Shown one piece after another: positions 1 through 64,000 of a DNA stretch of 64,000 nucleotides (positions are counted from its first letter, which is position 1; each line of letters starts with the position of its first letter). The DNA comes from Salinibacter sp. 10B (GTDB lineage: Bacteria > Bacteroidota > Rhodothermia > Rhodothermales > Salinibacteraceae). The position numbers and the translations under genes were made by a program. The stretch is taken from the NCBI RefSeq assembly GCF_002954405.1, contig NZ_MQWC01000004.1, forward strand, positions 3,350,668 through 3,414,667. Reading direction: 5' to 3'. The notes beneath the pieces are model-generated. The model did not search any database and was not told the origin of the DNA. It saw only the letters and a program-made list of their open reading frames with translations.

Positions 1-117
1 GGAATCATGTTGGGTAGGCTCCGTACGAAGCATCAGAGGTTTGCGTTTCCACCGGTTGCCGGCCGCAACACCGGGGACGTCCCTGATCGTTGACTCTTTT
101 GACAAGTCCGTCCGTTC

Positions 118-1308
118 ATGTCTGATTCTACGTCGTCAACGGAGGCGCCTCGGGGCCTTGCTGTGCTGGGAGCCACTGGGTCCATCGGCACACAAACGCT
201 TGAGGTGGTGCGTCTCTTTCCGGATCGCTTCGACGTGCGGGTGCTGACGTGTGACGGCAACGTTGAGCTGCTGGCCGAGCAGGTGCAGGAGTTTCATCCC
301 GAGGTGGCGGTGGTAGGAACGGAGGAGCGTGCCCGAGAGTTGAAGCGTCTTCTGTCGGGTGAGGCGGTCGACGTGCGGGTGGGGACGGACGGATTGTGTG
401 CGGTCGTTGCGCGAACGGACGTAGATGTCGTGATGGCAGCCGTCGTCGGCTTTGCAGGGCTTGCGCCGGTGCTCGCGGCACTTCGGGCCGAGAAGACGGT
501 GGCCCTGGCGAATAAGGAAACGATGGTGGTGGGGGGAACGCTGGTGAACGAGGTCCTCGACCGGAATGACGCTCAGCTGCTTCCGGTCGATAGCGAGCAT
601 TCGGCCATCTTCCAGTGTCTGGCGGGCGAGTCGGAGCGGACGGTGGAGACGCTCATCCTGACGGCGTCCGGTGGGCCGTTTCGGACGCGTGATGCTGAGA
701 CGTTCGACGACATTACGGTCGAGGAGGCCCTTGACCACCCCAACTGGTCCATGGGGGCGAAAATCACGATCGACTCCGCCACAATGATGAATAAGGGCCT
801 GGAAGTCATCGAGGCGCAGCGGCTCTTTAACGTGGACGTCGAGCAGATTCAGGTGCTGGTCCATCCACAGTCAATCGTGCACTCGATGGTGGCGTTTTCG
901 GACGGGGCCATCAAGGCCGAGTTGGGCGTCCCGGACATGAAGGTGCCCATCCAATACGCACTCAGCTATCCCTCCCGCTGGCCAGCCCCTCACGAGCGGC
1001 TGGAGATGACCGAACGTACACGACTAGATTTCGAGCCGCCCGATACGAACAAATTCCCCTGCCTCCGTCTGGCCTACGACGCGCTTGAAGCGGGCGGCAC
1101 CGCGCCCGCCATCCTGAACGCGGCCAATGAGGCGGCGGTTGAACTCTTCCTCGACGAACAGATCTCGTTCCTCGACATTCCCCGCCTTATCGAGCAGGTA
1201 CTCGATCGGATGTCGGTGACGTCTGCGTCGACCCTTGAAGAGCTGGTGGCAACAGACGCGGAGGCCCGCCAACGCGTTGAGGAACGTGCCGCCGCACCCT
1301 CGAATTGA
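118..1308 (+). CDS. dxr: 1-deoxy-D-xylulose 5-phosphate reductoisomerase
   Basis: Cytoplasmic enzyme of the MEP isoprenoid pathway; it rearranges and reduces DXP to 2-C-methyl-D-erythritol 4-phosphate with NADPH. The 396-residue length is normal. The N-terminal GATGSIGTQTLEVV is the NADPH-binding loop, ANKETMVVGG follows, DSEHSAIFQCL carries the metal ligands, and NWSMGAKITIDSATMMNKG with HPQSIVHSMV form the conserved catalytic core. The ATG at 118 leaves a short acidic leader before the Rossmann fold. It is first in a same-strand run with rseP, uppS and bamA, a common envelope/isoprenoid grouping, and it supplies precursors for UppS. Bases 1-117 show no gene. Confidence 0.97.
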   Translation: MSDSTSSTEAPRGLAVLGATGSIGTQTLEVVRLFPDRFDVRVLTCDGNVELLAEQVQEFHPEVAVVGTEERARELKRLLSGEAVDVRVGTDGLCAVVARTDVDVVMAAVVGFAGLAPVLAALRAEKTVALANKETMVVGGTLVNEVLDRNDAQLLPVDSEHSAIFQCLAGESERTVETLILTASGGPFRTRDAETFDDITVEEALDHPNWSMGAKITIDSATMMNKGLEVIEAQRLFNVDVEQIQVLVHPQSIVHSMVAFSDGAIKAELGVPDMKVPIQYALSYPSRWPAPHERLEMTERTRLDFEPPDTNKFPCLRLAYDALEAGGTAPAILNAANEAAVELFLDEQISFLDIPRLIEQVLDRMSVTSASTLEELVATDAEARQRVEERAAAPSN

Positions 1309-1378
1309 AGAGTCGGTGTCTCTGCTGGTTCTGGACTCCCAACTGCGAGTCCCTCATTGCTGACTGTCTCTGCGCTGT

Positions 1379-2821
1379 ATGGATCTTCTGATCAGCATTC
1401 TTTCGTCCACCCTGTGGTTCCTCGTGGCGATCACCATCCTGGTGTTCGTCCACGAGCTCGGCCACTTCTTGACGGCCAAGTATTTCGGGATGCGGGTGGA
1501 GCGCTTTTCCGTGGGGTTTCCGCCGACCATCTTCGGACGAACCTACGGCGATACCGAGTACGCCATCGGGGCCACGCCGATGGGGGGATACGTCAAAATC
1601 AGTGGCATGATTGATGAAAGCCTCGACACCGACCACGTGGAAGAAGAGCCGGATCCCTGGGAGTTCCGGGCCAAGCCGGTGTGGCAACGCATCATCGTCA
1701 TCAGTGCCGGGGTGATCTTCAACATTATTTTGGGGGTTCTCATCTTTGCCGGCATCCAGTGGGCAGAGGGGGAAACCTACATTCCGGCTCAGAACGTGGA
1801 GCAGGTGTACGTGGAAGAGGGCTCGGTGGCCTACGATATCGGCCTGCGTACGGGCGACCGGATCCTGGAGGTCAACGATCGGACGTTCGAGCGCTTCGAC
1901 CAGATTTCGCCTTCTGCGCTCGTTGCGGCCGACTCCCTTACCTTCACCGTGCGGCGCGACGGAAAGGAGGAGCGGCTCGTGGGCCCGGCCAATATTATTA
2001 CGCGCCTGAGCCGGGCACAGAATAACAATCAGGGCTTTGGGCTCGGGTACCAGCCGCCCCTCATCGGAGGGGTGCAGAAGGGCGGTCCCGCCGACTCCGT
2101 CGGGATTCAATCCGGCGACCGGATCCTCTCGATCGGGGGAGATACTGTTCGTTTCTGGCAGGAGATGAGCACATACATTCAGGAGACCGAAGGGCAACCG
2201 GTGACCTTTCGGTGGCGGCGGCCAGACTCACTGGCAACGGCCGACACGTCGGCCGGCCCTGCTGTACTCGTCCGGCAGACGCCGAAGGGACACGTGTTCG
2301 AAGCCTCCGTCGCCCCGATGTATCACGACGAGCAGGAGCGGTATTTGCTCGGCGTACGAGGGCCCGGGGCAAGCCCCCTCACGCAACAGATGATTTATTC
2401 GGAACTCGGGGTGAAAACGGTCGACTTCGGGCCGGGAGAAGCAATCGTAGCGGGGGCCCGGTCGGTGTGGGAGAATACCCGCAACATTGTGGTCACGCTG
2501 AAACGTGTTGTGATTGGGCGAGACAGCTTTCGGGAAAGCTTGGGGGGGCCTGTTATGATCGCGAAGGTAACGAGTGAAGCCGCCGAGCGCGGCCCGGTCA
2601 TGTTCTGGCGCCTCGTGGCCATTTTGTCCGTGACCCTTGCAGTGATGAACATCCTCCCGATCCCGGCGCTGGACGGAGGGCAGTTGATGTTTCTGCTCTA
2701 CGAGGCGGTCACGCGTCGGCGCCCGTCGGTGCGAGTGCGACTTGTGGCTCAACAGGTGGGCATGATTCTCCTGCTCGGCTTCATGGCGTTTCTGATCTTC
2801 AATGACATCCTTCGGCTATAG
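1379..2821 (+). CDS. rseP: RIP metalloprotease RseP (site-2 protease)
   Basis: Inner-membrane zinc protease that cuts transmembrane segments, typically of anti-sigma factors after a first periplasmic cut. The first membrane segment carries the zinc motif HELGH (residues 25-29). Two PDZ-like regions fill the periplasmic middle (around residues 130-210 and 220-310). The C-terminal membrane segment holds NILPIPALDGGQ, the third-ligand motif (near residue 424). The 480-residue length is slightly longer than E. coli RseP. It lies 70 bases after dxr. The window encodes two membrane anti-sigma-like proteins (41657-42259 and 52402-53127) that are possible substrates, but that link is inference. Confidence 0.95.
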   Translation: MDLLISILSSTLWFLVAITILVFVHELGHFLTAKYFGMRVERFSVGFPPTIFGRTYGDTEYAIGATPMGGYVKISGMIDESLDTDHVEEEPDPWEFRAKPVWQRIIVISAGVIFNIILGVLIFAGIQWAEGETYIPAQNVEQVYVEEGSVAYDIGLRTGDRILEVNDRTFERFDQISPSALVAADSLTFTVRRDGKEERLVGPANIITRLSRAQNNNQGFGLGYQPPLIGGVQKGGPADSVGIQSGDRILSIGGDTVRFWQEMSTYIQETEGQPVTFRWRRPDSLATADTSAGPAVLVRQTPKGHVFEASVAPMYHDEQERYLLGVRGPGASPLTQQMIYSELGVKTVDFGPGEAIVAGARSVWENTRNIVVTLKRVVIGRDSFRESLGGPVMIAKVTSEAAERGPVMFWRLVAILSVTLAVMNILPIPALDGGQLMFLLYEAVTRRRPSVRVRLVAQQVGMILLLGFMAFLIFNDILRL

Positions 2822-3089
2822 ATGAATTGTTGCGAAGGATTGCCGATGGGCGGCTCAGAGGGGCGTATGGACGAGATAGGGATCCAGTGCCGTTGACCTT
2901 CGGACGGAGGCGCTCGTATGTTACGTTGTCGTCAGAAATGGAGGAGCTGCGGCTCAGAAGTTACGAAGTTTCTCAGGGAGGAACGGTGGGGCCACGGTCT
3001 CCTGCTCGGAAGTTGAGGGGGAGACGCCGACGCCTGAGGTTGGTGCCGTGCCCTCTGCTCGTCTTTGCCTGGTCGGATCCAAACACGTT

Positions 3090-3914
3090 ATGGAATCTTC
3101 CCGACACCCGTCGAATGGTTCATCAAACAACGGAGCGTCCCTGTCCGAGGAACAGCGACAGCGTGCGTTGAAGGAGCGCGGTGAGCTTCCGGCGCACATT
3201 GCCTGCATCATGGATGGGAACGGTCGCTGGGCGCAACGTCGCGAAAAGGCCCGGTTTCTGGGGCATCACGAAGGGGTGACGTCCGTGCGCGAGGTGACGG
3301 AGGCCTGCGCAGAAATTGGCATCGACTACCTCACGCTCTATACCTTCAGTGCCGAAAACTGGGAGCGCCCTGATCCCGAAGTCAATGCCCTCATGGAGCT
3401 CCTCATCCATACGATTCAGGAGGAGCGCGCAACCCTGATGGAGAACAACATTCGCCTTCGGACGATTGGGGATCTCTCCGAGATGCCTTCACCCTGTCAG
3501 GAGGCGCTCGACCAAACGAAGGCGGACACGGCGGGCAATACCCGGATGACGCTGACACTGGCCCTCTCGTACAGCGGTCGAAATGAAATTGCGGAGGCCA
3601 TGCGGGCGCTTGCCGAACGCGTGCAGGAGGGGGAGCTCCAGCCCGACGAAATCGACGAAGCCCTGATTGATACTCAGCTGGACACAGCCGAACTTCCGGA
3701 TCCAGACCTTCTGATCCGCACCGGGGGAGAGTATCGCCTCTCCAATTTTTTGCTTTGGCAGTGTGCCTACACAGAGCTCTTCATCACGGAAGACTACTGG
3801 CCCGACTTCCGGCGCGACCAGCTTTATGAGGCCCTTCGCAGCTATCAGGATCGCGACCGTCGCTTCGGGCGGGTTGCCCAGGCTGCCTACGAGGAGTCCT
3901 CCAGCGACGCGTAG
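3090..3914 (+). CDS. uppS: isoprenyl transferase (undecaprenyl diphosphate synthase)
   Basis: Cis-prenyltransferase that extends farnesyl diphosphate with isopentenyl diphosphate to the C55 carrier lipid of cell-wall and polysaccharide synthesis. CIMDGNGRWAQRR holds the catalytic Asp (residue 42 from this start), followed by YLTLYTFSAENWERP and the C-terminal DLLIRTGGEYRLSNFLLWQ and YTELFITEDYWPDF. I chose the ATG at 3090, giving 274 residues. A GTG at 3048 in the same frame would add 14 residues and has GAGG about 9 bases upstream, so the start is not settled. The product would feed the WbaP-type transferase at 19480. Confidence 0.96.
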   Translation: MESSRHPSNGSSNNGASLSEEQRQRALKERGELPAHIACIMDGNGRWAQRREKARFLGHHEGVTSVREVTEACAEIGIDYLTLYTFSAENWERPDPEVNALMELLIHTIQEERATLMENNIRLRTIGDLSEMPSPCQEALDQTKADTAGNTRMTLTLALSYSGRNEIAEAMRALAERVQEGELQPDEIDEALIDTQLDTAELPDPDLLIRTGGEYRLSNFLLWQCAYTELFITEDYWPDFRRDQLYEALRSYQDRDRRFGRVAQAAYEESSSDA

Positions 3915-4267
3915 CGCTTGGGAGGGCGAACACACCCAAAAAAGAAACGAAGACGGACATTCCGGTCGGTCCCCCCACCGCGTTCGTTGAGGCGGATCCA
4001 TTGGGTCAATCGGTTCCGTGGGTCCGGTGTACGTCATCGCGACCGACGGAGAGAGCCTTGTGGGACGAGACAACAGTGCCTTCGGGGAGATTTCACGATT
4101 GGTTGGGCAAACCGCCCTGTGTTCGAAGAATAATTCTCAGGGAAGCCCCGTTATGTCCATGAATGGACAGGCGATAGTGAAACTGCCCGTCGAAGGGGCG
4201 GTTTGACCCGCGCATTCGCGCCTCCGGAGCGTCTGCTGCCAGATTCTTCATCAAGTGGTTCATCGGT
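3915..4267. other. gene-free interval between uppS and bamA
   Basis: About 350 bases without a convincing gene. The open frames here are short, unlike any family I recognise and without ribosome binding sites. I see no strong hairpin plus T-run, so transcription may continue from uppS into bamA or a bamA promoter may lie here. Confidence 0.5.
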
Positions 4268-6772
4268 ATGCGCTCAACGCTTTCGGTCTTTCTGCTAGCG
4301 CTCTTTGTCGGAGCCTCTCCGCTTTTTGCCCAGACGCCGGGAACGGCGACGGGGAGGAGTGGGCCTCCGAGCTACATGATCAAGAACATTCGTGTGGACG
4401 GGATCGAGAATCAGCGAACACGTCAGTTCGTGATTCAGTCGAGTGGGCTGTCTACCGGACAGACCATTACCCTTCCGTCGGGAGACACAATTGCTGAGGC
4501 CATCCGGTCGATCTACGAAATCGGCATGTTTTCGGATGTTGCCATTTATCAGGAAAACCGAGAGGGGAATCGGGTGGACCTCGTGATCGAGGTGACCCCG
4601 GAGCCGACCCTCATCAACTACAAGCTGACGGGCATCAAGGGGCGGCACGAGGACGACCTCAAGGAGAAGATTCCTCTTGTGCAGGGACGGCCCGTTCGTC
4701 CCTCGGACGTCGAGCGCACGAAGCAGATCATCACGGACTTCTACGGAGAGAAGGGGTATTTGCGTACCGACGTGCAGGTGGAAAAGCAGACGCGAGAGAC
4801 CGGCAATGTGGCCCTCACCTTCGACGTGAAGCGGAAAAAGAAGGTTGAGGTGGAGCGCATTCGGTTTACCGGCAATGAGCGCTTTGATGATGGGGATCTG
4901 CGCGGGGCCATGGAGAAGACGAGGGAAAACCGCTGGTGGCGCTTCTGGAAGGGAGAGAAGTTTAAGCGGAATGCCTATGAGGAGGACCTACAGAAGGTCA
5001 TCGATCACTACCGCGAGCACGGGTACTACGATGCACAGATTGTCGCCGACTCGGTGTATTACATCAGCGATGAAGGCATCGGCATCAACGTGACCGTCCG
5101 GGAAGGGGACCAGTACTATGTGCGTGACGTGGAGTGGCAAGGGAATACCGTGCTGTCCGACCAGCGGCTCACCAATAGTTTGGGGCTCCGAGAGGGCGAG
5201 GTGTACAATGCCGTAGCCATGGAAAAAAACCTCTACGGGAACCAGAAGGGGACTGACGTTCTGGGCATGTACATGGACCGCGGCTACATGCGGGCCGACG
5301 TGCAACCAACCGTACGGGTGGCGGAGGGAGATTCGCTCGACATCACATTCGATGTGCGGGAGGGGGACGTGTACGAGTTTGGAGACATCCAAATTAGTGG
5401 AAACACGAAGACCAACGACTACGTCATCCGGCGCGAGCTGTACACGGTGCCGGGCGAGCGCTTCAGTCGAAGTGCGATTCAGGAGTCGATCCGGCGCCTG
5501 AGTCAGCTGAGCTACTTCAGTAAGCAGTCGTTGAAGGGCGGTCCGTCGGTCAGTGTTGATGAGGAGGAAAAAGAAGCGAACCTTACCTACGATGTGGAAG
5601 AGGTGGGGAGTGACCAGTTGGAGCTGTCGGGGACCTTTGGGCAGTTTGGCATCGTGCTCCAGCTTGGGTTTCAATTCAACAACTTCTCGGCCCAGAATTT
5701 CTTCGACGGCAGTGCCTGGAAGCCCCTTCCCTCCGGCGACGGACAGAAGCTTTCGATGAACGTCCGAACCAACGGGCGCTATTATCAAAATTACTCGCTC
5801 TCGTTTACGGAGCCGTGGTTTCGAGGGCGGCCCACGCCCATCGGGGGCTCCATCTCGTATTCGAAGTACACCCGCGGCTTCTATTCGAGCCGAAGCAGTG
5901 TACAGGACGGTCGGTTCCAAAACTTCTCGACCAACTTCTTTGTCCGGCAGCGCCTCGGCTGGCCCGACGACAACTTCCAGACGGGGACGACCGTGAGCTA
6001 TCGGCTCTACGACAATAGAGGGTTTATCTTCGACTCCACGGCGACGAACAACCGGAAGAATGTGGGGCTTTTCGGAAGTATTCCGACGGGGCGAAGCCAG
6101 TCGATGAGTATACAGCAGTCCCTCACCCGCAATTCGCTCGACAATCCACGCTTCCCAAGTTCGGGGTCGAATGTGCGGCTCTCGGTGGAGGTGGCGCCGC
6201 CGCTGGGAGACTTCGAGCAGTACCACAAGTGGAAGCTTACGACCAACTGGAACGTGCCGCTCGGGGAGCACTTCTCGTTCGGCGTGGCGACGAACTTTGG
6301 GTACATTGGATCGATTACCGGCGATCCGGTGCGGTTTGAGCGGTTCGAGGTGGGAGGCACGGCCTTCGACTACCAGGGACGGAATTTCGGAACCGAACCG
6401 GTCTTTATGCGAGGATATCCGCGCGGGGTGATCGGGCCAAAAGTGCAGCGGGCGACGGGGCTGGAGCCGGCTGGCGGGCGCGTGCTCAACAAGTATACGT
6501 CTGAGTTCCGCTGGATGGCCGTACAGTCGCGCCAGTTGCAGGCCCGGCCCTATCTGTTTCTCGATGCTGCAGGGGCCTGGAGCAGTCTCGATACCTACAA
6601 CCCGTCGAATCTCTACCGGTCGGCGGGCGTGGGGGTCAAGCTCTTCCTGCCGATTGTAGGGATGCTCGAATTCAACTATGGGTACAACTTCGATCGGTTT
6701 GTCCCGATTGGGGGAAGCGAGGGGACGCCGAACTGGACGTTCCAGTTCTCACTGGGACAGGGCGGCCGATAA
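4268..6772 (+). CDS. bamA: outer membrane protein assembly factor BamA
   Basis: Central barrel of the BAM complex, which folds beta-barrel proteins into the outer membrane. It has a Sec signal peptide (MRSTLSVFLLALFVGASPLFAQ), then tandem POTRA domains over roughly residues 35-420, then a C-terminal 16-strand barrel. MRGYPRGVIGP near residue 715 matches the position of the conserved VRGF lid loop. The protein ends in a strand with F residues (WTFQFSLGQGGR), although GQGGR extends past the usual terminal aromatic. The 834-residue length is typical. The two ompH/skp chaperone genes follow at once, the usual Bacteroidota arrangement. Confidence 0.96.
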   Translation: MRSTLSVFLLALFVGASPLFAQTPGTATGRSGPPSYMIKNIRVDGIENQRTRQFVIQSSGLSTGQTITLPSGDTIAEAIRSIYEIGMFSDVAIYQENREGNRVDLVIEVTPEPTLINYKLTGIKGRHEDDLKEKIPLVQGRPVRPSDVERTKQIITDFYGEKGYLRTDVQVEKQTRETGNVALTFDVKRKKKVEVERIRFTGNERFDDGDLRGAMEKTRENRWWRFWKGEKFKRNAYEEDLQKVIDHYREHGYYDAQIVADSVYYISDEGIGINVTVREGDQYYVRDVEWQGNTVLSDQRLTNSLGLREGEVYNAVAMEKNLYGNQKGTDVLGMYMDRGYMRADVQPTVRVAEGDSLDITFDVREGDVYEFGDIQISGNTKTNDYVIRRELYTVPGERFSRSAIQESIRRLSQLSYFSKQSLKGGPSVSVDEEEKEANLTYDVEEVGSDQLELSGTFGQFGIVLQLGFQFNNFSAQNFFDGSAWKPLPSGDGQKLSMNVRTNGRYYQNYSLSFTEPWFRGRPTPIGGSISYSKYTRGFYSSRSSVQDGRFQNFSTNFFVRQRLGWPDDNFQTGTTVSYRLYDNRGFIFDSTATNNRKNVGLFGSIPTGRSQSMSIQQSLTRNSLDNPRFPSSGSNVRLSVEVAPPLGDFEQYHKWKLTTNWNVPLGEHFSFGVATNFGYIGSITGDPVRFERFEVGGTAFDYQGRNFGTEPVFMRGYPRGVIGPKVQRATGLEPAGGRVLNKYTSEFRWMAVQSRQLQARPYLFLDAAGAWSSLDTYNPSNLYRSAGVGVKLFLPIVGMLEFNYGYNFDRFVPIGGSEGTPNWTFQFSLGQGGR

Positions 6773-6862
6773 GCCAGGGAGGGTGAGCGATCGATTGACC
6801 ACTTCGTGTCCTCTTTCGTCGACAGCACTGGACTGTTGCTTCACCTTCGGTTCTCTCGCTGG

Positions 6863-7435
6863 ATGCACGTGCCTGCGCTGGGGACGTGGCTGCTATGGGC
6901 CGTACTCGCATGGTGCGTCGTCGGAATTGGAGGGGCGGCACCGGCCGCTGCTCAGCAAAAAATTGGGTATGTCGATACCGAGTATGTGCTGAACAACATG
7001 CCCGAATACGCCACGATTCAACAGAAGCTCGACAAGCTGGAGCAGAAGTGGCGGAAGGAGATCGAGCAGGGACGGCAGAAGGTGGAGACACTCGAGCAAG
7101 AATTTGAGGCCCGAGAGCTACTGTACACCGAAGAAGAGCGGAAACGGCGACAACAGGCCATTCAGCAGGCCCGCACGAAGGTTGAACAACTCCGACAGCA
7201 ATACTTTGGGCCGGAAGGAGAGCTCTATACCCGACAGAAGGAGCTTATGCGTCCCCTCCAAGAGCGCATTCTCGAAGCGACCGAACGTGTTGCCACGGCC
7301 GACGGATACGACTACGTGGTCGACCAGAAGGGCGATGCGCTCTTCCTGTATGCCCGAGACGAACACGACTTGAGCGATCGAGTGCTTCTCGAACTTGGCA
7401 TCAATGTTGACCAGCAGAGCGGAGGGCGGCAGTAG
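6863..7435 (+). CDS. OmpH/Skp family periplasmic chaperone, copy 1
   Basis: Periplasmic holdase that protects unfolded outer-membrane proteins on the way to BamA. From the ATG at 6863 the protein has a signal peptide ending near APAAAQ, then KIGYVDTEYVLNNMPEY, the hallmark start of the mature Skp fold, then a long charged coiled coil (E/K/Q/R-rich, about residues 55-130), and a C-terminal segment returning to the body (YDYVVDQKGDALFLYA). 190 residues. An in-frame GTG at 6806 would put 19 residues ahead of the signal peptide and is less likely. It sits 90 bases after bamA and 67 bases before a paralogue. Confidence 0.9.
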   Translation: MHVPALGTWLLWAVLAWCVVGIGGAAPAAAQQKIGYVDTEYVLNNMPEYATIQQKLDKLEQKWRKEIEQGRQKVETLEQEFEARELLYTEEERKRRQQAIQQARTKVEQLRQQYFGPEGELYTRQKELMRPLQERILEATERVATADGYDYVVDQKGDALFLYARDEHDLSDRVLLELGINVDQQSGGRQ

Positions 7436-7502
7436 GCCCGATGATCGAAGTGCTTTTTCTACTGCAGACATAACGCTTTTCCTGAGAACGTCTTCTACCA
7501 CT

Positions 7503-8099
7503 ATGGCTAATCGAGTTTCTACTTTCGTCGTTGCACTGGTTCTTTCATCGTTCCTCCTGCTGCCGACCGCACAGGGGCAAAAGATTGGATACGCCAATCA
7601 GGAGGCCCTGCTGGCGAACATGCCGGAGATGAGCGAGGTGCAGCGCCAGCTTCAGCAGGAGGCGCGACAGCAGCAGCAAGAGCTCCAGAAGGAGCAGAAG
7701 CAGCTGCAGCGAAAGATGCAGCAGTACCAGCAGCAGCAGTCGCTTCTTTCCGACTCGGCGCGGGCCCAGCGCGAGCGTGAACTGCGCCAGCTGCAGCAGC
7801 AGCTTCAGAAGTCTTCGCAGCAGCGGCAGCAGGAGCTCCGACAGCGGGAGCGGGAACTGATGCAACCGTTGCTCGAGGACCTGCAGAGTGCAATTGAGTC
7901 GGTGGCATCGGAGCAGAACTTGGACGTGGTGCTTCGGAGCCAGGCGCTGCTCGACGTTGACGAGAACAGTAGTTCGGTTGTCAACATCTCGCCGGACGTG
8001 GCCCAGCAGTTGGGGATTCAACTTCAGCAGGCTCCGGCGGAACCGTCGCCCACGGTGCAGCCGAACGGTACGCCGACCACACAGGGCGGAGGGCAATAA
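7503..8099 (+). CDS. OmpH/Skp family periplasmic chaperone, copy 2 (Gln-rich)
   Basis: Second Skp-like chaperone. The ATG at 7503 gives a clean signal peptide (MANRVSTFVVALVLSSFLLL, cleaved near AQGQ) followed by KIGYANQEALLANMPEM, parallel to the first copy. The coiled-coil arms (about residues 45-120) are exceptionally rich in glutamine, encoded by runs of CAG repeats, whereas copy 1 is E/K/R-rich. The C-terminus ends in a Pro/Thr/Gly-rich tail. 198 residues. An in-frame start at 7395 would place 36 poorly fitting residues before the signal peptide. The downstream hairpin at 8133-8165 may end the operon. Confidence 0.88.
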   Translation: MANRVSTFVVALVLSSFLLLPTAQGQKIGYANQEALLANMPEMSEVQRQLQQEARQQQQELQKEQKQLQRKMQQYQQQQSLLSDSARAQRERELRQLQQQLQKSSQQRQQELRQRERELMQPLLEDLQSAIESVASEQNLDVVLRSQALLDVDENSSSVVNISPDVAQQLGIQLQQAPAEPSPTVQPNGTPTTQGGGQ

Positions 8100-8132
8100 G
8101 ACGTCCTTCTTCTTTGCCGCAACATGATGGGT

Positions 8133-8165
8133 GGAGGCCGGATCCGGGACTGGGTCCGGCCCTCC
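8133..8165 (+). terminator. GC-rich hairpin after the bamA-ompH run
   Basis: GGAGGCCGGATCC (8133-8145) pairs imperfectly with GGTCCGGCCCTCC (8153-8165) across a short loop. It lies 33 bases after the second ompH stop and before panB. No uridine run follows, so it may be a weak terminator or an mRNA-stabilising hairpin. Confidence 0.45.
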
Positions 8166-8356
8166 GTATTTGGGGGAGGAGCGGAGGCTCTTTGAAAGGG
8201 GAACGCACGCGGCCGATTTCTGGAAGACGAAGGGGCTGCATTTGGAGAGCGCACTCCTCCTTTCTATGTTAAGGGGTCCCACTGGGCGTATTTCTCGCCC
8301 GCATTCGTCGCTCCCTCAAGGGGGGCGGTCTCTTTTTTTTGATTACAGCTTCCGAT

Positions 8357-9190
8357 ATGGGTTCTGATTCGTCTCTTCCCGACGTTGCCGACGTGACCCG
8401 CGTGACGACGAAAACCGTTCAGGAGATGAAGGAGGCCGGCGTGCCGATTGCTGTCCTCACTGCCTACGACTACACCTCGGCGCGCCTATACGACCAGGCT
8501 GGAATCGATGTCCTGCTCGTGGGCGATTCGGCCTCGAACGTGATGGCCGGCAACGAAACGACCCTGCCGATGACGCTCGAGCACATGATTTACCACGCGC
8601 AGTGTGTGGTGCGGGGCATCAGCCGGTCGTTGGTGGTGGTCGATCTTCCGTTTGGGTCGTATCAAGGCAATGAAAAAGAGGGATTGCATTCTGCTATCCG
8701 AATGATGAAAGAGGCGGGGGCCCACGCCGTGAAATTGGAAGGAGGCAAGCCGGTGGTGAATACTGTGAAGCGAATCGTGGAGGCGGGCGTCCCCGTAATG
8801 GGCCATCTTGGGCTCACGCCGCAGAGCATCTACGATTTTGGCACCTATCAGGTGCGGGCGCAAGAGGAGGAAGAAGCGCAGCAGCTCCGGGAAGATGCCA
8901 AACGGCTGGAGGAGGCAGGCTGCTTTGCAATCGTGCTCGAAAAGATTCCGGCGGAGCTTGCTGCGGAGGTGACCGAGTCGCTCTCCATTCCGACCATTGG
9001 GATCGGGGCCGGAGCAAGCACGGACGGGCAGGTGCTCGTGTCCCACGATGCCCTGGGGCTCTCCACGGACTTTAATCCCCGCTTCGTCCGTCGCTACGCG
9101 GAGCTTGAGGACACCATCACCGAAGCCATCGGGGACTATGTGGCCGACGTGCGAAGTCGCTCGTTTCCCTCCGAAGAGGAAAGCTACTGA
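8357..9190 (+). CDS. panB: 3-methyl-2-oxobutanoate hydroxymethyltransferase
   Basis: First step of pantothenate (CoA) synthesis; it transfers a hydroxymethyl group from methylene-THF to ketoisovalerate. [23 protein letters not shown] with the metal-binding Asp57, [16 protein letters not shown] and [18 protein letters not shown] are the conserved PanB blocks. 277 residues from the ATG at 8357. A TTG at 8339 in frame has AAGGGGGG about 13 bases upstream and would add six residues, so it is a real alternative. The methylene-THF donor links it to folD at 11878-12768. No panC or panD is visible in the window. Confidence 0.96.
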
Positions 9191-9237
9191 GACTGAGGGG
9201 TCGGGTCACCGTTTCTCTATCTGACGCTTACTTGTTG

Positions 9238-10050
9238 ATGAATCAGTCGTCCTCAGAAGACGTCCCGCGCATTCTCTTATGCAACGACGATGGGATTACC
9301 GCACCGGGCATTCAGGCCCTGGCCGACGCCCTTGATTCCGTTGGAGACCTCTACGTCGTGGCGCCGGAATCAGAGCAAAGTGCGGTGGGACACGCCATTA
9401 CCGTGCGCGACCCTGTGCGGGCGCACGAGGTCGAATTTTCGACGTCGTCGGGGCCCATTCCGGCGTGGGCCGTGTCCGGCACGCCCACCGATTCGGTGAA
9501 GTTGGCCTGCCACGAGCTGCTCGACGAGAAGCCGGACCTGGTGGTGAGCGGCATCAACCATGGCCCCAATACCGCCGTGAACGTGCTGTATTCCGGCACG
9601 GTAAGTGCCGCAACGGAGGGCTCCATCCTTGGGGTCGACGCGATTGCGTTCTCCCTTTGTGACTGGTCGTCCGACGACTTCCGGGCGGCGCGCCAGTGGG
9701 CGCGACGCATCACCCGGCTCGTGTTGCGCACAGGGCTCCCCTCCGGCATTCTGCTAAACGTAAACGTGCCGGCTGTGTCTCCGGAAGAGATTGAAGGCGT
9801 GGCGGTTACGCGACAGGCACGCTCCCGCTGGGAGGAAGGATTCGATGAGCGCACCGATCCGGCCGACCGGCAGTATTTCTGGCTGGCCGGCACGTTCGTC
9901 GATCTGGACAACGGGCAAAAGACGGACACGACGGCGGTGGAGCGAGGATACGTGTCGGTGACGCCCATCCAGCACGACCTCACGGCCTACGACGCTCTCG
10001 ACGCGCTTCGCGATTGGGACTGGGGGCAGGGAGAGGAGTCCAAGCCGTAG
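9238..10050 (+). CDS. surE: 5'/3'-nucleotidase SurE
   Basis: Metal-dependent nucleoside monophosphate phosphatase, often linked to stress survival. [14 protein letters not shown] has the metal-binding NDD (residues 16-18), followed by [25 protein letters not shown] and [10 protein letters not shown], all SurE signatures. 270 residues, normal for the family. I chose the ATG at 9238 over a TTG two codons upstream. It is 47 bases after panB on the same strand and probably co-transcribed. Confidence 0.96.
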
Positions 10051-10319
10051 GAGGGGCTCGAATGTCGGTACGTGAGGGTGGGCGTATGTGGGAGGCGAGT
10101 CCGTGAGGGGCGAGTTCTGAATTGGGAGATCGTCCGTTTCCCCCTCCAGCAACAGGAACGCGATCCTGAACAACTGTCTCCTGCGTTCGGACCCGGTGTC
10201 GGCGTCGTTCTGGGCACGGCGTTCATGTGCCCACATTCCCAAGCGTGGATACGGGGTAGATCACGAGCCGTCGGGGTTCCATTGCGTTCTCGAATACTCC
10301 ATTTCCAATTGCCAGAGAA

Positions 10320-10736
10320 ATGAGCAGTTATCAGGACCGCATCGAGATTTCCACCTCGGGCCATCGCGATATGCACGACCTCACGGAGGCCGTGACGCAG
10401 ATTGTGCGGGCCTCGGGCATCGAGACAGGACTCGCACACGTCCACAACGTGGGCAGTACAGGGGCAGTGGGCACTATTGAGTTCGAGCCGGGACTCCAGC
10501 AGGACCTCCCGGATTTGCTCGACGAGATTATTCCGCCGGACCGCACCTATGCCCACGAGCAACGTTGGCACGACGGCAACGGGCACTCGCACGTGCAGGC
10601 CACCACGCTTGGGCCGTCCGTGACGGTACCAGTGGGCGACGGCGAGCCCATCCTAGGCACGTGGCAGCAGATCTTCCATCTCGAATGCGACGTAAAGCCC
10701 CGTGAGCGAACCGTCGTTGTAACCGTGCAGGACTGA
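10320..10736 (+). CDS. YjbQ/UPF0047 family protein (secondary thiamine-phosphate synthase type)
   Basis: 138-residue single-domain protein of the YjbQ fold. It has the N-terminal beta-rich segment (RIEISTSGHRDMHDLTE), the central HVHNVGSTGAVGTIEFEPG at the position where E. coli YjbQ has HTSASLTINEN, HEQRWHDGNGHSHVQATTLG, and the terminal LGTWQQIFHLECD block. Family members show weak thiamine-phosphate synthase activity in E. coli, but the physiological role is unclear. The central motif differs from the usual H-T-S/T, so activity cannot be assumed. It stands about 270 bases after surE and converges on mscS. Confidence 0.88.
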   Translation: MSSYQDRIEISTSGHRDMHDLTEAVTQIVRASGIETGLAHVHNVGSTGAVGTIEFEPGLQQDLPDLLDEIIPPDRTYAHEQRWHDGNGHSHVQATTLGPSVTVPVGDGEPILGTWQQIFHLECDVKPRERTVVVTVQD

Positions 10737-10815
10737 TCCAATTCGTGGGAGAACGGGACGGCTTCCCGTCAGGCATCCGTACGCCGATATCGAGTCTATC
10801 TCCCAGGAGGCGGAC

Positions 10816-11877
10816 CTACTCCTCCGACGTCCCAGTCCCGCTCCGGACCGGTGACAGGAGCTTGGTCCCTTCAAACGCCTTCGCCTCGTCGAGGAACAGC
10901 TGACGGTGCGGGAACGGAATCTCAATGTCGGCTTCGCGCAGTGCCTCGCGCACCTTTTCGGTATAGTCCCACCGGATGGCCACCTCCTCGCTTGGGTTTC
11001 GGATGTAGAAGCGAAGGGCCATGTCGACGCTGGAGTCCCCCATGCCCGTCACCACCACTGTGGGGGACGGCTCCGAGAGCACACGGTCATCGTCCTCGGT
11101 GAGCGGCAGCAGTACCTCGCGGGCCTCCTCCGGATACTCCTTATAGGCAATACCGAACGCAATATCGACGCGCAGAACGTTGCGCTTCGTATGGTTTACG
11201 ACCCGCTGTGTGATCATCTGCGAATTGGGACGCACGATGATTTCGTTGCGAACGGTACGGATGCGGGTGGAGCGGAGCGTAATCTCGTCCACCTGTCCAT
11301 ACTCGTCCTCCACCTCGATGTAGTCCCCCACCCGGAATGGCTTGTCGACGAGGATGGTGACGCCGGAAATGAAATTCTCCAGCGAGTCGCGCGCGGCAAA
11401 ACCGGCAATAATACCGGCAATACTCAAACCGCCAATGAGGACAGCGACGTTGAGGCCCAGCTGGTCGAGCACGACCGTGCCGATGAATACCAGCATGACC
11501 ACCCGGAACGTTTTGAGCAGAACGCTCTGGAGGCCGGGCTCGATGCTCTCGGCCTGGTCGAGGCCGCGGTGGAGAGCCGTATCGAGGCCGCGGTAAATGA
11601 TGTATAACAGTAAAAACGCCGCTAGGGCCAACAGGCCGCGCTCCAGGAAGAGGCCCGTAAGATACACGAGTCCTGAGGACAGGTGCTCGTAGAGTGCTTC
11701 CCATTGCCCTTCCGTCAGCAGTCGCAGGGCCTCGCTGAAGGCGTTGCTGAACTCGTTGACGGCTCCGTTGATCACTGTCGTGTCAGCGGGGGCCGTCTGA
11801 CTCTGCTGAGAGGATTGGACGATGGACTGCGGGGCCTCGGAACCGTCGGACATGGCGAAACGAGAGGCTTGGAGCAT
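10816..11877 (-). CDS. MscS family mechanosensitive ion channel
   Basis: Inner-membrane channel of the small-conductance mechanosensitive family, which opens under membrane tension to release solutes on osmotic downshock. It has an N-terminal periplasmic leader, membrane segments around residues 80-95 and 120-145, then the pore-lining TM3 with AGIIAGFAARDSLENFISG, and the cytoplasmic beta domain with PFRVGDYIEV, DEITLRSTRIRT and IVRPNS, then the C-terminal alpha/beta domain ending in FPHRQLFL. 353 residues. Its ATG directly abuts the folD stop, so the two are translationally linked; an alternative ATG lies at 11853. A small 5'-untranslated operator was not seen. Confidence 0.93.
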   Translation of the reverse strand: MLQASRFAMSDGSEAPQSIVQSSQQSQTAPADTTVINGAVNEFSNAFSEALRLLTEGQWEALYEHLSSGLVYLTGLFLERGLLALAAFLLLYIIYRGLDTALHRGLDQAESIEPGLQSVLLKTFRVVMLVFIGTVVLDQLGLNVAVLIGGLSIAGIIAGFAARDSLENFISGVTILVDKPFRVGDYIEVEDEYGQVDEITLRSTRIRTVRNEIIVRPNSQMITQRVVNHTKRNVLRVDIAFGIAYKEYPEEAREVLLPLTEDDDRVLSEPSPTVVVTGMGDSSVDMALRFYIRNPSEEVAIRWDYTEKVREALREADIEIPFPHRQLFLDEAKAFEGTKLLSPVRSGTGTSEE

Positions 11878-12768
11878 CTACGCAGAAGCGTGCAACCGGG
11901 CGGCCGTCATGGTATTCTTAAGCAACATGGCCCGCGTCATCAGTCCGACGCCGCCGGGGACCGGGGTGATCCAGGAGGCCTTCTCCTTCACGGCGTCGAA
12001 GTCCACGTCGCCCACGAGCCGGTAGCCCCGCTCCTTCGAGGCGTCCTCAACTCGGTTAATGCCAACGTCGATGACGACGGCCCCCTCTTTTACCATGTCG
12101 GCCGTAATGAATTCGGCCTGCCCGAGCGCCGCCACCACGAGGTCGGCCTGGCGGACGTGTTCGGCCAGATCCTTCGTACGGCTGTGGCACACGGTCACCG
12201 TTGCGTTTTGGTCGCGCTGCATGAGAAGGTTGGCCAGCGGCTTGCCCACGATGTTCGAGCGGCCTACAATGGTTGCGTCCATGCCCTCGGGGTCGAGGTC
12301 GCAGCGATCCAGCATTTCCACGATGCCGTAGGGGGTGGCGGGGATGAACGACGGACTGCCGAGCAGGAGTCGTCCTAGATTCTCCGGATGAAAGCCGTCC
12401 ACGTCCTTCTGCGGGTCGATGGCGTCAATCACGCTGCGGTCGTCGATGTGGTCGGGGAGGGGGAGTTGGACCAGAATGCCATCGACCGATGCGTCTTCGT
12501 TGAGCTCGTGTACAGTGTTGAGAAGCTCCTCTTCCGGCAGGTCGGCGTCGAAGTGGTGGGTGTCGGTTTCAATGCCCACCTCGGCGGCGTCTTTTTCCTT
12601 CCCGCGCACGTACGCCTTCGACGCCGGGTTGTCGCCCACGAGGACGGCGGAGAGAAAGGGGGGACGGTGCGTCTCGGTCCAGTCGTTGATTGCGGATTTG
12701 ACCTCGTCGCGGACGGATTGGGCAATTTCGCGTCCGTCAATGAGCGTAGCGGGGTCGGAAGCAGGCAT
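11878..12768 (-). CDS. folD: methylenetetrahydrofolate dehydrogenase / cyclohydrolase
   Basis: Bifunctional folate enzyme that interconverts methylene-, methenyl- and 10-formyl-THF. SKAYVRGKEKDAAEVGI holds the catalytic Lys and the Tyr, followed by DGILVQLPLPDHID and the NADP-binding GRSNIVGKPLANLL. 296 residues. In the usual PCTPxG block the sequence reads FIPATPYGI, with Ala in place of Cys. It is the first gene of a two-gene minus-strand unit with mscS, divergent from asd across 417 bases. Confidence 0.96.
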   Translation of the reverse strand: MPASDPATLIDGREIAQSVRDEVKSAINDWTETHRPPFLSAVLVGDNPASKAYVRGKEKDAAEVGIETDTHHFDADLPEEELLNTVHELNEDASVDGILVQLPLPDHIDDRSVIDAIDPQKDVDGFHPENLGRLLLGSPSFIPATPYGIVEMLDRCDLDPEGMDATIVGRSNIVGKPLANLLMQRDQNATVTVCHSRTKDLAEHVRQADLVVAALGQAEFITADMVKEGAVVIDVGINRVEDASKERGYRLVGDVDFDAVKEKASWITPVPGGVGLMTRAMLLKNTMTAARLHASA

Positions 12769-13185
12769 GGACGTGCAGCGTTGATGAATGCAAATGCGTG
12801 GGTATCTTACAAGCTACAAAAGCGACGCCGAAGGCCAAACGATGCCCGGCAAAGCTTTGATGGGGAATGATCGAGGGCGGGTTCCTTTGGATTTTCCTTC
12901 ACGAAGGAACGTCGCTCGGGAGAGCCGGTCTGCTGAAGAAGGAACGTTGTGGGGGGATTTCGTATTCCGTAGTGCGCGAGCCTTAAAGTGGGCAACCGCA
13001 TCCCGAGCACAGCAAGGACGTTGTTTGGGACTGAAATACGCAAGAGAACCGCAGCCGACGCCTTGGATACTCGTTGGGACCGAGACGGGGCATCTCGTCC
13101 GTTGGATCGGCGACGGTAAAGGCGTCTCGGAGCGTGAGTGCTTATTTTACTGAGACCCACATTCGAAGACCAACCGAGCAGAGTC
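12769..13185. other. divergent intergenic region between folD and asd
   Basis: 417 bases with no credible gene, expected to hold the divergent promoters of folD and asd. The 9-base word AAGGAACGT occurs twice (12904-12912 and 12939-12947), 35 bases apart start to start, on the same face spacing of roughly three helical turns. I could not assign promoter boxes with confidence. Confidence 0.45.
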
Positions 13186-14265
13186 ATGGACAACTTTCGT
13201 GTCGGAATCCTTGGCGCCACCGGCGCCGTGGGACAAACCTTCATCCGCCGCCTCTCCGATCACCCGTGGTTCGATGTCGTCGAAGTGGCGGCGTCAGAGC
13301 GGTCGGCTGGGAAATCGTACCGTGAGGCGGCGAACTGGCTGAGCGGGAAGCCGATTCCGTCCGACGTAGCGGCGCTGGAGGTAAAACCGACCGAGCCAGA
13401 CGCACTGGACTGCGACTTCGTGTTTTCGGGGCTCAGTTCCTCGGTGGCCGGCGAGGTGGAGAAAGACTTTGCTGAGGCAGGGTTTCCGGTAATCTCGAAC
13501 GCGAAGAACTACCGTCTTCAGGAGGACGTCCCGCTTCTTCTGCCGGAGGTGAACCATGAGCATGCGGCGCTGATCGAACAGCAGGACTGGGGGAGCGACG
13601 GGTTCATCGTGACGAATCCGAACTGTTCGACCGTGGGGCTCGTCTGCGGCCTGCGTCCATTGATGGATGCCTTCGAGGTAGAGGCCGTGCAGGTGACGAT
13701 GCTTCAGGCCCTTTCTGGGGCCGGGTATCCGGGGGTCCCGTCGCTCGACGCCGTGGGCAACGTCGTACCCTACATCGGGGGAGAGGAGGACAAGATGGCC
13801 ACCGAGCCCCTGAAGATTTTGGGCACGCTAACCGGCTCTGCCGTTGAGCCGGCCGACCTTACGGTGAGTGCCCAATGCACGCGCGTGCCGGTGCGGAACG
13901 GGCACCTTGCCTGCACGTCGGTTCGCTTCCGCGAGGACGTGACGGCCGCGGAGGTGGAGCAGACGCTCAAAGACTACCGGTCGCCGCTTGCCGGGCGGTC
14001 GCTGCCGAGCTTGCCGGATCCCTTTCTTCAGGTGCTCGACGCCCCCGACGCCCCGCAGCCCCAGCGCCACGTCGACGCGGGCGACGGCATGACGGTCTCC
14101 GTGGGGCGCATCCAGGACTGCCCAGTCAACGACGTGAAATTCGTCTTGCTCTCGCACAATACCGTGCGCGGCGCCGCGGGAGGGGCCATCCTGAATGCGG
14201 AGCTGCTTGCCGAGGACGGCCGACTGCACCCTGCGTCCGCTGTCGCGGCCGCAAAGGACGCGTAA
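13186..14265 (+). CDS. asd: aspartate-semialdehyde dehydrogenase (archaeal/fungal type)
   Basis: Reduces aspartyl phosphate to aspartate semialdehyde with NADPH, the branch point to lysine/diaminopimelate, threonine and methionine. FRVGILGATGAVGQTFI is the NADP loop; TNPNCSTVGL has the nucleophile Cys147 (numbered from the ATG at 13186); LSGAGYPGVPSLDA and QCTRVPVRNGHLACTSV follow. 359 residues. The SGAGYPGVPSLD signature and length fit the archaeal/yeast-type subfamily. An in-frame upstream start at 13138 only adds poor sequence. A GNAT gene follows 76 bases downstream. Confidence 0.93.
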   Translation: MDNFRVGILGATGAVGQTFIRRLSDHPWFDVVEVAASERSAGKSYREAANWLSGKPIPSDVAALEVKPTEPDALDCDFVFSGLSSSVAGEVEKDFAEAGFPVISNAKNYRLQEDVPLLLPEVNHEHAALIEQQDWGSDGFIVTNPNCSTVGLVCGLRPLMDAFEVEAVQVTMLQALSGAGYPGVPSLDAVGNVVPYIGGEEDKMATEPLKILGTLTGSAVEPADLTVSAQCTRVPVRNGHLACTSVRFREDVTAAEVEQTLKDYRSPLAGRSLPSLPDPFLQVLDAPDAPQPQRHVDAGDGMTVSVGRIQDCPVNDVKFVLLSHNTVRGAAGGAILNAELLAEDGRLHPASAVAAAKDA

Positions 14266-14341
14266 CCGCCGTTCGTACTGGGCCTCCTTCCGTTCTGGAG
14301 GGGCCTCGTGTTCACAGCATTCTCGACAACTGGAGATCGAT

Positions 14342-14887
14342 ATGGATCATCCCGACGTGCGACAGGCCCGAATGTCCGATCAGGACGCGGTGGCTGACCT
14401 CTGGATGACACTTCTCACTGCCCAGTCGGAGATGGACGATCGGGTAGGGGCTTCCGACGACGCGCGCGAGCGCTGGGAGAACGACTTCCCCATGTGGCTC
14501 GACGACGAAACCGCTCGGCTCTACGTGGTGGAGAATGAAGAAGGCAGTATCGTCGGATTCGCGTCGGCGCGACGGTGGGGGCCCGCCCCGATCTACGAGG
14601 AGAGCTCAGAGGTGTACCTGGACGAGTTGTACGTGCGTCCCGAGAGCCGGCGTCAGGGATACGGCACCCAGCTGGTGCGTGCCGTGCGGCACTGGGCCGA
14701 CCAGATTGGAGCGCAACGGGTGCGGCTGCGCGTGCTCACCTCCAACGCCGACGGGCGGGCATTTTGGGCGTCGCAGGACGCCATTCCGCTTAGCATGACG
14801 CTCACCATTGAGGGCGAGGCATCCGATAATCCCGACCGGGACGAAGGATCTGAAAAGATCGGGTTTTCTTCGGAACGGAACGCATAA
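14342..14887 (+). CDS. GNAT family N-acetyltransferase
   Basis: 181-residue acetyl-CoA-dependent acyltransferase of unknown substrate. The GNAT core is visible: an N-terminal helix pair, TARLYVVENEEGSIVGFAS, then LDELYVRPESRRQGYGTQL, where RRQGYG is the pyrophosphate-binding Q/R-x-x-G-x-G motif, then a helix and a strand up to SMTLTIEG. A disordered acidic tail ends the protein. The ATG at 14342 sits just before the fold. It lies between asd and tRNA-Gly and may share the asd transcript. Confidence 0.85.
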   Translation: MDHPDVRQARMSDQDAVADLWMTLLTAQSEMDDRVGASDDARERWENDFPMWLDDETARLYVVENEEGSIVGFASARRWGPAPIYEESSEVYLDELYVRPESRRQGYGTQLVRAVRHWADQIGAQRVRLRVLTSNADGRAFWASQDAIPLSMTLTIEGEASDNPDRDEGSEKIGFSSERNA

Positions 14888-14941
14888 TGTCCCGTCCAAC
14901 CTCGTGCTTCTTCTAATGGAGAAGAGAATGAACTTTCCAAT

Positions 14942-15014
14942 GCGGGTGTAGCTCAGCGGCTAGAGCATCTGCTTGCCATGCAGAAGGTCGTGGGTTCGAC
15001 TCCCATCACCCGCT
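14942..15014 (+). tRNA. tRNA-Gly (anticodon GCC)
   Basis: Complete 73-nt cloverleaf. The acceptor stem GCGGGTG (14942-14948) pairs with CACCCGC (15007-15013). The anticodon stem TCTGC/GCAGA (14968-14972/14980-14984) encloses the loop TTGCCAT with anticodon GCC at 14975-14977. The T arm has TTCGACT. The discriminator is U and no CCA is encoded. It is followed closely by an intrinsic terminator. Confidence 0.97.
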
Positions 15015-15020
15015 CTTCAG

Positions 15021-15056
15021 AGCGAGACGGACCGGCAGGTTCGTCTCGCTTTTTTT
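15021..15056 (+). terminator. intrinsic terminator after tRNA-Gly
   Basis: AGCGAGACG (15021-15029) pairs perfectly with CGTCTCGCT (15042-15050) around a 12-base loop, followed by a run of T residues at 15051-15056. It lies seven bases after the tRNA 3' end. Confidence 0.93.
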
Positions 15057-15258
15057 ATTTCAGATGGGGCGAAGGCCGACACTCCGAATCTCATCCAAAG
15101 GATGACGCGGAGGAGGGGAATTTCTCCTTTTATTTTGAAAACAGCGGTCGGAGGGTTACCTTTCTCGTATCCTCTGCTATTTTAGGAGCAACGCGGATTG
15201 TAGCCGCCGAGTCTTCCTCCAAACATCCACTCCGTTTACCACAAGTCCCTTCTACACT

Positions 15259-15969
15259 ATGTCGTCGAATGACCGCTCCACAGACCATATTCGTGTCTAC
15301 CTCGTCGACGATCACCCCGCCATCCGCGAGGCCATCCGCGACACCATTGAAGGCACGATCGACATGGAGATCTGCGGGGAAACCAGTTCGTCCGATGAGG
15401 CCTTTCGCGAGATTGAGGAAATTCAGCCTGACGTTGCCATCGTCGACATCTCGTTGAATGATGCGCACGGGCTTGATCTCGTCCAAAATGTGCGTTCTCA
15501 GTATCCGGAGGTGCGGATGATTGTCTTCTCCATGTACGATGAGAACGTCTACGCCGAGCGGGCCATTCGGGCCGGGGCGGCGGGGTATCTCATGAAAAGT
15601 GAGCCGACGAAGAATATTATCGAGGCCGTTCGATCCGCCCATGATGGAGAGGTCTACCTGAGCCGCAAAATGTCGTCGCGGATTCTCAACAAGGTGGCCA
15701 TGGGGCGCACGGCAGAGCCGAGCTTTGCGATCGACGAGCTGACCGATCGGGAAATGGCGGTCTTCCAGATGCTCGGACAGGGCTACAGCGTTCAGGAAAT
15801 CCAGGATCGGCTAAGCCTGAGCCGAAAGACCATTGAAACGTACCGTCGGCGAGCCAAGGAAAAGCTCGGGTTCGACACCGTCTCGGAGCTGCTGCAGTAT
15901 GCCGTGCAGTGGACGTACGGACAGGGCACGCACGGGGAAGGCGAAGCTTCTGCCCAGCAATCCTCCTAG
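15259..15969 (+). CDS. NarL/LuxR-family response regulator, copy 1
   Basis: Two-component regulator: an N-terminal receiver (residues about 11-130) with acidic pocket VDDHP, phospho-acceptor Asp63 in VAIVDISL, the switch Ser in MIVFSMYDE and the Lys of YLMKSEP, then a LuxR-type helix-turn-helix (about 155-220) with LTDREMAVFQMLGQG and LSLSRKTIETYRRRAKEKL. 236 residues. It has no adjacent histidine kinase. It is a close paralogue of the regulator at 17232, and the two lie just upstream of the surface-polysaccharide genes, so control of those genes is a reasonable inference. Possible -7-like TATTTTAG lies near 15177. Confidence 0.93.
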   Translation: MSSNDRSTDHIRVYLVDDHPAIREAIRDTIEGTIDMEICGETSSSDEAFREIEEIQPDVAIVDISLNDAHGLDLVQNVRSQYPEVRMIVFSMYDENVYAERAIRAGAAGYLMKSEPTKNIIEAVRSAHDGEVYLSRKMSSRILNKVAMGRTAEPSFAIDELTDREMAVFQMLGQGYSVQEIQDRLSLSRKTIETYRRRAKEKLGFDTVSELLQYAVQWTYGQGTHGEGEASAQQSS

Positions 15970-17231
15970 GGGCAAGGCATGGTTCCCTGATGATTCCGTT
16001 CATCTCTCTCGTAACCAGGGGAACGACGGACGGTGCGGGTAAGCAACGCATATCTGCCGTACGTCTTTTCGGTCCCGTTCAATGAAGGAGTGCGCGCGGG
16101 GAATTCTTCGTGCAGGCGTTCGAATAAGGGAGTGTCCTTTCTCCTTGACGACGCCGATGGATTTTGCTTCGTGGAACGCGCTGTGATATCTGTGGGGGCA
16201 TATGTACCCGTCTTCAGCTCCCACCATTCCTCGTCGGCTCCTGGGCATCTGTGTGCCTTTGCGAGATTAATCCCAGGACCGACACGTCGGAGTGCCGTTG
16301 GAGTCCAGCGGCGCCCTGAACGAAGTGAGGAAGTAGTTTTGGGCTGCGCCCTGAGCGAAGTGAGGAAGTAGTTTTGGGCTGCGCCCTGAACGAAGTGAGG
16401 ACGTGCTTTCAGGGTGCGCTGCACAAGGAGGATCCACCATGTCCGAGGGACAATCTCGATAACCCCACAGAAATGTCTCGAGCGCCGACGGTGCTTTTTG
16501 GGAAGGAGCGTCCTTTTGAAGCGCTGACATACTGTGCACGATAGCACGAGCCGGGTATAGGGGGCGTTTGGGTCTCAAACAGTGGCGTGTCTGGCAGAGC
16601 GAGTCGAGTGCCGATCGTTCAATTCTGACGTTGGACTGGTTTCCGAGCAGGGGACGCCGGTGCTGAAGCATCGTCCTCAGTCGCATGGGCAACGATCAAC
16701 TCCGTCTCTTCGCCTGAGTGTGGGCGTGCGCGATCAAGAGCGATCAAGAGAGAGTCATGAACGTAGGTGATCCACTTTTTCTCAAGAGGCCCAGTGGAGT
16801 CAAAAGCACAGGAGAAGTGTGCCGAGAGACTCTAGGCGTATGCGCCGGAACGCGTTCAGGCGAGTAGTCAGAGTCATCCATTTTCGTATTCCCGATCGGG
16901 ACAGCTTCGTCGCCGTTCTTCTGCAAATCGGAAAGGAATACCCGGTAGACGGTGAGATGCGCTTAATCTACCGCTCGGGTGGGGGGAGAAGGTGCGACGG
17001 AAGATGATACGCCCATTGTAGGTTGGAGCACGTGCCGGTTTCGGAGGGACGCCTTGTAGCTGTTCGGAGACGTATAGGAACGCGGACGAAAGATTGAACG
17101 GCGACGATGGGCAGAGGGCCGAGGGGAGGAGCATCACACATTTTCTCACAAACAGACGCCTGGCTTACGTCTTTCGTGTTCGCACTACTTGCTCGAATCG
17201 GCGCCCGCAGTGCGAGGGGGATAAGTCATGC
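15970..17231. other. long noncoding interval between the two response regulators
   Basis: About 1.26 kb with no recognisable gene on either strand. Open frames of 110-190 codons exist but translate the tandem repeat at 16311-16401 or give compositions unlike the surrounding acidic proteins, and none has a family signature. It also holds a small direct repeat GATCAAGAGC/GATCAAGAGA around 16733-16752. It may carry an untranslated RNA, a regulatory region, or the debris of an inserted element. Confidence 0.55.
16311..16401. repeat. 35-bp tandem repeat, about 2.6 copies
   Basis: Unit 1 at 16311-16345 and unit 2 at 16346-16380 differ at a single base (CCTGAACG against CCTGAGCG). Unit 3 matches for about 21 bases from 16381 and then diverges. 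The core CCCTGAGCGAAGTGAGG resembles the CTGAGCGAAGT-type intergenic repeats seen in many bacterial genomes. The units are contiguous with no spacers, so this is not a CRISPR array. Confidence 0.9.
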
Positions 17232-18011
17232 ATGCAAACTGGGCCTAATCGAATGAACGAGGAAGAAAAGGTTGAATCGACATCGCAAGTGGATTCTTCA
17301 AACAATGAAGACACGCGAACGCAAGTCTTTATTGTCGACGATCATCCGGCCATTCGAGAGGCGCTTACAGCCTCCATTAACAGCAAGATCGACATGCGGG
17401 TGGTCGGGGAGAGTGGCACGGCGAAGAAGGCGCTAAGGCAGATGGGGCGCCACGAGCCAGACGTTGTTGTCGTCGACATCTCCCTGGAAGATGCGCATGG
17501 GCTTGATCTCGTGGAGGAGATTCGATCGCGATTCCCAGACATTCGCGTCGTTGTCTTTTCGATGTACGACGAAAGCGTGTATGCGGAGCGGGCCATTCGG
17601 GCCGGGGCCTCCGGCTACGTCATGAAGAGCGAGCCGACTGAGCGCGTCGTGAGTGCCATTCAAGCGGTGGGCGAAGGCGACGTCTATCTGAGTCAACGGA
17701 TGTCCTCCCGGATCCTCAGCAAAGTGATCCGACAGCAGGACTACGCCTTTAGTTCGGCCACCGAGCAGCTGACCGATCGGGAAATGACGGTCTTTCAAAA
17801 GCTCGGGAAGGGCGAGAGCGTACGAGACATTGCGGATGAGCTCGACCTCAGTCGAAAGACGGTGGAAACGTATCGGCGGCGGGCAAAAGAGAAGTTGGGG
17901 TTTGATACGGTCGATGAGCTTCTCCAGTATGCGGTACAGTGGACCTACGGTCGAGAGCAGGATCGATGGGATGATGATGACGAGGAGGACGTGTCCGAAG
18001 AGGAAGGATGA
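17232..18011 (+). CDS. NarL/LuxR-family response regulator, copy 2
   Basis: Paralogue of the regulator at 15259, with the same receiver plus LuxR-type HTH layout: FIVDDHPAIREAL, phospho-acceptor Asp82 in VVVVDISLEDAHGLDL, FSMYDESVYAERAIRAGASG, MKSEPTE, then LTDREMTVFQKLGKGES and LDLSRKTVETYRRRAKEKL. From the ATG at 17232 it is 259 residues; GAGGGGG (17214-17220) gives a good ribosome site for this start, and ATG 17253 is an alternative. The N-terminal leader and the C-terminal acidic tail (DDDDEEDVSEEEG) distinguish it from copy 1. It is 170 bases upstream of the GT4 gene and without a kinase partner. Confidence 0.92.
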   Translation: MQTGPNRMNEEEKVESTSQVDSSNNEDTRTQVFIVDDHPAIREALTASINSKIDMRVVGESGTAKKALRQMGRHEPDVVVVDISLEDAHGLDLVEEIRSRFPDIRVVVFSMYDESVYAERAIRAGASGYVMKSEPTERVVSAIQAVGEGDVYLSQRMSSRILSKVIRQQDYAFSSATEQLTDREMTVFQKLGKGESVRDIADELDLSRKTVETYRRRAKEKLGFDTVDELLQYAVQWTYGREQDRWDDDDEEDVSEEEG

Positions 18012-18181
18012 GCGAGGAGGAGCAGTGGGAGCGGGAGATTCGGCGCAATTGGGGGGGTACCATTGAATGGGAGCGTTGCATTTTCGTACGTCAAAGTGCT
18101 CGTCCCATATGCGCTTCAATAGAACGGTGTGAGAGGATTTGCACCGTATCCTGAGGTGACTTCAATCCCCATCTCTACTGG

Positions 18182-19483
18182 ATGCGCCCAATGTCTCCTC
18201 TGTTGAACAACGTTAAGTTTCGCGTCACCGATCTTGATCAGTCCGGGACTATTGCGGGGGATGGAAGCGGGCCGGAGACGCTGCTTCGTCCCGATCGCGT
18301 AGGACTTGTGCATGACTGGTTGCCCGTTTATGCGGGGGCGGAGCGGGTCCTGGAGCAAATGATTCGTGTCTTTCCGGAATCGGCGCTCTATAGCCTCATC
18401 GATTTCCTTCCCGATGACCAGCGCGGATTTCTGCAGGGACGGCCCGTGGAGACGTCCTTTATCCAACAGCTGCCGTTTGCTCGTCAGCACTACCGAAAGT
18501 ATTTGCCGCTAGCCCCCTTGGCCATCGAGCAGTTCGATCTTTGCGACCACGACGTGGTGGTGTCGTCCAGTTATGCGGTGGCCAAAGGAGTGCTCACCCG
18601 GGCCGACCAGTTGCACATCAGCTACGTCCATAGCCCCATCCGGTATGCGTGGGATCTCTACCACGAGTACATGACCCAGGGAGGGCTCGGGCGGGTTCGG
18701 AGCCTGTTGGCTCGCCTTGTGCTGCACTACATGCGCCTCTACGACATGAGCACGGCGTCGCGGGTAGATCTCTACGTGGCGAATTCCAAGCACGTTGCCC
18801 GGCGCATCTGGAAGACGTACCGGCGACCGGCCCAGGTCATTTACCCCCCGGTCGACGTCGAACGGTTTACCCTTCAGCCCAAGAAAGATAACTACTACCT
18901 GACGATGTCGCGCCTGGTCCCCTACAAGCGCGTCGACTTAATCGTCAAAGCCTTCACGGAGATGCCCGACAAAGAGCTCGTCGTGATTGGAGACGGGCCG
19001 GAGTTTGAGACCATCAAGCGACAGGCAGGGTGCAACGTGACGATGCTTGGGTATCAGCCGGACGACGCGGTGAAGTATTACATGGAGCATGCGCGCGCCT
19101 TTGTGTTTGCCGCCGAAGAAGACTTCGGAATCGTGCCGGTGGAGGCGCAGGCCTGCGGGACACCCGTGATCGCGTATGGGCGAGGCGGTGTCCAGGAGAC
19201 GGTCGTGCCCGGGACAACAGGGGTCTTTTTTCCCGAGCAGACCGTGGAGCATTTGAAAGAGGCGGTCGATGAGTTTGAAAAAATTCGGGGACGTCTATCC
19301 CCGGAAGACATTCGCGCGCAGGCCGAGCGATTCGCCATTCCGGTCTTTCGAGCGGCCTTTGACCGGCTCGTCCACACGGCCTACGCGGAGTTTGTGGACG
19401 GATTTTCGGCACTCGACGGGTCGTCGGCTTCTGTAGGGGCCCCCATCCAGCAGCAATATCCTAATTTGAGTCTCCACTCGTGA
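18182..19483 (+). CDS. GT4-family glycosyltransferase
   Basis: Cytoplasmic, probably membrane-associated sugar transferase building a surface polysaccharide repeat unit. The N-terminal half begins VGLVHDWLPVYAGAERVLE. The C-terminal GT-B domain carries YYLTMSRLVPYKRVDLIV, VVIGDGPEFETIK and EEDFGIVPVEAQACGTPVI, the E-x7-E nucleotide-sugar motif. 433 residues. Its stop overlaps the GTG start of the next gene (19480), so they are translationally coupled. The acceptor and donor sugars cannot be read from the sequence. Confidence 0.92.
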   Translation: MRPMSPLLNNVKFRVTDLDQSGTIAGDGSGPETLLRPDRVGLVHDWLPVYAGAERVLEQMIRVFPESALYSLIDFLPDDQRGFLQGRPVETSFIQQLPFARQHYRKYLPLAPLAIEQFDLCDHDVVVSSSYAVAKGVLTRADQLHISYVHSPIRYAWDLYHEYMTQGGLGRVRSLLARLVLHYMRLYDMSTASRVDLYVANSKHVARRIWKTYRRPAQVIYPPVDVERFTLQPKKDNYYLTMSRLVPYKRVDLIVKAFTEMPDKELVVIGDGPEFETIKRQAGCNVTMLGYQPDDAVKYYMEHARAFVFAAEEDFGIVPVEAQACGTPVIAYGRGGVQETVVPGTTGVFFPEQTVEHLKEAVDEFEKIRGRLSPEDIRAQAERFAIPVFRAAFDRLVHTAYAEFVDGFSALDGSSASVGAPIQQQYPNLSLHS

Positions 19484-20973
19484 TCGGTTCATCGTCCACG
19501 TCTACATTCGAGCAGCAGGCCCGTCCCTACGAGACGTTGGCCTCCGCCCCTTCTCAAGTTCGGGATACGGTTGCGTCTCTACAGGTTGCGCCCTCCCAGT
19601 GGAAAACGATTCTCACGTTTCTCTTCGGAGACGTCATCGGCGTGCTGTCGGTGCTGGGATTCGTATATCTGGGGGCCAGTACGTTCATTCCTGCGTACGC
19701 GCCGCGGGCATATGAGGTCGGCCTACTGGTACTGCCCGGTGTTCTTCTGGCGTACGCCGTGGCGGGGCTCTACCAGCGTCGTTTCACGCATCCGGCCCTC
19801 GAGATGCAACGCATTGGGGCGCTGACCCTGCTGATGGGGGCGGTGGCCGGGGGGGTAGCCTACGGGGCTACGGGAGACGAGACGGGAGCTGTGCTTTTTC
19901 TGGCGGGGGGAGGACTCGGGGCGATCATCATGCCGATCTGCCGAAGTCTCTTCCGGGTTGTCTTTGCGCGGGCCGACTGGTGGGGGGTGCCCGCCGTCAT
20001 CGTTAGTTCAGGGACGAGCGGGGCCGCTATTCTCGACACGTTGAATCGCTGGCCGGAAATTGGGGTGCGCCCCGTGGCCCTTCTCAGTGACACGCCCGGC
20101 GAGGACGATCTACAGGTCCCAATTCGAGGAGGCTATGAGCTGGCTCCGTATTTGGCTCGCCACCTTGGGATTCCCTACGCGCTTTTGGCCATGCCCTCCC
20201 TCACCCATACGGGCCGAGCCAACCTTCTCGCGCAGTACAGCAAGTTTTTCGATCACGTCTTCGTGATGCCGGACCCAGCGGGGGCGCCGGCCCTCTGGAC
20301 GACGGGACGGTCCGGCGACGGCCTCTTTGGCTACGGGGTGCGAAACGTGGCTCTCCGTCCCGGGGCCCGGCTCATAAAGCGGGCCGTGGACATCGTCGGG
20401 GCCCTCATTGGACTCCTCCTCCTGGCGCCCCTTTTGGCAGGCATTGCCCTGTGGATCCGACTCGACGCCCCAGGCGCAGTCTTCTATCGCCAGGAGCGCA
20501 TGGGGCGCGAAGGCCGAATCGTTACCATTCTGAAGTTTCGCACCATGTACGAGGATGCGGACCAAAAGCTGGCGGAGATCCTGGAACAGGATCCTACGCT
20601 CCGCCGGGAGTACGAACGGTACCATAAGCTTCAGAATGATCCCCGTGTGACACGCATCGGACGATTCCTCCGCCGCTATAGCCTGGACGAACTTCCCCAG
20701 ATCCTCAATGTCCTTCGAGGAGATATGAGCCTGGTGGGACCTCGGGCCTACATGCCGTCTGAGCTTGAGAAAATGAACGGGCTGGCACGGGCCGTTCTCC
20801 AATGTCCGCCGGGCATGACGGGACTTTGGCAGGTCTCCGGTCGAAATCGACTGAGCTTTTCCGACCGCGTGAACCTAGACGTACACTACATCCAGAACTG
20901 GTCCCTCTGGTTGGACCTCTACCTGTTGGTGCGCACCGGCCCCGTGGTGTTTTCCGGAGACGGTGCCTCGTAG
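19480..20973 (+). CDS. undecaprenyl-phosphate sugar phosphotransferase (WbaP type)
   Basis: Initiating enzyme that loads a sugar 1-phosphate onto undecaprenyl phosphate at the inner membrane. Four or five N-terminal membrane segments (about residues 48-165), a Rossmann-like cytoplasmic region with VSSGTSGAAILDTL, one reentrant segment (about 305-325), and the catalytic C-terminal domain with FYRQERMGREGR, LKFRTMYEDAD, YSLDELPQILNVLRGDMS and LVGPRAYMP. 497 residues, the WbaP rather than the short PglC form. It starts at a GTG overlapping the preceding stop. It uses the product of UppS, and its sugar is undetermined (Gal-1-P in WbaP proper). Confidence 0.93.
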   Translation: MIGSSSTSTFEQQARPYETLASAPSQVRDTVASLQVAPSQWKTILTFLFGDVIGVLSVLGFVYLGASTFIPAYAPRAYEVGLLVLPGVLLAYAVAGLYQRRFTHPALEMQRIGALTLLMGAVAGGVAYGATGDETGAVLFLAGGGLGAIIMPICRSLFRVVFARADWWGVPAVIVSSGTSGAAILDTLNRWPEIGVRPVALLSDTPGEDDLQVPIRGGYELAPYLARHLGIPYALLAMPSLTHTGRANLLAQYSKFFDHVFVMPDPAGAPALWTTGRSGDGLFGYGVRNVALRPGARLIKRAVDIVGALIGLLLLAPLLAGIALWIRLDAPGAVFYRQERMGREGRIVTILKFRTMYEDADQKLAEILEQDPTLRREYERYHKLQNDPRVTRIGRFLRRYSLDELPQILNVLRGDMSLVGPRAYMPSELEKMNGLARAVLQCPPGMTGLWQVSGRNRLSFSDRVNLDVHYIQNWSLWLDLYLLVRTGPVVFSGDGAS

Positions 20974-21028
20974 AATCGAGGTCGTGCTTTATCCCCCTTA
21001 GGTTTCCCCCTTAGTTTGGTGTTTTCCC

Positions 21029-23395
21029 ATGAACGACACGTCGCAAAATCTTACCCCTTATCGGAAGCAAGCCGAGAAGATCGGGCTTCAGTCATCCAAT
21101 TCCGGATCCGATGATAACACCCTCGATCTTGGGGCCCTCTGGGAGGCGGTAAAGCGGAGCAAATGGGTTATTCTCGGGACGTGTGTTTTCGTCACGGCCC
21201 TCACCGCCGCGGTTACGATGATGATGCCTCAGGTGTACGAGGCCGGTGCTGTCGTTTCGGTCGAGCGGGAGGCAGCTCCAGCGCGCATGATGGTCGGCCT
21301 GAACGAGCAGCGGGACCTCAGCTCTGAAATTGGTCTGCTGAAAAACTCAGGAGAGCTTGCCCGTCGGGTCGTTTCGACGATCGAAGACGTGGCCGACACC
21401 ACGCAGGGAGTGCAGTTTACCCTTCTTGCCCCCGTTTCCGAAGAGGAGCCGTACACGCAGTACGCCGCAATTCTCCGTCTGCAGGAAATGGTCTCGTTCG
21501 TCCCCGACCAACAGCAGGGACTGATCAATATTCGGGTCGAGAGTCAGGATCCGGCCGAGGCGGCGCTCATCGCGAACAGCTTTGCGCAGCAGTATCGTCT
21601 GTTCAGCCGAGAGATGGCACGAGCAGGCGTGGTAGCGGCTCGCGAATTCCTGGAGACACAACTTGAAAAGCGGAAAGACGACATTCGCGCCATTGAAAAC
21701 GAATGGGAGGCATTCGCGCGCAGTAACGCCATTGTCACGGAAGGCCTCGATGGGCAGAATGTGGCCGCGGAGTACGCGGAGCTTCAGTCGCAACGAGATG
21801 CTCTTACGTTTCAGTTGGAGCAGGAGAAGCGCACCCTGTCTATTCTTGAGGACCAGATGGAACGGGCGCAGCCAAGCCTGCGATCGGCGGTGCTCAAAGA
21901 GCAGGAGGTGCAGAGCCTTCGGACACAGATCCAGGCCTTGGAAGATCAAATTGCAGAATTGAAGGCCCGGGCTGAGCAGTACTACATCAACGATCCCACC
22001 CTCCGAGGCGATGAGTCTCGGGTACGGGAGTTGGCCGAGATTAAGCGTCGCATTGACGGGTTTGAGGATCGGAAAATGGACTTGACGGAGGACCTCGTGG
22101 AGGCCTCTCGAGAGGCCAGCGGCACGGCAGGCGGAGTGGCCACTGCCGAGGGAGGAGGCATTGCTTCGATCGGACAGCTCGGGACCCTTCAGGGGCGCAT
22201 TGAGGAGCAAACGATCAAAATTGAGCAGACCGAGGCACAGATTCAGGCCCTGGAAGATCGGATTTCCGGCTATCAAGGACGTTTAGAGAGCATTCCGCGA
22301 CAGACGATCCAACGAGAACAGCTCGACCGGCGTCTCACGCAGGCTGAGCAATTCTACAAAGACATTGCAATGGAATTGCAGCGCACCATTGTGACCGAGG
22401 AGTCCGAGCTTGGCTACGTGAAGATTATGCGGTCGGCCGTCATTCCCATGCTGCCCGTTCGTCCCAACATGAAGCAGAACCTGGTGCTTGGACTTCTGCT
22501 GGGCCTCGGACTGGGCATGGGCCTCGGGTTTCTCCGGCAGTCGATGAGCTGGCAAATTTACGAGCCCGACGACATTCAGGCGAAGGGATATAGCCTCGTC
22601 GGAGTGATTCCGAGGATGGATCGGGAAATCAAGAAGACATTCAACGGCTCCGACGTTGTGGAGGTAGAGGGACGAAAACTCAGTACGTGCCTCTTCCCGC
22701 TTCTGAACCCGTGGTCGCCAATTACGGAAAACTACCGGCTCGTACGGGCGAATCTCCAGTTTGCGGCGGCAAAGAACCACCGCGACCATGGACAGTCGTC
22801 TCAAATTATGATGGTCACGAGCCCGGAGCCGGGAGACGGAAAGACGACGACCGCAACAAACCTAGCTACCACAATTGCGCTCAGTGGTCGCGAGGTGTTG
22901 CTCATTGACGCCGATATGCGGCGATCCAACGCACATAAGATGATTGGAGTGGAACGGAGTCCGGGACTGGCTCAGATCCTGGAAGGAGAGACGGGACTCG
23001 ATACGATTATCGACGATACGATCATCGAGGGGCTCCACGTGCTTCCGGCAGGGGAGCCGAGCGTTCCTCCCACCGAACTGCTCGATTCTGAGCGAATGCG
23101 GGGACTGCTCGCATCGGTGGCCACGCTGTATGACATTGTGATTATCGACACGCCGCCGGTGCTTGCCGCTACGGACCCTGTCGTGTTAGCGCCCAACTGC
23201 GACGTCGTTCTCGTTGTGGCCTCGGCCGATAAGACGGACTTCCGGGCCCTCTCGCAGGTAGAGAGCACCCTTGAGGCCGTTGGGGCGTCTATCGGGGGAA
23301 TCATCTTCAACCGCTACGATGCCACACGAGCAGGCGGGGCCAACAAATATGGATACGGGTACAGCTACAAATACGACTATGCCCCGGTCGAATAA
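21029..23395 (+). CDS. polysaccharide co-polymerase with Wzc-like ATPase/tyrosine-kinase domain
   Basis: Inner-membrane chain-length regulator fused to a cytoplasmic BY-kinase-type ATPase. TM1 lies near residues 45-64, a periplasmic Wzz domain with a long coiled coil runs to about residue 470, and TM2 is Gly/Leu-rich near 484-502. The C-terminal domain has Walker A SPEPGDGKTTTATN (about 598), Walker A' LLIDADMRRSN (about 625) and Walker B IVIIDTPPV (about 703). The extreme C-terminus alternates tyrosines (YGYGYSYKYDY), the usual autophosphorylation cluster. 788 residues. It follows wbaP by 55 bases. No wza, wzx or wzy is visible here, so the export genes lie elsewhere. Confidence 0.93.
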   Translation: MNDTSQNLTPYRKQAEKIGLQSSNSGSDDNTLDLGALWEAVKRSKWVILGTCVFVTALTAAVTMMMPQVYEAGAVVSVEREAAPARMMVGLNEQRDLSSEIGLLKNSGELARRVVSTIEDVADTTQGVQFTLLAPVSEEEPYTQYAAILRLQEMVSFVPDQQQGLINIRVESQDPAEAALIANSFAQQYRLFSREMARAGVVAAREFLETQLEKRKDDIRAIENEWEAFARSNAIVTEGLDGQNVAAEYAELQSQRDALTFQLEQEKRTLSILEDQMERAQPSLRSAVLKEQEVQSLRTQIQALEDQIAELKARAEQYYINDPTLRGDESRVRELAEIKRRIDGFEDRKMDLTEDLVEASREASGTAGGVATAEGGGIASIGQLGTLQGRIEEQTIKIEQTEAQIQALEDRISGYQGRLESIPRQTIQREQLDRRLTQAEQFYKDIAMELQRTIVTEESELGYVKIMRSAVIPMLPVRPNMKQNLVLGLLLGLGLGMGLGFLRQSMSWQIYEPDDIQAKGYSLVGVIPRMDREIKKTFNGSDVVEVEGRKLSTCLFPLLNPWSPITENYRLVRANLQFAAAKNHRDHGQSSQIMMVTSPEPGDGKTTTATNLATTIALSGREVLLIDADMRRSNAHKMIGVERSPGLAQILEGETGLDTIIDDTIIEGLHVLPAGEPSVPPTELLDSERMRGLLASVATLYDIVIIDTPPVLAATDPVVLAPNCDVVLVVASADKTDFRALSQVESTLEAVGASIGGIIFNRYDATRAGGANKYGYGYSYKYDYAPVE

Positions 23396-23494
23396 AAACG
23401 GGGCACGCACTGCGATTCTTGATGCGGATCTACGCGGCCGCTTCCTGGAGTCCAGTGGACACTTCCCCCTTCTCCTGATTTCTCTCTTCTTACA

Positions 23495-24019
23495 ATGAAT
23501 ATCTTCTCTTCCCCAATCCGTCCCCTCGTGCTTCTGGGGATGTTCGGTCTGGCCCTTCTCCTGTGTCCGTCGGGCGTTTGGGCTCAGCAGCTTCCCCAAA
23601 GCTCTCTTACGTCGTCAAGCGTTAAGGAATACGGGCGCCCCGGGTATCCGCAGATCACGGTCTACGTATGGGGAAGTGCCGACACGGGTGTATGGAGCGT
23701 AGAGAAAGGCACTGATCTTCTCGAGTTCACGAGTGTCGTCTCTCAGGTTCAACTTGAAACCAGGACGCCCGATCAAAGGGCAATCACTCTCCTTCAAATC
23801 TATCGAGACGGACAGGCCCGCGGAGAGCCGTTCTTCGAGTCCAAAATCGCGGATTTGTTTACGCAGCGTGGGCGCTATCCCGAAATGCAAGAGGGAGACA
23901 TTCTCGTTCTGCAGAGAGAGACGAAGGGGCGGTTTACGTGGAAGGACGCGGCTCAGATCATCGGGACGGTGGGGACATTTCTGAACACCTTCCTCATTCT
24001 CGACCGGCTGCGCAACTAA
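23495..24019 (+). CDS. exported SLBB-domain protein
   Basis: 174 residues with a signal peptide ending near GVWAQQ. PQITVYVWGSADTGVWSVEKG followed by DLLEFTSVV matches the SLBB fold found in Wza-type polysaccharide export proteins, but the poly-export domain that normally precedes it is missing. The body ends with EGDILVLQRETKG, and a C-terminal hydrophobic helix (AAQIIGTVGTFLNTFLIL) may anchor it in a membrane. It is 99 bases after the Wzc-like gene. The role is inferred as an accessory part of the polysaccharide export machinery. Confidence 0.72.
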   Translation: MNIFSSPIRPLVLLGMFGLALLLCPSGVWAQQLPQSSLTSSSVKEYGRPGYPQITVYVWGSADTGVWSVEKGTDLLEFTSVVSQVQLETRTPDQRAITLLQIYRDGQARGEPFFESKIADLFTQRGRYPEMQEGDILVLQRETKGRFTWKDAAQIIGTVGTFLNTFLILDRLRN

Positions 24020-24241
24020 TACCGCTTGCCGAAGATCATTGTGCATCTACCACGCGTGTCTGCGCGACGATGCCGTCTCCTTTTGCGCCTGGTTCCTCTT
24101 GTTCCCCCTGATGTGGGGAGGACCCGATAGAAGGGGGAGCTCAGTCAGGTCCGGAGCAACTCGTAAAGGGCATAGTCCTCCGTGACGACTGGTCTTTGTA
24201 CAGCTCAGAATCTCTCAAATTCCTACCTCCGGCCCACGCTG

Positions 24242-25264
24242 CTAGAGGGCCACCTGGAGGCGGGCTGTGAAGAAGCCATCCCCTACGTCGTCGGTGGCCG
24301 CCTGGTAGTTGACGAGGAAGCGCAGCAGGGAGGAGTAGTCGTAGTTGTAGCCCAGCGTAAGTTGGTCCTCGGGCGTTGCCTGGATCGGCGTGTCGGGATC
24401 GTACTGATCGAAGCGAATCAGCACCTGCTGGTTCTCGCTCACGTCCGCCCCGGCGGCGACGTAAAAGCCAAAGGGGTTGGCCGTGTCCGCTCCTCCGTTC
24501 GGGTCAAGCCAGGCCGTATCGAGTTCTCCGGCGAGCAGCCAGCGGTCAATGTCCAGACGAGCATCGGCGCCGAAGAGCACGCGCGTGCCGGAAAAAGCGG
24601 GACGACCGAGGCCGGAGAGGGGGGTGTCGTCGTCGATGCTGTAGGCCGCATTGGTGCCAAGCTCCAGTTCACCAGTACTCACAGGCAGGCGCCCGCTCAG
24701 ACGTCCCACGTACAAGAGCGGATCGCTGGACGGAGGTTGGAGGCCGCTTGTGCCGTTGAAGGCACCCACCGTTGCGGTCAGGCGATCCGGGACCAGCGTT
24801 CGTGCAAGAGACACTCCCGCCTGCCGATTCGGGGCCACGTTGTTCACGACGCGAGCCCGTTCTGCGAAGAGGAGATTGGGACGTGGCGTGAGGATTTCGG
24901 CACTGAACGGCGTTTTGAAGATGCCGGCCGTCATCCGAAGTTGGTCCGTCAACGGAAGACGAGCAAAGGCATCGAGCAGAATAGAAGAGGAGGCAAAGTC
25001 CGTCTGCACGGCGTACTGAAGAGACTCAGCGTTTCCGCCGAAGCGGAGACGTGTAGAGCGAACGCGAAAGCCATCATTGTCGGCCCGGCCCAGATAGGCA
25101 TCCGTTTGCAGAAGGCCGCCGATCGTTAGGGCATCGCCGCCCCCCACCGACACCGTTCCGGCCTCGTTGGGCGACTGAGCGGAGGCAAGTTGCACCCCCC
25201 CCACTGCCACGAAAAGCGCGATGAGGAGGAAAGGGCGGCTGATGCCGGAGAAGGAAGCTCGCAT
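24242..25264 (-). CDS. outer-membrane porin (OprP/OprO-like)
   Basis: 340-residue exported beta-barrel. The signal peptide from the ATG at 25264 ends near QLASAQ. LTIGGLLQTDAYLG, FRVRSTRLRFGG, YAVQTDFASSS and IFKTPFSAEILTPRPNLLFAE follow the pattern of phosphate-selective porins, and the barrel ends FFTARLQVAL. An in-frame start ten codons upstream is less likely. It is a lone gene, convergent with the SLBB gene and divergent from the exchanger at 25487. Substrate specificity (phosphate, pyrophosphate or a general anion) is not shown by the sequence. Confidence 0.85.
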   Translation of the reverse strand: MRASFSGISRPFLLIALFVAVGGVQLASAQSPNEAGTVSVGGGDALTIGGLLQTDAYLGRADNDGFRVRSTRLRFGGNAESLQYAVQTDFASSSILLDAFARLPLTDQLRMTAGIFKTPFSAEILTPRPNLLFAERARVVNNVAPNRQAGVSLARTLVPDRLTATVGAFNGTSGLQPPSSDPLLYVGRLSGRLPVSTGELELGTNAAYSIDDDTPLSGLGRPAFSGTRVLFGADARLDIDRWLLAGELDTAWLDPNGGADTANPFGFYVAAGADVSENQQVLIRFDQYDPDTPIQATPEDQLTLGYNYDYSSLLRFLVNYQAATDDVGDGFFTARLQVAL

Positions 25265-25486
25265 TGAGACTGCGCGTGGAAATGAACAAGACAAACGCGA
25301 GGCGAGGATATTCTTCAGTCCAGAAGTATGATAGGAGCGTGCAATTGGAGAGTTTAGAGAGGCACGTTACGGGATGGTAATTGGGCATTTTCTTTTCGGG
25401 AAGAGACGGGACCGGGGGCGAACCCGTAGAAGGGCGTTCCGTAGTGAGGTTGGGATCTATATTTCCGGCGTCACTCACACAGGCAT

Positions 25487-26428
25487 ATGTTCATCAATTT
25501 TCTTCAGATTACCGGTGGATTCATTGTGCTGACGGCCGCCGCGGAGGCCCTCGTGTTCGGGGCATCATCGCTTGCGCGCCGCGTGGGGTTGTCTCCACTG
25601 GTCATTGGGTTGACAGTCGTGTCGATTGGCACGAGCCTGCCGGAACTGGTGGTGGGCGTCGAGGCAGCCCTTCGCGGCAGTGGCGACATTGCTCTTGGCA
25701 ACGTAGTGGGATCGAATATCGGGAATATTGCTCTTATTCTAGGGGTGGCGGCCCTCGCGAAACCGCTCGTCGTGCAGGCCCAGGTGGTGCGAATTGACAG
25801 CCCCATCCTGGTCGTCGTGTCCCTTATGTTCGTTGGCCTTATGCTGGATGGACAGCTCGGTCGTCTCGACGGGGGACTGCTCGTAGGGGGGATCGTGGCC
25901 TACGTGGCTTACAACCTGTGGGTGGCCCAGAAGGCATCGAGTACGGTCCGGGAAGAGTTTGACCAAGGCATTCCGGATCGGCACTCCGCGATCATGGATG
26001 CCGGGTTGCTCGCCCTCGGGATTGGGGGACTTGTCGTGGGGGCGCGCGTCATGGTTGCGGGCGCCGTTTCGATCGCTCAGACGCTGGGCGTGGGGCCCAT
26101 TGTGGTGGGGCTCACCATCGTTGCCGTTGGCACGAGTCTGCCGGAGCTTGCCACCTCGGTGGTGGCGGCGCGACGGGGAGCAGGAGACATTGCGGTTGGC
26201 AACGCGGTGGGATCCAGTATCTTCAACATTCTCGGGATTCTCGGGATCACCATCCTTGTGCAGCCGCTCTCTACCGACACCCTTGGGTGGATCGATGCGG
26301 GGGTGATGGTGGGAGTGGCCGTTGTTGTTTTGCCGCTCTTTCGCTCCAACTGGACTCTCAGCCGGGCCGAGGGGGCCTTTTTATTGATCTGTTATTTGGG
26401 CTACATTGGGTCCCTTGTGATGGGGTAG
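25487..26428 (+). CDS. calcium/sodium antiporter (CaCA family, YrbG-like)
   Basis: Inner-membrane cation exchanger with about ten membrane segments and two inverted alpha repeats. The first holds [16 protein letters not shown] and [17 protein letters not shown]; the second holds [17 protein letters not shown] and [17 protein letters not shown]. The GTSLPE and GNxxGSNxxN motifs form the ion-binding core. 313 residues. A second, divergent CaCA gene follows 283 bases downstream, so the pair may act together in Ca2+/Na+ homeostasis in saline surroundings. Confidence 0.93.
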
Positions 26429-26711
26429 GTTTGGGGACGAGACGGAAGGGGATCCCAGCACTTGGTGTTCAAGTACATCTCTCGTGAACTCCGTTCCGGT
26501 TCGCCGGTTCGTGCTCTGGCTTCGAACGGGACGCGTCGGGACGTTCCGACGATCGTGCCGAGTCGATCAGCATACAATTCTACTCTGCGCAATCGCACGG
26601 GACTATGCTTGAAGGGACAGGTCTCCGACCCGCTGTTGAGGATGAGCGTGCCGTGCGGTTGTCTTCTGTCATTGCGTCTCCGTTGCTTTCGTCTCGTCGC
26701 TCCACGCACAC

Positions 26712-27770
26712 ATGAGTCCCTTCGTGCAGGTTTCGGCCTACTTCGGCCTCGCCCTTATCTCGACGGCTGTCGTGTGGAAAGGGAGCGAATGGCTTGAATC
26801 GTCCAGCGAGCGGTTGTCCGTGTACTATGAGCTTCCTCCCCTCGTGCAGGGAGCTGTCGTGCTGGCGATAGGGTCTAGCTTTCCGGAGCTGTCTACGGCC
26901 GTGCTGGCAACGCTTCTTCATGGCGAGTTTGAGCTCGGGGTGGCCGCAATTGTGGGGTCAGCGCTCTTCAACGTTCTGATGATTCCGGCGCTTGCGGGCA
27001 TCTGGTCCGACGAGGATCTCGTCTCGACGCGCGATCTGGTTTACAAGGAGGTACAGTTTTACCTGATCTCGATTGCGGCTCTCCTCCTGATGTTCTCGTT
27101 TGCGGTGATCTACAATCCAGTGGAGAACGCCAGTGGGGCAATCGCAGGAGAGGTGACACGAGGGCTCGTGCTGTTTCCCCTCGTGCTCTATTTGTTTTAC
27201 GTATACCTGCAGTATCAGGATACGATGGATCACACGGCCGAGGGGGATCCCGCGTCGGTCGCACCAGGGAGACAGTGGGGCGTTCTGCTTGCTGCGCTGC
27301 TCGTCATTCTCGTGGGCGTAGAGGGGCTTGTCCGGGCGGCGATCGGACTTGGAGAAGTCTTTGGCACCCCGAGCTTTCTCTGGGGCATCACGGTCGTTGC
27401 GGCTGGCACCTCTGTGCCGGACGCCTTCGTGAGTGTCCGGGCGGCCCGGGCTGGAAACGCGGTGACGAGTGTGGCCAATGTGCTGGGGAGCAACGTCTTT
27501 GATCTATTAGTGTGCATTCCGGCCGGTGTACTGGTAGCCGGCACGGCCGTCGTCAACTACTCCGTGAGTGCCCCCATGATGGGGGTCCTTACCCTCGCTA
27601 CCCTGATCGTCTTTTTGTTGATGCGAACCCACATGGTGCTGACGACAGCCGAAGCCTGGGGGCTCATTGCCATCTATCTGCTCTTTGTCGTCTGGATGAG
27701 CGTGGAAACCTTTGGAGCTGTCAACTTGCTGCCCAATTTGCCACCGGCGACATCCATGCCCAGCCCCTAA
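26712..27770 (+). CDS. divergent sodium/calcium exchanger family protein
   Basis: 352-residue membrane protein with the CaCA inverted-repeat layout but altered motifs. The first repeat has AIGSSFPELSTAV and AAIVGSALFNVLMIP, and the second has AAGTSVPDAFVSV and VANVLGSNVFDLLVCIP. The Glu of the first repeat is kept, while the second has Asp in GTSVPD. A loop of about 60 residues separates the halves (around 155-200). Ion choice may differ from the neighbour at 25487. I see no third gene linking the pair to a regulator. Confidence 0.88.
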   Translation: MSPFVQVSAYFGLALISTAVVWKGSEWLESSSERLSVYYELPPLVQGAVVLAIGSSFPELSTAVLATLLHGEFELGVAAIVGSALFNVLMIPALAGIWSDEDLVSTRDLVYKEVQFYLISIAALLLMFSFAVIYNPVENASGAIAGEVTRGLVLFPLVLYLFYVYLQYQDTMDHTAEGDPASVAPGRQWGVLLAALLVILVGVEGLVRAAIGLGEVFGTPSFLWGITVVAAGTSVPDAFVSVRAARAGNAVTSVANVLGSNVFDLLVCIPAGVLVAGTAVVNYSVSAPMMGVLTLATLIVFLLMRTHMVLTTAEAWGLIAIYLLFVVWMSVETFGAVNLLPNLPPATSMPSP

Positions 27771-27911
27771 TACATCCAGCCGGCGAGGGCATGGCGATCC
27801 CTGATGGACGGGGGACATCTGCCGTCGTTTGGGGGCATGCGCTTGTGACTGTCCGACGCGGACGTTAGTCTTTAAACGGAGATGAAATTAAAAATTCACT
27901 GAGGCCCTTCT

Positions 27912-28310
27912 ATGGATCCCCCGTTTCAAACCAAGCTCAGCCGACGCGAGCGTCAGATTATGGAGGCCGTCTACCGGCTTGGGGAGGCGAGCGTTGCGGC
28001 CGTTCAGGACGAGCTCCCGGACGATCCCGACTATCACGCCGTCCGGGTGGCGATGGCGAAGCTAGAAGACAAAGGGCACCTCTGTCATCGCCGGGAGGGG
28101 CGTCGATACATCTACAAACCTGAAATTCCCCGCGAAGAGGCCAAACGGTCGGCACTGGGTCATCTGGTACGCACCTACTTTTCCGGGGCCCCCTCCGAGG
28201 TGCTCCTGACGCTTCTGAACATGTCGGCTGAGGATTTAAGCACCGACGACATTGCTGAATTGGAGGCCTGGATCGAGCAGGCAAAAGACGAAGGAACGGC
28301 GCATGACTGA
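27912..28310 (+). CDS. BlaI/MecI/CopY-family transcriptional repressor
   Basis: 132-residue winged-helix repressor. LSRRERQIMEAVYRLGEASVA and VRVAMAKLEDKGHLCHRREGRRYIY form the DNA-binding domain, and the C-terminal helices (LVRTYFSGAPSEVLLTLL) dimerise and carry the region that in BlaI/MecI is cut during induction. Its stop overlaps the start of the M56 protease gene by eight bases (ATGACTGA, 28303-28310). This is the standard blaI-blaR1 layout, so the protein is probably inactivated by its partner. I did not find a clear TACA/TGTA dyad upstream, only an AT-rich stretch around 27875-27900. Confidence 0.92.
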   Translation: MDPPFQTKLSRRERQIMEAVYRLGEASVAAVQDELPDDPDYHAVRVAMAKLEDKGHLCHRREGRRYIYKPEIPREEAKRSALGHLVRTYFSGAPSEVLLTLLNMSAEDLSTDDIAELEAWIEQAKDEGTAHD

Positions 28311-28668
28311 CATTGCTCTCCGGGTTGGGGCATACATTCTACTTCACGGGACGGTGGTGCTTGTCTGTGCGTGGGGCCTCGTGTGGATGAACCGCGATGG
28401 ACCTGCGGCCCTCACCCATGCAGTGTGGACGGCGGCCTTTACGGTGTTGCTGCTGCTGCCGGTGGGAGGATACGTGGTGCCGGGGTGGACCGTTGATCTG
28501 ACGATGGAGTCGTCGCCTGGACACATGGGGACGTTCACTGACGGTCCCCCGTGGCGGGAGGGGAGGAGCCGCTTCCAGGCGGCACGGCCCGGTCAACGAC
28601 GGTCGACCAGAGTCGCTGGCAGGGGCTGCTTCAGTGGGGCGCGCGCTGGGGGGCACCGGCGTTTTTGA
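28303..28668 (+). pseudogene. 5' part of the M56 (BlaR1-like) protease gene, out of frame with the rest
   Basis: This frame starts inside the end of blaI and encodes the first two membrane helices of an M56 protein (ALRVGAYILLHGTVVLVCAW and a second helix ending LLLLPVGGYVVPGW). After about residue 83 the translation becomes Arg-rich junk, while the family-like sequence continues in another frame. The switch point must follow the TGA at 28539-28541 of the downstream frame; the C5 run at 28546-28550 is the best candidate, since one extra C restores a single reading frame. The TGA ending this frame (28666-28668) overlaps an ATG of the downstream frame (28668), so re-initiation is conceivable. 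Confidence 0.7.
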
Positions 28669-30779
28669 TGATGTGGGCCGGCGGGGTGCTGCTGTTTCTG
28701 GGGCGGCTTGGGGTGGGAATGGTAACCCTCTGGCGTTGGCGGCGCTCGACGACCAAGCTGGCATACGACGACCTTGTGGGCACGCTCGTCGAGCAGCTCT
28801 CGCTTTCCCGCTCGGTATCGGTCCGGTGCAGTGCTCAGGCTCAGGTGCCGACGGTCTGGGGGATTTGGGCCCCTACGGTGCTACTGCCCGCGGAGGCGTC
28901 GGAGTGGTCTCGGGCGCGGCTGCGTTCCGTGTTATTGCACGAGCTTGCTCACGTAAAGCGATGGGATGCCCTGACGCACATTGTGAGCCGGATCGCTCGG
29001 GCCTTCTTTTGGCCCAACCCGATGGTCTGGCGGGCCGCTGCGCAGGCGACGGCCGCTCAGGAGCGGGCCTGTGATGATACGGTGCTTCTTCGGGGTGGGG
29101 TGGCATCGTGGGAGTATGCGGAGCAACTGTTGGCTGTAACGAAGACGCTGCGACGAGGACCCGTTCCCGTGGACGCGGTAGCCCTCGATGCAGGACGCCA
29201 GTTTAAGTCCCGCATGCGGGCACTTCTGAAATCCTCCGCCCCGCGCCGGAGATTGACCCGCCGAGAGATCGGCGGGGTGTGCAGCGTCGGGGGACTGTTC
29301 CTTGTGGCGGTCTCGCTCGTGCAGGTGGGCCCTGAGCAGCAGGAGCCCAATCGTGGGCAGCAGTACTGGCTGGAGGCGGAGCGCGGCGCGTTGCCGGCGG
29401 CCTTTGCAACCGAATCCGACGAGGGGGCGTCGGAACGGGCGTACGTGACGGTGCGGGAGGGGGGCGCGCTTGATCGGCCGCCCCAAGAGGAGCGCGGGGC
29501 GTACGTGTTCGACGTGGAGGAGGCGGGGCGGCACCTCATATGGGCGCGCGTACGGGTACCCTCCGATGCACATAACTCCCTCTGGGTTCGCATGGACAGC
29601 ACCCGATGGATCCGGTGGAACGGAATTGAACAGGGAGAACAGTGGCATTGGGTCCAGGTGCGTGATGCCGACCAGGAGGGACAGCCCGTGGCCTTCGAGT
29701 TGTCGGAAGGGCAGCACCGGCTCCAGCTCGGGCCGCGGGAAGATCAGATTGACATTGACCAGCTCGTCGTGACGAACGATTGGCAGTATCGCCCGCCGAC
29801 AACGGATTCGGACGTCTCGTCCGACCGTGCGCCAACGCAGGTGTGGTTGGAAGCCGAAGAGGGGCAGCTCGAATTGCCCCTTCGCGTCGGGCATAGTCCA
29901 CAGGCGTCCGGGTGGCAGCACATTGTGGCACAACCCGAAGAGCAGCGTCTCGATGCTCCCCCCGCGAACGGGCGAGTGTCGTACTCCTTCACCGTTCCCC
30001 GCTCGGGCACCTATCGCATATGGGGGCGCATCGTCGCCGCCTCAACGGGCAGCGACTCCTTCTGGATTCGCATGGATGAGGGGCGCTGGATTCGATGGAA
30101 TGAGATTCGGCCGGGGGAGCGGTGGCACTGGGACCAGGTGCACGATGCTGATGCAGAAAACGCTCCGGTCCAGTTTGATTTGGCAGCGGGGACACATCAG
30201 CTGACGGTGGCCTATCGGGAGCAGCACGCGAAGCTGGACCGATTGCTTATTACCTCCAGCCCCACGTACCGCCCGCGCGGGACCGGGCGTCGTCCCGAAG
30301 GGTCGACTCCGTTCTCCCAGATGCTCCCCCTTTCGAAGGCCACCCTCACGTCTCCAATGGTGCGTGCCGACTCCGCTGCACCCGTTTCTGGGATTGGCGT
30401 ACCAGATGGCCCTGGGAATGATGCCTACAACAGCGGCCCCGGAGCGGCCACCTGGACGTTCACAGTACCGCGGGAGGGCGAGTACGTGTTTTGGGGAGAG
30501 GTGCGCGCGCCTGCGCCCAACGACAATTCATTCTATGTCTCTGTGGACGGGGGCAAAGACATTGCCTGGCACATCCCCGCACCGAATGCAACGACTGAGG
30601 GATGGACCTGGGACCCCGTCAGTCGTCTCAAAGAGGGGGAGCACACCGATCCCGTGATCTTTTCGCTAGAAGCCGGTACTCACCAACTTCGCCTCCGAAA
30701 CCGTGAGGACGGCACCCGGCTCCGTCGGCTGCGTGTAACCAACCGCTCGGCGACCGGTCTCCGGGTCGTTCGTCCGTAA
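28551..30779 (+). CDS. M56 family (BlaR1-like) membrane metalloprotease with three C-terminal carbohydrate-binding-like repeats
   Basis: Main frame of the BlaR1-like protein. Numbered from the GTG at 28551, it has a membrane helix at about 34-61, the gluzincin motif HELAHVKRW with zinc ligands H130 and H134, a likely third ligand in ERACDD (about 171), and a last helix at 241-259. Instead of a penicillin-binding sensor there are three repeats (about 273-409, 431-570, 588-731) of jelly-roll, CBM-like type, each with LEAE or similar, a Y/W-F/I-W-R strand pair (TYRIWGRI), SFWIRMDEGRWIRWN, WHWDQV and GTHQL. The overall design is repressor plus membrane protease plus external sensor. The ligand is unknown; see the frameshift note for its 5' end. 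Confidence 0.85.
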   Translation: MAGGEEPLPGGTARSTTVDQSRWQGLLQWGARWGAPAFLMMWAGGVLLFLGRLGVGMVTLWRWRRSTTKLAYDDLVGTLVEQLSLSRSVSVRCSAQAQVPTVWGIWAPTVLLPAEASEWSRARLRSVLLHELAHVKRWDALTHIVSRIARAFFWPNPMVWRAAAQATAAQERACDDTVLLRGGVASWEYAEQLLAVTKTLRRGPVPVDAVALDAGRQFKSRMRALLKSSAPRRRLTRREIGGVCSVGGLFLVAVSLVQVGPEQQEPNRGQQYWLEAERGALPAAFATESDEGASERAYVTVREGGALDRPPQEERGAYVFDVEEAGRHLIWARVRVPSDAHNSLWVRMDSTRWIRWNGIEQGEQWHWVQVRDADQEGQPVAFELSEGQHRLQLGPREDQIDIDQLVVTNDWQYRPPTTDSDVSSDRAPTQVWLEAEEGQLELPLRVGHSPQASGWQHIVAQPEEQRLDAPPANGRVSYSFTVPRSGTYRIWGRIVAASTGSDSFWIRMDEGRWIRWNEIRPGERWHWDQVHDADAENAPVQFDLAAGTHQLTVAYREQHAKLDRLLITSSPTYRPRGTGRRPEGSTPFSQMLPLSKATLTSPMVRADSAAPVSGIGVPDGPGNDAYNSGPGAATWTFTVPREGEYVFWGEVRAPAPNDNSFYVSVDGGKDIAWHIPAPNATTEGWTWDPVSRLKEGEHTDPVIFSLEAGTHQLRLRNREDGTRLRRLRVTNRSATGLRVVRP

Positions 30780-30941
30780 CCGGGGGCTCCGAGCCGAGAT
30801 TGTGCTTGGAGCAAGCAAAGGAACCGACGTAGGAGGTACGGGGGGGCGAGCACAGGCGGTCGCAAGACGTTCCTTGACGATGTGCCTTTTTCGATTACAC
30901 GATGGCCCTGTCGGCCAATACTCAGAAGCTTCTCACATTCA

Positions 30942-32972
30942 ATGGGTACGTCTCCGACATTCTCGAAATCGCCGGTTGGAGTGGACGTGGGCGGTACATT
31001 CACCGACTTCGTCAGGGTAACGGATGAGGGCCTTCGGGTACACAAGGAGCCGACCTCGGATCCACAACACGAGGCCGTGGTGGGGGGGATGGAAGCAGTA
31101 GAGGGGGACACGGAAGCGCCCGTCGTTCACGGCACCACGGCCGCGACGAACGCACTGCTGGAACGGCAAGGAGCCCGCACGGCGCTCGTGACGACTGAGG
31201 GCTTTTCGGACGTGCTCGCCATCGGTCGCCAGAACCGACCCGACCTTTACGATCTTCACCCGTCTCGTCCTGCGCCTCTCGTTCCAGAAGAGCGGCGGCA
31301 CGAAGTGCTGGAGCGATTGAGTGCTGCGGGAGAGACTCTTACACCGCTGGACGAGGCCGCCGTTCGGCGTCTGGGGGACACCCTGGCCGAACAGAATGTG
31401 GAGAGCATCGCACTCGTCTTTCTGTTTTCCTATCTAAACTCCACCCACGAGGAGCGGGTCGCACAACTTCTGCGGGAGGCGCTGCCCGATGTCCCGATCA
31501 CGCGCAGCAGCGCTCTTTTGCCCGAGTATCGAGAGTATGAGCGCACGGCGACGACGGTCGTCAATGCCTACGTGCGCCCGCAGGTGGCCCGCTATCTGAG
31601 ACGGCTCGACGACGAGCTCGGGAGCCGGTCCGTTCGGGTCATGCAGTCGAATGGAGGCACGATTGGCCTCGATACGGCCGCGGACGAGCCCGCCCGGCTT
31701 GCCCTCAGCGGGCCGGCGGGGGGGGTTGTGGGGGCGCTCGGCGTCGCCCGGCGGGCCTTTGAGACGGACACGCCGCGCATCATGACCCTCGACATGGGAG
31801 GAACGAGTGCGGATGTGGCGCTCTGTGACGGCGCGGTGCCTCGCACCACCGAGCACACAATTGCCGACCTGCCGCTGCGCTTGCCCTCGACCGACATCCA
31901 CACCGTGGGGGCGGGCGGTGGAAGCATTGCACACGTCGATGCGGGCGGCAGCCTGCGGGTGGGCCCCGAGAGTGCCGGGGCCGAGCCGGGACCGGTTTGT
32001 TATGGGCGGGGCGGCACCGAACCGACGGTGACCGACGCACATCTCGTGCTCGGCCGTCTCCACCCGGACCACGTGTTGGGCGGGGCCGACACGCTCGACA
32101 TGGCGCCCGAGGCGGCCCGCACGGCTGTTACCGAGCTGGGCACAAGGATTGACCGTTTCCCAGAAGAGGCGGCCCTTGGTATTCTGCGAGTGGCGAATGC
32201 GACGATGGAGCGGGCGCTACGCCGCGTGTCGATCGAGCGGGGACACGATCCGCGCGACTACACGCTCGTGCCGTTCGGAGGAGCCGGCCCCCTCCACGCC
32301 GTCGCGTTGGCAGAGGCCTTGGGCATGGAACGTGTCCTTATTCCTCCCACCCCTGGTGTTCTCAGTGCCCTGGGCCTCCTCATGGCCGATGTGGTGTACG
32401 ACACCGCCCGGGCCGTTCTGGCGCGTGCCGAAGCGTTGATGGACGATCCGTCGCCGCTGATGGAGGCTCGTGAGGCGGCAGCCCATGGGGTTCGCTCCGT
32501 GCTCGACGATTACGGAGACCCCATGCTCGACCTTGAGCTCGACCTGCGCTATGCCGGGCAGAGCTACGAACTCAGCGTGCCGTTGGAGACGCCGGTTACG
32601 AGCGATCACGTGGCGGATGCGGTCGCCGATTTTCATGAGCGGCATCGTGAGCGCTATGGGCACGCCGATCCGGATGAGTCCGTCGAGATTGTTGCTCTCC
32701 GGGTGCGGGGCCGAGTCGCTGTGCCCCCGCCGGAGCTCCCCCAGGAGCCGAAGACCGATCAGCCCTTGGACGCGGCCCGGCTCGGCACGCGTCCCGTCTG
32801 GTTCGAGCCGGAGGGACCCACAGAGACACCCGCCTACGCCCGGACCAATCTCCAGCATGGCCACATGATCGATGGGCCCGCCATTCTGCACCAGTACGAC
32901 ACCACGATTGTCGTACCCCCTGGATGGCATGCCCACATCGACGCCCGTCAGAACGTGCGAATCGAGCGGTGA
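30942..32972 (+). CDS. hydantoinase/oxoprolinase family protein, HyuA-type subunit
   Basis: 676-residue ATP-dependent ring-opening subunit of the N-methylhydantoinase/5-oxoprolinase family. VGVDVGGTFTDFVRV and HGTTAATNALLERQGA form the N-terminal actin-like ATPase part, LDMGGTSADVALCDG and GAGGGSIAHVDAGGSL lie in the central domain, and VPFGGAGPLHAVALAEALGM is near the end of the core. The ATG at 30942 abuts the fold. Normally a hyuB-type subunit follows; here the next 220 bases are noncoding and a convergent gene follows, so a partner is missing locally. The substrate is not determinable. Confidence 0.9.
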   Translation: MGTSPTFSKSPVGVDVGGTFTDFVRVTDEGLRVHKEPTSDPQHEAVVGGMEAVEGDTEAPVVHGTTAATNALLERQGARTALVTTEGFSDVLAIGRQNRPDLYDLHPSRPAPLVPEERRHEVLERLSAAGETLTPLDEAAVRRLGDTLAEQNVESIALVFLFSYLNSTHEERVAQLLREALPDVPITRSSALLPEYREYERTATTVVNAYVRPQVARYLRRLDDELGSRSVRVMQSNGGTIGLDTAADEPARLALSGPAGGVVGALGVARRAFETDTPRIMTLDMGGTSADVALCDGAVPRTTEHTIADLPLRLPSTDIHTVGAGGGSIAHVDAGGSLRVGPESAGAEPGPVCYGRGGTEPTVTDAHLVLGRLHPDHVLGGADTLDMAPEAARTAVTELGTRIDRFPEEAALGILRVANATMERALRRVSIERGHDPRDYTLVPFGGAGPLHAVALAEALGMERVLIPPTPGVLSALGLLMADVVYDTARAVLARAEALMDDPSPLMEAREAAAHGVRSVLDDYGDPMLDLELDLRYAGQSYELSVPLETPVTSDHVADAVADFHERHRERYGHADPDESVEIVALRVRGRVAVPPPELPQEPKTDQPLDAARLGTRPVWFEPEGPTETPAYARTNLQHGHMIDGPAILHQYDTTIVVPPGWHAHIDARQNVRIER

Positions 32973-33197
32973 TCCCGGTCGAATGACTATGCAGTTCACC
33001 CGTCCGCAGGGCGACGACGAGGATTACCCTCAAACGAGCTTTCGTCGTGAGGTATCGTGAGTAAAAACGTGCCGCTCACATCTTACTTGTTCGAGGGGAT
33101 TCCCTGCGGTCGACACCAACTTCTAGCCCGAAAATGCCCCAAATGGATCGGCTGTTGGCAAGTTATGGAAAGAAGGCAGGCCAGACGAGCGGGGACA

Positions 33198-33761
33198 TTA
33201 CTCCTGATCAAAAATCTCGACGTCAGCTTCGAGGCTCTTTTCCACCTTCTGACCACCGATGGTCCAATCGACCGTTGTCTGGAGGGTGTACGTGCCCGGT
33301 TCAGCGTGTTCTGTTGTTTGGAAACTGCCACGTGAGGTGTTCATCGAGGCCTTCAGGTCGAAGGTTCGTTCACGCGTCTCCTGACCCGGAAGCGTCCAAC
33401 TCAGAAGCTGCATTGTGCAGATTTGATACGAGCCGATGAGAGGAATCTGCTCCCCGTCGAATATAGCGATGGGCTGCCCCCAGCAGGCGCCTGTTTTCAT
33501 CTGAATCGAGCCCTCTGTGGTGTTTTTCGCGATGAACCGAACATGGAAGGAATCTCCGGCCGCGACTCGGTCCGGAGCGTAGAGCTTCGCGATGAGACCC
33601 GGCTCGATTTCTATCTGGTCCCGGGCCTCGAAGCTGGGTACGTCGTCCCCGTCGTCGGATCCAGCGCCGAATGGCATCTGGCATCCGAGGAAGAGCGTAG
33701 CCGAGAGCATGAGAAGTGCAAGCAGGTGGGCTTCCGTTCGTTGGCTGTGGAACGTGGACAT
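33198..33761 (-). CDS. lipoprotein with a BsuPI-like domain
   Basis: 187 residues from the ATG at 33761. The signal peptide ends in a lipobox (LFLGC), so it is probably lipid-anchored. After an acidic linker the body has the layout of the BsuPI (intracellular proteinase inhibitor) beta-sandwich: a segment with FHVRFIAKNTTEG, a Trp-containing strand LLSWTLPGQETRERTFD, and AEPGTYTLQTTVDW. Similarity is by pattern only and inhibitory activity is not implied. It converges on hyuA and stands alone. Confidence 0.68.
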   Translation of the reverse strand: MSTFHSQRTEAHLLALLMLSATLFLGCQMPFGAGSDDGDDVPSFEARDQIEIEPGLIAKLYAPDRVAAGDSFHVRFIAKNTTEGSIQMKTGACWGQPIAIFDGEQIPLIGSYQICTMQLLSWTLPGQETRERTFDLKASMNTSRGSFQTTEHAEPGTYTLQTTVDWTIGGQKVEKSLEADVEIFDQE

Positions 33762-34040
33762 AGGAGCGTTTGGTCGGCGTTTATGTCGTACGATAAGTGA
33801 ATGGCGGCCACATCGTGATGACGTTTCGTTGCGGCCGGAGCCGTCCTTCAAACACCTGAGTCCTCTCCAGTGACCACCCTCCGGTCATCCGACGCCGACC
33901 GTTATGCGCACTTCGAGAAGGGCAATCTCAGCGATGCCATTTCCGCGTCGCCACTCCTTTGACTTCTCTTCCGAGGCTCGGTTGGACTGTCTACCGCACA
34001 GCCGACGCGGAAGGCAATATGGTGTCACGGCAGGCCGATA

Positions 34041-34808
34041 TTAGGAAGACCGGGGGCGTTCCAACTGGGCAATGACCTCCTGGCTGCGCTCCGGATAGGC
34101 CTCTTCCACGTGGTAGCGGAGAAAGTCACGGATGAGGGCCTCCACCTCGCGGCGAACGCCGGCCGTCAATTCCATACGCATCACAGTGTCCAGATCTGCG
34201 CGGGCGAAGATGGCGTAGGCGCGGAGGGCAGCGCGAGACGCGCGGAGGGGGGCTTCGGGAACGGCGTCGGCAGGATACACGCCCCCATTGGCTCGTGAGA
34301 GAAGCCCTTCGTCCTCCACCGCCTCCACGTTTGCACGTTCAATCGACGGTGCAATACCCAGGCACTCGGCCAGTCGAAGTTGGACATACGGCCATAGATT
34401 GGCGGCGCGCTGCTCGGTCCGATTGAGTCGTCGCAAGGCTCGGATGGTGATTGCGAAGATCTCCGGTTGGGGATCTTCTTCCTCTAGCAGCGCATCCACG
34501 AGCTCCACAATGCGGAGTCCAATCGTAATTGTCTCTAGGTTGCGCCGTAGTCGGTGGAACGATTCGACGTGGCTGCTTTCGCTGAGAATCTGCAGGTCGC
34601 GGGTGGGCTTATAGTAGAAGACGACCTGCGTGTACGCCATTGGCTGCAGAGTGGCCCCAAACTGGCTCTTCGTACGGCGAGCGCCCTTGGCCATCACACC
34701 GATCTTGCCGTTCTCCTGGGTCAGGAGCGTTACGATTTGACTCGTTTCGCCGTAGTCGAGGCTTCGCAGCACCACGGCCTCCGTTCGAATGATGTCACGC
34801 TCGGCCAT
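34041..34808 (-). CDS. recO: DNA repair protein RecO
   Basis: Recombination mediator that works with RecF and RecR to load RecA on SSB-coated gaps. The N-terminal OB fold is clear (TEAVVLRSLDYGETSQIVTL, GKIGVMAKGARRTKS). The alpha-helical C-terminal part follows (LRRNLETITIGLRIVELVDA). 255 residues, standard. The zinc-binding cysteines found in some RecO proteins are absent. Its start faces the comEA-like gene on the other strand across 183 bases, where both promoters should lie. Confidence 0.92.
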   Translation of the reverse strand: MAERDIIRTEAVVLRSLDYGETSQIVTLLTQENGKIGVMAKGARRTKSQFGATLQPMAYTQVVFYYKPTRDLQILSESSHVESFHRLRRNLETITIGLRIVELVDALLEEEDPQPEIFAITIRALRRLNRTEQRAANLWPYVQLRLAECLGIAPSIERANVEAVEDEGLLSRANGGVYPADAVPEAPLRASRAALRAYAIFARADLDTVMRMELTAGVRREVEALIRDFLRYHVEEAYPERSQEVIAQLERPRSS

Positions 34809-34991
34809 TTGTTCGCTCTACAGAAAGAAGCCAGAAACAGAGACCTCGTCTTTTCTTGAAGACCGGGCCGCTTGGGAGAAGGTGTTCACGTGAGGGGCGT
34901 TTCCCAATTTCGGTTCGGGCACGTTAGATCTCAGAGGCCGCACGTGTCTGTCGAGTCCAGTCGTACGCCCCAAAAGCTTAATTTTAGCCCA

Positions 34992-35432
34992 ATGGTTTGG
35001 CTCTATCGTCTCCAGCAGCGGCTCTCGATTACGCGGAACGAAGGGATCGCCGTTCTTACGTTGACCCTCCTCTTCGTCACCGGCCTCACGATCCGACAGG
35101 TACAGGAGCAACAGGTGCCTCCGCTCGCCGTGGATACCTTAACGGCCCGGTCGGCCGCCGTGACGGCTGGGGCCGGGTCGGCTGAAGGGGGACGAGGGAC
35201 GCCAAAGGGGCCCACGGAGGACGATCCGCTTCATCTGAATGAGGCCTCCGTCACGGCCCTGCAGGCCCTGGATGGCATTGGTCCCGCACTGTCCGAGCGC
35301 ATCGTCGAGTACCGATCCACGCAGCGTCCCTTTCAGCGCGTTCAAGAGCTTCGGCGGGTGAGCGGGATCGGGCCAAAGACTCTCGCCGATCTGCGCCCAG
35401 TCGTCACCGTGACTCCGGCTGAGGCCGAGTAG
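34992..35432 (+). CDS. ComEA-like helix-hairpin-helix protein
   Basis: 146 residues from the ATG at 34992. One N-terminal membrane helix (IAVLTLTLLFVTGLTI), a Gly-rich flexible linker, then a C-terminal tandem helix-hairpin-helix DNA-binding domain: LHLNEASVTALQALDGIGPAL and VQELRRVSGIGPKTLADL. This is the ComEA layout (a periplasmic DNA receptor in natural transformation), but such proteins also occur outside competence operons. No other com gene is visible. It ends six bases from the convergent small membrane gene. Confidence 0.82.
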   Translation: MVWLYRLQQRLSITRNEGIAVLTLTLLFVTGLTIRQVQEQQVPPLAVDTLTARSAAVTAGAGSAEGGRGTPKGPTEDDPLHLNEASVTALQALDGIGPALSERIVEYRSTQRPFQRVQELRRVSGIGPKTLADLRPVVTVTPAEAE

Positions 35433-35438
35433 GTTGCA

Positions 35439-35693
35439 TCACGACGGCGTCTCGGCATCATCAGGCGTCGTTTTTGCATCGGCCTCGTCCGACGTCCCGT
35501 TCGTCGCGGTACGTTGCCGTTCCTGCATGCGTTCGGCGAGCGCCTCGGGAGTCCACTTCTTCGCGACCTTGCGCTCCCGCTCCAGGAACCGGTACACCGG
35601 CACGAGAAGCAGAGCGGCCAGCAGCCCAAAGCCGACGAGCGTCGCGACGATAATGGGCAGGTATTCCGGGTCAAAGAGGAGCGAGAAGTCCAT
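35439..35693 (-). CDS. small single-span membrane protein, unknown function
   Basis: 84 residues. One clean membrane helix (residues about 13-37, IIVATLVGFGLLAALLLVPVY) follows a short N-terminal leader, then a basic juxtamembrane segment (RFLERERKVAKKW) and an acidic, Thr-rich disordered tail. I recognise no family. It is convergent with the comEA-like gene and downstream of a P-loop gene on the same strand, separated by 118 bases. Composition fits its neighbours. Confidence 0.6.
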   Translation of the reverse strand: MDFSLLFDPEYLPIIVATLVGFGLLAALLLVPVYRFLERERKVAKKWTPEALAERMQERQRTATNGTSDEADAKTTPDDAETPS

Positions 35694-35811
35694 AACCAGC
35701 GTCTACGTCGCTCGGGAAAGACAAACATCGTAGAATGGAGACAGCAGGCCCTCCATTCCGGGGGGACAAGAGTAAACTGCTTTCAGGCGGATCCGTTCGG
35801 GCGCGGATCGA

Positions 35812-36846
35812 TCAGTTGGGCAGGTCGAGCCGGTCGCGGAGGATCGAGTCGAGAAGGGTGTGTGTGCTCTTGTCGCGAATGTTGAAGGCGGGGCGATCGG
35901 TGAGTTGGTTGAGCAGGGAAATGCCCGCCGCTGTGTTGGTCGCGAGTCCTGTAATGAGGTCGGGGGACAGCATGGCGAAGGCTTCCTCTACGCCCAACAC
36001 GGCGTAGGGGTCGGATGCGCAGAGCACCGTCATGGCCAAGGCATCTTGCAGCTCCTCGACCGCGATTGTGCCGTTGTAGGGTTCGAGCGGGGAGGCCCCA
36101 ATCTCCACCACTGCCACGTCGGCAGGGGGCTGGGCCATCTGGGAGAGGAGCTGGCGGACCGCAGTGCGGTACTCTGCTTCCGGTACGACCGTGGACGGAA
36201 GGCCCACGTCCACGAAGTCGAATCCCCAGTCCGCCCCAGCATCCTGAATCGAAAGCATGTCACGGTATCGTCCTGCTCCGCTCACCTTGGCCCCGAGAAC
36301 ATCCAGACCCATTCGTTTCAGGCGGCGCGTCACGATGCGGGCCGCGGTCGTCTTGCCCGCCGACATAGAGGTTCCCACGAACAGGATGGTTGGCGTCGTG
36401 AACGGCTGCTCCGAGACGGACGGGGCCGCATCCGCCATCGTCATCTTCGTATCATTCCGCACGACGTGGCCGTGATAGCGGAGCTCAAGTGGGGGTTGGA
36501 TAAGGGTCGACCGGGACTCTTCGGCCCCAAAGAGGCCGGCACGGGTGAGGGCGTGCATGGTGTGGTCATCTCCAATGGCACGCCACGACCCCGTCATTTC
36601 CAAGGTTGCCTGTCGGATGCCGAAGGCTCCGACGACCGCATCGCCTTCGGCTACCTCCATGTCGCGTCCGTTGGGCAACTCAATCGTGCGGTATCCCGAC
36701 GTATCGGTCACGATGCCGACGACGTAGTCCCCCGTGCCCCACTGGTCACGAGGACGGGTCTCCACCTCGAACGGAGTCGTGTCGAGGTCGGTAATGCGCG
36801 TGAGGGAGCTGAACGTGCAGCGATCGAAGATGGGAGAGGAGGTCAT
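35812..36846 (-). CDS. P-loop protein, DUF1611/DgcN-like
   Basis: 344 residues. The C-terminal half begins with a P-loop (FVGTSMSAGKTTAARI, about residues 156-171) followed by a G-domain-like core (GLDVLGAKVSGAGRYRD, VAVVEIGASPLEPYNG, VLCASDPYAVLGVEEAF). The N-terminal half is beta-rich. The P-loop placement and pattern resemble DUF1611, a family containing DgcN and often next to dipeptide epimerases in D-glutamate metabolism. Here the neighbour is an M20 peptidase instead. The assignment is by pattern, so treat the name as tentative. Confidence 0.65.
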   Translation of the reverse strand: MTSSPIFDRCTFSSLTRITDLDTTPFEVETRPRDQWGTGDYVVGIVTDTSGYRTIELPNGRDMEVAEGDAVVGAFGIRQATLEMTGSWRAIGDDHTMHALTRAGLFGAEESRSTLIQPPLELRYHGHVVRNDTKMTMADAAPSVSEQPFTTPTILFVGTSMSAGKTTAARIVTRRLKRMGLDVLGAKVSGAGRYRDMLSIQDAGADWGFDFVDVGLPSTVVPEAEYRTAVRQLLSQMAQPPADVAVVEIGASPLEPYNGTIAVEELQDALAMTVLCASDPYAVLGVEEAFAMLSPDLITGLATNTAAGISLLNQLTDRPAFNIRDKSTHTLLDSILRDRLDLPN

Positions 36847-36963
36847 GGCAAACGGGAGAGTGTGGAGAAGAGAAGAGCAGCCGGACGACTGCAGTGCTCT
36901 TTTCTATTTAGAGGGGGAACGGAGAGACAGGTCGGGAAGGGGGGGCGTGAGGGTTCGTGTGGC

Positions 36964-38220
36964 TCATTCGGTTCGGAGCGGCTCACGATGAGAATCGTCG
37001 GTTTGATTCTGTTTGGCGAGGCTAGACTCCGAGAGGGGCGGCTGGGCAAGAAGAAGGGCCAACAGGGCACTCCGTTCGATCATCCGATCCCGATAGCAAA
37101 ATTCGTGGCGGGCGTGGGCTCCATCGCCGACCGCCCCAAGGCCGTCGAGTGTGGGGGTGTACTGGCTGATGGTGTTGGCGTCGGAAACGCCGCCGGAGCG
37201 CCCTTCATCGAGGTCAATGCCGAGCACGTCCGCCGCGTCACAGGCCCATGCCCACAGCTGTCGCGATGCGGGGGTCGGCTCCATGGGAAGGCGTCCAAAC
37301 CCGCCCTCAATGCAGAGCGACGTGCCGGTCGTGGTGGCTTCGAGACTGCGGATGGCCGACTCGATCGTGTCCACCTGATCACGGGTGGTAACGCGTACAT
37401 CGACTTCGGCCCGACCTGCGTCGGCGACCACGTTGGGCTGAGTGCCGCCGTCAATGGTACCCACGTTGACCGAAATGCCCGCGTCCGGGTCGTTGAGGGT
37501 GTGAAGATGCTGCACCACGTGTGAGAGCTCCAAGATGGCACTGGAGCCGCTTTCGGGGTCGAGGCCGGCGTGGGCACTTTCTCCTTGAATATGGATCACA
37601 AAGCGGCCGCCTCCTTTGCGGGACGTTTTGAGCTTGCCATCGAGTCCCAATGCCGGCTCCAGCACAAAGGCGCGGTCGGCACAGCGGGCCAGCCGTTGGA
37701 GGGGGCGGCGAGAGGTCGGACTTCCCTTTTCCTCGTCGGAGTTGATGAAGATGATCGGTGTGACGGCGAGGTTGGGGCCCCGTTCATTCCACGCCCCACA
37801 ACTGCGTAGGGCCGCGAGGGCAAAGAGCATCTGGACGAGGCCGGCCTTCATGTCGAAGACGCCGGGTCCGCGTACTTGGTTGCCGTCTACCTCAAACGGC
37901 ATGTCGTCCAGGGTGCCTAGGGGCCAGACGGTGTCGCAGTGTCCGACGAGGAGCTGAACGGGACGATTGCGGGAGCGCGTCTGCGGACGAGCGTAGAGGT
38001 GGCCCCCACTTTCGGGCCTGCCCGGCACATGCTCGACCGTGTAGTCCAGGGTGTTCAGGAACCGAACCAATGCGTCTTGAACGTCGGCCTGGGCTTCGGG
38101 CACGTCGGTGGGGGATTCTGCTCGCACCAGTGCTTCCAGCACGGCCAGCATCTGATCCTGATGGGTCTTAAGGTACGTGCGAAGTGCGTCCGCTTGGGGG
38201 GGCGTGAAGAAATCCTCCAT
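36964..38220 (-). CDS. M20 family metallopeptidase (carboxypeptidase G2-like)
   Basis: Two-zinc amidohydrolase/carboxypeptidase. LLVGHCDTVWPLGTL holds the first zinc His and the Asp, GPGVFDMKAGLVQ the bridging Asp, INSDEEKGSP the catalytic and metal Glu pair, and the C-terminal HARHEFCYRDRM includes the last His. The dimerisation domain (HIQGESAHAGLDPESG) is inserted. 418 residues, cytoplasmic. The substrate cannot be read; glutamate-type C-terminal residues are common in this subfamily. It lies between the flavin reductase-like gene and the P-loop gene on the same strand. Confidence 0.9.
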   Translation of the reverse strand: MEDFFTPPQADALRTYLKTHQDQMLAVLEALVRAESPTDVPEAQADVQDALVRFLNTLDYTVEHVPGRPESGGHLYARPQTRSRNRPVQLLVGHCDTVWPLGTLDDMPFEVDGNQVRGPGVFDMKAGLVQMLFALAALRSCGAWNERGPNLAVTPIIFINSDEEKGSPTSRRPLQRLARCADRAFVLEPALGLDGKLKTSRKGGGRFVIHIQGESAHAGLDPESGSSAILELSHVVQHLHTLNDPDAGISVNVGTIDGGTQPNVVADAGRAEVDVRVTTRDQVDTIESAIRSLEATTTGTSLCIEGGFGRLPMEPTPASRQLWAWACDAADVLGIDLDEGRSGGVSDANTISQYTPTLDGLGAVGDGAHARHEFCYRDRMIERSALLALLLAQPPLSESSLAKQNQTDDSHREPLRTE

Positions 38221-38268
38221 GGCGCGTGGGGTCGTTCCGGGAAGGTGGACAGTCCGCCGGGCGCAGCG

Positions 38269-38892
38269 TCATTTCTCGAAGCCAGCCGGGAAGGGGAAGA
38301 TATTGCTGTCCTTGATCGTGGCGTAGCGATCCGGAGGCAGGTACGCGAGAAGCGGATTATCGCGCAGAACAGCGTCCTCCTCTTTCTCCGATACCCGGAG
38401 TGCCGTCTTGTCTACGTGGACGGCCTTTACCTTTCCAATGAGCAGGCTGTTCTCCCCAAGATCGTCGACGCGCCGATCGAGTTCACATTCCAGAAAAAGG
38501 TATCCATCATTCAGAAATACCCCGTCGACCTCCGTCGCCGGAAATGTCGGCAGTTGGTCGAGGCTCGGCTTGCGCCGAGGGCCGTCCGGCGGCCCAACGC
38601 GGGGCGCTGCTGCGAGGCTTGCCAGCACCACCTGGGACGGCTTGGGGTAACTTACCGTATAGGTGCCATGGCGGACGGCATTTCGGTAGGTTTTGTGCTT
38701 CGGGGTGCAGACGAAGCCAAAGTAGTTGTCCCATCCCATGGGGGCCGCCATGTGCTTCGGGGCAAGGTTGTAGGTGTCCTCGTCGTCGTTCCGGGTTCCG
38801 ATGATGACCAGCGGCGCCACCATGTAAAAACGCTCCCAGAACGGCTGCTCGGGGTCAAGCTGGACAATGTCGGTTTCTGAGGGCGGGGCCAT
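38269..38892 (-). CDS. flavin reductase-like FMN-binding split-barrel protein
   Basis: 207 residues from the ATG at 38892. The FMN split-barrel pattern is visible: PLVIIGTRNDDEDTYNLAP, PMGWDNYFGFVCTPKHKTYRN, GTYTVSYPKPSQV and the later LECELDRRVDDLGENSLLIG. Family members reduce or bind flavin and feed it to monooxygenases, or act on their own. An in-frame start 63 codons upstream runs through non-coding-like sequence. The stop lies 48 bases from the M20 start on the same strand, so they may share a transcript. Confidence 0.8.
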   Translation of the reverse strand: MAPPSETDIVQLDPEQPFWERFYMVAPLVIIGTRNDDEDTYNLAPKHMAAPMGWDNYFGFVCTPKHKTYRNAVRHGTYTVSYPKPSQVVLASLAAAPRVGPPDGPRRKPSLDQLPTFPATEVDGVFLNDGYLFLECELDRRVDDLGENSLLIGKVKAVHVDKTALRVSEKEEDAVLRDNPLLAYLPPDRYATIKDSNIFPFPAGFEK

Positions 38893-39324
38893 TGTGCTGA
38901 GGGCTTGAGGACGGAAAGGGGAAGGGAGACAGGATTGTAATCTTAAAAGGCCCGGCAGCGGTTCCCAGTGATTCTTTCCCTTCCTCGTCGTGGGGGAGAG
39001 CGAACTCTCTTTTGTCAGGCGTCTCCTTACGACTCTCAGGCACATCCGTGTAGGGGACGGCCCGACGCATCGTTGCGGCATCGGCGCACGAACCGGGGCG
39101 CTTTCGGCTGAGAGAGAGGGAAGAAGGGAGGAAGTACTTTTTGACGTAAAGAGGGCGAGCGCCTTTGACAGTTGCAGGAGATCCCGGATCTCACTGTGCC
39201 CTTCCGGTCGCTGAAACAGTGTCGTGTGGAGGCGTATCGCCCCCCTCTTGTCTGCAGGGTACTACGTCCACGGACGGACATCGTCGCTCGAACAATATAA
39301 AATGGTTGATCCGCCTCCCGTTAC
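38893..39324. other. divergent gene-free interval, 432 bases
   Basis: No credible gene on either strand. It separates the minus-strand flavin reductase-like operon from the plus-strand DUF6544 gene and must contain two promoters. An AT-rich patch AACAATATAAAATGG at about 39291-39305, about 20-30 bases before the DUF6544 start, could be part of that promoter. Confidence 0.45.
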
Positions 39325-40224
39325 ATGTGGAAAATCATCTTGCTGGTCGGCTTTTTCTCCGCCATTGCAATCATAGCAGGAATCCTCGTCGTGAAGCGGG
39401 GACAATTCAGCCGTTGGGCCGACCAGACGGTCGCCAATTTGAGAGCGGCTGCCACGTCGCTTCCCGACCGCAGCGTACGGGCAACAGACTGGGCCAATCT
39501 TCCCGCACCGGTGCAGCAATACTTCGAACACGTGCTCCGGGAAGACCAGCCCTACATCGAGACCGCGGTCTTTGAGCAGGAGGGCACCTTTCGCGATGGG
39601 GAGGCCTCCTCTGCCCCATGGTATCCCTTTACCGCCACCGAGCACGTCACGGTCCGACCGCCAGGATTCGTGTGGGATGCTCGTATCCGAATGACGATGG
39701 GAATACCAGTGCGAGTTCTCGATGCGTACCATGACGGACAGGGATGTTTGCGGGCAGCCCTGGGAGGAGCGATCTCGGTCATGGACGCAGCCCCGACCCC
39801 GGCGTTGGATGAGGGCGAGTTGCTCCGCTACCTTGCCGAAGCGCCGCTCTATCCCACCGCACTTTTGCCGGGCATGGGGGTGGCGTGGACGCCGATCGAC
39901 GAGCAGACGGCGCAGGCGAGGCTCGAGGATGAGGGCACGACGGCCTCACTTTTGTTCCACTTCAACGAACAGGGAGAGGTAGAGCGGGTCAGTGGCAAGC
40001 GTGGATTTACAAAGGCGGATGGAACGTCCGAGTATCGAGCGTGGAAGGGATACTGGCACCATTACGAAGAGCAGAACGGAATGCAGGTGCCGACGGAAGG
40101 AGAAGTGGCCTGGATCCATCCGGAGGGAGAAGTGAGCTACTGGCAGGGACACATACGGAGCATCGAATACACAGGGACTAGGGGAATGGGAAAAACAACA
40201 GGGGAACTGAGCGAGGAGATGTGA
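39325..40224 (+). CDS. DUF6544 family protein
   Basis: 299 residues with an N-terminal membrane helix (IILLVGFFSAIAIIAGILVV). The body has the family pattern: LPAPVQQYFEHVL, a beta-rich segment with WYPFTATEHV, PPGFVWDARIRMTMGIPV, ELLRYLAEAPLYPTALLPG, GVAWTPID, then a C-terminal strand region with YRAWKGYWHHYEEQNGMQVP. The function is unknown; such proteins are predicted to sit at the membrane. It precedes the AIM24-family gene by 95 bases on the same strand. Confidence 0.78.
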   Translation: MWKIILLVGFFSAIAIIAGILVVKRGQFSRWADQTVANLRAAATSLPDRSVRATDWANLPAPVQQYFEHVLREDQPYIETAVFEQEGTFRDGEASSAPWYPFTATEHVTVRPPGFVWDARIRMTMGIPVRVLDAYHDGQGCLRAALGGAISVMDAAPTPALDEGELLRYLAEAPLYPTALLPGMGVAWTPIDEQTAQARLEDEGTTASLLFHFNEQGEVERVSGKRGFTKADGTSEYRAWKGYWHHYEEQNGMQVPTEGEVAWIHPEGEVSYWQGHIRSIEYTGTRGMGKTTGELSEEM

Positions 40225-40319
40225 TCCCGGTACGGGACAAACAGGACTTGACTCCCCCCCTTTTGCTTCTTCCACAATAAAGTGAATAAAGTCGTCTTTT
40301 AGCTTACGGTGTCTTTCCG

Positions 40320-40973
40320 GTGGACTTTGAAATTCAGCATCACCCATCGTATTCCCTTCTGCGGGCCCGGCTTGAGCGAAGAGAGGAATTTGTTGCCGAG
40401 TCCGACGCCATGGTGAGCATGGATCCGACTCTCGACACAGAGACCACGATGGCAGGAGGAGTTCTATCAGCGTGTCTTCGTCGGCTTGGGGGGGAGAGCA
40501 TGTTCGTCAACCAATTTTCAGGGCTGGGCATCGTGTCGGTGGCGCCGACGTCGCCGGGACAGATTCGACATCGAACGCTGCACAACGACTCCTTTATGTT
40601 GCAGGCAGGGGCCTATTTGGCCTCGTCTCCGTCCGTGTCCGTGCAAGCCCAGTGGGGAGGATTGAAGGGGATATTCGGTGGGGAAGGCGCTGTTCTTCTT
40701 GAGGTCAGCGGGACCGGCGATTCGTTTTACAACGCATTTGGGAAGATTTACGAAGTGCAGGTACGAGGGGAATACACCTGTGATACCAGTCACATGGTGG
40801 CCTTCGATCCCAAATTGGAGTATACGTTGGCGTCGTCTGGTGGGCTCTTCTCAACCCTCTTCTCCGGCGAAGGGTTCATTTTTACGTTTCGAGGGAGGGG
40901 ATCGCTTTTCATGCAAACCCGCTCCTTGTCCGGTCTTCTCGATCACGTCACGCCGTTTTTGCCGGACCACTAG
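40320..40973 (+). CDS. AIM24 / TIGR00266 family protein
   Basis: 217-residue beta-rich protein of the AIM24 fold, starting at GTG 40320. FVAESDAMVSMDPTL, GESMFVNQFSG, APTSPGQIRH, YLASSPSVSVQAQWGGLKGIFGGEG and the C-terminal FSTLFSGEGFIFTFRGRGS are the repeated family blocks. The role in bacteria is unknown; the yeast namesake works in mitochondrial inner-membrane organisation. A damaged second copy follows (41057). Confidence 0.88.
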   Translation: MDFEIQHHPSYSLLRARLERREEFVAESDAMVSMDPTLDTETTMAGGVLSACLRRLGGESMFVNQFSGLGIVSVAPTSPGQIRHRTLHNDSFMLQAGAYLASSPSVSVQAQWGGLKGIFGGEGAVLLEVSGTGDSFYNAFGKIYEVQVRGEYTCDTSHMVAFDPKLEYTLASSGGLFSTLFSGEGFIFTFRGRGSLFMQTRSLSGLLDHVTPFLPDH

Positions 40974-41056
40974 GCCACGTGTTTTCGGGCCGGGCTGGAA
41001 GCGGCATGGGGGCACCGCGTTCGTCTTGCATTTATGCTTGTATTCGCCGCACTGTC

Positions 41057-41434
41057 ATGGACATCTCACTTGAGCAGAGGCCATCGTTCGCCGTGGCCGT
41101 GGTTGATCTGGATGCGGACGAAACCCTTCTGGCAGAAGGAGATGCGATGACGAGCATATCGGGCAACGTCGGGATTGAGACGAAGCGAATGACGGTGGGA
41201 GGGGAGAGTGAGGGCGCACTGGGGGCGATTGCCGGGGCGGTTGGCCAAATGCTGGCGGGAGAATCGTTCCTGGTAAACCATTTGACCGCTCAGGGGACAC
41301 AGCCGAGGTCGTTCTGTCCCCAACATTGCCGGGAGACATCCAGTCCTACACGCTTGAGCGAGACACGACGCTCGTGATTCAATCTGCCTCGTATCTGGGG
41401 TCGGAGACCGACATTGCGCTGGACGGGGAATGGG
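41057..41434 (+). pseudogene. decayed second AIM24-family copy (frameshift and 3' truncation)
   Basis: The frame from 41057 gives an intact N-terminal half (AVAVVDLDADETLLAEGDAM, GESFLVNHLTAQG) and then junk. The family sequence resumes one frame over: DTAEVVLSPTLPGDIQSYTL, SASYLGSETDIALDGEWGG. The switch lies at the G4 run at 41293-41296; one extra G would restore the frame. Similarity stops at EWGG near 41434, where the intact gene at 40320 has another 100 or so residues, so the 3' half is lost. The broken end lies about 60 bases from tRNA-Val. Confidence 0.78.
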
Positions 41435-41467
41435 GCGGAGAAGAAGAGAGGGGCAGTCAAACACGAA

Positions 41468-41488
41468 CGCCCCTGCAAGGCAGGGGCG
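41468..41488 (-). terminator. intrinsic terminator after tRNA-Val
   Basis: CGCCCCTGC (41468-41476) pairs perfectly with GCAGGGGCG (41480-41488) around a 3-base loop. On the minus strand it lies just after the tRNA 3' end and is followed by TTCGTGTTTG, an interrupted T-rich stretch. Confidence 0.75.
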
Positions 41489-41491
41489 GAG

Positions 41492-41565
41492 TGGGCCCTC
41501 CTGGATTTGAACCAGGGACCTCTCGCGTGTGAGGCGAGCGCTCTAAACCGCTGAGCTAAGAGCCC
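41492..41565 (-). tRNA. tRNA-Val (anticodon CAC)
   Basis: Complete 74-nt cloverleaf on the minus strand. The acceptor stem GGGCTCT pairs with AGGGCCC including one G-U. The anticodon stem CTCGC/GCGAG encloses the loop CTCACAC with anticodon CAC. The T loop is TTCAAAT, the discriminator is A, and no CCA is encoded. Confidence 0.96.
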
Positions 41566-41656
41566 ATCAGACTATAAGTGCAGAGTTCTCAACGAGGAAG
41601 ACGCAACGAATGTGCCGGGATGCGCGTCAAGACCGCACGAACACCGATGCTTCTCC

Positions 41657-42259
41657 TCAAGGAAACCCGATGGTCGTAAGGGAAGAGGAAGGCCGGGTTG
41701 AATCTGGTGTCGAAAATGGGGACGACGAGCGGCGCAAGAGAAGGGGCGGCACCTCGGGGGAGACGGTTGTCGTCTGAATGGGGCGGGGAGAGGTCGTGCG
41801 CGTTCCGGATACCCCTCGGTCGACGGTCGACGTGGAATTGGAGAGCCGAGACGGAGATGGCTCTACTAGCATTGCGCCCACGAGAAAGCCGATCACCAGC
41901 GCCGCTACGACGGACGACGCTAGGCCGAACGCGGCAAGCGGACGATTGGAAATCACCTCCGAGACAGAGGCGTCCGATTGTAGCATGTCGCACTCCACCT
42001 CCGTGCAAATCTTTGTCTCCAGGTCGGGGGGCGGTGCTTTTGACGGCCCACACTCGCAGAGTAAGTTTCGGGTCTCCTGAAGCCGCTCCACGTGCGCCTT
42101 GAGCTCAGGATTCGCTTCTACGTACTGCTCGAAGACGGCCTCAAGAGCCGGTTCCATGGTGCCGTCGACATACTCGCAGAGCCACTCGTCAATCCACTCG
42201 TAGGGGAGGTCTTCGTCGTCTCCCGGTGGATCGCCCTCAAAAGGAGGTGGACTGTTCAT
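41657..42259 (-). CDS. membrane anti-sigma-factor-like protein, no adjacent sigma
   Basis: 200 residues. An acidic N-terminal cytoplasmic domain (WIDEWLCEYVDGTMEPALEA, then VEANPELKAHVERLQE) matches the helical zinc-free anti-sigma pattern. One membrane helix lies at about 107-130 (LAAFGLASSVVAALVIGFLV), then a Ser/Thr/Pro-rich periplasmic tail. No ECF sigma gene is adjacent; the nearest without an obvious partner is at 47898-48563. RseP (1379) could cut it. A possible relation to sigma is by architecture only. Confidence 0.68.
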   Translation of the reverse strand: MNSPPPFEGDPPGDDEDLPYEWIDEWLCEYVDGTMEPALEAVFEQYVEANPELKAHVERLQETRNLLCECGPSKAPPPDLETKICTEVECDMLQSDASVSEVISNRPLAAFGLASSVVAALVIGFLVGAMLVEPSPSRLSNSTSTVDRGVSGTRTTSPRPIQTTTVSPEVPPLLLRRSSSPFSTPDSTRPSSSLTTIGFP

Positions 42260-42432
42260 GGCACAGAAGTCAAGCAGATGTCCGGCGGATCGACGCGGCT
42301 TGGGTCCAGCCGAAAGGCATTTCGTACTCCAGAATGGGCGTGGGAGAAGGTATGACCCGGGGGGGCGTTTGTTTCCCTTCGGGGACCCGCAATCCGCAAA
42401 AATCCGCGGCTTGATGCTCCGAGTCTGGGGCG

Positions 42433-43488
42433 TCAGTCGGGCCTCCCGGTGACGACTGGGCGCGATTGCGGTGGAAGCAGGCGGCGCAGCAGGAGCGTCA
42501 AAATGAGGGTGGCGTCTCGGGAGGAGCCCCCTTTCAATTCATAGTCGGCAGCCAGCAGGGCCGAGTAGGCATCGGCAATGGACGCCTGGGTGTACTGCTG
42601 GGCAGCTTGCTTGTACTCCTCCACGAAGAAGGGCGGAACGCCAATGAGGCTCGCGAGATCGTATTTATTTTTCCGCTGGGCCCCTGGAGTTTGAAGCTTC
42701 CAGAGCTTGTCGAAGTACCGCCCCAGCATGATGACGATCATGATGGCCTCTCCCTGCGGATTGGAGGCCTGTTGGAGGATGCGACCGGCGATGCGCTCGG
42801 CGTCGGCATGTCGACCTTCTCCAATCGCGCTCTGCAACTCAAAGACGTTAAACTCCCGTGTCTGCCCACTGGCGTCGAGCACATCGTTGGCGGTAAGACG
42901 AGTGCGGTCGCCGGCAAACGTGATTAGCTTTTCGATTTCGCTGGCGGCCCGCTGCAGGTCGGTGCCCACGTAATCGGCAAGCATCTGGAGACCTTTGGGC
43001 TCAATCTCGTATCCCTGTCCGTTCACGTACTCCTGAATCCAGCCCGGCATCTCGTTGTCGTAGGGCGATTCGAACTCAGACCACGTGGCGTGCTCCTTCA
43101 GCGCGCGGTAAGGGTGGGCGCTGAGGTTGGGCTTTTCGGTACACGCTAAGAGGACGATGGCCTGAGGGTTCGGCTGCTGAGCGTAGGCCTTGAACTGGCG
43201 ATTGTTTTCGAGCTTCTCAAACTCGCGCACAATCACGACGCGCCGCTCGGCGCCTGCCGGGAAGCCCTGGCATAGACCAATCACCTCTGATGCTTCGGCT
43301 TCCGATCCATATATCACGTCGAGGTTGAAATCGTGCTGGTGGGGGGACAGGGCCTCCTCGACCAGTAGTTCCTGCAACTCGTCGATGAGAAATGTCTCTT
43401 CCCCAAAGAAGAAATAGAGGGGATCGAAGTTGTGGTGCCGAAAGGCCGTAGCTAGGTCGTCGTACGAAGGCCCGGTATCGCTAGCCAT
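42433..43488 (-). CDS. holA: DNA polymerase III subunit delta
   Basis: Clamp-loader subunit that opens the beta sliding clamp. The N-terminal part has YFFFGEETFLIDELQELLVEE, the typical HolA opening; the middle has QGFPAGAERRVVIVREFEKL; and the C-terminal helical collar has VFELQSAIGEGRHADA and ILQQASNPQGEAIMIVIMLG. 351 residues. Start at the ATG at 43488. An inverted repeat fills the short gap to the upstream DinB-like gene. Confidence 0.95.
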   Translation of the reverse strand: MASDTGPSYDDLATAFRHHNFDPLYFFFGEETFLIDELQELLVEEALSPHQHDFNLDVIYGSEAEASEVIGLCQGFPAGAERRVVIVREFEKLENNRQFKAYAQQPNPQAIVLLACTEKPNLSAHPYRALKEHATWSEFESPYDNEMPGWIQEYVNGQGYEIEPKGLQMLADYVGTDLQRAASEIEKLITFAGDRTRLTANDVLDASGQTREFNVFELQSAIGEGRHADAERIAGRILQQASNPQGEAIMIVIMLGRYFDKLWKLQTPGAQRKNKYDLASLIGVPPFFVEEYKQAAQQYTQASIADAYSALLAADYELKGGSSRDATLILTLLLRRLLPPQSRPVVTGRPD

Positions 43489-43509
43489 TTTTTAATTCGG
43501 ATTGGGGAA

Positions 43510-43563
43510 TGTGGAGTGCGGACTGAGCAATCCAGCGGGGCATTCCGCATTCCGAACTCCACA
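43510..43563. repeat. imperfect inverted repeat between holA and the DinB-like gene
   Basis: TGTGGAGT (43510-43517) is matched by ACTCCACA (43556-43563), with further pairing on both sides (GGAATGTGGAGTGCGGA against TCCGAACTCCACA...). GCATTCC occurs twice in tandem at 43540-43553. It fills the 86-base gap of two same-strand genes. It may be a terminator, a REP-like repeat or a mobile palindromic element. Confidence 0.6.
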
Positions 43564-43574
43564 CTCTGCATTCG

Positions 43575-44129
43575 TCAAGTGGGCAGGGGTTCGTCGCCGT
43601 CGGAGAGGTGAGCGCCGTGGAGGCGGTAGCCAAGGTCGCGGAGCCGCTCGGCGTCGGTCTGTGTGATGCGGTGCACGAGATCGAAGAGCGTGACCTCGTC
43701 TCCATCCAGCGTGGCTGAGCGGTGCCAGGCATCGGAGGGGAGAGCGTCCAGGTGGTCGACGAGCTCTTTTCGGGCTGCCGTAACCCGGTCGAGGATGTCA
43801 TCCATGCTATGCTCGTTCCATTCGGCCTCGCGCACCTTTTCCGAAGGGTCGACAGACTCGAATGCCGGGGTGTCGTTCTCCGCGATTATCGTGACCCGGG
43901 GCCGTCGCACCTCGGAATCGAGGATAGCGATCGATCCATAGAGCTCCTTCATCGAGAGGGCGTCGGGCGTGGGACGGCCATTTTTGATTTGGTCGGGGAG
44001 ACCGTCCACGACCGTCCGAAGTGCCTCAATTTCCTCCACGAGGTAACGGAGTTGGTCCAGCAGTGCCTTGCGTAGCGACTCTGGTTCCTCAATCTGCGCC
44101 GCGTCGATGTCCGTTGTATCCTCCTCCAT
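43575..44129 (-). CDS. DinB-like (four-helix) protein
   Basis: 184 residues, mostly helical and acidic. LRKALLDQLRYLVEEIEALR, ALSMKELYGSIAILDSEVRRP, then ILDRVTAARKELVDHLDALP and VTLFDLVHRITQTDAERLRDLGYR give the DinB four-helix pattern, including the final helix where family members often have a His. Family members include damage-induced proteins and thiol transferases, so function cannot be stated. It lies between holA and nuoI on the same strand. Confidence 0.75.
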   Translation of the reverse strand: MEEDTTDIDAAQIEEPESLRKALLDQLRYLVEEIEALRTVVDGLPDQIKNGRPTPDALSMKELYGSIAILDSEVRRPRVTIIAENDTPAFESVDPSEKVREAEWNEHSMDDILDRVTAARKELVDHLDALPSDAWHRSATLDGDEVTLFDLVHRITQTDAERLRDLGYRLHGAHLSDGDEPLPT

Positions 44130-44200
44130 CTGCGTGGTGTGCGTCTGTGCGTCGAGGTCGTCGAGTCACGGGGACGCGCGTGCCTGTGGGGCACACACGC

Positions 44201-44920
44201 TCATTCGGCAGCGTGTGGCTTCGGGGCCGGTTCGTGTCGTTCGGCCCCCCAATCCTGATCCCCCTCGGTCGCCATACGGTCCTCCCGAAGGTGTGTGGTG
44301 TCCAACTGGTCCATGCCCTCATCCGCCAGCCAGTCCAGGAAGTGCTGGTCCTTCACGCTGTGGAGGTTGTTTTCCTTCCGGAACTCCCACTGCTGCCCAA
44401 ACTGCTTGTTCTTATACTGGTCGAGGTATTCAAGCCGGTCCTGCAACTGCTCCGTGGGTTTCAGCAGATCCTTGAGGTCGAACACAGCCTCGTCCCGGCT
44501 TTGGAACGTGAGGTCATATTCTTTCGACATCACGATGGCCTCCTCGGGACACACCTCCTCGCAGAATCCACAGTAGATACACCGGAGCATATTGATCTCA
44601 AACATCTCCGGCTCCCGCTCCTTGACGTTGTTGACCTCTTTGGACTGCATGTTGATGGCGAGCGGGGGGCAGGCCCGGGCGCACAGGTTGCACGAGACAC
44701 ACCGGGGGCGGCCGTCTTCTTCGACCAGCACCGGGCGACCCCGGTAGCTGTCGGGGGGATACCACTGTTCCTCCGGGTACTGGAACGTATAGGTCGGCTC
44801 GTCGACGATCTTGCTGTACGAGAAGCCGAGCCCCTTGAAGAGCTCCGGAAAGTACAGGCTCTCCCAGAAGTTTAGCTCTCGCTCGTTCTCCTTTTTCGTA
44901 TTTTCAGGCGTACCAGGCAT
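44201..44920 (-). CDS. nuoI: NADH-quinone oxidoreductase subunit I
   Basis: Peripheral-arm subunit of respiratory complex I that carries two [4Fe-4S] clusters (N6a and N6b) on the path to quinone. CVSCNLCARACPP and CIYCGFCEEVCPEEAIV are the two ferredoxin motifs. The N-terminus (SLYFPELFKGLGFSYS) fits, and a long acidic C-terminal extension (about 70 residues, after FDLKDLLKPTE) is longer than in E. coli. 239 residues. No other nuo gene is in the window, so complex I genes are dispersed or this gene has moved. Confidence 0.93.
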   Translation of the reverse strand: MPGTPENTKKENERELNFWESLYFPELFKGLGFSYSKIVDEPTYTFQYPEEQWYPPDSYRGRPVLVEEDGRPRCVSCNLCARACPPLAINMQSKEVNNVKEREPEMFEINMLRCIYCGFCEEVCPEEAIVMSKEYDLTFQSRDEAVFDLKDLLKPTEQLQDRLEYLDQYKNKQFGQQWEFRKENNLHSVKDQHFLDWLADEGMDQLDTTHLREDRMATEGDQDWGAERHEPAPKPHAAE

Positions 44921-45012
44921 AAGCGCGTACGGGTCTGAGTCTAGGTCAGTGTAACCGGCATTGGGGACACGCGAGGCGCCCGCAGGACCGCCGCCACAAT
45001 GTCAGTCACGGA

Positions 45013-45034
45013 TGTGGGAGCGGCCGCTCCCACA
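45013..45034. promoter_or_regulatory. perfect 22-bp palindrome upstream of nuoI
   Basis: TGTGGGAGCGG followed directly by CCGCTCCCACA, an exact 11+11 dyad with no spacer, 93 bases upstream of the nuoI start and 123 bases past the end of the algH-like gene. No T-run follows on either side, so it looks more like an operator or a rho-independent pause hairpin than a terminator. Confidence 0.6.
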
Positions 45035-45156
45035 GATCGGGACTGAACATGCACAATCTCTATACACGTAGATTGGACGAAAGGATTCCAGCATTGCTAG
45101 GGCCCGTCGTCAAGAGCCGATCCATTTCCATTCGCTACTGGCGATCTGCGAGCAGT

Positions 45157-45804
45157 TCAGTTCATGCGCGGATCGTCGGGGAAATTGGCGAGCACGGCGT
45201 ATTGCCCTCCCATGCGGCGCAGAATGGTGCGCCAGAGCTGATCGGGCTCAGTGTTGAAGATGAGGTCGGTCGCACTTGGGGATGGGATCCACGCTTCTTC
45301 GTCCAACTCCGCTTCAAGTTGGCCGGGTCCCCAGCCGGCGTATCCGAGGAAGAATCGGAGGTCATTGGCAGTGGCATCGCCCGTCTTGGCGAGTTGCTGC
45401 ACAACCTCAAAATTGCCTCCCCACGTAACCGCGCCCGGCAGCGAGACGCCTCCTGGAATGTCGTCGGGGCGGGTGTGGAGGTAGTGGAGAGTTTCACGTT
45501 GCACGGGGCCGCCGAGATAGAGGGGCGGATCGTAGGCGATGAAATCCTCCAGGACATCGCTCAGCTGCACATCCAACTCCCGGTTCAGAATGAGGCCGAA
45601 CGTTCCCTCGTTCGGCTGGTGCTCGCAGAGCAGAACCACCGTGCGTCGAAAATTGGGATCCTGCATCATAGGTGCAGAGATGAGCAGGGTGCCGGGGGCA
45701 AGGTCGACCTCCGAGTCGGGCATGGCAATCGAGCAATTGGGGCGGGAGGGAAGCACACCGGAGTAGTGCGACGGCAGGGGCTCAGGCAGCCGAACGTCGG
45801 GCAT
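45157..45804 (-). CDS. UPF0301 / YqgE-AlgH family protein
   Basis: 215 residues from the ATG at 45804, which has GGAG eight bases upstream; an ATG at 45723 would give the usual short start ([16 protein letters not shown]), and a GTG at 45900 a longer one. [59 protein letters not shown] and [22 protein letters not shown] are the family blocks. The biochemical role is unknown; the family was named for alginate regulation, though direct regulation is doubtful. Confidence 0.9.
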
Positions 45805-45931
45805 AGCGTCGTCTCCGTCCCAGTAGGGAGGGGCGAGCGCGGTTCGACGTTCGGTTCCGTCAGCAGAAGCACCAGAGCCGACGGAACGTGCTACTGACAC
45901 GCCCTGGGCCGTGGTTCACTCCGGAACGGCA

Positions 45932-46147
45932 TTACCGACGTTCGTTCGGGCCATCGCGGTCCAGAGCGCCGTCCCGCACGTAGCCGAGCCAATCAATGAT
46001 TTTTCCGACTCCTGCAATCAACGCGGCGGCCAGGAGGAGAGCAGTGCCCAGGGACGGGTAGAGGCTCGTTCCGGGCTCGGAGAGCATCAGCAGCACGAGG
46101 CCGGCGGCGGCAGACACGACGGCGAGACTATAGGCTCCGTTCTGCAT
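45932..46147 (-). CDS. small two-span membrane protein, unknown function
   Basis: 71 residues from the ATG at 46147. Two hydrophobic helices (AYSLAVVSAAAGLVLLML and LGTALLLAAALIAGVGKII) then a charged C-terminus. The N-terminally longer version would overlap the methyltransferase and is rejected. It is just after the exported methyltransferase on the same strand, 38 bases away. I recognise no family. Confidence 0.55.
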   Translation of the reverse strand: MQNGAYSLAVVSAAAGLVLLMLSEPGTSLYPSLGTALLLAAALIAGVGKIIDWLGYVRDGALDRDGPNERR

Positions 46148-46185
46148 GGAAGTGCGAAGAGGCTGGGGAAAAGTTGGGAGCGCCG

Positions 46186-46791
46186 TTATTTCGTGTTTGA
46201 GGAATCCGGAAGGGTCCAGAGAAACAAGGTCTTTGTCTCCGTTGCGAGAGAGGAGCTTCCCATCGAGACCGTACTGTCGGAGGGCCATTCATCGATGTCG
46301 AAGCTGTGGGACACGATGCGGTCGCCGGGGTCAAGCTCGCGCTGCAGTTTGGGGCGCAGGCGGTTGTTCATGTTGGGCCAAAGGTAGAGGGTGACGACGG
46401 TTGCGTCGCTGAGGTCGACGTCGAAGAGATTGCCCTGATGGAATTCGACCCGGTCGGCCACGCCGGCCTGCCGTGCGTTTCGGCGGGCGCGCTGCACGAG
46501 CTGAGAGTCGATTTCCACCCCTACGCCACGGGCCCCAAATTCCTTGGCGGCCATGATGACGATTCGCCCGTCGCCACTGCCGAGGTCATAAACGACGTCG
46601 TTCGAGGACACGTTGCCCAGATGAAGCATTTTACGAGCGACGTGCTGAGGGGTCGGCACGTACGGAGCGCCCTTTTTCGTTGAATCGCTGGCGGGGTACT
46701 CCTGCGCCATGGCGGTGGGCAGGCCCAGCAAAAGCGGAAGCAGGAGCAGGGCGCAGAGGCTCGAAAGGAGGCGCGTACACGATCGGTTCAT
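46186..46791 (-). CDS. exported class I SAM-dependent methyltransferase
   Basis: 201 residues from the ATG at 46791. A Sec signal peptide (SSLCALLLLPLLLGLPTAMA) precedes a Rossmann methyltransferase core: VVYDLGSGDGRIVIMAAKEF is motif I, GVEIDSQLVQRARRNA motif II, FHQGNLFDVDLSDATVVTLY later motifs. The VYDLGSGDGR motif is intact, so it should bind SAM, yet SAM is not normally available outside the cytoplasm. An in-frame start seven codons upstream is possible. Neighbours give no substrate hint. Confidence 0.8.
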   Translation of the reverse strand: MNRSCTRLLSSLCALLLLPLLLGLPTAMAQEYPASDSTKKGAPYVPTPQHVARKMLHLGNVSSNDVVYDLGSGDGRIVIMAAKEFGARGVGVEIDSQLVQRARRNARQAGVADRVEFHQGNLFDVDLSDATVVTLYLWPNMNNRLRPKLQRELDPGDRIVSHSFDIDEWPSDSTVSMGSSSLATETKTLFLWTLPDSSNTK

Positions 46792-46935
46792 GCCGAAATG
46801 GGACGAATCCACAATTCAAGATTGCATCGCTGATGGAGAACAAGTATGATAACAGCCCCATACCGTGACCGGTCCTGGGTCGCGGTCCGAAACAGGCGAT
46901 TCCGATTGATTTTTCTTTGTTCCTCCGATTGCCCC

Positions 46936-47751
46936 ATGGTGCTTCGGCGTCCAGCGTTTGGCATACTTGCTCTTCTGACCCTTCTGGTGGGGGCCTGCAG
47001 TAGCCCAGCGACCATTCCAACGGGACAGATGACGGACTCTCCGACCATCGACGGCTCGCTCGACGACTGGGGAGGACGGCTCACCTATGTCGGCGACCGT
47101 CCGGTGTCGATGAGTGTTCTCCCTACCGATAGTTTGCTATACGTCGCCTTGTCGATACAAGACCCCGAGTTGGTCCGCGCCGTGGCGGCAAATGGGCTGA
47201 CGGTGTGGGTTGACCCGACGGGCAAGCAGAAACGGAACTATGGGATCCGATATCCTCTCGGGCTCCGGTATCAGCGCTCCGGAGAGAGCGCATCCGGAGA
47301 CGCGTCGTCGGTTCAGACTCGGGAGGCTGTGTTCGAACGGGTGTCTCTATCCGAGCTTGAAGTCGTACGCGGGGATTCGGCACGGCGTCGCATCCCTGCC
47401 CGCTTTTCGTCGGGGCTCCGCAGTCAAGCCACACTCGGCCCGGGATCGTTGATTTATGAGCTTGCCGTTCCGGTGGGAAATACGGCGGTTGGTTCCGGTG
47501 AGCGGCGGTACGGCCTTCAGGCCACCCTTGGCAAGAAGGTCGGCATTGGGCTCGAAACCCCCGAGCCGGACGAGGACCGCCAGCGAGTGGTGCCCCAGCA
47601 GGGCGTACCCTCTGTCACGGGTCAGCCCGGGCGGCGAGGCCGTCGGGGGCGAACGGGGCGGCGTCGACAGCAACGGCGCCCGTCGCCACAGCGTCCGGAT
47701 CGTCCGAATCTCGACCTTTGGGTTCAGGTGGCGTCGGACGGGGCGCGGTAG
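46936..47751 (+). CDS. lipoprotein with a CBM9/DOMON-like domain and an Arg-rich tail
   Basis: 271 residues. The signal peptide ends in a lipobox (LTLLVGAC). Then SPTIDGSLDDWGGRLTY and LYVALSIQDPELVRAVAANG match the start of the CBM9-like sugar/heme-binding fold found in many exported proteins. The rest is poorly conserved. The last 40 or so residues are Arg/Pro/Gln-rich (GRRGRRGRTGRRRQQRR), very unlike the acidic neighbours, and the product ends in a more ordinary LDLWVQVASDG strand. Ligand unknown. Confidence 0.65.
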   Translation: MVLRRPAFGILALLTLLVGACSSPATIPTGQMTDSPTIDGSLDDWGGRLTYVGDRPVSMSVLPTDSLLYVALSIQDPELVRAVAANGLTVWVDPTGKQKRNYGIRYPLGLRYQRSGESASGDASSVQTREAVFERVSLSELEVVRGDSARRRIPARFSSGLRSQATLGPGSLIYELAVPVGNTAVGSGERRYGLQATLGKKVGIGLETPEPDEDRQRVVPQQGVPSVTGQPGRRGRRGRTGRRRQQRRPSPQRPDRPNLDLWVQVASDGAR

Positions 47752-47802
47752 CGTGCGGAAGCGTCGCTTTTTCGGGTTGATGCACCCGGCGTACAGCACG
47801 GC

Positions 47803-47839
47803 AATAAAAAACGCCGGATGCCGTTACAGGCATCCGGCG
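47803..47839 (-). terminator. intrinsic terminator after the ECF sigma gene
   Basis: On the minus strand CGCCGGATGCC pairs perfectly with GGCATCCGGCG (11 bp) around a 6-base loop and is followed by TTTTTTATT. It ends the sigma transcript about 58 bases after the stop. The plus-strand copy has no T-run. Confidence 0.92.
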
Positions 47840-47897
47840 CGGATCAGGGGGAATATGGAGGGGCCTCGGAAAGAGCACCGCTGGGAGCTTGCCCAGA

Positions 47898-48563
47898 TTA
47901 CTCGTCCTGGAAGGGATACACGTCTTCGAGGAGCGCCTGGAGCTTGGTTCGGCCACGGTTGATACGGCTCTTGACCGTGCCCATCGGCAGTCCGGTAATC
48001 TCCGCAATCTCGTCGTAGGCAAGCTGCTGAATGTCACGCAGCACCACGACCTCACGGAAGGCCGGCGGGATCTCGTTCATAGCATCCTGGATGTACTTGT
48101 CCTGGATCGTACTCTCCGCGTGTTTATCCGGCGAGAACGATTCATCCGGGATTTCCATCTCGTACTCCTCATTGTCCCGGTTGACGGACTGGATCGATTG
48201 CATCCGGCGCCGCTTCCGTTTTCGGTATTCCGACCGGGCGAGGTTTCCGGCAATGGTGTAGAGCCACGTCGAAAACTTCGCAATGCGCCGGTAGGAGTGC
48301 CGGTTTCTGTGCACGCGGAGGAAGGTTTCCTGCAGTAGGTCCTCACACCGTTTCATGTCGCCCAAGAATCGGTAGAGGTACTGCATGAGCCGGTCCGAGT
48401 ACCGCTCCACGAGAATGTTGAAGGCTTCCACAGTTCCGGCCTGGAACTGGGACATGAGGTCTTCGTCGCTCATCTCCTGGAGCGCTTCGTGCTGACTATT
48501 GTGCGCAGTCCGCTCCTTCGAGGCCGTCTTCTGGGTAACGACTTCTGCTTTGTCTTTCGCCAT
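47898..48563 (-). CDS. ECF sigma factor (RpoE type)
   Basis: 221 residues. Sigma-2 (ILVERYSDRLMQYLYRFLGD, DLLQETFLRVHRNRHSYRR, FSTWLYTIAGNLARSEYRKR) and sigma-4 (IPPAFREVVVLRDIQQLAYD, IAEITGLPMGTVKSRINRGR) are both complete, with an acidic linker between them. It has no anti-sigma gene on either side; the neighbour on the other strand is unrelated. The membrane anti-sigma-like protein at 41657 lies about 6 kb away on the same strand and could be a separated partner. Confidence 0.93.
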   Translation of the reverse strand: MAKDKAEVVTQKTASKERTAHNSQHEALQEMSDEDLMSQFQAGTVEAFNILVERYSDRLMQYLYRFLGDMKRCEDLLQETFLRVHRNRHSYRRIAKFSTWLYTIAGNLARSEYRKRKRRRMQSIQSVNRDNEEYEMEIPDESFSPDKHAESTIQDKYIQDAMNEIPPAFREVVVLRDIQQLAYDEIAEITGLPMGTVKSRINRGRTKLQALLEDVYPFQDE

Positions 48564-49060
48564 ATATGTCGCTGCTCTAATCCCGAAAGGTGTCGAAAAG
48601 GGTGATCGTCAGGGACCCGTGGCCTCCTGAGTAACCACTATGGTCGCGATTATACTGCTGAATCGCAAATGGAAAGTGTTACGAATCAGGCACTCCGCCA
48701 CGTGTTCCCAAACGGCCAAGCATGGGTCATTATTGTGCTGCAAAATGCAGTCCAGAAGGGGGGAATGCGAAAAGGGATGCCTAAGAATCTGTAAAGAGAT
48801 TGCACAATCCGCCAAATCGGCAGGGAGCGTCGGGGGCGACGGACAATTTACCACCGACGTGTCGTCAGGAAGGCCCCCGTTCTAGGTCCGCAACGTCTTC
48901 AAAGCACGACTTGTCCGTCTACGATTCCAGACACCGGTGGTGATTTTCCTCCTGGCTTTCCTATGTTATCCTCTGCACCCATCCCCGTATGCCCTGCTCG
49001 AATGGGCAAGAGGTCATCGGGGCCCTTCCAGTGTCCGATTTCTTTTCCAGAAATTTGTTC
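48564..49060. other. divergent interval between the ECF sigma gene and the isoaspartyl peptidase gene
   Basis: About 500 bases with no convincing gene. It must hold the sigma promoter (minus) and the peptidase promoter (plus). I see no strong palindrome or repeat. Confidence 0.5.
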
Positions 49061-50092
49061 ATGTGCGTCATGTCCACAACCGCTTTTCGCACGTTTGCGC
49101 GATCGTTCCTGATAGGTCTTCTCCTTCTCGGATGGGGTTTGGCGTTTCCTGTTACGGGACAGGCGCAGTCCGGTGACGCGTCGGGGCCGGCAATGATCAT
49201 CCACGGTGGGGCTGGGGGCATGACCCAAGCCGCCATGAGTGACGAGCAGCAAGAACAGTACCGTTCGGCCCTCCGCACTGCGCTCGAAGACGGGTATTCG
49301 GTGCTTCAGGACGGGGGAAGTGCCCTTGATGCCGTGGAGGCGGCCATCACGACCATGGAGAGCGACACGCTCTTTAACTCGGCTCGTGGGGCCGTACTCA
49401 CGAGTGAAAACACGGTTGAGCTTGATGCTGCGATTATGGACGGCAAGACCCGTAACGCCGGGGCTCTCACAGGAGTGAAGACCGTGAAGCACCCGATTCG
49501 ACTGGCCCGTACGATCATGACGGAGTCGAAGCACGTGATGATGGCGCAGGAAGGGGCCGAGACGTTTGCTGAAGAAAACGGGTTGGAAATGGTCGAGAAC
49601 GATTACTTCATCGTTGAAAATCGGCGGTCCGGTTCCGGAGAGGGGGCGTCGGGGGTTGACGCGTCGGAGACGGAGAAATTTGGCACAGTGGGCGCTGTGG
49701 CGCTCGATCAGGACGGAAATCTCGCCGCGGGGACGTCCACGGGAGGCATTTCAAACAAACGGTTTGGCCGTGTTGGCGACTCGCCCATCATCGGAGCGGG
49801 GACGTATGCGAGCAATGAGTCGGTTGCTGTGTCGGCCACGGGACAGGGAGAGTACTACATTCGAAGCGTGGCAGCACACAATGTAGCCGCCCGCGTGCGG
49901 TTCGGCGATGCATCGCTCCAGTCGGCGGCTCGGGCTGCTGTCGAAGAGGCGGAGCAGCTTGGAGGGGTGGGGGGCGTGATTGTACTGGACCCGAACGGCA
50001 ACATGGCGATGCCCTTCACGACGTCCGGAATGTTTCGGGCCTACGCCACGCCCGACGGCACGATGAAGGTCCGCATTTTCGAGGCTGAATAG
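49061..50092 (+). CDS. exported isoaspartyl peptidase / L-asparaginase (Ntn hydrolase)
   Basis: 343 residues from the ATG at 49061 (ATG 49070 is also possible). A signal peptide precedes the plant-type asparaginase fold: MIIHGGAGGMTQ, DGGSALDAVEAAI, GKTRNAGALTGVKTVKHPI, then the autocleavage site KFGTVGAVALD with nucleophile Thr209, followed by AAGTSTGGISNKRFGRVGD and SPIIGAGTYA. The precursor is expected to self-cut before Thr209 into alpha and beta subunits. It removes beta-aspartyl peptides; the periplasmic location is inferred from the signal. Confidence 0.94.
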   Translation: MCVMSTTAFRTFARSFLIGLLLLGWGLAFPVTGQAQSGDASGPAMIIHGGAGGMTQAAMSDEQQEQYRSALRTALEDGYSVLQDGGSALDAVEAAITTMESDTLFNSARGAVLTSENTVELDAAIMDGKTRNAGALTGVKTVKHPIRLARTIMTESKHVMMAQEGAETFAEENGLEMVENDYFIVENRRSGSGEGASGVDASETEKFGTVGAVALDQDGNLAAGTSTGGISNKRFGRVGDSPIIGAGTYASNESVAVSATGQGEYYIRSVAAHNVAARVRFGDASLQSAARAAVEEAEQLGGVGGVIVLDPNGNMAMPFTTSGMFRAYATPDGTMKVRIFEAE

Positions 50093-50117
50093 AGGGGGCG
50101 AACGGGCGCACCGATAT

Positions 50118-51101
50118 TCAGCGTGACGATCCGCCGCCCGGGTTGTCGGGAGGCCCCTGGCCTGGATTGTCGGGAGGACCGGCTCCCGGGGGGCGTCCGT
50201 TCTGGCCGGGCGGTTTTCCCTGCCCCGGAGGACCCGTAGACTCGTTTCCAATGCCGGAGGGGGGACCGCCTCCTGGGATAGAGCCCTGAAACAGGCGACG
50301 AAGGACGTTGGGGGCAGGGGTGCCCTGGGAGATGGCTCGGGCCACGCCCTGGGCAATTGCGCCGGCCGGACGCTGGCTGGTTTGCTGGGCCCGTTCAAGG
50401 GCCGAAGGGAGCTGGTGGAGCGGCTCGGCGTCGTATCCGGCATTAAGAGCTGCGGTGAGCAGTTGCCGGGAGACGGCCGCGTTCCCCTGAGCGCCCGGAA
50501 GATCTGGCATCACACTTACAGCTACGGAGATTTTCCGGAGCGAGACGGGGCGACGTTCCAGGGCGGTGGGAAGCTCGTCCAGAAACGTTTCGACGGTCGA
50601 GAGCGGAACGTCCTGCTGGCGGGCATTTGCTACGTCTGCAATGAGCTGATTGCGGTCGGAAGGAGACGGAGAAGAGCCTACCATGGATTTCACCTCCTCC
50701 CGAGTGAGCCACGTCGACACAAGAGCCCCGCTCTGCTCCAAAGAGGTCTGCAGGTTCTGGAGAACCGGCGTCATCCGGCTGGGAGGAACCTGCTTGGCCA
50801 GTCCCTCCAGGGTTTTGTTGAGAAGAGGGGCAGTTGGGAGGTCGCGCTCGGCAAGAGTGACGGCGGGACGCAGTAAGGGGGGGATGGCCTCGGCAGAGAG
50901 TCCGGCTTGCTCCGCGCGGGAGACGACCGTCTGCATCAGCTCTGTGTCCGCCCCGGCCGCTTTGCCTCGTGTGAGCAGAGACTGTACGGGCGACGTGTCC
51001 TGGCCGGTCGCCGGGCGACTCAGCAGGAGAAGGCTGAGGAGCATCACCGCGAGCGGCCAAGGACGCCCGGATACGGAAATGAAGGAAGGGAGAGTGATCA
51101 T
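50118..51101 (-). CDS. exported protein with a Pro/Gly-rich tail, unknown function
   Basis: 327 residues from the ATG at 51101. A signal peptide (MLLSLLLLSRPATGQ), a helical body (about 35-275) with repeated leucine-rich helices but no family I can name, and a Gly/Pro/Asn-rich low-complexity C-terminus (GPPGQGKPPGQNGRPPGAG and similar). It starts four bases after the end of the barrel gene at 51106, so it is the last gene of the sigma operon. Upstream codons of this long open frame lie opposite the barrel gene in another frame and are not part of it. Confidence 0.6.
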   Translation of the reverse strand: MITLPSFISVSGRPWPLAVMLLSLLLLSRPATGQDTSPVQSLLTRGKAAGADTELMQTVVSRAEQAGLSAEAIPPLLRPAVTLAERDLPTAPLLNKTLEGLAKQVPPSRMTPVLQNLQTSLEQSGALVSTWLTREEVKSMVGSSPSPSDRNQLIADVANARQQDVPLSTVETFLDELPTALERRPVSLRKISVAVSVMPDLPGAQGNAAVSRQLLTAALNAGYDAEPLHQLPSALERAQQTSQRPAGAIAQGVARAISQGTPAPNVLRRLFQGSIPGGGPPSGIGNESTGPPGQGKPPGQNGRPPGAGPPDNPGQGPPDNPGGGSSR

Positions 51102-51105
51102 GGGG

Positions 51106-52332
51106 TCACTGCACTGTACAAATCCCGTTCGTGCCGCCGAAGGAATCCGTGGTTGTGTGGGCGTAGGAGGGGAGGTCGAGCCAGCGTGACTCTGGGCCAT
51201 TTTTGACCCGAAGTCGGTACGCGTACCGTCCCGAGGGGAGGGCAAGGGTGGTCTGCCAGGTGTTTGTATCCGTTCGACGTAGGGGGATGCCGGGGCGAGC
51301 CCATTGGTTAAAATCGCCGGTGATGTAGACGGTCCCCGTTCCATCGTACGGCACGCGAATCCGCACGCCCTCGTCGGTCGTGGCGCAGACGCGTCGCTGC
51401 TGGGGCAGGGTGGGGGATCCTCCCAATACCCCCTCCACTTGAAGACGAAGGCCAGCAGCCAAGCGGACGTCCGTTTCCGAGGCATTCTCCTCAAGGGTTG
51501 CCCGTAGAGCACGGGCTCGTCCAAAGAGCGTAAGGGAGGACCGAGGCGTCCATTCAGCTTCGATCCCCGTTTGGAGGATCCGGTCCCGGGCTGTGCCCGG
51601 CGGCTGAAGCGTTTCGTACTGTAGTTGCTCCACCGATACGTTGCCCCGGACGGATACGCTGTTCGTGGGCCAGTACGTGGCACTGATGTGGCTTCCCGTA
51701 CCGCCGAAGGTGGTTTCTGCCGTAGAGGTGCGGCCCGTGCTATGGTAGAGACGGACCGCGCCCTGTATCCGTTCGGTAAGCCAGTAGGTGGCGCGCAGAG
51801 AGACGAGCCCGCTGGTTTGCCGATCAGTGACCGTAGGCAGCTGCTCAAAACGCTGGCTAGGGCCGGCCTGGAGCGTGAGCATGGTGTTAGAGGTTGGGGT
51901 CCATTGGAGAGTGGGAAGGGCCCACCAACTGTCGCGAGCCGTCCTAACTGTTTCGTGTACGGCAGGGTAGCGATAGCGGGTGCCTCCCCCAAGAAGGCCG
52001 ATGTTCCAGTTTGGGTGTAGCTGGTAGTGAAATCGAAGAAGGCTCTGGGTAAACTGCGGAATCTCCGTACGATTCGGGTGCAGCTGGGCACGCACCATAA
52101 GGTCCGTCTGGGTCCGGCTCGTGTTGCGGCTGAGGCCCACCTGGGACGTTACCGCCAGAAAGGGAGAGGAGACATCCGGATTCCAGGTGCCAAGTACCGG
52201 GTCTAAGTATAGATTCGTTTGGTGTCCTCCGGAGAGCCCAAGGGTGGCGTGTCCGCTCCACTGTTGGGCGGAGGCGGGGCACGCGAGCACACCGGAAACG
52301 ATCACAAGTGAAACAAAAAGAAGGCGCCTCAT
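51106..52332 (-). CDS. outer-membrane beta-barrel protein with a C-terminal CBM48/AMPK1-like domain
   Basis: 408 residues. The signal peptide ends near CPASAQ, then alternating-strand barrel sequence (roughly 30-310) without a plug, then a glycogen-binding-type domain with VRIRVPYDG, VYITGDFNQWARPGIPLRR, TWQTTLALPSGRYAYRLRV and LDLPSYAH (about 320-400). The GDFNQW block is the hallmark of AMPK/CBM48 modules. It is the third gene of the operon begun by sigma at 53686, 69 bases after the anti-sigma gene. The barrel could be a surface receptor that presents the same domain as the anti-sigma factor. Confidence 0.82.
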   Translation of the reverse strand: MRRLLFVSLVIVSGVLACPASAQQWSGHATLGLSGGHQTNLYLDPVLGTWNPDVSSPFLAVTSQVGLSRNTSRTQTDLMVRAQLHPNRTEIPQFTQSLLRFHYQLHPNWNIGLLGGGTRYRYPAVHETVRTARDSWWALPTLQWTPTSNTMLTLQAGPSQRFEQLPTVTDRQTSGLVSLRATYWLTERIQGAVRLYHSTGRTSTAETTFGGTGSHISATYWPTNSVSVRGNVSVEQLQYETLQPPGTARDRILQTGIEAEWTPRSSLTLFGRARALRATLEENASETDVRLAAGLRLQVEGVLGGSPTLPQQRRVCATTDEGVRIRVPYDGTGTVYITGDFNQWARPGIPLRRTDTNTWQTTLALPSGRYAYRLRVKNGPESRWLDLPSYAHTTTDSFGGTNGICTVQ

Positions 52333-52401
52333 GAAGCAGGCCCGAACATCCCAGGGGAGGCCGCGGCAGGGCCGACCATGCGACCTCAGGACACGCGACC
52401 A

Positions 52402-53127
52402 CTAGAGTTTAAGCACGGCATTTCGATCCCCGAATCCGTCGCTCCGTTGGATGGGAGCAAGCGGATCGGTGATCCACCGTTCTCCATTAATCACGAACTG
52501 GTACTCGTGTTCACCCCGAGATACGGGAACGAGTCCGGTCCACACGGTTTGACCGTCCACGCTATGAGGAGAGAGCGGGATTGGATTCCACTGACTGAAG
52601 TCCCCGGCCACAGCCACTGAGTCGGCTGTATTGTCCGTATACCGGAAACGAATCCAGACCGTCTCGTCCTGGGTCGATGCACTGGACGCCTGGTGAACGC
52701 GGGAGGAGGATTGAGCAGTCGACGCTGTTTGGGACGGGGGGGCTTCCGAGAGGGGGGCCTCAGGCCCTTTACTGAGGACGAAGATCCCAAGCAGTGCAAG
52801 GCCCATAGCGACGACCGCAGACATCGGGCGGACCGTTAAGGATACTGGGGTGGTGGCCGTCGTCCACCACGCTCGCATTCGGTCGGCGATGGACGGAGCC
52901 TCGGATTCGGCGTCAGCCACGGCCTCCATGGTCCGATCCGCAAAGTCACGAGGGGGCGTGCTGGCCGGACGAGTGGCGAGGTCCTGGGTCATACGAACCT
53001 CAAACCGAAGGAGCGATCGCGCGTCCGGATCGTCTGCAATGCGGTGCAGAGCCTCCTTTAGGTCTGCTTCGCCCAGTTCTCCGTCTACGAACCGGCGGAC
53101 CAAAATGTCAGGATCCTCACTCGGCAT
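52402..53127 (-). CDS. membrane anti-sigma factor with a periplasmic CBM48/AMPK1-like domain
   Basis: 241 residues. The N-terminal helical anti-sigma-like domain (VRRFVDGELGEADLKEALHR, residues about 8-50) is cytoplasmic, one membrane helix lies at about 101-119 (MSAVVAMGLALLGIFVLS), then a Ser/Gln-rich linker and a glycogen-binding-like module at 156-241 with VWIRFRYTD, VAVAGDFSQWNPIPL, TVWTGLVPVSRGEHEYQFVI and ERWITDPL. The ATG lies 11 bases inside the end of the sigma gene, so the two are translationally coupled. The module should face the periplasm and act as the sensor. Confidence 0.88.
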   Translation of the reverse strand: MPSEDPDILVRRFVDGELGEADLKEALHRIADDPDARSLLRFEVRMTQDLATRPASTPPRDFADRTMEAVADAESEAPSIADRMRAWWTTATTPVSLTVRPMSAVVAMGLALLGIFVLSKGPEAPLSEAPPSQTASTAQSSSRVHQASSASTQDETVWIRFRYTDNTADSVAVAGDFSQWNPIPLSPHSVDGQTVWTGLVPVSRGEHEYQFVINGERWITDPLAPIQRSDGFGDRNAVLKL

Positions 53128-53686
53128 GGCGGTTTTCGAGTAGGGTGCGGAGTTTTTTACGAGCGCGATGTACGCGAACCTTCAGAGCACTCACCGACAC
53201 GTCCAGGCGCTTCGACATGGCTTTATACGTCATTCCGTCTCGGTATTTGAGAAGGAACGGCGTAGCGTACGTGGACGAGAGCTCTTCAAGCGCCGTCCAT
53301 AACTGTTCGTGTCGCTCTTCGGCCATCAAGGTCTCATCCTGTGCTGGTTGATCCCCGGGAAGTGCATCGGCGTCTTCCTGCTCTTCCGTGCGGCTAAATG
53401 CATACGTTTCGCGCCGGACGTTCTTGGCGTAGTCCCGACAGCAGTTGAGTGTGATGCCGTAGAGCCAGGAGGCGAACTGCTCCTGCTTCCGAAGGTCATC
53501 GAGACGGCGATAGGCACGCACGAAGGCATCCTGGGCCAAGTCCTCGGCATCTTCAGGGCTGTCGGCGTACTGGTTTGTAAGGTCGAACACCATGCCCTCG
53601 TACCGATCGACAAGGACGCGGAATGCATCCTCGTCGCCGTTCCGCACGCGGCGGACGTATGCACCATCGCTCTCCTCGGAAGGCAT
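53117..53686 (-). CDS. ECF sigma factor, first gene of the glycan-module operon
   Basis: 189 residues. Sigma-2 has FRVLVDRYEGMVFDLTNQY, DAEDLAQDAFVRAYRRLDDL and FASWLYGITLNCCRDYAKN, and sigma-4 has LSSTYATPFLLKYRDGMTYK and AMSKRLDVSVSALKVRVHR. It opens an operon of four genes with no gap over 70 bases. Its anti-sigma factor follows with an overlap. The regulon cannot be read here; autoregulation is typical of this group. Confidence 0.93.
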   Translation of the reverse strand: MPSEESDGAYVRRVRNGDEDAFRVLVDRYEGMVFDLTNQYADSPEDAEDLAQDAFVRAYRRLDDLRKQEQFASWLYGITLNCCRDYAKNVRRETYAFSRTEEQEDADALPGDQPAQDETLMAEERHEQLWTALEELSSTYATPFLLKYRDGMTYKAMSKRLDVSVSALKVRVHRARKKLRTLLENRHAE

Positions 53687-53826
53687 GAAGCAGGTACGAC
53701 CGATGAAACAAGAGCCCCCGACGGGCCGGAAGAAAGTCTATGGCACAGAATACGTGCCAGGCGGCCGGGTTGATGGCTTCTCATCCAGAAGCGAACGTGA
53801 GGTTTTGGCAACGAGCCCCCCATCTG

Positions 53827-53871
53827 AAAAATAGACTCGGGAGGACCTTCCCCGCCGAAGGGGCGGGAGTC
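53827..53871 (-). terminator. probable terminator after the DUF4382 gene
   Basis: On the minus strand an outer stem GACTC/GAGTC encloses a strong inner hairpin (CCGCCCC-TTCG-GCGGGG), followed by TATTTTT. It lies about 65 bases after the end of the gene at 53938. Confidence 0.65.
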
Positions 53872-53937
53872 AACGGGCGCAACATGGTGCGCACGGACTC
53901 CCGAACGACCCGTCAGCGAGCAAAGAGGGCTCTGGAG

Positions 53938-54573
53938 TTAGTTCCCAATGCTGGTCGTATCCACAGTGGCCTGGATGGCGGGAGTGATGACATATTTCCC
54001 ATTGGGGTTCCCCTTGAGGGCTTCCTCTACGTCCCAGTTGATTGTGACCTCAACTCGGTCGTCTGCAGACTCAATTGTGAAGGGGTCAAAGGTCGCCTTG
54101 AGACCCGTCTGCTGGCCGCTCGCAATCTTGACACCGGTCGGGTTGGAGTCGCCCTTGAAGGTGACCTGTACCTTCTCGGTCGTGATGAAGCGGACCTGAC
54201 TGTACGTGCCCGTTGGAATCTCGACTTCGGCCAGAGCGGTATCGACTCCTGCCTGCAGGTTCTTCAGGTCAACCTCAAATTCGGTGTCGCTTAGAACCTT
54301 CACTCCCGTATCGGTCGAGTCGCCCTGATCGGCCTTCTCGGCGGGAACGATGGACACCTCACCAATCGTGACAAGGGCCTTTTCAATACTGTCGGCCGTA
54401 GGCGGTCCCGAGTGGGTTGTGACGGATTTCGTTAAGGCCTTGCTCGTCGACCCGTTCATGCGAAGCTCAAGAGTGCCAGATTCTCCATCGGCTCCGGTCG
54501 AGTCGCAGCCAGCGGCAAACAAAAGTCCTCCTGCAACAACCAACGAGAGGAGAAAGGAAGAAAACGATCTCAT
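53938..54573 (-). CDS. DUF4382 domain lipoprotein
   Basis: 211 residues. The signal peptide ends in a lipobox (LLFAAGC). The body follows the DUF4382 pattern: GTLELRMNGSTSKA near the start, KALVTIGEVSIVPAE, FEVDLKNLQAGVDTALAEVE, IPTGTYSQVRFIT, then TIESADDRVEVTINWDVEEA. The function is unknown, probably a surface or periplasmic beta-sandwich. It is transcribed away from the lipoprotein at 54855, and an inverted repeat lies between them. Confidence 0.85.
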   Translation of the reverse strand: MRSFSSFLLSLVVAGGLLFAAGCDSTGADGESGTLELRMNGSTSKALTKSVTTHSGPPTADSIEKALVTIGEVSIVPAEKADQGDSTDTGVKVLSDTEFEVDLKNLQAGVDTALAEVEIPTGTYSQVRFITTEKVQVTFKGDSNPTGVKIASGQQTGLKATFDPFTIESADDRVEVTINWDVEEALKGNPNGKYVITPAIQATVDTTSIGN

Positions 54574-54614
54574 AAGAGTATAGTCCCTGTTGAAAAGTAA
54601 TCATGGATTTTCCC

Positions 54615-54663
54615 CCTTATCCCTAATCGGAAATCCGATATCGACTTCCGGAGGGGGATAAGG
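54615..54663. promoter_or_regulatory. inverted repeat in the divergent spacer of two lipoprotein genes
   Basis: CCTTATCCC (54615-54623) is matched exactly by GGGATAAGG (54655-54663). Nested inside is a smaller dyad, ATCGG AAAT CCGAT. The arms are far apart for a terminator and there is no T-run, so it may be a binding site or an mRNA leader structure. Confidence 0.5.
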
Positions 54664-54854
54664 CAGACAAGGGACGACTTGAGAGGCAATCCGTTACAAG
54701 AGAGGGGTTGTGAATAAAAGGTGAAGGAGATATTAGGGCGTCATATTCCCGTATCCGGCGGATGGTCTCTTTGCTTCGGATGGGTATTCCTCCGCACTCG
54801 CGTGTAAGGGAAAGGAGACGGAAGCCCTCGCACTTTTTTGATTTTGAAATTCAA

Positions 54855-55313
54855 ATGCTCATGGTATCCGTTCGTCCGTTTGCCGTCAGTCTCTTGGCAG
54901 GAATCGTCGCCCTCGTCGTGGGAGGGGCTTCCTGTTCGATGTTGTCGAATTCAGAGCCGAAGGCGTCTCCGTCTTTGGAATTCCATATTGCCCAGGTTGA
55001 CAGTCTCCAGTTCCCGGAGGTCATTGCGCCGTCGGACACTCTGAACGTGGAGTTTTACGGAACGGTAGGCCCGGACGGCTGCCACTCATTTGCCCGCTTC
55101 GATGTCGAGGCATCGCAACGCCAATTGACGATCACGCCCGTTGTACGGCACGTAACCTCCGAAAACGCGATGTGCACCATGGCAATCGTTCCTCTCAATC
55201 ACACCTTTACTGCTGATCCCCCCTTCTCGGAAGGGGCCTTGACTCTCGCGGTCCCGCAACCGAATGGAGAAGAGATCCAGGCCGTTGTGAATGTGGCGAA
55301 GGGGGCAAGTTGA
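54855..55313 (+). CDS. small lipoprotein, unknown function
   Basis: 152 residues from the ATG at 54855 (another ATG two codons on). The signal peptide ends in a lipobox (VVGGASC). The mature part is a compact beta-rich domain with HSFARFDVEASQRQLTITPV and AIVPLNHTFTADPP; three Cys (the lipid Cys and two in the body) might allow a disulfide. No clear ribosome site. I do not recognise the family. Confidence 0.6.
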   Translation: MLMVSVRPFAVSLLAGIVALVVGGASCSMLSNSEPKASPSLEFHIAQVDSLQFPEVIAPSDTLNVEFYGTVGPDGCHSFARFDVEASQRQLTITPVVRHVTSENAMCTMAIVPLNHTFTADPPFSEGALTLAVPQPNGEEIQAVVNVAKGAS

Positions 55314-55424
55314 GACGTCCTTCAGAAGGGAGACGTGATTTCCGCGTAGGGAAGTCGATATTTCCGGCTGCGACGCCTACTTTCCCGGCGTCGGTTGTTT
55401 TTGTTCATTCGTCTGAACTGAGAC

Positions 55425-56117
55425 ATGGATCGTGATGCAGCAAAGAAGGCCGCCGGGGAAGCGGCTGCAACCCTCGTCCAAGACGGAATGGATCTCGGGC
55501 TTGGGACAGGCTCGACGGCCGCCTGCGCACTCGATGCTATCGGGCGACGCGTGCGGGAGGAGGACCTTGATGTGCGGGGGGTTCCAACCTCGTTTGGAGC
55601 CGAACGCCGCGCTCGGGCGCATGGCATTCCCCTGACCACTCTCGACGAGGTCTCGACGCTCGATCTTGCGGTGGATGGGGCGGATGAAGTCAATGAAGGG
55701 CTCCAGCTCATCAAGGGAGGAGGGGGCGCACACTCGCGTGAGAAAGTAGTCGCAACGCAGGCCGAGCGCTTCGTAGTGCTCGTGGATCCTACGAAACAAG
55801 TGAGTCAGCTTGGAGAGCAGATGCCAGTGCCTGTGGAAGTGCTTCCCATGGCCGTTGCGCCGGTGCGACAAGCGCTTGAGGACCTGGGAGCACGTCCGGA
55901 ATTGCGGATGAGTACCGAGAAGGATGGGCCGGTGGTTACCGATCAGGGACTCTGGCTATTGGATGCGTATTTCCCGGACGGCGTTACGGATCCGGAGGCC
56001 CTCAACCGCACTCTTTGCAGGCGACCCGGGGTGCTCGATCACGGACTTTTCCTTCATGAAGCGACAGATTTGTTTGTCGGACATCCGGAGGGGACGGTCG
56101 ATCGCATTTCTGCCTGA
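55425..56117 (+). CDS. rpiA: ribose-5-phosphate isomerase A
   Basis: Interconverts ribose 5-phosphate and ribulose 5-phosphate in the pentose phosphate pathway. LGLGTGSTAACALDAIGRR binds the phosphate, LDLAVDGADEVNEG and KGGGGAHSREKVV hold the catalytic Asp/Glu/Lys set, and STEKDGPVVTDQGLWLLDAY is the terminal block. 230 residues. It ends in a bidirectional terminator shared with the convergent tonB gene. Confidence 0.96.
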   Translation: MDRDAAKKAAGEAAATLVQDGMDLGLGTGSTAACALDAIGRRVREEDLDVRGVPTSFGAERRARAHGIPLTTLDEVSTLDLAVDGADEVNEGLQLIKGGGGAHSREKVVATQAERFVVLVDPTKQVSQLGEQMPVPVEVLPMAVAPVRQALEDLGARPELRMSTEKDGPVVTDQGLWLLDAYFPDGVTDPEALNRTLCRRPGVLDHGLFLHEATDLFVGHPEGTVDRISA

Positions 56118-56180
56118 CTCCTGAGGAATTGTCGGGGGCTCGTTGTATTGGCCACCGGACGTACCGCGTACGCCAAAATA

Positions 56181-56227
56181 AAAAAAGCGCACCGCCTTCC
56201 GGGCATCCGGAGGGCAGTGCGCTTTTT
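56181..56227. terminator. bidirectional terminator between rpiA and tonB
   Basis: AAAAAAGCGCACCGCCTTCCGG folds with CCGGAGGGCAGTGCGCTTTTT: a long stem around a GCAT loop with A-run on one side and T-run on the other, so it can stop both rpiA (plus) and tonB (minus) transcripts. Confidence 0.93.
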
Positions 56228-56259
56228 CTTTGTAGGTCGCTACGAGTAGGAGCGGGGCC

Positions 56260-56922
56260 CTACTGGAGACGGAAGGTCACCGGAAGGGACATGCGAACCT
56301 TCACAGGCTGGCCACGCTGCTGACCCGGGGTGCACTCCAGCGTCTTCACCTTCTCGAGTACCTCCTCATTGAGAAGCTTGTGCACGCCGCGAGTAATCTT
56401 CGGCTGCACTACTTTGCCCTGTTCATTCACGACAAACTGTACGAACACACGGCCTTCAATGCCGGCCTTCTTGGCAAAGTCCGGATATTCGACCTTGCCC
56501 TGAAGATTCTTGACTCCACCGCAGTCGGGCTGCTGCTCCACCACGACGAAGATTTCATCTTCCTGCTCCTCTTCCTCATCATTCGCGTCGGGGGGCGGGC
56601 CCTGATTGGTGTCCAGAGCGTCATCGAGGTCCAGCGAGGCGTCGAAGTCGACGTTTTCGTTCTCGATGGTTTCGTTGTTCGGAACCTCTACGGGAACCGG
56701 GGGCTTCGGCGGAGGGGGCGGCTCATTCTGCTGCTCCGTCTGCGTGATCTCCTCCATCTCAACGACCTCCTGCTCCTTCAGGTCGACCTGAAAGGTCTGC
56801 TCCGGTTGGTAGTCAAGCTGGAAGGCTACGACGAGAATGACCAGCGCGAGCGTCATGCCCACCTCAATGAAGAGGCGGTACCACTTTCGAAGGTCTGCCC
56901 CTTCTTCTTTGCGTAAGGCCAT
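56260..56922 (-). CDS. TonB-like energy transducer
   Basis: 220 residues. N-terminal membrane helix (about 21-38, VGMTLALVILVVAFQL), a Pro-rich periplasmic spacer (NEPPPPPKPPVPVEVP), an unusually acidic stretch (DANDEEEEQEDE), and a C-terminal TonB domain (about 130-220) with VEYPDFAKKAGIEGRVFVQF, and LLNEEVLEKVKTLECTP. The YP motif and the terminal beta strand PVKVRMSLPVTFRLQ are typical. It transmits proton-motive energy to outer-membrane receptors. No exbB or exbD is adjacent. Confidence 0.9.
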   Translation of the reverse strand: MALRKEEGADLRKWYRLFIEVGMTLALVILVVAFQLDYQPEQTFQVDLKEQEVVEMEEITQTEQQNEPPPPPKPPVPVEVPNNETIENENVDFDASLDLDDALDTNQGPPPDANDEEEEQEDEIFVVVEQQPDCGGVKNLQGKVEYPDFAKKAGIEGRVFVQFVVNEQGKVVQPKITRGVHKLLNEEVLEKVKTLECTPGQQRGQPVKVRMSLPVTFRLQ

Positions 56923-57196
56923 GGGTATCGACCGGTATACTGTGCGACGAGCGGCGACATTTCCTAGGGAATGCTCATGCTACGGTATCGTTGTTTACCT
57001 CACCTGCAAACGGATGTTTCGGGTTCAGCCGATTTTGGGATCGGCACCCGTAGCGACCTTCTTCTACCCGCTACCGAGGGTCGTTGTGCACCGAATCGTC
57101 CGGTTCAACGGAAACGACCGTCGCGAGGCGTGCCGTGCGACGCTTGCGGTCTGGGCCTTCCGGCGGAACGTGCACAGATCACGTTGGCGGGTGGTA

Positions 57197-57619
57197 TTAT
57201 TCGGGATCAGGGGACGAGGCGGGTTTGCGGTACACGTACAGCGAATAGAGGCTGACTCCCGCCACCAGCCCGATGCCGTCGGCCAGGGCGTCGAACGGGT
57301 CCCCTAGACGCCGGATCGGAAGAACGTGCTGATAGACTTCAGTGCCGATTCCGAAGAGGCCTCCGAGCAGAAGGAGGCGTCCCCCCAGTTGCCATACCCG
57401 AGAGTCGAGGGGCACAGTCTCCGGGGGGCATAGGGCGCGCATCCAAAGAACGCCGAAAATGGCGAAGAGGCCGAAGTGGGCCACCTTGTCGTAGCTTAGG
57501 GCGGGACCGATTGGGGAAAGGGAGGAGGCCGGAATAGAACAGGCGGCCAAGATGCCCACGGACCACAGGAGAGCCATCCATCGATAATGAACCGTCGAGA
57601 GCGAGGAAAACAGCGGCAT
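57197..57619 (-). CDS. VanZ family membrane protein
   Basis: 140 residues. Four membrane segments, with SYDKVAHFGLFAIFGVLWMRAL as the VanZ hallmark and IGTEVYQHVLPIRRLGDPFDALADG as the second. Family members lie in the membrane; VanZ proper gives teicoplanin resistance, but most relatives have unknown roles. It is last in the gdh, lipoprotein, nnr run, 33 bases after nnr. Confidence 0.82.
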   Translation of the reverse strand: MPLFSSLSTVHYRWMALLWSVGILAACSIPASSLSPIGPALSYDKVAHFGLFAIFGVLWMRALCPPETVPLDSRVWQLGGRLLLLGGLFGIGTEVYQHVLPIRRLGDPFDALADGIGLVAGVSLYSLYVYRKPASSPDPE

Positions 57620-57652
57620 ACGAGGGGGCGTGGACGCAAATGGAGAAGGGGG

Positions 57653-59251
57653 CTATTCGGGCTTCCGTCCGAGACGATCGTGAGTGGCGCGGGGCAGTTC
57701 GTCAATGAGGTCGGGAGCCGCCAGCGTGCGGGGGTCACGGGTTCGGGCGTATCGCTGGGCTGCTGCACCGCCGAGGTGGAGGGCGGTAGCTGCCGCAGGG
57801 AGGGGCGAAAGGCCCTGTGCGAGGAGCCCCACGCACTGCCCGGCCAGTACGTCTCCGGTGCCGGCAGTGGCGAGGGCTGGTGTGCCCGTGCTCCCGATAA
57901 ACGTCGTTCCGTTCGGGGCCGCGACAATGCTGGGATTTCCTTTCAGCAGAAGGGTGACGCCCCACCGCTGGGCGTATTCCTGCACCGCGCGAACGCGATT
58001 GGTAAGATCGACCGTTCCCGCCAGGCGTCGAAACTCGCCCGCGTGCGGAGTGAGAATCCAGCTGGCGTTGGCGTGCTTGGTCCAGTCCGTTTCAGTGTCG
58101 GCCAGGGCGTTGAGGCCGTCGGCATCAAGAACCAGGGGGATGTCCGGGCTTTCCTCCACGAGCCGGAGGACAAACTGGCGGGTGTTGGCCCCGCGTCCAA
58201 GCCCCGGTCCCACGAGTATCGCGTCGGCCCGTTCATCAAGCACCGTCCGTACGGCGTCTGGCGCCAGGCCCTCGGCGGTCGTAGAGAGCGGAAGGGTGGG
58301 AACGGCAGTAAGCGTCCCGGCGAGGGTGGACTGAACGGAGGCGGGGCAGGCGCAGGTGACGTACCCGGCCCCGCTGCGCACCGCTGCCCTGGATGCCATG
58401 CGGGGGGCTCCGGTGAAGCGGGTGCTGCCGCCCACGACCATGGCCGTGCCGACGCTGTATTTGTACGCGTCAGGAGAGCGCGAGGGCCACCAGTTGCGCA
58501 CGGTTGTGTCGGTCGTCTGCCGCACGCACCCAGGGCGTTCGACCACACGGTTCAGTACAAACGTCGGGATGCCGATGTCGACCACGTCGACTGTGCCTGC
58601 GAGACGGGGGGCTTCGCCAACATACAGCCCCACTTTCGGCGCCGCCATTGTGATCGTGTGCTCTGCCTCGACGGCAGTGCCGAGTACGGCCCCCGTATCG
58701 CTATGCAGTCCCGTGGGAATGTCGATCGCGACAGTGGGGGCGGGACGGTCGTTGACCCAGTCGACGAGACTCCGAATGGGTTCCCGCAGATCGCTTGTGA
58801 GTCCCGTGCCCAGTAGGGCGTCGACGTAGAGGTGGGGGGACAGCCGATTGACGGTGTCGGTGAGGGTGCTGAGTGTATCGAGGGATTCGATCGTGAGCCG
58901 TTCTGTGTTGTCCTCCGTTTGGAGCTGTTCCAGCAGGCGCAGATTCCGGGCCGGGTCGTCTCGTACGTCTTCCCGATTGCTTGTGAGGCAGACGTGGATG
59001 TGCGCACCGGCAGCGTACAGGCGGCGGGCTACGACCAATCCGTCTCCCCCGTTGTTGCCTTTTCCACAGAGGATGACGACCGTCTCCCCATCCAAGGGGC
59101 CATATGCGTTCTGAATCCGGTCGGCTGCTCCTCGTCCCGCAGACTCCATCAGCGTAAAGCTGGGAATGCCGTATTCCTCAATTGTGTACTCGTCGGCCGC
59201 ACGCATCGCGTCGGCAGTCAGAGCAGGAGGAGCGTCCGTTGAACCGATCAT
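57653..59251 (-). CDS. nnrD: bifunctional NAD(P)HX epimerase / ADP-dependent dehydratase
   Basis: Repairs damaged NADH/NADPH hydrates. The N-terminal epimerase domain (about 1-230) has VVILCGKGNNGGDGLVVARRL; the C-terminal ribokinase-like dehydratase (about 250-530) has RFTGAPRMASRAAVRSGAGY, LVLDADGLNALADTE, ILTPHAGEFRRL and TGTGDVLAGQCVGLL. 532 residues, the usual fused form. Start at the ATG at 59251, 20 bases after the lipoprotein gene on the same strand. Confidence 0.95.
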   Translation of the reverse strand: MIGSTDAPPALTADAMRAADEYTIEEYGIPSFTLMESAGRGAADRIQNAYGPLDGETVVILCGKGNNGGDGLVVARRLYAAGAHIHVCLTSNREDVRDDPARNLRLLEQLQTEDNTERLTIESLDTLSTLTDTVNRLSPHLYVDALLGTGLTSDLREPIRSLVDWVNDRPAPTVAIDIPTGLHSDTGAVLGTAVEAEHTITMAAPKVGLYVGEAPRLAGTVDVVDIGIPTFVLNRVVERPGCVRQTTDTTVRNWWPSRSPDAYKYSVGTAMVVGGSTRFTGAPRMASRAAVRSGAGYVTCACPASVQSTLAGTLTAVPTLPLSTTAEGLAPDAVRTVLDERADAILVGPGLGRGANTRQFVLRLVEESPDIPLVLDADGLNALADTETDWTKHANASWILTPHAGEFRRLAGTVDLTNRVRAVQEYAQRWGVTLLLKGNPSIVAAPNGTTFIGSTGTPALATAGTGDVLAGQCVGLLAQGLSPLPAAATALHLGGAAAQRYARTRDPRTLAAPDLIDELPRATHDRLGRKPE

Positions 59252-59270
59252 TTTATGTAGGAGGGAAGCG

Positions 59271-61202
59271 TCAGCGAATCAGTGAATCCGTGGCCGTTGT
59301 GTCGGGGGGTGGGGAGGCGAGGGGGGCAAGAATCGGAAGGCGCAGCGCGGCAGGGAGTACGTTTGTCCAGCGAGGGCGTGAATCTGTCGTTTGCTCACTC
59401 CACGTTACCGCCTCGGCCGGGGTGTAGGGCTCGAGGAGGCCGCCATCCCATCGTCCATTTGCGTTCCGGTCCTGGAAGGCACGGAAGCGAAAGGTCCCCT
59501 GCGGGAGCTCCTGAAATACAAATGTGCTATCCGGAGAAATGGTCTGTTGGCGCGGGTCGAGGGCAATCTGGCTCTCCGTCGGGATAATTTCGACAACGAT
59601 CGGGCCTTGGGCCGTCGTGTCGCGTGCGGTAGAGTCGCGGCCCGCTGGGGCAGTAGGCGTTGCTTCCAGCGAGTCGGGGGGCGGGGTCCCAGGAGGGGGA
59701 GCGGGTGCACGAGACGCGCCGCGTACCGAGTCCCGCCGCGTGATGAACGAGAAGGTGGCGCGTCCTTCGAGAGCGCCAAGCACACGGTCGGTCACGCGTC
59801 GGAAGCGTTGCCGGTAGGTCGTGTCGGGCCCGGCGAGGGCCTCCGCATTCACCGTCACGTCCACGAGGGCGCCGGGTTGGAGGAGCGAGTCGGGCGCAAG
59901 GTGATAGGTGCGACCATCGTTCGTCGTCCACGCGAAGGATTGAGGGCGTCCGGACGTGTCCTGAAGGCTGAGTACGCGGTGGAGTGTGCTGGAGTCCGGC
60001 GCCTGGTTAAAGCGAACGCCGGGTTGGTCGCCGGGGAGGAGGGGATAGGCGCCCGTCGAGTCCGGCGAGCGGGCGTCCGGGGTGAAGGTCCGAAAGCGGG
60101 TTTGCGTCGTATCGGAACGAGGGGCGGCTTGGAAGTGGGCCGTATCGGGCACGAGGGGCTGCCCGAGCGTATCCGCTACGAGCGTATCCGATAGAGGCAG
60201 CACGTGTCGGGTCGAGTCCATGGGGGCGGTACGGAGCACGACAGCATTTACTCGCTCCTCCGGCCGATATACGGCACGGACCTTTACAGGCGCATTGGGA
60301 ATGGAGTCGCGGAGCGTCCAGGCGCCCGGTTCGGGGGACGATAAGCGAATCGGTTCGCTGAAGCGAAGACGCAGGCGCTGGCGGCTTACCGGCTCGACGC
60401 GCTGGAAGCGAGGGCGCAGAGTATCGGCCCGTGTTAGAAGCCAGGGCACGGGCACGGCGGCCTGCGTCGTGTCGGCGGCAATAGACGGACGAGGCGGCAC
60501 GGCAAATGGCTCGGCCGGGTCGGGGCGCCGGTTGCGGTTGTTGTCACGCACCGCCACGACGTAGTAAGGCTGTTCCCGCATGTACTCGAAGGAGAACGTT
60601 CCATCCTCCCCCGTTTGTGTGCGGTAGGCCGGAGAGGAGGGAAGGGAAGAAAGAGGGGAGGATCCACTCCCGGAGAGGGCATATGCAAATACGTCCACTT
60701 TGGGCTGGGGCGTTCCCTCTGCAGGTCGTACCACACGCCCTCGAATTTCTCCCTGATTGATGCGCGGGCCCGTTGAGAAGGCCACCGTTATCGGCGCGTC
60801 CAGCGACACGCCGTGGGCGTCCGTCAGGTTGGTATCGAACGAGAAGAGATAGGTGGTACTGTCGCGGAGCGATGACGGCAGTTCAATTTCCACCCCCTCG
60901 CCGCTCCAGTCAAAGCGAAGGCGCTCGTCGAACTGGGGCGTGATGGAGAGGGATTGCGTGAGCGTACTGCGCTCCATGTACTCCGAAAATTCGATGTACA
61001 CCGAGCGAGTGTCCGTGGCCACGTTCACGGTATCCCTCTGGGGGCGTGTGCTTACGACAGAGGGGGGCGTCTCGTCCTGGGGGCCGCCACGAGGAGCCAT
61101 CGGGTTTGCACACGACGTCATCATCGCGACGAGGCCTCCCAGGAGCAGCATCAGCTTCGCGTGTCCCCAGCCGGGGGCGTCCCGCATCGGGTTCGTACGC
61201 AT
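59271..61202 (-). CDS. large Ig-like (SbsA-type) lipoprotein
   Basis: About 643 residues. The start is uncertain: ATGs at 61235, 61202 and 61187 are all in frame, and I used 61202, which leaves a signal ending in a lipobox (MMTSC). DETPPSVVSTRPQRDTVNVA is the first Ig-like strand set, followed by EGVEIELPSSLRDSTTYLF, and a carboxypeptidase-regulatory-like region around GTFSFEYMREQPYYVVAV. A Pro-rich stretch and another similar module (GTFRFRAFQDRNANGRWDGG) near the C-terminus complete it. It is probably surface-exposed. It follows gdh and precedes nnrD. Confidence 0.78.
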   Translation of the reverse strand: MRTNPMRDAPGWGHAKLMLLLGGLVAMMTSCANPMAPRGGPQDETPPSVVSTRPQRDTVNVATDTRSVYIEFSEYMERSTLTQSLSITPQFDERLRFDWSGEGVEIELPSSLRDSTTYLFSFDTNLTDAHGVSLDAPITVAFSTGPRINQGEIRGRVVRPAEGTPQPKVDVFAYALSGSGSSPLSSLPSSPAYRTQTGEDGTFSFEYMREQPYYVVAVRDNNRNRRPDPAEPFAVPPRPSIAADTTQAAVPVPWLLTRADTLRPRFQRVEPVSRQRLRLRFSEPIRLSSPEPGAWTLRDSIPNAPVKVRAVYRPEERVNAVVLRTAPMDSTRHVLPLSDTLVADTLGQPLVPDTAHFQAAPRSDTTQTRFRTFTPDARSPDSTGAYPLLPGDQPGVRFNQAPDSSTLHRVLSLQDTSGRPQSFAWTTNDGRTYHLAPDSLLQPGALVDVTVNAEALAGPDTTYRQRFRRVTDRVLGALEGRATFSFITRRDSVRGASRAPAPPPGTPPPDSLEATPTAPAGRDSTARDTTAQGPIVVEIIPTESQIALDPRQQTISPDSTFVFQELPQGTFRFRAFQDRNANGRWDGGLLEPYTPAEAVTWSEQTTDSRPRWTNVLPAALRLPILAPLASPPPDTTATDSLIR

Positions 61203-61239
61203 CCCATCCATACGTTCAGGCCTTCGCGCGTTCATCGTG

Positions 61240-62544
61240 TTATGCATAAATCCCACGCATCCGAAGGGCTTCGGCGACCTTGCGAATGCCCATTACGTAG
61301 GCTCCGATGCGGAGGGACACGTCATGCTCGTCGGCAGTCTTGTACGCCTTGTCAAACGCATCCCGCATCATGCGGTCGAGGCGTCGGTTCACGCGTTCCT
61401 CGGTCCAGAAGAAGCCCTGGCGATCCTGCACCCATTCGAAGTACGATACCGTCACGCCCCCCGCGTTTGCCAGGATGTCCGGAATGACGAGTACCCCCTT
61501 GTCCTGAAGGACCTCGTCGGCTTCCGGGAGGGTGGGGCCGTTGGCGCCCTCTACGATAATTCGGGCGCCGGTCTCCTCAGCAATCTCGCGGTCAATCTGA
61601 TCTTCCTTCGCGGCAGGCACGAGCACGTCGGCGTCGAGCGTGAGCAGCTCCTCATTCGTGATGGGCTGTGCGTTCTCATACCCATCGAGCGTGCCTCCGT
61701 TTTGTTCGACGTAGGTTTGCATTTCCTTGATGTCGAGTCCAGCCTCGTTGTAGTAGCCGCCCGTTACGTCGCTCACGGCCACGACTGTGCAGCCCTGCGC
61801 GGCCAGCAGCTCGGCGGCCGTAGATCCCACGTTGCCGAATCCCTGCACGGCCACAGTACAGTCGCTCGGCGCAAGTCCCAGCCGTTCCATTGCCGCCATC
61901 GTCACGGTCATTACGCCGCGACCGGTCGCCTCCCGGCGTCCGCGCGAGCCGCCTAGTCCGACTGGCTTGCCCGTAACCACTGCATTTTCCGTTCGGCGCG
62001 CGTGCATCGAGTAGGTATCGAGCACCCAGGCCATAATCTGCTCGTTCGTGTTCATGTCCGGGGCGGGAATGTCCTTATCCGGCCCGAATACGTCGAACAG
62101 GTCGGCGGTGTAGCGCCGGGTCAGTCGCTCCAACTCTTTCGGGCTCATCTCGGACGGATCACACACAATGCCGCCCTTGGCTCCTCCGAAGGGCACGTCG
62201 ACCAGGGCACATTTCCAGGTCATCCACCCCGCCAGTGCCTTGACCTCGTTCAGCGTCACGTCCGGTGCGTACCGAATGCCCCCCTTGCTGGGCCCAAGCA
62301 CGTTGTTGTGGATCACGCGGTAGCCCTCAAACACCTTCACGCGGCCCGAGTCCATTTCGACCGGCACGGACGTAATGTGAATGCGGGAGGGGCGGCACAG
62401 GTATTCGTAAAATCCCGGATTGAGCTCCAAAATTTCGGCCGCAACGTCGAACCGCTCCATCATGGACTGGAAGGGGTCGTCGTGGTCGATCGGGGCCGGT
62501 TCACGGTACACCGCAGGTTCGTGAACATCGAAACTGAAAGGCAT
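61240..62544 (-). CDS. Glu/Leu/Phe/Val-type dehydrogenase (glutamate dehydrogenase)
   Basis: 434 residues. ALVDVPFGGAKGGIVCDPSE has the active-site Lys, MTWKCALVD and KELERLTRRYTADL are near the substrate, and TVAVQGFGNVGSTAAELL is the NAD(P) loop. The C-terminal half has PAAKEDQIDREIAEE and GANGPTLPEADEVLQDKGV. It interconverts glutamate and 2-oxoglutarate, and cofactor choice is not settled by the sequence. The first gene of a minus-strand run of four. Confidence 0.93.
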   Translation of the reverse strand: MPFSFDVHEPAVYREPAPIDHDDPFQSMMERFDVAAEILELNPGFYEYLCRPSRIHITSVPVEMDSGRVKVFEGYRVIHNNVLGPSKGGIRYAPDVTLNEVKALAGWMTWKCALVDVPFGGAKGGIVCDPSEMSPKELERLTRRYTADLFDVFGPDKDIPAPDMNTNEQIMAWVLDTYSMHARRTENAVVTGKPVGLGGSRGRREATGRGVMTVTMAAMERLGLAPSDCTVAVQGFGNVGSTAAELLAAQGCTVVAVSDVTGGYYNEAGLDIKEMQTYVEQNGGTLDGYENAQPITNEELLTLDADVLVPAAKEDQIDREIAEETGARIIVEGANGPTLPEADEVLQDKGVLVIPDILANAGGVTVSYFEWVQDRQGFFWTEERVNRRLDRMMRDAFDKAYKTADEHDVSLRIGAYVMGIRKVAEALRMRGIYA

Positions 62545-62927
62545 GACAGGGGATAGCTGGTGCGCAGAAACGACGGAGTGTTCAAGGCATCGTTACCCTT
62601 CGAAGGGAAGGGGGGACCACGATGGGATAGCTTCTTCCGAACGATTGGAAGCGGTTGCGGTTGCCCGCGTCGACGGTTCGCTCACGTCTTCTCGATGTAT
62701 TTTCGAAGTCGTTCATCCGCCGGCAAGGGAGCGTGCCTCTTTGGTTTGGGGAGGAGGCGGTCTGCGAGACCAGACTGGAGCGGACGGAGGAAGGCAGACA
62801 GCGGATTTTCGGGGCTGATCGGTTTCCGACGGCAATATCTCTCCAAAAACCAACGAACATCCACCCGCGCCGCGTCGTTGGTACCGGCTGTTGACGCGAG
62901 ACTCTATCGAATCCCCGACGATCCCCG
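62545..62927. other. divergent interval between the glutamate dehydrogenase gene and ileS
   Basis: 383 bases with no credible gene. I looked for a T-box leader ahead of ileS and saw no specifier hairpin or conserved T-box sequence. Both promoters should lie here. Confidence 0.5.
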
Positions 62928-64000
62928 ATGGCGCAGTTCGAAACCCCCGATCAAGTCAATCTCCCCGCCCTCGAAGAGACGGTCCTCGACTGGTGGGACG
63001 ACCAGAACGTGTTCGAGCGCAGTATTGAGGAGCGCGAAGGGCAGCCTACGTATACTTTCTATGAAGGGCCGCCCACGGCCAACGGCAAGCCCGGCATTCA
63101 CCACGTACTGGCCCGGGCCATCAAGGACATTTTCTGCCGGTACAAGACCATGCAGGGCTATCAGGTGGCCCGTAAGGCGGGGTGGGATACCCACGGACTG
63201 CCCGTCGAGATTGAGGTAGAGGAGGAACTGGGGCTCGAAAGCCGGGCGCAGGTTGAGGAGTACGGCATCGAGAAGTACAACGCCGCCTGCCGCGAGAGCG
63301 TACTGGAGTACAAGGACCTCTGGGACACGCTCACCCAGCGAATGGGCTACTGGGTGGATCTCGACGACCCCTACGTGACGTTCGAGACCGACTACATCGA
63401 GACCGTCTGGTGGCTCCTCAAGCAGATCGAGGAGGAAGACCTGCTCTACAAGGGGCACAAGATCCAGTGGTACAGCCCCGGTTCGCACACCGTCCTCTCG
63501 TCGCACGAGGTGAGCCTCGGCTACGAAGAGACGCAGGACCCGAGCGTGTACATCCGCTTCCCGGTGGCCGGGGAAGAAGATACGTACTTCCTCGCCTGGA
63601 CCACGACGCCGTGGACGCTCATCTCCAACACGGCGCTCGCGGTGGGGCCGGACCTCACCTACGTCAAGATTCACCACGAGGACCCGCACCAGGGCCCCGA
63701 GAAGCTGATCCTGGCGGAGGCCCTGCTCGACGACGTGATCGACGAGGACTATACGGTGGAGGAGACACTCTCGGGCGAAGAACTGATCGGGCGCGAGTAC
63801 GAGCCGCTGTTCGACTACTTTACCGATCGGGCCACGCCGGGCGAGGACGCCTGGTACGTCCTGGATGCCGACATCGTCTCGACCGAAGAAGGCACCGGCA
63901 TCGTGCATATGGCGCCGGCCTTCGGTGAAGAGGATCACGCAGTGGCGCAGGAGAAGGGACTTCCGCTCTTCAATCCTATTGATAAGGACGGCGAGTTCAC
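62928..64000 (+). CDS. ileS: isoleucyl-tRNA synthetase (5' part, runs off the window)
   Basis: Charges tRNA-Ile with isoleucine. Only the first 357 or so codons are here, ending in the editing domain. The ATG at 62928 begins MAQFETPDQVNLPALEE. FYEGPPTANGKPGIHHVLAR holds the HIGH-type motif as GIHH (residues 56-59), KAGWDTHGLPVEIEVE and IQWYSPGSHTVLSSHEV follow, and DTYFLAWTTTPWTLISNTAL is the start of the editing domain. The rest lies beyond base 64000. Confidence 0.96.
   Translation, partial: MAQFETPDQVNLPALEETVLDWWDDQNVFERSIEEREGQPTYTFYEGPPTANGKPGIHHVLARAIKDIFCRYKTMQGYQVARKAGWDTHGLPVEIEVEEELGLESRAQVEEYGIEKYNAACRESVLEYKDLWDTLTQRMGYWVDLDDPYVTFETDYIETVWWLLKQIEEEDLLYKGHKIQWYSPGSHTVLSSHEVSLGYEETQDPSVYIRFPVAGEEDTYFLAWTTTPWTLISNTALAVGPDLTYVKIHHEDPHQGPEKLILAEALLDDVIDEDYTVEETLSGEELIGREYEPLFDYFTDRATPGEDAWYVLDADIVSTEEGTGIVHMAPAFGEEDHAVAQEKGLPLFNPIDKDGEF

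Follow-up and report, generated by a model that had tools for sequence, protein, structure and literature searches.

A BlaI-M56 gene pair with a carbohydrate-binding-type tail and an operator-like site in Salinibacter sp. 10B

Known BlaR1-type systems and the Salinibacter locus

BlaR1 and MecR1 are known mainly as an antibiotic alarm. In the BlaR1/BlaI and MecR1/MecI systems, a repressor gene overlaps the gene of an M56 membrane protease with HExxH and ExxxD motifs, and a palindromic operator lies directly upstream of the repressor gene. BlaR1 and MecR1 have four hydrophobic helices, a loop between TM2 and TM3, and a C-terminal tail past the last helix that forms a penicillin-binding domain. 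Regulators of polysaccharide utilisation include hybrid two-component systems, SusR and anti-sigma/TonB systems. The accessible parts of published studies describe BlaI regulons of three operons and of one operon, with self-regulation, inverted-repeat operators and BlaR1 genes in the operon; these parts frame the regulon as a beta-lactam response and contain no carbohydrate-binding sensor. A BlaR1 homologue of M. tuberculosis has no penicillin sensor, and is described as having no equivalent sensor domain (PMC9834060).

We analysed a 64,000-nucleotide stretch of DNA from the halophilic bacterium Salinibacter sp. 10B (the window; genome G000), which contains an overlapping pair of blaI and M56-protease genes (Table 1). 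The pair shares with the systems above the gene overlap, an operator-like palindrome and the two gluzincin motifs, as these are defined in the accessible part of PMC9834060. The helices, loop and tail recur in an intact orthologue. Like the M. tuberculosis homologue, the pair does not have a penicillin-binding sensor, but here a large tail takes its place. Unlike the tail of BlaR1 and MecR1, it consists of three CBM35/CBM6-like modules, and the host is Gram-negative. The window genes flanking the pair encode ion exchangers and a hydantoinase.

Table 1. Features of the blaI-M56 locus, in positions of the window
Feature	Position	Strand	Basis or remark
101-bp replacement tract that blastn does not match	27764-27864		L025 has 1554 bp with the barrel gene there
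Candidate BlaI operator ATGAAATTAAAAATTCAC	27882-27899		-30 to -13 from blaI ATG
BlaI/MecI-family repressor, 132 aa	27912-28310	+	PF03965 (Penicillinase_R)
M56 gene 5' part: start codon, TM1, TM2	28303-28668	+	own frame
Frameshift region, TM2-TM3 loop (equivalent of BlaR1 EL1)	~28544-28590	+	comparison with L025
Main M56 frame (742 aa counted from GTG) with TM3, gluzincin domain, TM4 and periplasmic tail	28551-30779	+	PF05569, hydropathy
HELAH zinc motif (HExxH)	28938-28952	+	sequence motif
ERACD (ExxxD), third zinc-ligand motif	29061-29075	+	sequence motif
Carbohydrate-binding-type repeat 1 (aa 269-414)	29355-29792	+	42% identical to repeat 2
Carbohydrate-binding-type repeat 2 (aa 428-575)	29832-30275	+	AlphaFold2 model and fold search
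Carbohydrate-binding-type repeat 3 (aa 588-732), most divergent	30312-30746	+	33% identical to repeat 2

Both domain families named in the original prediction were recovered, with no penicillin-binding domain beside them. BlaI matches the whole of PF03965 (E 1.5e-24, 86.9 bits against a cut-off of 22.6, profile positions 1-115 of 115) and is 88% identical in amino acids to its counterpart at locus L025 of a Salinivenus MAG (genome G008), with a dN/dS of ~0.08. The M56 protein matches PF05569 over residues 38-224 (E 4.1e-28, 98.8 bits against 31), and no penicillin-binding or class-D lactamase-like Pfam domain was found in it at E up to 0.1.

The predicted overlap of the two genes also stands: the blaI stop codon (TGA, 28308-28310) and the M56 start (ATG, 28303) give an overlap of 8 nt. 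However, the overlapping reading frame is not the 28551 frame that had been taken for the M56 gene, and the protease is not one intact frame in the window. Relative to L025, the window gene has a net 49 nt fewer in the frameshift region. The 5' part (MTDIALRVGAYILLHGTVVLV...) aligns with the start of the intact L025 protein (MTDVALRVGAYIFLHGTVILV...); the alignment reaches ~28543 and the open frame extends to 28668, with a dN/dS of ~0.18. In the window, no single polypeptide has a protease part flanked N-terminally by TM1-TM3 and C-terminally by TM4, as TM1-TM2 and TM3-TM4 (aa 37-58 and 239-257 of the 28551 frame by hydropathy) lie in different frames. The order is found on one polypeptide in L025, again by hydropathy. 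The orthologues in G008 (L025, 74% identical) and G013 (L030, 59%) are intact, single open frames. The GTG at 28551 was considered as the true start and rejected, given its mid-gene position in orthologues. The interruption may be a true mutation or a sequence error.

The tail repeats and their fold

Three tandem repeats had been predicted and are present, although their length is 145-148 residues rather than about 140. The sequence blocks that all three were said to share are less uniform. W-I-R-W-N and W-H-W occur in repeats 1 and 2, but repeat 3 has DIAWH and WTW; G-T-H-Q-L occurs in repeats 2 and 3, but repeat 1 has GQHRL. The blocks common to the three are W-x-W, G-x-H-x-L and R-E. Repeat 3 matches the repeat-family profile with E 1.2e-47, a profile that includes repeat 3 itself.

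The AlphaFold2 model of repeat 2 (pLDDT 90.1, pTM 0.86) has the fold of the CBM35/CBM6/GH115 C-terminal domain superfamily, with best Z scores of 14-16.7. It aligns with the GH26-CBM35 structure 3zm8 over 125 of 148 residues at 2.2 Å (VIA Z 16.7) and with the GH115 structure 4zmh at a VIA Z of 15.1. Foldseek returned 126 matches at E <= 0.001, the best at 1.2e-7. The fold search was a test set in advance, and it bore out the predicted jelly-roll, carbohydrate-binding-type fold for repeat 2. Insect-toxin Cry domains also match the model, and the CBM-like fold predicted for repeat 2 does not prove sugar binding.

Profile searches give a trace of the same superfamily. The whole M56 protein reaches 29.2 bits with PF17829 (GH115_C), for which the cut-off is 24.1. 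Repeat 2 alone stays below the cut-offs of both PF17829 (16.2 bits) and PF03422 (CBM_6; 14.3 against 28.9). At E up to 1, PF17829 was found in 10 of 15 repeats, with a best E of 1.2e-12. Whereas the known modules are attached to enzymes, those described here form a membrane protease's tail. Modules of the same kind also occur on a secreted glucuronoyl esterase (PF22244, 1.2e-71) and on two GDSL acylhydrolases with secretion tails.

The operator-like palindrome and candidate target genes

The stretch upstream of blaI contains an 18-bp palindrome with the pattern RTGAA-N8-TTCAY. An automated palindrome search of this stretch in the window gave no match; the site was found by aligning relatives and then confirmed by pattern search. 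The pattern matches once in the window, against none in 100 shuffles, and twice in the 4.75-Mb genome, against none in the reversed control. The aligned palindrome is conserved at the L025 blaI gene.

The other exact copy in the genome is at -31 to -14 of a gene for a secreted GH140-type apiosidase. The protein matches PDB entry 8t9w, 'Apiosidase', with E 7.2e-135 and PF13204 with E 1.6e-128 (429.3 bits against 26.5), a family that we take to be the one labelled GH140. An exact palindrome also occurs upstream of a putative outer-membrane barrel gene in G008 and G013. In the three genomes G000, G008 and G013, all seven exact palindromes are upstream of blaI, the barrel gene, or a glycoside hydrolase gene or its remnant; the pattern was defined from four of these sites, and the remaining three (GH140, the G008 GH140 remnant and a second G013 barrel gene) were found with it. 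G008 has lost the GH140 gene, with the operator and a remnant of the gene start kept. No operator was found upstream of the G013 apiosidase gene (72% identical).

A site with one mismatch is upstream of the same TolC-type gene in G000 and G008. Given that G000 has four one-mismatch sites against three in the reversed control, the case for the TolC site comes from its occurrence also in G008. This TolC-type gene (E <= 1e-60) was found in 3 of the 5 genomes tested that have an M56-CBM protein, against none of 14 without, and no operator was recognised upstream of the G033 homologue. The one-mismatch sites at L128, L129, L130 and L133, which fall within coding sequence or next to genes without an evident link, were treated as chance. 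Another, at L131, is ~260 bp upstream of a TonB-dependent-receptor-type open frame at a contig end. The M56-CBM loci L028 (genome G033) and L029 (G055) do not have the exact palindrome, and the operator is therefore shown in Salinibacteraceae only.

The three sugar-binding-type domains, together with predicted sites at genes for a sugar-splitting enzyme and outer-membrane proteins, suggest that the system probably senses a carbohydrate rather than an antibiotic. On balance, we lean towards a BlaR1-type switch repurposed for a carbohydrate signal, in which a periplasmic sensor would bind an oligosaccharide and thereby free envelope and glycan-degradation genes. BlaI would bind the palindrome at its own operon and at a few distant genes and repress them: those for the apiosidase and the TolC-type outer-membrane factor and, in relatives, the barrel protein. 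The M56 protein, co-transcribed with blaI, would be an inner-membrane protein whose zinc protease faces the cytosol and whose three modules lie in the periplasm. An oligosaccharide on the modules would alter the protease, perhaps as in BlaR1, where the TM2-TM3 loop and TM helices relay the signal. Cleavage of BlaI would then turn on the glycan-degrading and envelope genes. A sugar-responsive version of BlaR1 had been proposed originally. The fold of repeat 2 and the sole other exact operator copy, before a glycoside hydrolase gene, strengthen this idea, whereas we still infer the ligand and the cleavage of BlaI.

Such a system would resemble polysaccharide-utilisation regulators in linking an external or periplasmic glycan to the transcription of glycan-degrading genes. 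It would differ from them in acting by repressor proteolysis rather than by phosphorylation or sigma-factor release, and from BlaR1 and MecR1 in its candidate targets. If the carbohydrate-switch reading is true, M56/BlaI is a general device with a swappable sensor, and repressor proteolysis joins the known modes of bacterial polysaccharide sensing. The idea is directly testable, since the site is 18 bp long, the repressor has 132 aa and the three domains are small and soluble.

The barrel gene and alternative explanations

The original prediction called for the neighbours of relatives with the same repeats. In three of the four relatives that share the M56-CBM architecture, an outer-membrane-type barrel gene is a conserved partner. 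No sugar gene adjoins the pair in the window. The barrel gene is absent beside two of the five M56-CBM loci. As a recurring partner, it offers a way into the function of M56 proteins whose tails are uncharacterised. The blastn blocks shared with L025 stop at window position 27763 and continue from 27865. The barrel gene had no match in the G000 genome, which has lost it.

Because of this loss and the interrupted M56 frame, the G000 copy may be decaying or mis-sequenced. It is quite possible, although we doubt it, that what survives in G000 is a dead or decaying locus, with an M56 pseudogene and a BlaI that is a constitutive repressor or irrelevant; the sensor idea would then apply to the relatives only. 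The position of the frameshift, within the signalling-loop region, fits this explanation. However, the 742 codons past the shift contain no stop codon, dN/dS is low for blaI as well as for the core and each repeat of M56 (as a long-term average only), and the operator is retained at blaI and GH140. A sequence error may also account for the shift.

A possible but rather unlikely alternative is that the ligand of the modules is a glycan of the cell itself, located in the periplasm or outer membrane (peptidoglycan, LPS or EPS). The barrel and TolC proteins would then belong to an envelope-stress response, and the GH140 site would be a lineage-specific addition. That G000 and G008 share TolC as a candidate target is consistent with such an envelope-integrity switch, as is the recurrence of the barrel gene with differently tailed M56 proteins: seven further blaI-M56-barrel cassettes (L084-L090) were found in four genomes of two genera. 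We scanned six of the seven cassette M56 proteins (L089 was left out), and none of the seven loci has the exact palindrome. A weak match of the barrel to DUF481 (3 of 21 members, best 5.3e-5; the L025 member scores 17.1 bits against 21.1) points the same way. By contrast, the exact operator at the apiosidase gene suits a nutrient glycan better, and the other scanned homes of the module are the secreted esterase and acylhydrolases.

Several details define the barrel and M56 comparisons. The 20 regions inspected for these genes were chosen with known coordinates in view, not at random. The barrel alignment comprises 21 of 24 frames; L094, L096 and L097 were excluded, being truncated by a contig end or merged with a long frame. 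A PDB profile search with a barrel alignment gave a best E of 0.49, AlphaFold2 modelling of the barrel from its single sequence gave an unusable result (pLDDT 36.4), and no barrel relatives were found in viral contigs. In the M56 tree (34 sequences, including fragments and duplicates of one gene), the G055 branch is apart from the rest; the tree does not decide between a single and a repeated gain of the CBM tail.

A more elaborate form of the carbohydrate switch, which we consider unlikely, is a three-component trans-envelope system of blaI, M56 and barrel in Rhodothermales with swappable periplasmic sensors. The barrel would be an input as well, admitting or docking the ligand for the M56 tail, after which BlaI would be cut. 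If the CBM version governs the apiosidase and a TolC-type channel, it would be a proteolysis-based polysaccharide-utilisation regulator.

Jelly rolls can bind proteins. We think it improbable that the repeats sense no ligand and serve just as a spacer, either structural or for contact between proteins such as docking to the outer-membrane barrel. The linkage of the barrel gene to several M56 tails would suit a spacer, but modules of the same family occur on glycan-active enzymes, GH140 is a candidate target, and the barrel does not adjoin every M56-CBM locus. An ordinary BlaR1-type sensor of beta-lactams or cell-wall antibiotics with incidental adhesion-type domains is very improbable and was rejected: the NCBIfam blaR1_generic match (E 2e-19) covers residues 37-257 only and, with 69.4 bits, stays below the cut-off of 400, the protein has no penicillin-binding Pfam domain, and no beta-lactamase was found among the scanned candidate target genes.

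Among the matches listed from the M56, BlaR1, BlaI and apiosidase literature, mainly open-access and including the accessible parts of PMC8457756, PMC7593790 and PMC9834060, we recognised no carbohydrate-binding M56 sensor. BlaI, M56 and glycoside hydrolase as whole words were not found together in the mainly open-access literature. BlaI, M56 and outer membrane are named together in a proteolysis review and a Porphyromonas methylome paper.

Repressor, protease and repeat tail

As the original prediction claimed, a BlaI-family repressor and an M56 peptidase are encoded side by side in the window (see table). The HExxH and ExxxD motifs are those defined for BlaR1 (PMC9834060). The claimed overlap of the two genes exists and amounts to 8 nt, but the true M56 start is the ATG at 28303, which does not lie in the frame of 28551. 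Downstream of TM4, the M56 frame has three repeats, the number proposed earlier; each is 145–148 residues long rather than about 140. Repeat 2 shares 42% identity with repeat 1 and 33% with repeat 3.

Features of the BlaI–M56 locus (window coordinates)
Feature	Position	Evidence
Candidate operator	27882-27899	1 match in window vs 0 in 100 shuffles
BlaI-family repressor gene	27912-28310	PF03965, 1.5e-24
M56 peptidase frame	28551-30779	PF05569, 4.1e-28
HELAH	28938-28952	matches BlaR1 HExxH motif
ERACD	29061-29075	matches BlaR1 ExxxD motif

Structure prediction and a fold search, applied to repeat 2 only, agree with the carbohydrate-binding-like fold suggested for the tail. The model, from an alignment of 8 rows, has a pLDDT of 90.1 and a pTM of 0.86, and its best Foldseek matches among solved structures (E down to 1.2e-7) are mostly domains of the CBM35 and CBM6 types. 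VIA-align matched the model to the CBM35 from a GH26 mannanase (3zm8) with Z 16.7 and to a GH115 glucuronidase (4zmh) with Z 15.1. Because Cry-toxin domains also score Z 13–14, the fold alone is no proof of sugar binding. For the GH115 C-terminal domain, where the Pfam cut-off is 24.1, the whole M56 protein scores 29.2 and passes, but repeat 2 alone (16.2) does not.

TM1 and TM2 are encoded in the frame of the ATG at 28303. Compared with the orthologue in a Salinivenus metagenome-assembled genome (locus L025, apparently part of G008), the window is shorter by a net 49 nt at about 28544–28590, and the frame therefore changes there. The M56 frame is single and open in L025 (842 aa) and in another genome, G013 (841 aa). 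The break is either a true mutation or a sequence error. It falls in the TM2–TM3 loop; this corresponds to EL1 of BlaR1, which PMC9834060 ties to signalling. Relative to L025, dN/dS is approximately 0.08 for blaI, 0.18 for the TM1–TM2 part, 0.09 for the core and 0.13–0.18 for the repeats, ratios that are rough because dS is about 0.9–1.6. They show long-term selection and are silent on recent loss.

M56 tails look highly swappable in the window's genome (G000). Two further M56 proteins occur there (loci L001 and L003), one with a long D-S-L-E-R-rich tail, and the other with two segments that look TonB-C-like.

A candidate operator and its putative regulon

A palindrome of 18 bp whose core is A/T (RTGAA-N8-TTCAY) is common to the window's blaI promoter, the blaI and barrel promoters of L025 (the barrel gene is described below) and an intergenic stretch of G013. 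Exact sites number two in G000, three in G008 and two in G013, with none for the reversed control in each genome. The second G000 site occupies positions -31 to -14 relative to a gene for a secreted 470-aa apiosidase (PF13204, 1.6e-128; 8t9w, 7.2e-135). In G008, the orthologous site and start region are kept and the enzyme is lost. Thus, each of the seven exact sites has blaI, a barrel gene or the enzyme gene (in G008, what is left of it) downstream; four of them were used to define the pattern, and three were found with it: the site at the apiosidase gene, the corresponding one in G008 and that of the second G013 barrel.

One-mismatch sites number four in G000 (vs three in the control) and nine in G008 (vs two). 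The two extra G000 sites include one, and the six extra G008 sites two, that precede the same gene, which encodes a TolC-type outer-membrane factor (PF02321). At E <=1e-60, 19 genomes were tested for this gene and three have it (G000, G008 and G033), i.e., 3/5 genomes with an M56 protein bearing the repeat tail (M56-CBM) vs 0/14 without. Another one-mismatch site in G008, GTGAAGAGATAAGTTCAT (L131:2899-2916), lies ~260 bp before a TonB-dependent-receptor-type frame at the contig end, with a LacI-type-looking regulator further upstream.

Some results speak against this regulon. No operator-like site was seen at the G013 apiosidase (72% identical), and no recognisable operator at the G033 TolC homologue, upstream of which many short GTCAGCCGTCAGC-type repeats occur (L136:380-1150). 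The M56-CBM loci of G033 and G055 likewise lack the exact site and have different palindromes before blaI. Apiosidase relatives occur in 5 of 114 genomes: three with M56-CBM (G000, G013 and G033, the last match only 33% identical) and two without (G046 and G032).

Proposed mechanism and other homes of the module

By analogy with BlaR1 (PMC9834060), a signal would arise in the periplasmic M56 tail and pass through the TM2–TM3 loop and helices to the cytosolic protease, which would cut BlaI. Support for the glycan part of this mechanism comes from the fold, from the apiosidase site and from where else the module occurs. We infer BlaI binding to the site, BlaI cleavage and the ligand's identity. 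Since GH140 enzymes free apiose from plant pectin, apiose-bearing pectin is a guess at the ligand, and only that.

Judged by its domains, the pair differs from BlaR1/BlaI in not being a beta-lactam receptor, and it is a new form of that kind of system. In the literature collection searched, no paper joins BlaI, M56 and a glycoside hydrolase. Among its papers joining BlaI, M56 and the outer membrane, none appears to treat such a system, and among those on M56, BlaR1 or BlaI, judged mostly by title and abstract, none was recognised as describing an M56 sensor that binds carbohydrate.

A profile of 15 repeats matched 12 of the order's 114 genomes at E <=1e-8 (up to 34 candidates scored per genome). 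The module is within an M56 frame in five of these (G000, G008, G013, G033 and G055); in the other seven, compared by eye, its coordinates do not coincide with the M56 matches listed. The two module proteins scanned from the order are a glucuronoyl esterase (G027; PF22244, 1.2e-71) and a GDSL acylhydrolase that carries a secretion tail (G032). When 394 genomes sampled from the phylum were scored, nine had a match at E <=1e-22 (up to nine candidates scored per genome). Among the frames read from these nine, only those of G000 and G033 are M56 carriers; HExxH was not seen in the other seven, with at least one frame read in each and some clipped by locus ends.

A probable barrel gene conserved beside blaI–M56

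A gene for an exported-looking protein of ~437 aa with a conserved N-terminal domain adjoins blaI–M56 in G008, G013 (two copies) and G055. This protein is probably an outer-membrane barrel, an assignment based on weak DUF481 matches in 3 of 21 members (best 5.3e-5). No barrel gene lies beside the pair in G033 or the window, and no relative was found anywhere in the window's genome (E <=0.001; also E <=1e-20). Homology between the window and L025 ends at 27763 and restarts at 27865, where 101 bp in the window stand against 1554 bp carrying the barrel gene in L025; the window has lost this gene. Also counting against the glycan reading, the pair's neighbours in the window are two sodium/calcium exchangers and a hydantoinase, with no sugar genes on either side. 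The exchanger genes adjoin each other just upstream of blaI (25487-27770), an order kept in L025, and a Porin_O_P-type gene (PF07396, 5.9e-12) is nearby on the minus strand (24242-25294).

Barrel relatives occur in 73 of the order's 114 genomes at E <=1e-20. At a further 13 loci, the barrel has no blaI or M56 within the stretch examined, some stretches stopping at a contig end, and none of the 13 has the exact A/T-core operator. Seven more loci have tight blaI–M56–barrel or blaI–barrel–M56 runs: G029, G043 and G053, which belong to one genus, contribute two apiece, and G054 contributes one. They represent about three cassette types and so are not seven independent cases. Their M56 frames (L084 to L090) encode 617–967 aa, and the six proteins scanned have no tail domain over the Pfam cut-off. 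This cassette may be the larger discovery.

Paired palindromes were noticed by eye in six of the seven cassette upstream stretches: GTGTTAAAAAATTAACAC in L086, with similar ones in L088 and L090; TACGACGATCATCGTA in L085, with a similar one in L087; and CTACTATTGCAATAGTAG in L084.
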